Source: a bacterium
GTDB taxonomy: Bacteria; CAIJMQ01; JAADFP01
Reading direction: 5' to 3'
NCBI GenBank assembly: GCA_027021085.1
Contig: JALUVB010000090.1
Coordinates: forward strand, 1 to 10,591
DNA length: 10,591 nt
Shown: in pieces, positions 1 through 10,591 of the stretch
How positions within the stretch are numbered: the stretch's first letter is position 1
Layout of the letters: every line of letters begins with the position of its first letter
Notes under the pieces: model-generated
Seen by the model: the letters and a program-made list of their open reading frames with translations, nothing else
Databases searched by the model: none
What the model was told of the DNA's origin: nothing
Program-made: the position numbers and the translations under genes

Positions 1-756
1 ATACTGCGCAATCCCCTGGCAGAACCATATACCCTGGGTATTTCAGGAGGGGCCTCCCTGGGGGCGGCAATAGGGATTATTCTGGGCTGGGGGATAGGCT
101 TCCGGATTGTCTCCGGGTTTGCAGGGTCGCTTTTTGCCCTGGGGTTGGTTTATGCTCTGGCTTACCGCCGCGGCTTCTCCGTTTCCTCACTCATACTGGG
201 GGGGGTGGTGGTGAGTTTTCTCTTTACCTCCTTAATCTGGCTTTTCTTCTCGCTGAGTAAGCGGTGGGAGATACACGAGATGTATGCCTGGATAATGGGT
301 AATCTATCCTCTTTGAGCATGAACCAGGTGAAGCTTCTTTCTCTTTTGGTCATTCCCGCCTCTTTCATTCTCTATGGGCTGGGGCGAGACTTGAATATCC
401 TCCTCCTGGGAGATGAAAAGGCTACTTCCCTGGGAGTATTTCCTAAAAAATTGCGCGGCTTTCTCTTTCTCCTGGTCTCGTATTTAGCCGGGGTGTGTAT
501 ATCTTTCACGGGGATAATCGGTTTTGTGGGGCTTATAGTTCCGCATTTGTTGAGGCAAAAGTTGGGCTCACAGCATATTGTTCTTCTGCCGGCTGCCTTC
601 TTAGGAGGGGGGCTGTTTCTCCTGCTGGCAGACTTCCTGGCCAGGAATATTATCTATCCCCAGGAATTACCCGTAGGCGTGATTACCGGGATTTTAGGGG
701 GGATATTTTTCTTAATTCTATTCTGGAGTAAGAAAGAATGGGAAATTCCCAGGTAG
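1..756 (+). CDS. FecCD/BtuC-family ABC transporter permease, 5'-truncated by the window edge
   Basis: Inner-membrane permease of a type II ABC importer for iron chelates, heme or cobamides. The frame is open from base 1 and ends with TAG at 754-756, giving 251 visible codons. Family members have about 330-350 residues, so roughly the first 80-100 are outside the window. The first visible residues (ILRNPLAEPYTLGISGGASLG) are the highly conserved BtuC/FecCD segment NPLAxPxxLGISxGA. Several hydrophobic membrane segments follow. The stretch GIIGFVGLIVPHLLR, around visible residues 170-184, is the family's conserved coupling region that contacts the ATPase. The gene overlaps the next one, the ATPase, by 19 bp, which indicates translational coupling. 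The ligand cannot be decided, because the substrate-binding protein is not in the window. The family is certain; the substrate is unknown. Confidence 0.95.
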   Translation: MLRNPLAEPYTLGISGGASLGAAIGIILGWGIGFRIVSGFAGSLFALGLVYALAYRRGFSVSSLILGGVVVSFLFTSLIWLFFSLSKRWEIHEMYAWIMGNLSSLSMNQVKLLSLLVIPASFILYGLGRDLNILLLGDEKATSLGVFPKKLRGFLFLLVSYLAGVCISFTGIIGFVGLIVPHLLRQKLGSQHIVLLPAAFLGGGLFLLLADFLARNIIYPQELPVGVITGILGGIFFLILFWSKKEWEIPR

Positions 757-1547
757 CACTGCTAAAAACAGAAGGTATCCGGGCTGGTTATAGAGAATTC
801 CCGGTAATCAGGGATATAAATGTCTCCCTGCAGGAGGGGAAAGTTTATGCTCTTATAGGCCCCAACGGCTCTGGTAAGACTACCTTCTTCCGGGTAATAG
901 CGGGAATGCTCAAGCCCTTCTCCGGGGAGCTTTCCTGGAAAGGGAAAAATATCGAGGCTTTTTCTGCCCGGGAAAGAGCCCAGCTTATTTCGTACCTCCC
1001 CCAGAGGTTACCCTCTTTTCTTCCCTTTCCCGTGGAGGAAGTGATAGCCATGGGAAGGTGGCCTCACATAGGAAGGTTTCAGCCGTTACAGGATAAAGAC
1101 CGGGAAATCGTGGAACGGGTTATGGAGTGGATGGAGATTACGCATTTCCGTTCTGCCCGCCTCCCGGAACTTTCAGGAGGTGAATTGCAGAGGGTGTTCC
1201 TGGCCCAGGCACTGGTGCAGGAACCGCGCTTACTGCTTATGGATGAGCCTGTCTCTCACCTGGACATTGCCCACCAGATAAAAATTCTTGATTTAATCAA
1301 GAAAATTAAAAGCGAGGGAATAACCATTTTCCTCATTCTGCACGATTTAAACCTTGCCAGTGAGTACTCCGACCATATTTTTCTCCTGCACCAGGGCAGC
1401 ATACATAAGGAGGGCAGGCCGGAAGAAGTCTTGACTTATGAAAACCTGGAAAAAGTCTATCAGACCGTTCTCATTGTGAAGAACAACCCTTTCACCGGGC
1501 GTCCCCATATTTACATAATTCCTGAGGAAAAGAGAGAGATTCGTTAA
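738..1547 (+). CDS. ABC transporter ATP-binding protein, FepC/BtuD type (iron chelate or cobamide import)
   Basis: This is the cytoplasmic ATPase that powers the upstream FecCD-type permease. It has 269 aa, normal for the family. Visible motifs are Walker A GPNGSGKTT (41-49), Q-loop Gln89 in YLPQR, signature LSGGE (145-149), Walker B LLLMDEP (165-171) and the switch His in LILHD (about 202). The ATG lies inside the end of the permease gene; a GGAG at 725-728, nine bases upstream, is a good ribosome binding site and fixes the start. The C-terminal tail (VKNNPFTGRPHIY) is typical of the FepC/BtuD group. The gene ends 5 bp before the convergent hypE stop, leaving no room for a dedicated terminator between them. 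Fe3+-siderophore, heme and cobalamin are all possible substrates. Confidence 0.95.
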   Translation: MGNSQVALLKTEGIRAGYREFPVIRDINVSLQEGKVYALIGPNGSGKTTFFRVIAGMLKPFSGELSWKGKNIEAFSARERAQLISYLPQRLPSFLPFPVEEVIAMGRWPHIGRFQPLQDKDREIVERVMEWMEITHFRSARLPELSGGELQRVFLAQALVQEPRLLLMDEPVSHLDIAHQIKILDLIKKIKSEGITIFLILHDLNLASEYSDHIFLLHQGSIHKEGRPEEVLTYENLEKVYQTVLIVKNNPFTGRPHIYIIPEEKREIR

Positions 1548-1552
1548 TTTTT

Positions 1553-2560
1553 TTAGCAGATTCTGGGTAGCTGTTCACCGGAGAGCATCTCAATTATACG
1601 GTGCCCCCCGCTTTCTGTTTCCATAACTACTTTGCCTCCTGGGGCTTCTACTACTTCCCCGATAACAGCAGCTTCTTTGCCCAGGGGATGGTTGCGCATG
1701 CTCTGGATAATATCTTCCCCATCACCCGCACAGACCAGGAGCACTTTTCCCTCGTTGGCAATATATAGCGGGTCAAAGCCGAGTATCTCACAAAGAGCCT
1801 GCACTTCTTCTTTTAGCGGGATATTTTTTTCGTAGAGAACGATGCCATAATCCATGCCTGATACAATCTCATTCAGTGTAGTGGCTACACCGCCCCGGGT
1901 AGGGTCCCGCATGAATTTTACCCGGGGGGAAGCGTTGAGAACCCGGGAAATCAAGCTGGAGAGAGGGGCACAGTCAGAAGCAATCCTGGTTTCAAAATCA
2001 AATCCTTCCCGTTCACAGAGAATAGCCATGCCGTGTTCTCCGATGCCTCCGTTAATGATTATCTTATCCCCCGGCTTAATTTTCCTTCTGTCATAGGAGA
2101 TTTTTTTATCCCTGATTCCTATGCCGGAAGTATTCACAAACAATTTGTCCACACTGTTCTTTTCCACCACTTTAAGGTCTCCGGTAACAATTTTTACCCC
2201 TGCTTCCTTGCTCACCAGAGACATGGATTCGGCGATTTTTTCCAGTATTTCAATCTCCAACCCCTCTTCAACAATCAACCCGCAGGAAATGTAGAGAGGC
2301 TGTGCTCCCGTCACGGACAGGTCATTCACCGTCCCGCAAATGGCCAGTTTACCTATATCCCCCCCGGGGAAAAAGAGCGGATCTACCACGTAGGAATCAG
2401 TGGTAAAACAAACTTGCTTTTCTGCCGGAATTTGTAAAACAGCCGAGTCATTTAACTCATCCAGAATTTCGTTGTGAAATTTTTTAAGGAAAACATCCTC
2501 TATCAGGGAATGCATCAGTTTCCCGCCACTGCCGTGCGAAAGAAGGATTTTGGAATACAT
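1553..2560 (-). CDS. hypE: Hydrogenase maturation protein HypE
   Basis: HypE dehydrates the thiocarboxamide on its own C-terminal cysteine, made by HypF from carbamoyl phosphate, to a thiocyanate. It then passes cyanide to HypCD for the Fe(CN)2CO centre of NiFe-hydrogenase. The protein has 335 aa from the chosen start and ends in PRIC, the diagnostic C-terminus with the reactive Cys335. Other family landmarks are LSHGSGGKLM (7-16), FTTDSYVVDPLFFPGG (52-67), CGTVNDLSVTGAQP (75-88), VTGDLKVV (125-132) and RDPTRGGV (218-225), the last belonging to the AIR-synthase/PurM-like ATP fold. The same frame stays open to 2707, but those 49 extra codons do not resemble HypE. The family N-terminus and a promoter at 2571-2579 both support the ATG at 2560. 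No other hyp or hydrogenase gene is visible, so it appears monocistronic here. Confidence 0.97.
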   Translation of the reverse strand: MYSKILLSHGSGGKLMHSLIEDVFLKKFHNEILDELNDSAVLQIPAEKQVCFTTDSYVVDPLFFPGGDIGKLAICGTVNDLSVTGAQPLYISCGLIVEEGLEIEILEKIAESMSLVSKEAGVKIVTGDLKVVEKNSVDKLFVNTSGIGIRDKKISYDRRKIKPGDKIIINGGIGEHGMAILCEREGFDFETRIASDCAPLSSLISRVLNASPRVKFMRDPTRGGVATTLNEIVSGMDYGIVLYEKNIPLKEEVQALCEILGFDPLYIANEGKVLLVCAGDGEDIIQSMRNHPLGKEAAVIGEVVEAPGGKVVMETESGGHRIIEMLSGEQLPRIC

Positions 2561-2570
2561 CTCGGTAACT

Positions 2571-2579
2571 ATTATATCA
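2571..2579 (-). promoter_or_regulatory. Extended -10 promoter for hypE, very close to the start codon
   Basis: Read on the minus strand this is TGATATAAT, a perfect extended -10 element (TG-N-TATAAT). The hexamer at the usual -35 distance (CAACCC) is not a match, as is common for extended -10 promoters. Only 10 nt separate TATAAT from the hypE ATG at 2560, and they contain no good Shine-Dalgarno sequence. The mRNA would therefore have a leader of only about 0-5 nt. The promoter would exclude the 49-codon upstream extension from the transcript. Confidence 0.6.
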
Positions 2580-2580
2580 A

Positions 2581-2810
2581 AATAATAAGCGCCGGGTTGG
2601 GCAGTTGCAATATTTGCCTCCCCGCTACTATCAGACATAGTTGCCAGTTGCGAATTGTCCCCGATGTCCATCGGTCCCGGCGCCTGTCGGGGCACCTGTT
2701 CCCCCATGTTAGACTATAGACATCAGACGGGAAAGACACATGATACGGGGGCCCAACTCACTGTTCACTATATTTTCCCCTCACTACTATCTACTCGCTA
2801 CTTACCTCAA
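2581..2810. other. Non-coding stretch between hypE and the sulfatase remnant
   Basis: I see no gene here. The minus-strand hypE frame continues open to 2707 but without family similarity, and the plus-strand frame from 2655 becomes recognisable only at about 2811. The stretch holds a small hairpin at 2661-2674 (CCGAT, 4-nt loop, ATCGG). That hairpin competes with a larger pairing of CCCCGA (2659-2664) with TCGGGG (2687-2692). The heptamer repeat listed separately lies at its right end. No promoter or RNA gene can be supported beyond the hypE -10 box. Confidence 0.5.
2758..2808. repeat. Degenerate 7-bp-period tandem repeat
   Basis: Two blocks share a 7-base period. The first is TCACTGT-TCACTAT at 2758-2771. 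After 9 bases, the second is TCACTAC-TATCTAC-TCGCTAC-TTACCTC at 2781-2808, in which CTAC recurs exactly every 7 bases and CTACT occurs at 2784, 2791 and 2798. On the minus strand the unit reads roughly AGTAGNN or AGTGANN. It ends directly where the sulfatase similarity begins (about 2811). It may be a remnant of an intergenic heptamer array; no mobile-element gene is nearby. Confidence 0.55.
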
Positions 2811-3287
2811 GCCCTGCTTCCCACGCTTTGCCAGTGGGCAGGGGCTGAGATATTTTCCCGGGTAAGTGGCAGTAGCCTGGTTCCACTCATTGATGGGGGG
2901 GCAAATTACCGGGGAAATATTGCCAAGGCCGAATATTACGATGGGGGATGTAATCACATGGTGCTAAAAGGCAAATGAAAGCTATGCTTTTATGGTAACT
3001 ATGAAGATTATGAGTTGTACGGCCTGGAGAGTGACCCGCGGGAAAAAACAACAGAGCCAACTACCCGGCCTGTAAACAGATAGTTGAGGAACTAAAGGAA
3101 CTTAGTTTCGACGATGGATGGAGGATCATTGGTGTGTTTAAGAGAAGTGACGAGGGACTTACTTAATGAATACGGGTATTACGAGATGTTTTATCGGTAT
3201 GGAAATACTGCGGGCAGTAATCCTTTACTCAAAGATTTGCCCGATTGCTGGCCCGGGATTCGGGATTGCAAAAATTATGTTGAATGA
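2811..3287 (+). pseudogene. Decayed C-terminal fragment of a sulfatase (alkaline-phosphatase superfamily)
   Basis: An intact sulfatase would hydrolyse sulfate esters of glycans. Here only the C-terminal part survives, in three pieces. Piece 1 (from 2811) reads ALLPTLCQWAGAEI then SGSSLVPLIDG, matching the family pattern DLLPTLxxLAGxxxPxxxxGxSLxPLL. It meets an in-frame TGA at 2976-2978, where a Trp codon would restore the frame, and continues with YEDYELYGLESDPREK, the sulfatase motif ELYDLxxDPxE. Piece 2, in another frame from about 3047 after a one-base loss in an A-run, reads NNRANYPACKQIVEELKEL and FDDGW. Piece 3, shifted again from about 3144, reads EVTRDLLNEYGYYEMF and ends NYVE before TGA at 3285-3287. 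The whole catalytic N-terminus, with the formylglycine-site Cys or Ser, is absent. The remnant lies directly upstream of the glycoside hydrolase gene on the same strand, so the two were probably once partners. The multiple lesions make a functional product very unlikely. Confidence 0.82.
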
Positions 3288-3348
3288 AGGATGTTTATGG
3301 TAAAATATTTCTCTCTTGCAGCAGGAATATTTCTGCCGTGGATATAAT
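3280..3348 (+). promoter_or_regulatory. Candidate promoter region for the glycoside hydrolase gene
   Basis: Two possible -10 elements lie in the gap before the gene at 3381. At 3298-3306 the sequence TGGTAAAAT is a good extended -10, with TTGAAT at 3280-3285 and a short 15-nt spacer. At 3343-3348 there is an exact TATAAT preceded by TGGA, but its best upstream hexamer, TTGCAG (3316-3321), is 21 nt away, which is too far. Either could drive the gene. The transcript would carry a strong Shine-Dalgarno sequence, AAAAGGAG at 3365-3372, 8 nt before the ATG. Confidence 0.4.
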
Positions 3349-3380
3349 GAGATAGCAGCGAGCTAAAAGGAGATAACGAA

Positions 3381-5354
3381 ATGAAAAAGTTGCGTTTCAG
3401 GCAGATTCATCTGGATTTTCATACCTCCGAGTTGATTGAGGGTATAGGTGCTGATTTCAATCCGGATGATTTTGCAAGAACCCTCAAGGAAAGTTACGTA
3501 GATTCTATTACCTGTTTTGCCAAGTGTCACCATGGTATGGCCTACTATCCTACCAAAGTGGGGATAAAGCACCCTCATTTAAAAAGGGACCTGCTGGGAG
3601 AAATGATAGAGGCCTGTCATGCAGAGGATATTTGGGTCCCTGCCTATATCAGCGTCTGTTTCGACGAGTACATGGCCAGGGAACACCCTGAATGGCGGCA
3701 GTTGGATGGTGAAGGTAAAATGAGGGGTGCTGGTCCTTTACGGGCCGGCTGGCATATTCTCTGCCTCAATTCAGCTTACGCAGATTACCTGGCTCAGCAG
3801 ACAGAAGAGGTGCTCAGGAATTATGAAACAGATGGCATATTTTTTGATATTGTTGTGCATCCTGAGGCAGGATGTTTCTGTCGCTGGTGTGTGCAGGATA
3901 GGGAAGAGCTTAACCTGGATAGTGAATCAGGGGAGGATTTAAAGAAGCACAAGGAGATAGTTCTCCAGCGTTTTCAGAAGCGCTTGTATGACGTGGTGCA
4001 GAGACTCAAGCCGGACGTAAGTGTTTTCTTTAATGGTAGCATTCGCATAGGCATGCGTAGCACTTTACCCTATCTTACCCACCTGGAAATAGAATCTTTG
4101 CCTTCGGGCGGCTGGGGATACAGACATTTCCCTTTCTTTGTCAGGTACTGCCGTACCCTGGGTAAGGATTTTCTGGGTATGACGGCGCGCTTTCACAAAT
4201 CTTGGGCTGATTTCGGCAGTCTCAAGAACCAAGCTGCCCTGGAATACGAATGTTTTTCCATGCTGGCAAGTGGCGCCAAATGTTCCATAGGTGACCAGCT
4301 GCATCCGCGCGGGGAATTGAATAAGGCTGCATATAAGAGAATTGGCAGAGTGTATAAAAGCGTGGCGGAAAAAGAGCCCTGGTGTACAGAGGCAAAGCCT
4401 GTGGCCCAGATAGGAGTGGTTTCTGTTGCGGCGCAGGACCATGTCTCGGCGGATAGTATTCATCCCTCAGATGAGGGCGCCATGCGGATGCTATTGGAGA
4501 CTCATCATCAGTTCGATATCCTGGACCTGGAGGCTGATTTTTCCCGCTACGAGTTGATAATCCTCCCGGATAGCATATTAATCTCGCCTCCCCTCCGGGA
4601 AAAAATAGACACCTTTTTAAAAAAAGGAGGTAAGCTTATCCTGAGCAGTGAATCCGGGCTGAATCAAGAAGAGGATGCTTTTGTCCTGCCCCAGATAGGC
4701 CTCAGGTATAGGGGAAAGGATGAATATTGCCCAAATTATTTCCGGGTAAAGGAAGCGGTTGCCAATGGTATCCCGGATATGCCGCATATAATGTACGAAG
4801 GCAGTGCCCGGGTAGAGCCGGAGGAGGGCACAGAGGTGCTGGCCACTGTGATGCATCCGTACTTTAACCGTACTTACAAGCATTTTTCTTCCCATTCCCA
4901 TGCACCGGTGGAAAAGGAGACAGGATTGCCAGCCGTAACCAGGAAAGGCGAGGTTATCTATATCTCCAGTCCCATATTCAGGGCATACAAACTGCATGGC
5001 TATATTGTCTACCGGCAGTTAGTGGAAAACCTGGTAGAACTGCTTCTGCCAAAAAAGTTGGTAAAAGCCGAAGCCCCCTCCACCTGCAGGGTAACCATGA
5101 TGGAACAGGAGAACCGGCGTATAGTGCACCTATTACATTATATCCCGGAAAGACGGGTGGATAGACTGGACATCGTGGAGGATGTTATTCCGCTGTGCAA
5201 CCTGAAAGTATCTGTCTATGTGGGTAATAGGGCTCCCGGGAAGGTATATTTAGCTCCTGAAAGACAGCCGGTGGAGTTCAGCCAGGAGGGGGAATATATC
5301 AATTGCCTTATCCCCTGCCTGAAGGGACATTGCATGTTAGTAATAGAAAAATAG
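3381..5354 (+). CDS. GHL6-type glycoside hydrolase with beta-galactosidase-trimerisation-like domain (possible alpha-L-fucosidase)
   Basis: Probable cytoplasmic carbohydrate-active enzyme of 657 aa, without a signal peptide. Residues 10-110 (HLDFHTSELIEGIG, DSITCFAKCHHGMAYYPTKVG, HPHLKRDLLGEMIEACHA) match the hypothetical glycosyl hydrolase 6 family (Pfam GHL6), a TIM-barrel start. DGIFFDI (151-157) is the usual barrel strand carrying an acidic residue. It is followed by CFCRWC (165-170), a conserved cysteine cluster of this group. The barrel continues through HLEIESLPSGGWGYRHFPFF (234-253) and SIGDQLHPRG (302-311). From about 343 an alpha/beta domain like the beta-galactosidase trimerisation domain follows (HQFDILDLEADFSRYELIILPD), then a C-terminal beta-rich part. 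Such proteins are often annotated as alpha-L-fucosidase; CAZy GH151 fucosidases share, from memory, a similar architecture. The activity is inferred and unproven, and the catalytic residues are not identified with certainty. The sulfatase remnant just upstream fits degradation of a sulfated glycan. Confidence 0.85.
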   Translation: MKKLRFRQIHLDFHTSELIEGIGADFNPDDFARTLKESYVDSITCFAKCHHGMAYYPTKVGIKHPHLKRDLLGEMIEACHAEDIWVPAYISVCFDEYMAREHPEWRQLDGEGKMRGAGPLRAGWHILCLNSAYADYLAQQTEEVLRNYETDGIFFDIVVHPEAGCFCRWCVQDREELNLDSESGEDLKKHKEIVLQRFQKRLYDVVQRLKPDVSVFFNGSIRIGMRSTLPYLTHLEIESLPSGGWGYRHFPFFVRYCRTLGKDFLGMTARFHKSWADFGSLKNQAALEYECFSMLASGAKCSIGDQLHPRGELNKAAYKRIGRVYKSVAEKEPWCTEAKPVAQIGVVSVAAQDHVSADSIHPSDEGAMRMLLETHHQFDILDLEADFSRYELIILPDSILISPPLREKIDTFLKKGGKLILSSESGLNQEEDAFVLPQIGLRYRGKDEYCPNYFRVKEAVANGIPDMPHIMYEGSARVEPEEGTEVLATVMHPYFNRTYKHFSSHSHAPVEKETGLPAVTRKGEVIYISSPIFRAYKLHGYIVYRQLVENLVELLLPKKLVKAEAPSTCRVTMMEQENRRIVHLLHYIPERRVDRLDIVEDVIPLCNLKVSVYVGNRAPGKVYLAPERQPVEFSQEGEYINCLIPCLKGHCMLVIEK

Positions 5355-5367
5355 TTTTTCTTTTACA

Positions 5368-5396
5368 TTGCACTTTTAACCAGGGTGGGTTATAAT
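5368..5396 (+). promoter_or_regulatory. Near-consensus sigma70 promoter for htpX-mreB-pilT
   Basis: TTGCAC (5368-5373) and a perfect TATAAT (5391-5396) are separated by the optimal 17 bp. Only 10 nt (5397-5406) lie between the -10 box and the htpX ATG at 5407, and they hold no Shine-Dalgarno sequence. Transcription should start within a few bases of the ATG, giving a leaderless or almost leaderless message. The htpX start is well fixed by similarity (MNQVKTFFLL), so this closeness is not caused by a wrong start choice. It is probably the main promoter of the three-gene cluster. Confidence 0.8.
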
Positions 5397-5406
5397 CCGT
5401 TAAAGA

Positions 5407-6267
5407 ATGAATCAAGTAAAAACATTTTTCCTACTTGTTAGCTTGACTCTGCTTTTAGTCTTGTTGGGAGGGGTTTTCGGGGGAAGAGGAGGAGCCACTA
5501 TTGCCTTTGTTTTTGCTCTGATAATGAACTTCGTGGTTTATTACAATTCCGACCGCTTAATCCTTGCCATGTATAGGGCAAAAAAGCTGGAGGAAGATGA
5601 ATTACCCTGGCTGCATGAGATTATTAGAGAATTAGCTGAAAGGATGAGGATTCCCACCCCCAAGCTTTATATTGTTCCCCAGCCTTCCCCCAATGCATTT
5701 GCCACGGGTAGAAGCCCTGGGCATGCCAGTGTGGCAGTTACCGCGGGGTTGGTCAAATTGCTCAACCGGGAAGAGATAGAAGGGGTTCTGGGCCACGAGC
5801 TGGCGCATGTGAAGCATAGAGACACGCTGATTCAAACAGTAGCTGCCTCTATAGCAGGGGCCATAAGTATGCTTGCTTTCTGGATGAGGTGGGGAGCAAT
5901 TTTCGGAGGGGACGATGACAATGGAGCCTCTCCTCTTTTGCTGATTCTTCTTTCTGTTCTGGCTCCTTTAGCCGCACTTTTGATTCAGATGAGCATATCC
6001 CGCAACAGGGAATATATGGCAGATGCAGGCGGGGCAAAAGTTTGCGGAAACCCCATCTATCTGGCGAATGCTTTAAAAAAGCTTGAATCTTATAAGGAGA
6101 GTTATCCCCTGGAGGCTAATCCAGCTACCTCACCTCTATTTATTGTACATCCTTTTTCTGGGAAAAGTTTTCTTTCCTCTCTTTTTTCTACCCACCCCCC
6201 TACAGAGGAGAGGATAAAGAGGTTGGAGAGCATGGCTCTTCGGGAAGGAGGGAAACATGATTTTTGA
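5407..6267 (+). CDS. htpX: Membrane zinc metalloprotease HtpX (M48 family)
   Basis: HtpX is an inner-membrane endopeptidase that degrades misfolded membrane proteins, alongside FtsH in well-studied bacteria. It has 286 aa, the normal length. Two N-terminal membrane helices (about 4-22 and 28-46) are followed by the catalytic domain. The zinc motif HELAH is at 130-134, with Glu131 as catalytic base, in the context GVLGHELAHVKHRDT. Two more hydrophobic segments lie near 142-165 and 176-196. The third zinc ligand is Glu202 in SRNREYMAD. THPPTEERI (262-270) is the conserved C-terminal motif. PNAFATG (95-101) is also typical. The gene follows a strong promoter with almost no leader. Its 3' end overlaps mreB by 11 bp, so the two are probably translationally coupled, an uncommon pairing. 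Confidence 0.97.
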   Translation: MNQVKTFFLLVSLTLLLVLLGGVFGGRGGATIAFVFALIMNFVVYYNSDRLILAMYRAKKLEEDELPWLHEIIRELAERMRIPTPKLYIVPQPSPNAFATGRSPGHASVAVTAGLVKLLNREEIEGVLGHELAHVKHRDTLIQTVAASIAGAISMLAFWMRWGAIFGGDDDNGASPLLLILLSVLAPLAALLIQMSISRNREYMADAGGAKVCGNPIYLANALKKLESYKESYPLEANPATSPLFIVHPFSGKSFLSSLFSTHPPTEERIKRLESMALREGGKHDF

Positions 6268-7300
6268 TAAAATTTTTGGAGCTTTTTCCAATGACATAGC
6301 CATTGACCTGGGCACGGCTAATACTCTGGTTTATGTTAAGGGGAAAGGAGTAGTTTTAGTGGAGCCTTCTGTGGTGGCTATGCACAAGGGGAGCAGGGCG
6401 ATTCTCGCTGTAGGGGAGGAAGCCAAGAAAATGGTAGGAAGAACTCCCGGCTCGATTGTGGCTACGCGTCCCCTCAGGGACGGGGTAATCACGGATTTTG
6501 AAGCCACGGAAGAAATGCTGCGTTATTTTATTACCAAAGTGCATAAGCGAAGGAAATTTGTGCGTCCCAGGGTTATCATTGCCGTTACTTCGGGAATAAC
6601 CGAAGCAGAGAAACGGGCAGTAAAAGAATCGGGAGCAGAGGCAGGTGCCAGAGAAATCTACCTGGTTGAAGAACCTATGGCAGCAGCCATTGGAGCAGGC
6701 CTTCCGGTGCAGGACCCGGGGGGCAACATGATAGTGGATGTGGGAGGGGGGACCTCGGAAGTAGCAGTTATCTCCCTCGCCGGCATAGTAAAATGTAAAA
6801 TGATAAAGGTGGCAGGGGATGAAATGGATGAGGCCATTATCAGGCATCTAAAAAATAAGCATAATTTGCTTATCGGAGAGAGAACTGCAGAAGAGGTAAA
6901 AATAAGAATTGGCTCTGCTTTTACGGAAGAAATGGAGGGGGAGGAGATTGAGGTCAAGGGAAGGGACCTGATTACCGGGTTGCCTAAAAATATCACCATA
7001 AATGCAGAAGAAGTAAGAGAAGCCCTGGAAGAGCCTGTCTCCAATATTGTGAGAGCGGTGAAAGAAGTGCTGGAGGAGACCCCGCCTGAACTCTCGGCCG
7101 ACCTGGTGGATAGGGGGATTGTTCTTACCGGAGGGGGCTCTCAATTAAGGGGATTGGATAAGAGGTTATCGGAGGAGACTGGCTTGCCGGTTAGGACAGC
7201 GGAAGATTCGAGCCGGTGTGTAGCGGTGGGAGCAGGGAAATGTCTTGATGAATTAAAACTTTTGAGGAGGATAGTCTCTCTTTCCAGTAACGGATATTGA
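6257..7300 (+). CDS. mreB: Rod-shape-determining actin homologue MreB
   Basis: MreB is a bacterial actin that forms membrane-bound filaments and directs the elongasome during side-wall synthesis. It has 347 aa, the normal length. The N-terminus MIFDKIFGAF is a short amphipathic helix of the kind that anchors Gram-negative MreB to the membrane. Actin-fold nucleotide motifs are visible: phosphate-1 DLGTANTLVY (17-26), phosphate-2 DVGGGTSEVAV (161-171), connect-1 VEEPMAAAIGAG (137-148) and adenosine-binding VLTGGGSQLRGLD (289-301). A strong ribosome binding site, AAGGAGG, lies at the end of htpX. The usual partners mreC, mreD and rodA are not adjacent; pilT follows 21 bp downstream instead. It could be one of several MreB paralogues, which this window cannot decide. 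Confidence 0.97.
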   Translation: MIFDKIFGAFSNDIAIDLGTANTLVYVKGKGVVLVEPSVVAMHKGSRAILAVGEEAKKMVGRTPGSIVATRPLRDGVITDFEATEEMLRYFITKVHKRRKFVRPRVIIAVTSGITEAEKRAVKESGAEAGAREIYLVEEPMAAAIGAGLPVQDPGGNMIVDVGGGTSEVAVISLAGIVKCKMIKVAGDEMDEAIIRHLKNKHNLLIGERTAEEVKIRIGSAFTEEMEGEEIEVKGRDLITGLPKNITINAEEVREALEEPVSNIVRAVKEVLEETPPELSADLVDRGIVLTGGGSQLRGLDKRLSEETGLPVRTAEDSSRCVAVGAGKCLDELKLLRRIVSLSSNGY

Positions 7301-7321
7301 TTTTGACCTTAGGATAATAAA

Positions 7322-8410
7322 ATGGATATACGTGAAATTTTAAGGTTAATGGTAGAAAAGGATGCTTCAGACCTGCATATAAAAGCGGGCACTCCGCCTG
7401 TTTTTCGTATAGGGGGAGACCTGGTTCCCATAGGCGAAAAGCTTACCCCGGAAGATACCAGGGAAATGGCTTATACTCTCCTGGGGGAAAAAAAACGCAA
7501 ATTTTTTGATGATACGGGAGACCTGGATACTTCTTATGGTTTGCCGGGAGTGGGAAGATTCAGGGTAAATACCTACTTACAGCGGGGTACAGTGGGCCTG
7601 GCTATAAGAAGGGTAAAAACAGATATATTGTCCTTTGAAGAACTGCACCTGCCTCCAGTATTAAAGGACTTATCCCTTATACCGCGGGGACTGGTGCTTG
7701 TCTGTGGAGCAGCAGGAGAAGGTAAGTCCACCACCATGGCTTCCATGATTGAGTATATTAACCAGCATCGCAAGTGCCACGTGGTTACCATTGAGGACCC
7801 CATAGAATTTCTTTTCCACGATAAAAATTCCATAGTAAGCCAGCGAGAAATAGGGTTGGATACTGAATCTTTCTTTACGGCGCTGCGGCATGTAATCAGG
7901 CAGGACCCGGATGTGATAATGATAGGGGAATTGAGGGATGAGGAGACATTTCGCATAGCGGTAAATGCGGCCGAAACCGGACATCTGGTTTTATCTTCCC
8001 TGCATGCCACGGATTCTTCACAGGTGGTTAACCGGATACTGGACTTTTTCCCGCCCGAACAGCACTACCAGATAAGAAGCCAGCTTGCCTTAAACCTTAA
8101 GGGAGCTATTGTACAAAGATTGTGCAAGAAAAAAGACGGCGGAATGATTCCCGCTGTTGAAGTAATGATAGTGAATCTTACCATTGCCCGCCTGATCAGA
8201 GAGAATCGAGTTGAGCGTATTCCCCAGGCCATCCAGGGGGGCAAAGACGAGGGCATGCAGACATTCAATCAGTCACTTATAAAACTAATAAAAGAGGACT
8301 CCATTACACTTGAGGAAGGGATGTCTAAGTCTTCCCAGCCTGAGATGCTGGAAATGGCCTTAAAAGGAATCGTTTTGGACGAGAATAAGCAAATACTCGG
8401 GGAATTCTGA
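7322..8410 (+). CDS. pilT: Type IV pilus retraction ATPase PilT
   Basis: PilT is a hexameric cytoplasmic ATPase that depolymerises type IV pili for twitching, surface sensing and DNA uptake. It has 362 aa, typical for the family. Visible are the N-terminal domain start (ASDLHIKAGTPPVFRIGG, 15-32), Walker A GAAGEGKST (129-137), the Asp box VVTIEDPIEF (154-163), Walker B VIMIGELRD (198-206) and the His box ETGHLVLSSLHATDS (218-232). A PilT-like C-terminal motif, TIARLIREN (287-295), corresponds to the AIRNLIRE retraction motif and argues for PilT rather than PilB. The Walker A interior (AAGE instead of the usual PTGS) is unusual, but all essential positions are kept. AGGA at 7311-7314 is the ribosome binding site. 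No other pil gene is adjacent. PilU is the main alternative name. Confidence 0.93.
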   Translation: MDIREILRLMVEKDASDLHIKAGTPPVFRIGGDLVPIGEKLTPEDTREMAYTLLGEKKRKFFDDTGDLDTSYGLPGVGRFRVNTYLQRGTVGLAIRRVKTDILSFEELHLPPVLKDLSLIPRGLVLVCGAAGEGKSTTMASMIEYINQHRKCHVVTIEDPIEFLFHDKNSIVSQREIGLDTESFFTALRHVIRQDPDVIMIGELRDEETFRIAVNAAETGHLVLSSLHATDSSQVVNRILDFFPPEQHYQIRSQLALNLKGAIVQRLCKKKDGGMIPAVEVMIVNLTIARLIRENRVERIPQAIQGGKDEGMQTFNQSLIKLIKEDSITLEEGMSKSSQPEMLEMALKGIVLDENKQILGEF

Positions 8411-8449
8411 TTTTGGGGTCTTGCTGCCATTGCTTCTTAGCGGTTAGGT

Positions 8450-8478
8450 GGGGAAAAGGGGATGGTTTGTTTTTCCCC
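8450..8478 (+). other. Hairpin in the pilT-yhhQ intergenic region
   Basis: GGGGAAAA (8450-8457) pairs perfectly with TTTTCCCC (8471-8478) across a 13-nt G/T-rich loop. The stem starts 40 nt after the pilT stop and ends 87 nt before the next start codon. No U-run follows, so it is not a classical intrinsic terminator. It could block 3' exonucleases on the pilT mRNA or belong to the leader of the queuosine-precursor transporter gene. I could not match the leader to the conserved bases of preQ1-I or preQ1-II riboswitches. Confidence 0.45.
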
Positions 8479-8565
8479 GAAATTCTGGGCTGCCAGCGCG
8501 ATGCGGAATTCCTGCGGAAGGGTTAGAGCTTCTATTAAAGTTCTCCCGGATATAGCAATAGGTAA

Positions 8566-9285
8566 ATGTCAAAGTTTTTCCTCAGCAATGAAGTCCTCTG
8601 GATACTCTTTTTAATACTTGATTTAAGTGTTGCCCTGATACTTTTCAGGTTATTCGGAAAATTAGGCATATTTGTACTTATTGCCATAAGTATAATTCTC
8701 TGTAATATCCAGGTAACCAAGCTGGTTACACTATTTGGTTTTACTGCTACCCTGGGAAACGTGCTCTACGGCAGTCTGTTTTTCTCTACGGATATACTCA
8801 GTGAATTCTACGGGAAAAGGGAGGCCAGGAAGGGAGTAGTCCTGGGTTTTATTGCTCTTTTAATGACGGCTGTGTATATGCAGCTCTCGCTCCGTTTCAA
8901 ACCCGCCCCTGATGACTTTGCCCAACCCCACTTAAAAGTTATCTTCGGATTTCTTCCCCGTATTGCCCTGGGAAGTATCCTTGCTTACCTGGCTTCTCAA
9001 TACCACGACGTCTGGGCCTTTCATCACTGGAAGAGAGTAACCCACGGAAGACACCTCTGGTTAAGAAATAATTTTTCCACCATGGTCAGCCAGTTTATTG
9101 ATTCTCTTATCTTCTGCTTTATAGCTTTCTGGGGTGTTTACTCTTTTGCTGTCTGGAAGGATATCCTGCTTACCACCTATTTTCTTAAATGGGCCGTAGC
9201 TCTCCTGGATACTCCTTTTATCTACTTTGCCCGCCATCTCTACCGCAAAGACAACAAAATCCGGCTTATTGATGCTTCTTCTTAG
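8566..9285 (+). CDS. Queuosine precursor transporter, YhhQ family (DUF165)
   Basis: This is an integral membrane protein that imports queuosine precursors (preQ0/preQ1 or related bases) for tRNA modification. It has 239 aa and about six hydrophobic helices (starting near 10, 33, 62, 90, 127 and 178). Family signatures are clear: NIQVTKLVTLFGFTATLGNV (48-67), DILSEFYGKREARKGV (76-91), RIALGSILAYLASQYHDVWA (132-151), FHHWKRVTHGRHLWLRNN (152-169) and STMVSQFIDS (171-180). An in-frame TAA directly precedes the ATG, so the start cannot lie upstream. The ribosome binding site is weak (AGG, 3 nt from the ATG). TATAGC at 8551-8556 could be a weak -10 box. No queuosine biosynthesis gene is adjacent. 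It converges on the tungstate ATPase gene with a 9-bp gap. Confidence 0.95.
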   Translation: MSKFFLSNEVLWILFLILDLSVALILFRLFGKLGIFVLIAISIILCNIQVTKLVTLFGFTATLGNVLYGSLFFSTDILSEFYGKREARKGVVLGFIALLMTAVYMQLSLRFKPAPDDFAQPHLKVIFGFLPRIALGSILAYLASQYHDVWAFHHWKRVTHGRHLWLRNNFSTMVSQFIDSLIFCFIAFWGVYSFAVWKDILLTTYFLKWAVALLDTPFIYFARHLYRKDNKIRLIDASS

Positions 9286-9294
9286 TAGGGAAAC

Positions 9295-10314
9295 TCAGAA
9301 CACCTGCACCGCGGTGCTTTTAAAAGTAATAAACACAGAAGAGCCTGCGGCTAAATTCATGCTCTGGTAAGAAGCCCTGGTTATCAGCGCGGTGAATTCC
9401 ACTCCTGCATCCACGCAGACCTTTACCACATCCCCGGAAAGGTAGATATTTGTAATTATTCCCCGGAAGGAATTGCGGGCACTGGAGTGAAAGGCCGCCT
9501 GGGAAAGGACAATATCTTCCGGGGGGATGCAAATCCGCACCTTTCCCTCTTTAGGGGTAACTACTGAAATCCTGAGAGAAGGAGAGATTTTTACCCACCT
9601 ATCCTTGCCTTTTCTCACCACTTCTCCTGTAAATAAATTTTCCAGTGAGCCCCTGACTAACTTCCCCTCCAGAAGGGAGTAAACTTTGTCAGCCAGGCTA
9701 TATGCGCACCTCAGGTCGTGCGTGGTAAGTATCACGGTAGTGGGGAAAAGGTGTTTTATGCCCCGGATAAGTCCTTCCAATATCTCCCGGGTGCGCCTGT
9801 CAATGTTGACAAAAGGCTCATCCAGGAAAAGCACCTCGGGTTTGAGAATGAGGGCGCGAGCCAGAACCACTCTCTGCATCTCTCCCCGGGAAAGTGTGGA
9901 AGCGGGGCGCTGTTCAAAGCCTTCCAGGGAGACTCTTTGCAGGGAATCTCTCACTAACTCAGGGGCCAGGCTCTTCTCTACGGCACGTATCTTTAGCCCG
10001 GCAGTGATATTTCTGTACACGGTGGTGCGGAACAGGTAGGGGTTTTCCATTACCAGGTGCATTCTGCGCCGGATATGAATGGCTTTCGGGGAAGAGGCAT
10101 TAACCTTTCTTCCCCGGAAAAAAATCTCTCCTCCCGTGGGCTCTTCCAGAAGGCTGAGCAGGTTAAGCAGGGTAGTCTTCCCCGCCCCGTTTGGCCCGGT
10201 AATAGCATATATTTTACCTTCTGCAAAAGACATATAAGGAATCTCCAGTTTAAAACCTTCCCGGTATTCTTTGCCCAGGTTCCTTACTCTGAGAACCGGC
10301 ACTTTCTCTCTCAT
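9295..10314 (-). CDS. tupC: Tungstate/molybdate-type ABC transporter ATP-binding protein with TOBE domain (TupC-like)
   Basis: This cytoplasmic ATPase powers the permease encoded just upstream, supplying tungstate (or molybdate) for tungsto- or molybdopterin enzymes. It has 339 aa. Walker A GPNGAGKTT is at 40-48, Walker B VLFLDEP at 161-167, and the switch His in TTHD at about 199. Two motif positions deviate. The signature is LSRGE (141-145) instead of LSGGQ/E, and the Q-loop position reads Glu90 (VMENPYLF) where Gln is normal. Residues from about 281 (NSFRGIITNIYLSGDVVKVCVDAG) to the end form a TOBE/MOP-like domain, which in related transporters binds oxyanion or regulates activity. The ATG overlaps the permease TGA by 4 bp, so translation is coupled. 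The permease type favours tungstate, but molybdate cannot be excluded. Confidence 0.88.
   Translation of the reverse strand: MREKVPVLRVRNLGKEYREGFKLEIPYMSFAEGKIYAITGPNGAGKTTLLNLLSLLEEPTGGEIFFRGRKVNASSPKAIHIRRRMHLVMENPYLFRTTVYRNITAGLKIRAVEKSLAPELVRDSLQRVSLEGFEQRPASTLSRGEMQRVVLARALILKPEVLFLDEPFVNIDRRTREILEGLIRGIKHLFPTTVILTTHDLRCAYSLADKVYSLLEGKLVRGSLENLFTGEVVRKGKDRWVKISPSLRISVVTPKEGKVRICIPPEDIVLSQAAFHSSARNSFRGIITNIYLSGDVVKVCVDAGVEFTALITRASYQSMNLAAGSSVFITFKSTAVQVF
9306..9321 (+). terminator. Possible weak intrinsic terminator for the YhhQ gene
   Basis: GCAC-CGCG-GTGC at 9306-9317 is a perfect palindrome followed by TTTT (9318-9321), 20 nt after the yhhQ stop. It lies inside the 3' end of the convergent ATPase gene. 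The stem is only 4 bp with a 4-base loop and the T-run is short, so termination would be inefficient. The palindrome may simply be coding sequence. Confidence 0.25.
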
Positions 10315-10591
10315 GCTTTTATGTTTTTACTCCTTAAGTAATAAAAAATTATATTCAGAAGAAAGGAGACAGCAAGAAGCACCAGCCCCAGGGCCAGCCC
10401 CAGGGCAAATTCTCCTTTACCGGTTTCCAGGGCTATTGCAGTGGTAATATTCCGGGTGTAGGCTCGGATATTCCCTCCCAGCATCATGGAAACCCCGATT
10501 TCTCCGAATACCCTGCCAAACCCTGCAATCACAGCAGCTGCCAGACCTGCCCGTGCTTCAAAGAAGAGAAGGGAAGCGGATTGCAGGTTAG
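10311..10591 (-). CDS. tupB: Tungstate-type ABC transporter permease, C-terminal part (TupB-like), cut by the window edge
   Basis: This is the membrane permease of the transporter; its 5' part lies beyond the window. The frame is open to the last base and ends with TGA at 10313-10311, overlapping the ATPase ATG. Visible residues include FFEARAGLAAAVIAGFGRVF, the cytoplasmic coupling loop in which EAR and GFGR are conserved among TupB-type permeases. MMLGGNIRAYTRNITTAIAL and GKGEFALGLALGL follow, then a final membrane helix and the basic end RSKNIKA. Related permeases have about 230 residues, so roughly 60% is missing. A GTG inside the frame (10532) is not the real start, because the conserved sequence continues upstream of it. 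Confidence 0.9.
   Translation of the reverse strand, partial: NLQSASLLFFEARAGLAAAVIAGFGRVFGEIGVSMMLGGNIRAYTRNITTAIALETGKGEFALGLALGLVLLAVSFLLNIIFYYLRSKNIKA

Follow-up and report, generated by a model that had tools for sequence, protein, structure and literature searches.

The window, by which we denote the whole stretch of 10,591 nucleotides analysed here, comprises the entire contig C90 of a 1.93 Mb assembly in 307 contigs. Between hypE and the gene of a 657-residue hydrolase (3381-5354) it contains no convincing single-frame gene. The sequence-only reading had placed the remnant of a sulfatase gene in this interval, interrupted by one in-frame TGA and two frame changes, and all three lesions (the TGA at 2976-2978, the A-run at 3043-3048 and a third site downstream) are seen in the assembled sequence on comparison with the sulfatase locus L043 of a Kiritimatiellota MAG (JAADHT010000169.1). 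The second frame change was correctly recognized as such, but instead of 3120-3146 it is found slightly downstream at about 3144-3156. Likewise, the remnant consists of three segments as claimed, but these are distributed over two frames only, segments 1 and 3 being in the same frame. The features referred to below are:

1553-2707, reverse strand: hypE open reading frame, matched by the curated hypE model from about 2551 down
2646-2805, forward strand: copy of a dispersed intergenic repeat, ending just before the remnant, as delineated by genome-wide matches
2814-3047, forward strand: remnant segment 1; identity to L043 68% over 78 residues, with 11, 14 and 43 substitutions at codon positions 1, 2 and 3
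2976-2978, forward strand: in-frame TGA stop, opposite a TGG (Trp) codon of the intact relative L043
3043-3048, forward strand: A-run with the first frame change, minus one base, seen as an offset change between the tblastx segments against L043
3050-3154, forward strand: remnant segment 2, in the other frame; identity to L043 53% over 40 residues
3144-3156, forward strand: second frame change, net +7 bases (frame +1), position approximate, from the tblastx offset change
3156-3248, forward strand: remnant segment 3, sharing its frame with segment 1; identity to L043 54% over 35 residues (3144-3248)
3381-5354, forward strand: alpha-L-fucosidase of GH151 type, 657 residues, apparently intact (PDB 6TVK; GHL6 and GH42M Pfam domains)

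The translated comparison with sulfatases proposed in the sequence-only reading yields matches in all three segments. The sulfatase motifs named beforehand are all present in the forward frames of the remnant. With the raw window DNA the tblastx segments are collinear with L043 at a sum E of 2e-54 and align in order:

window 2814-3047, L043 4001-4234: segment 1
window 3035-3154, L043 4223-4342: segment 2
window 3144-3248, L043 4325-4429: segment 3

In a search of the whole genome with the intact L043 protein, window 2814-3248 is matched to residues 338-480 of 484 with 56% identity and an E of 2.4e-43, including internal stops. The collinear tail amounts to 143 residues; the homology ends at 3248, so that L043 offers nothing to match the final codons ahead of the stop at 3285-3287. 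The remnant scores 147 bits against the L043 sulfatase, compared to 21.9 bits for the best of 60 dinucleotide shuffles, which excludes a chance match. The substitutions between the two are distributed over the codon positions as 31/32/75, and this excess at third positions shows that the remnant was formerly translated, during the greater part of the time since it diverged from the common ancestor.

L043 itself is a single uninterrupted frame of 514 codons that includes the formylglycine-type site CVPSR, and its protein matches PF00884 and PF16347, both well above the cut-offs. Among 84,980 species genomes searched, it is the one strong relative of the read-through of the segments, the best of which is 62% identical. 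A search of the class of G052 returned no closer ortholog at E 1e-70; L043, which belongs to another phylum, is the sole close intact relative known, and the ancestral locus has not been seen in near relatives. Kiritimatiellota have been described as rich in sulfatases, often located near glycoside hydrolases (PMC10880615), which fits the nature of this closest relative. The seven other sulfatases of the genome were considered as a source of which the remnant might be a copy; this was rejected, the closest of them (L002) being only 33% identical.

The read-through of the remnant reaches 37 bits against SGSH_C, while its 107-residue open reading frame reaches 12.5 bits at a cut-off of 29.3. The remnant is therefore not recognizable in any single frame, and it is indeed easily missed by single-frame annotation, as had been predicted. 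The catalytic N-terminus, previously stated to be missing, is absent: the match begins at L043 residue 338 of 484, and the formylglycine site and catalytic core of a functional sulfatase (PF00884 / S1) are lacking. A regular-expression search of 2500-3400 for a formylglycine-type [CS]-x-[PA]-x-R site found none upstream of the tail, the sole match (3016) being located inside it. In the whole-genome search with the L043 protein no missing 5′ part was found at similar identity; the other matches are other sulfatases and fragments with 28-42% identity. Given significant homology to an intact sulfatase over all segments, the remnant is, as judged from its sequence, the decayed 3′ part, namely the last third, of a formylglycine-type (S1-like) sulfatase gene.

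On the hypE side, the listed open reading frame is N-terminally extended into the dispersed repeat (2564-2707), and the true start is probably the ATG at about 2561, near MYSKILLSHGSGG. On the other side, the adjoining hydrolase gene is intact, in agreement with the sequence-only reading: its frame is open, and its residues 3-656 match PDB 6TVK with an E of 1.9e-154. This structure is that of the GH151 alpha-L-fucosidase ALfuk2 (PMC10154630), of which the stretches appearing, by that paper's description, to contain the catalytic Asp and Glu have their counterparts in the neighbour as DGIFFDIV and HLEIESLPSGGWGY. With whole-length homology, an open frame and both putative catalytic stretches retained, the gene is assigned to GH151 at the sequence level. 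Its counterpart in the same-genus genome G001 (C137 1471-3442, L009) is divided into two overlapping frames (residues 1-564 and 553-657), an arrangement suggestive of a frameshift, either real or due to assembly. Within 1.5 kb flanks of the GH151 genes of three other genomes (G052, G021, G044) no sulfatase was seen; the neighbours there are, by eye, fucose isomerase-, GH29- and URO-D-like.

The 5′ break of the remnant lies at the edge of the dispersed repeat, with about 8 bases between the repeat end at 2805 and the start of sulfatase homology at 2814. Partial matches to 2640-2805 occur at no fewer than 46 places in the genome, and an 86-base core is present in at least 29 genomic copies with 90-99% identity (40 of 142 candidates scored). 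The fetched copies mostly stop matching at 2794-2806. In G001 the repeat and its core were matched only in part and more weakly. The repeat (2646-2805; also L075-L094) is composite, with short palindromes such as CCCGATGTCCATCGG followed by the conserved core with GTTAGACTATAGACATCAGAC and then by arrays in seven-base steps such as TTCACTATTTACTA. Heptamer repeats have been described in Beggiatoaceae, but their sequence is different from that of the repeat here (PMC4679880). A structured RNA was considered as well and discarded, as there is no Rfam match and the folding is no better than that of shuffles (z -0.02).

Comparison of the locus with that of relatives, which had also been proposed, reveals a different arrangement in G001 and no intact copy there; the remnant itself is absent from this sister genome. 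Window 3256-6569 is 88% identical to G001 at the DNA level. The similarity to the hypE flank stops at window 2614, with sugar-epimerase-like genes next to it, and that to the fucosidase flank starts at 3256, behind a seryl-tRNA synthetase-like gene (both named by eye). From these limits it follows that both flanks are arranged differently in the two genomes.

We regard it as very probable that the decayed 3′ part of a sulfatase gene lies directly upstream of the GH151 gene; its 5′ part would have been lost, or the tail joined to its present surroundings, at the repeat, in addition to point decay. Both the position of the break and the rearrangement of the two flanks relative to G001 suggest that the repeat was the site of a recombination or deletion, besides point decay; such an event, which would be the simplest account of the break, could either have taken away the 5′ part or have joined the tail to the hypE side. 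The rest of the gene would have decayed by point mutations, whether before or after the repeat event, the order of events being conjectural. In its present state the remnant most likely yields no product and serves no function.

The lesions are read from one assembly, and an assembly artefact, i.e. a false join at the repeat or sequence errors in a cell with an intact sulfatase gene whose 5′ part is on an unassembled contig, has to be weighed; we consider it unlikely, though deserving of attention. False joins are likeliest at repeats, and the break lies at one whose core occurs at least 29 times, in several cases close to a contig end, in an assembly of 307 contigs; furthermore, one lesion sits in an A-run and the gene order differs in G001. 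However, no stretch longer than 36 bases is shared exactly by this copy of the repeat and any other fetched copy, and its 3′ edge is crossed by a single exact match of 14 bases or more, which is 18 bases long. The lesions are moreover of different kinds (a substitution to a stop, a loss and a gain), and the sulfatase 5′ part was not found on another contig. That the tail is still functional, either as a small protein of its own or through recoding, is barely conceivable: away from the lesions its sequence has remained well conserved, but one stop and two frame changes are accumulated within 435 bases and the catalytic residues are absent. A changed genetic code was rejected, as other genes in the window terminate at TGA and such a code would leave the frame changes in place; the same use of TGA, with no sign of a changed code, speaks against recoding. 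The decayed gene with a break at the repeat remains our preferred reading, and it is an ordinary pseudogene produced by ordinary gene decay. A literature search for sulfatase pseudogenes in MAGs yielded none.

The sequence-only reading took the remnant as the record of a recent loss of a sulfated-glycan function, which is overstated. The genome also contains seven full-length sulfatase genes, each an uninterrupted frame of 453-497 codons, so that the capacity for sulfate removal is not lost as such; one dead paralog beside seven full-length ones cannot show a loss of function. Nor is the term recent sustained, as no close relative offers an intact copy by which the loss could be dated, and the fragment is missing from the sister genome. 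What that reading missed is the position of the break at a repeat edge and the presence of other sulfatase fragments in both genomes.

One of these (G000:C19 17040-17574; L122 4541-5074) is a C-terminal fragment with a 178-residue frame devoid of the catalytic part, with a GH29 alpha-L-fucosidase gene 44 bases ahead of it. Another probable fragment (G000:C27 3647-3808; L132), with an apparent frame change and an adjoining URO-D-like gene, is found near a contig end. In G001:C100 (L119 745-1092) a 116-residue frame combines a sulfatase-like start with, seemingly directly, a sulfatase-like tail (the tail by eye); its N-terminal sulfatase match of 22.7 bits is below the cut-off of 25, and the gene seems shortened as if by internal deletion. 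Together these cases suggest that the lineage has been losing sulfatases. That a repeat multiplied in this species drives gene-truncating rearrangements, by which sulfatases of the lineage are lost singly, appears unlikely. The broken ends of L119 and L132 and the C19 junction were all found free of copies of the repeat, which argues against a shared origin of these fragments through it. Remnants of this kind are familiar, and the present one is of little importance in itself; it rather directs attention to the dispersed repeat and to the other broken sulfatases of the same lineage.

Among known systems, the remnant resembles the S1-type formylglycine sulfatases with an SGSH_C tail (PF00884 and PF16347, represented by L043), its tail being collinear and 56% identical. 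Contrary to L043-type sulfatases, it lacks the catalytic two thirds and carries one stop and two frame changes. The tail subdomain is also shared with the mucin-desulfating sulfatase 7P24 (E 3e-8) and the N-acetylglucosamine-6-sulfatase 5G2V (E 5e-7), both of them too distant for any conclusion on specificity. The neighbouring gene, which is not part of the remnant, can be aligned with ALfuk2 (PDB 6TVK) from end to end, and the DGIFxDIV and HLExESLPxGGWGY stretches are among the parts that match.
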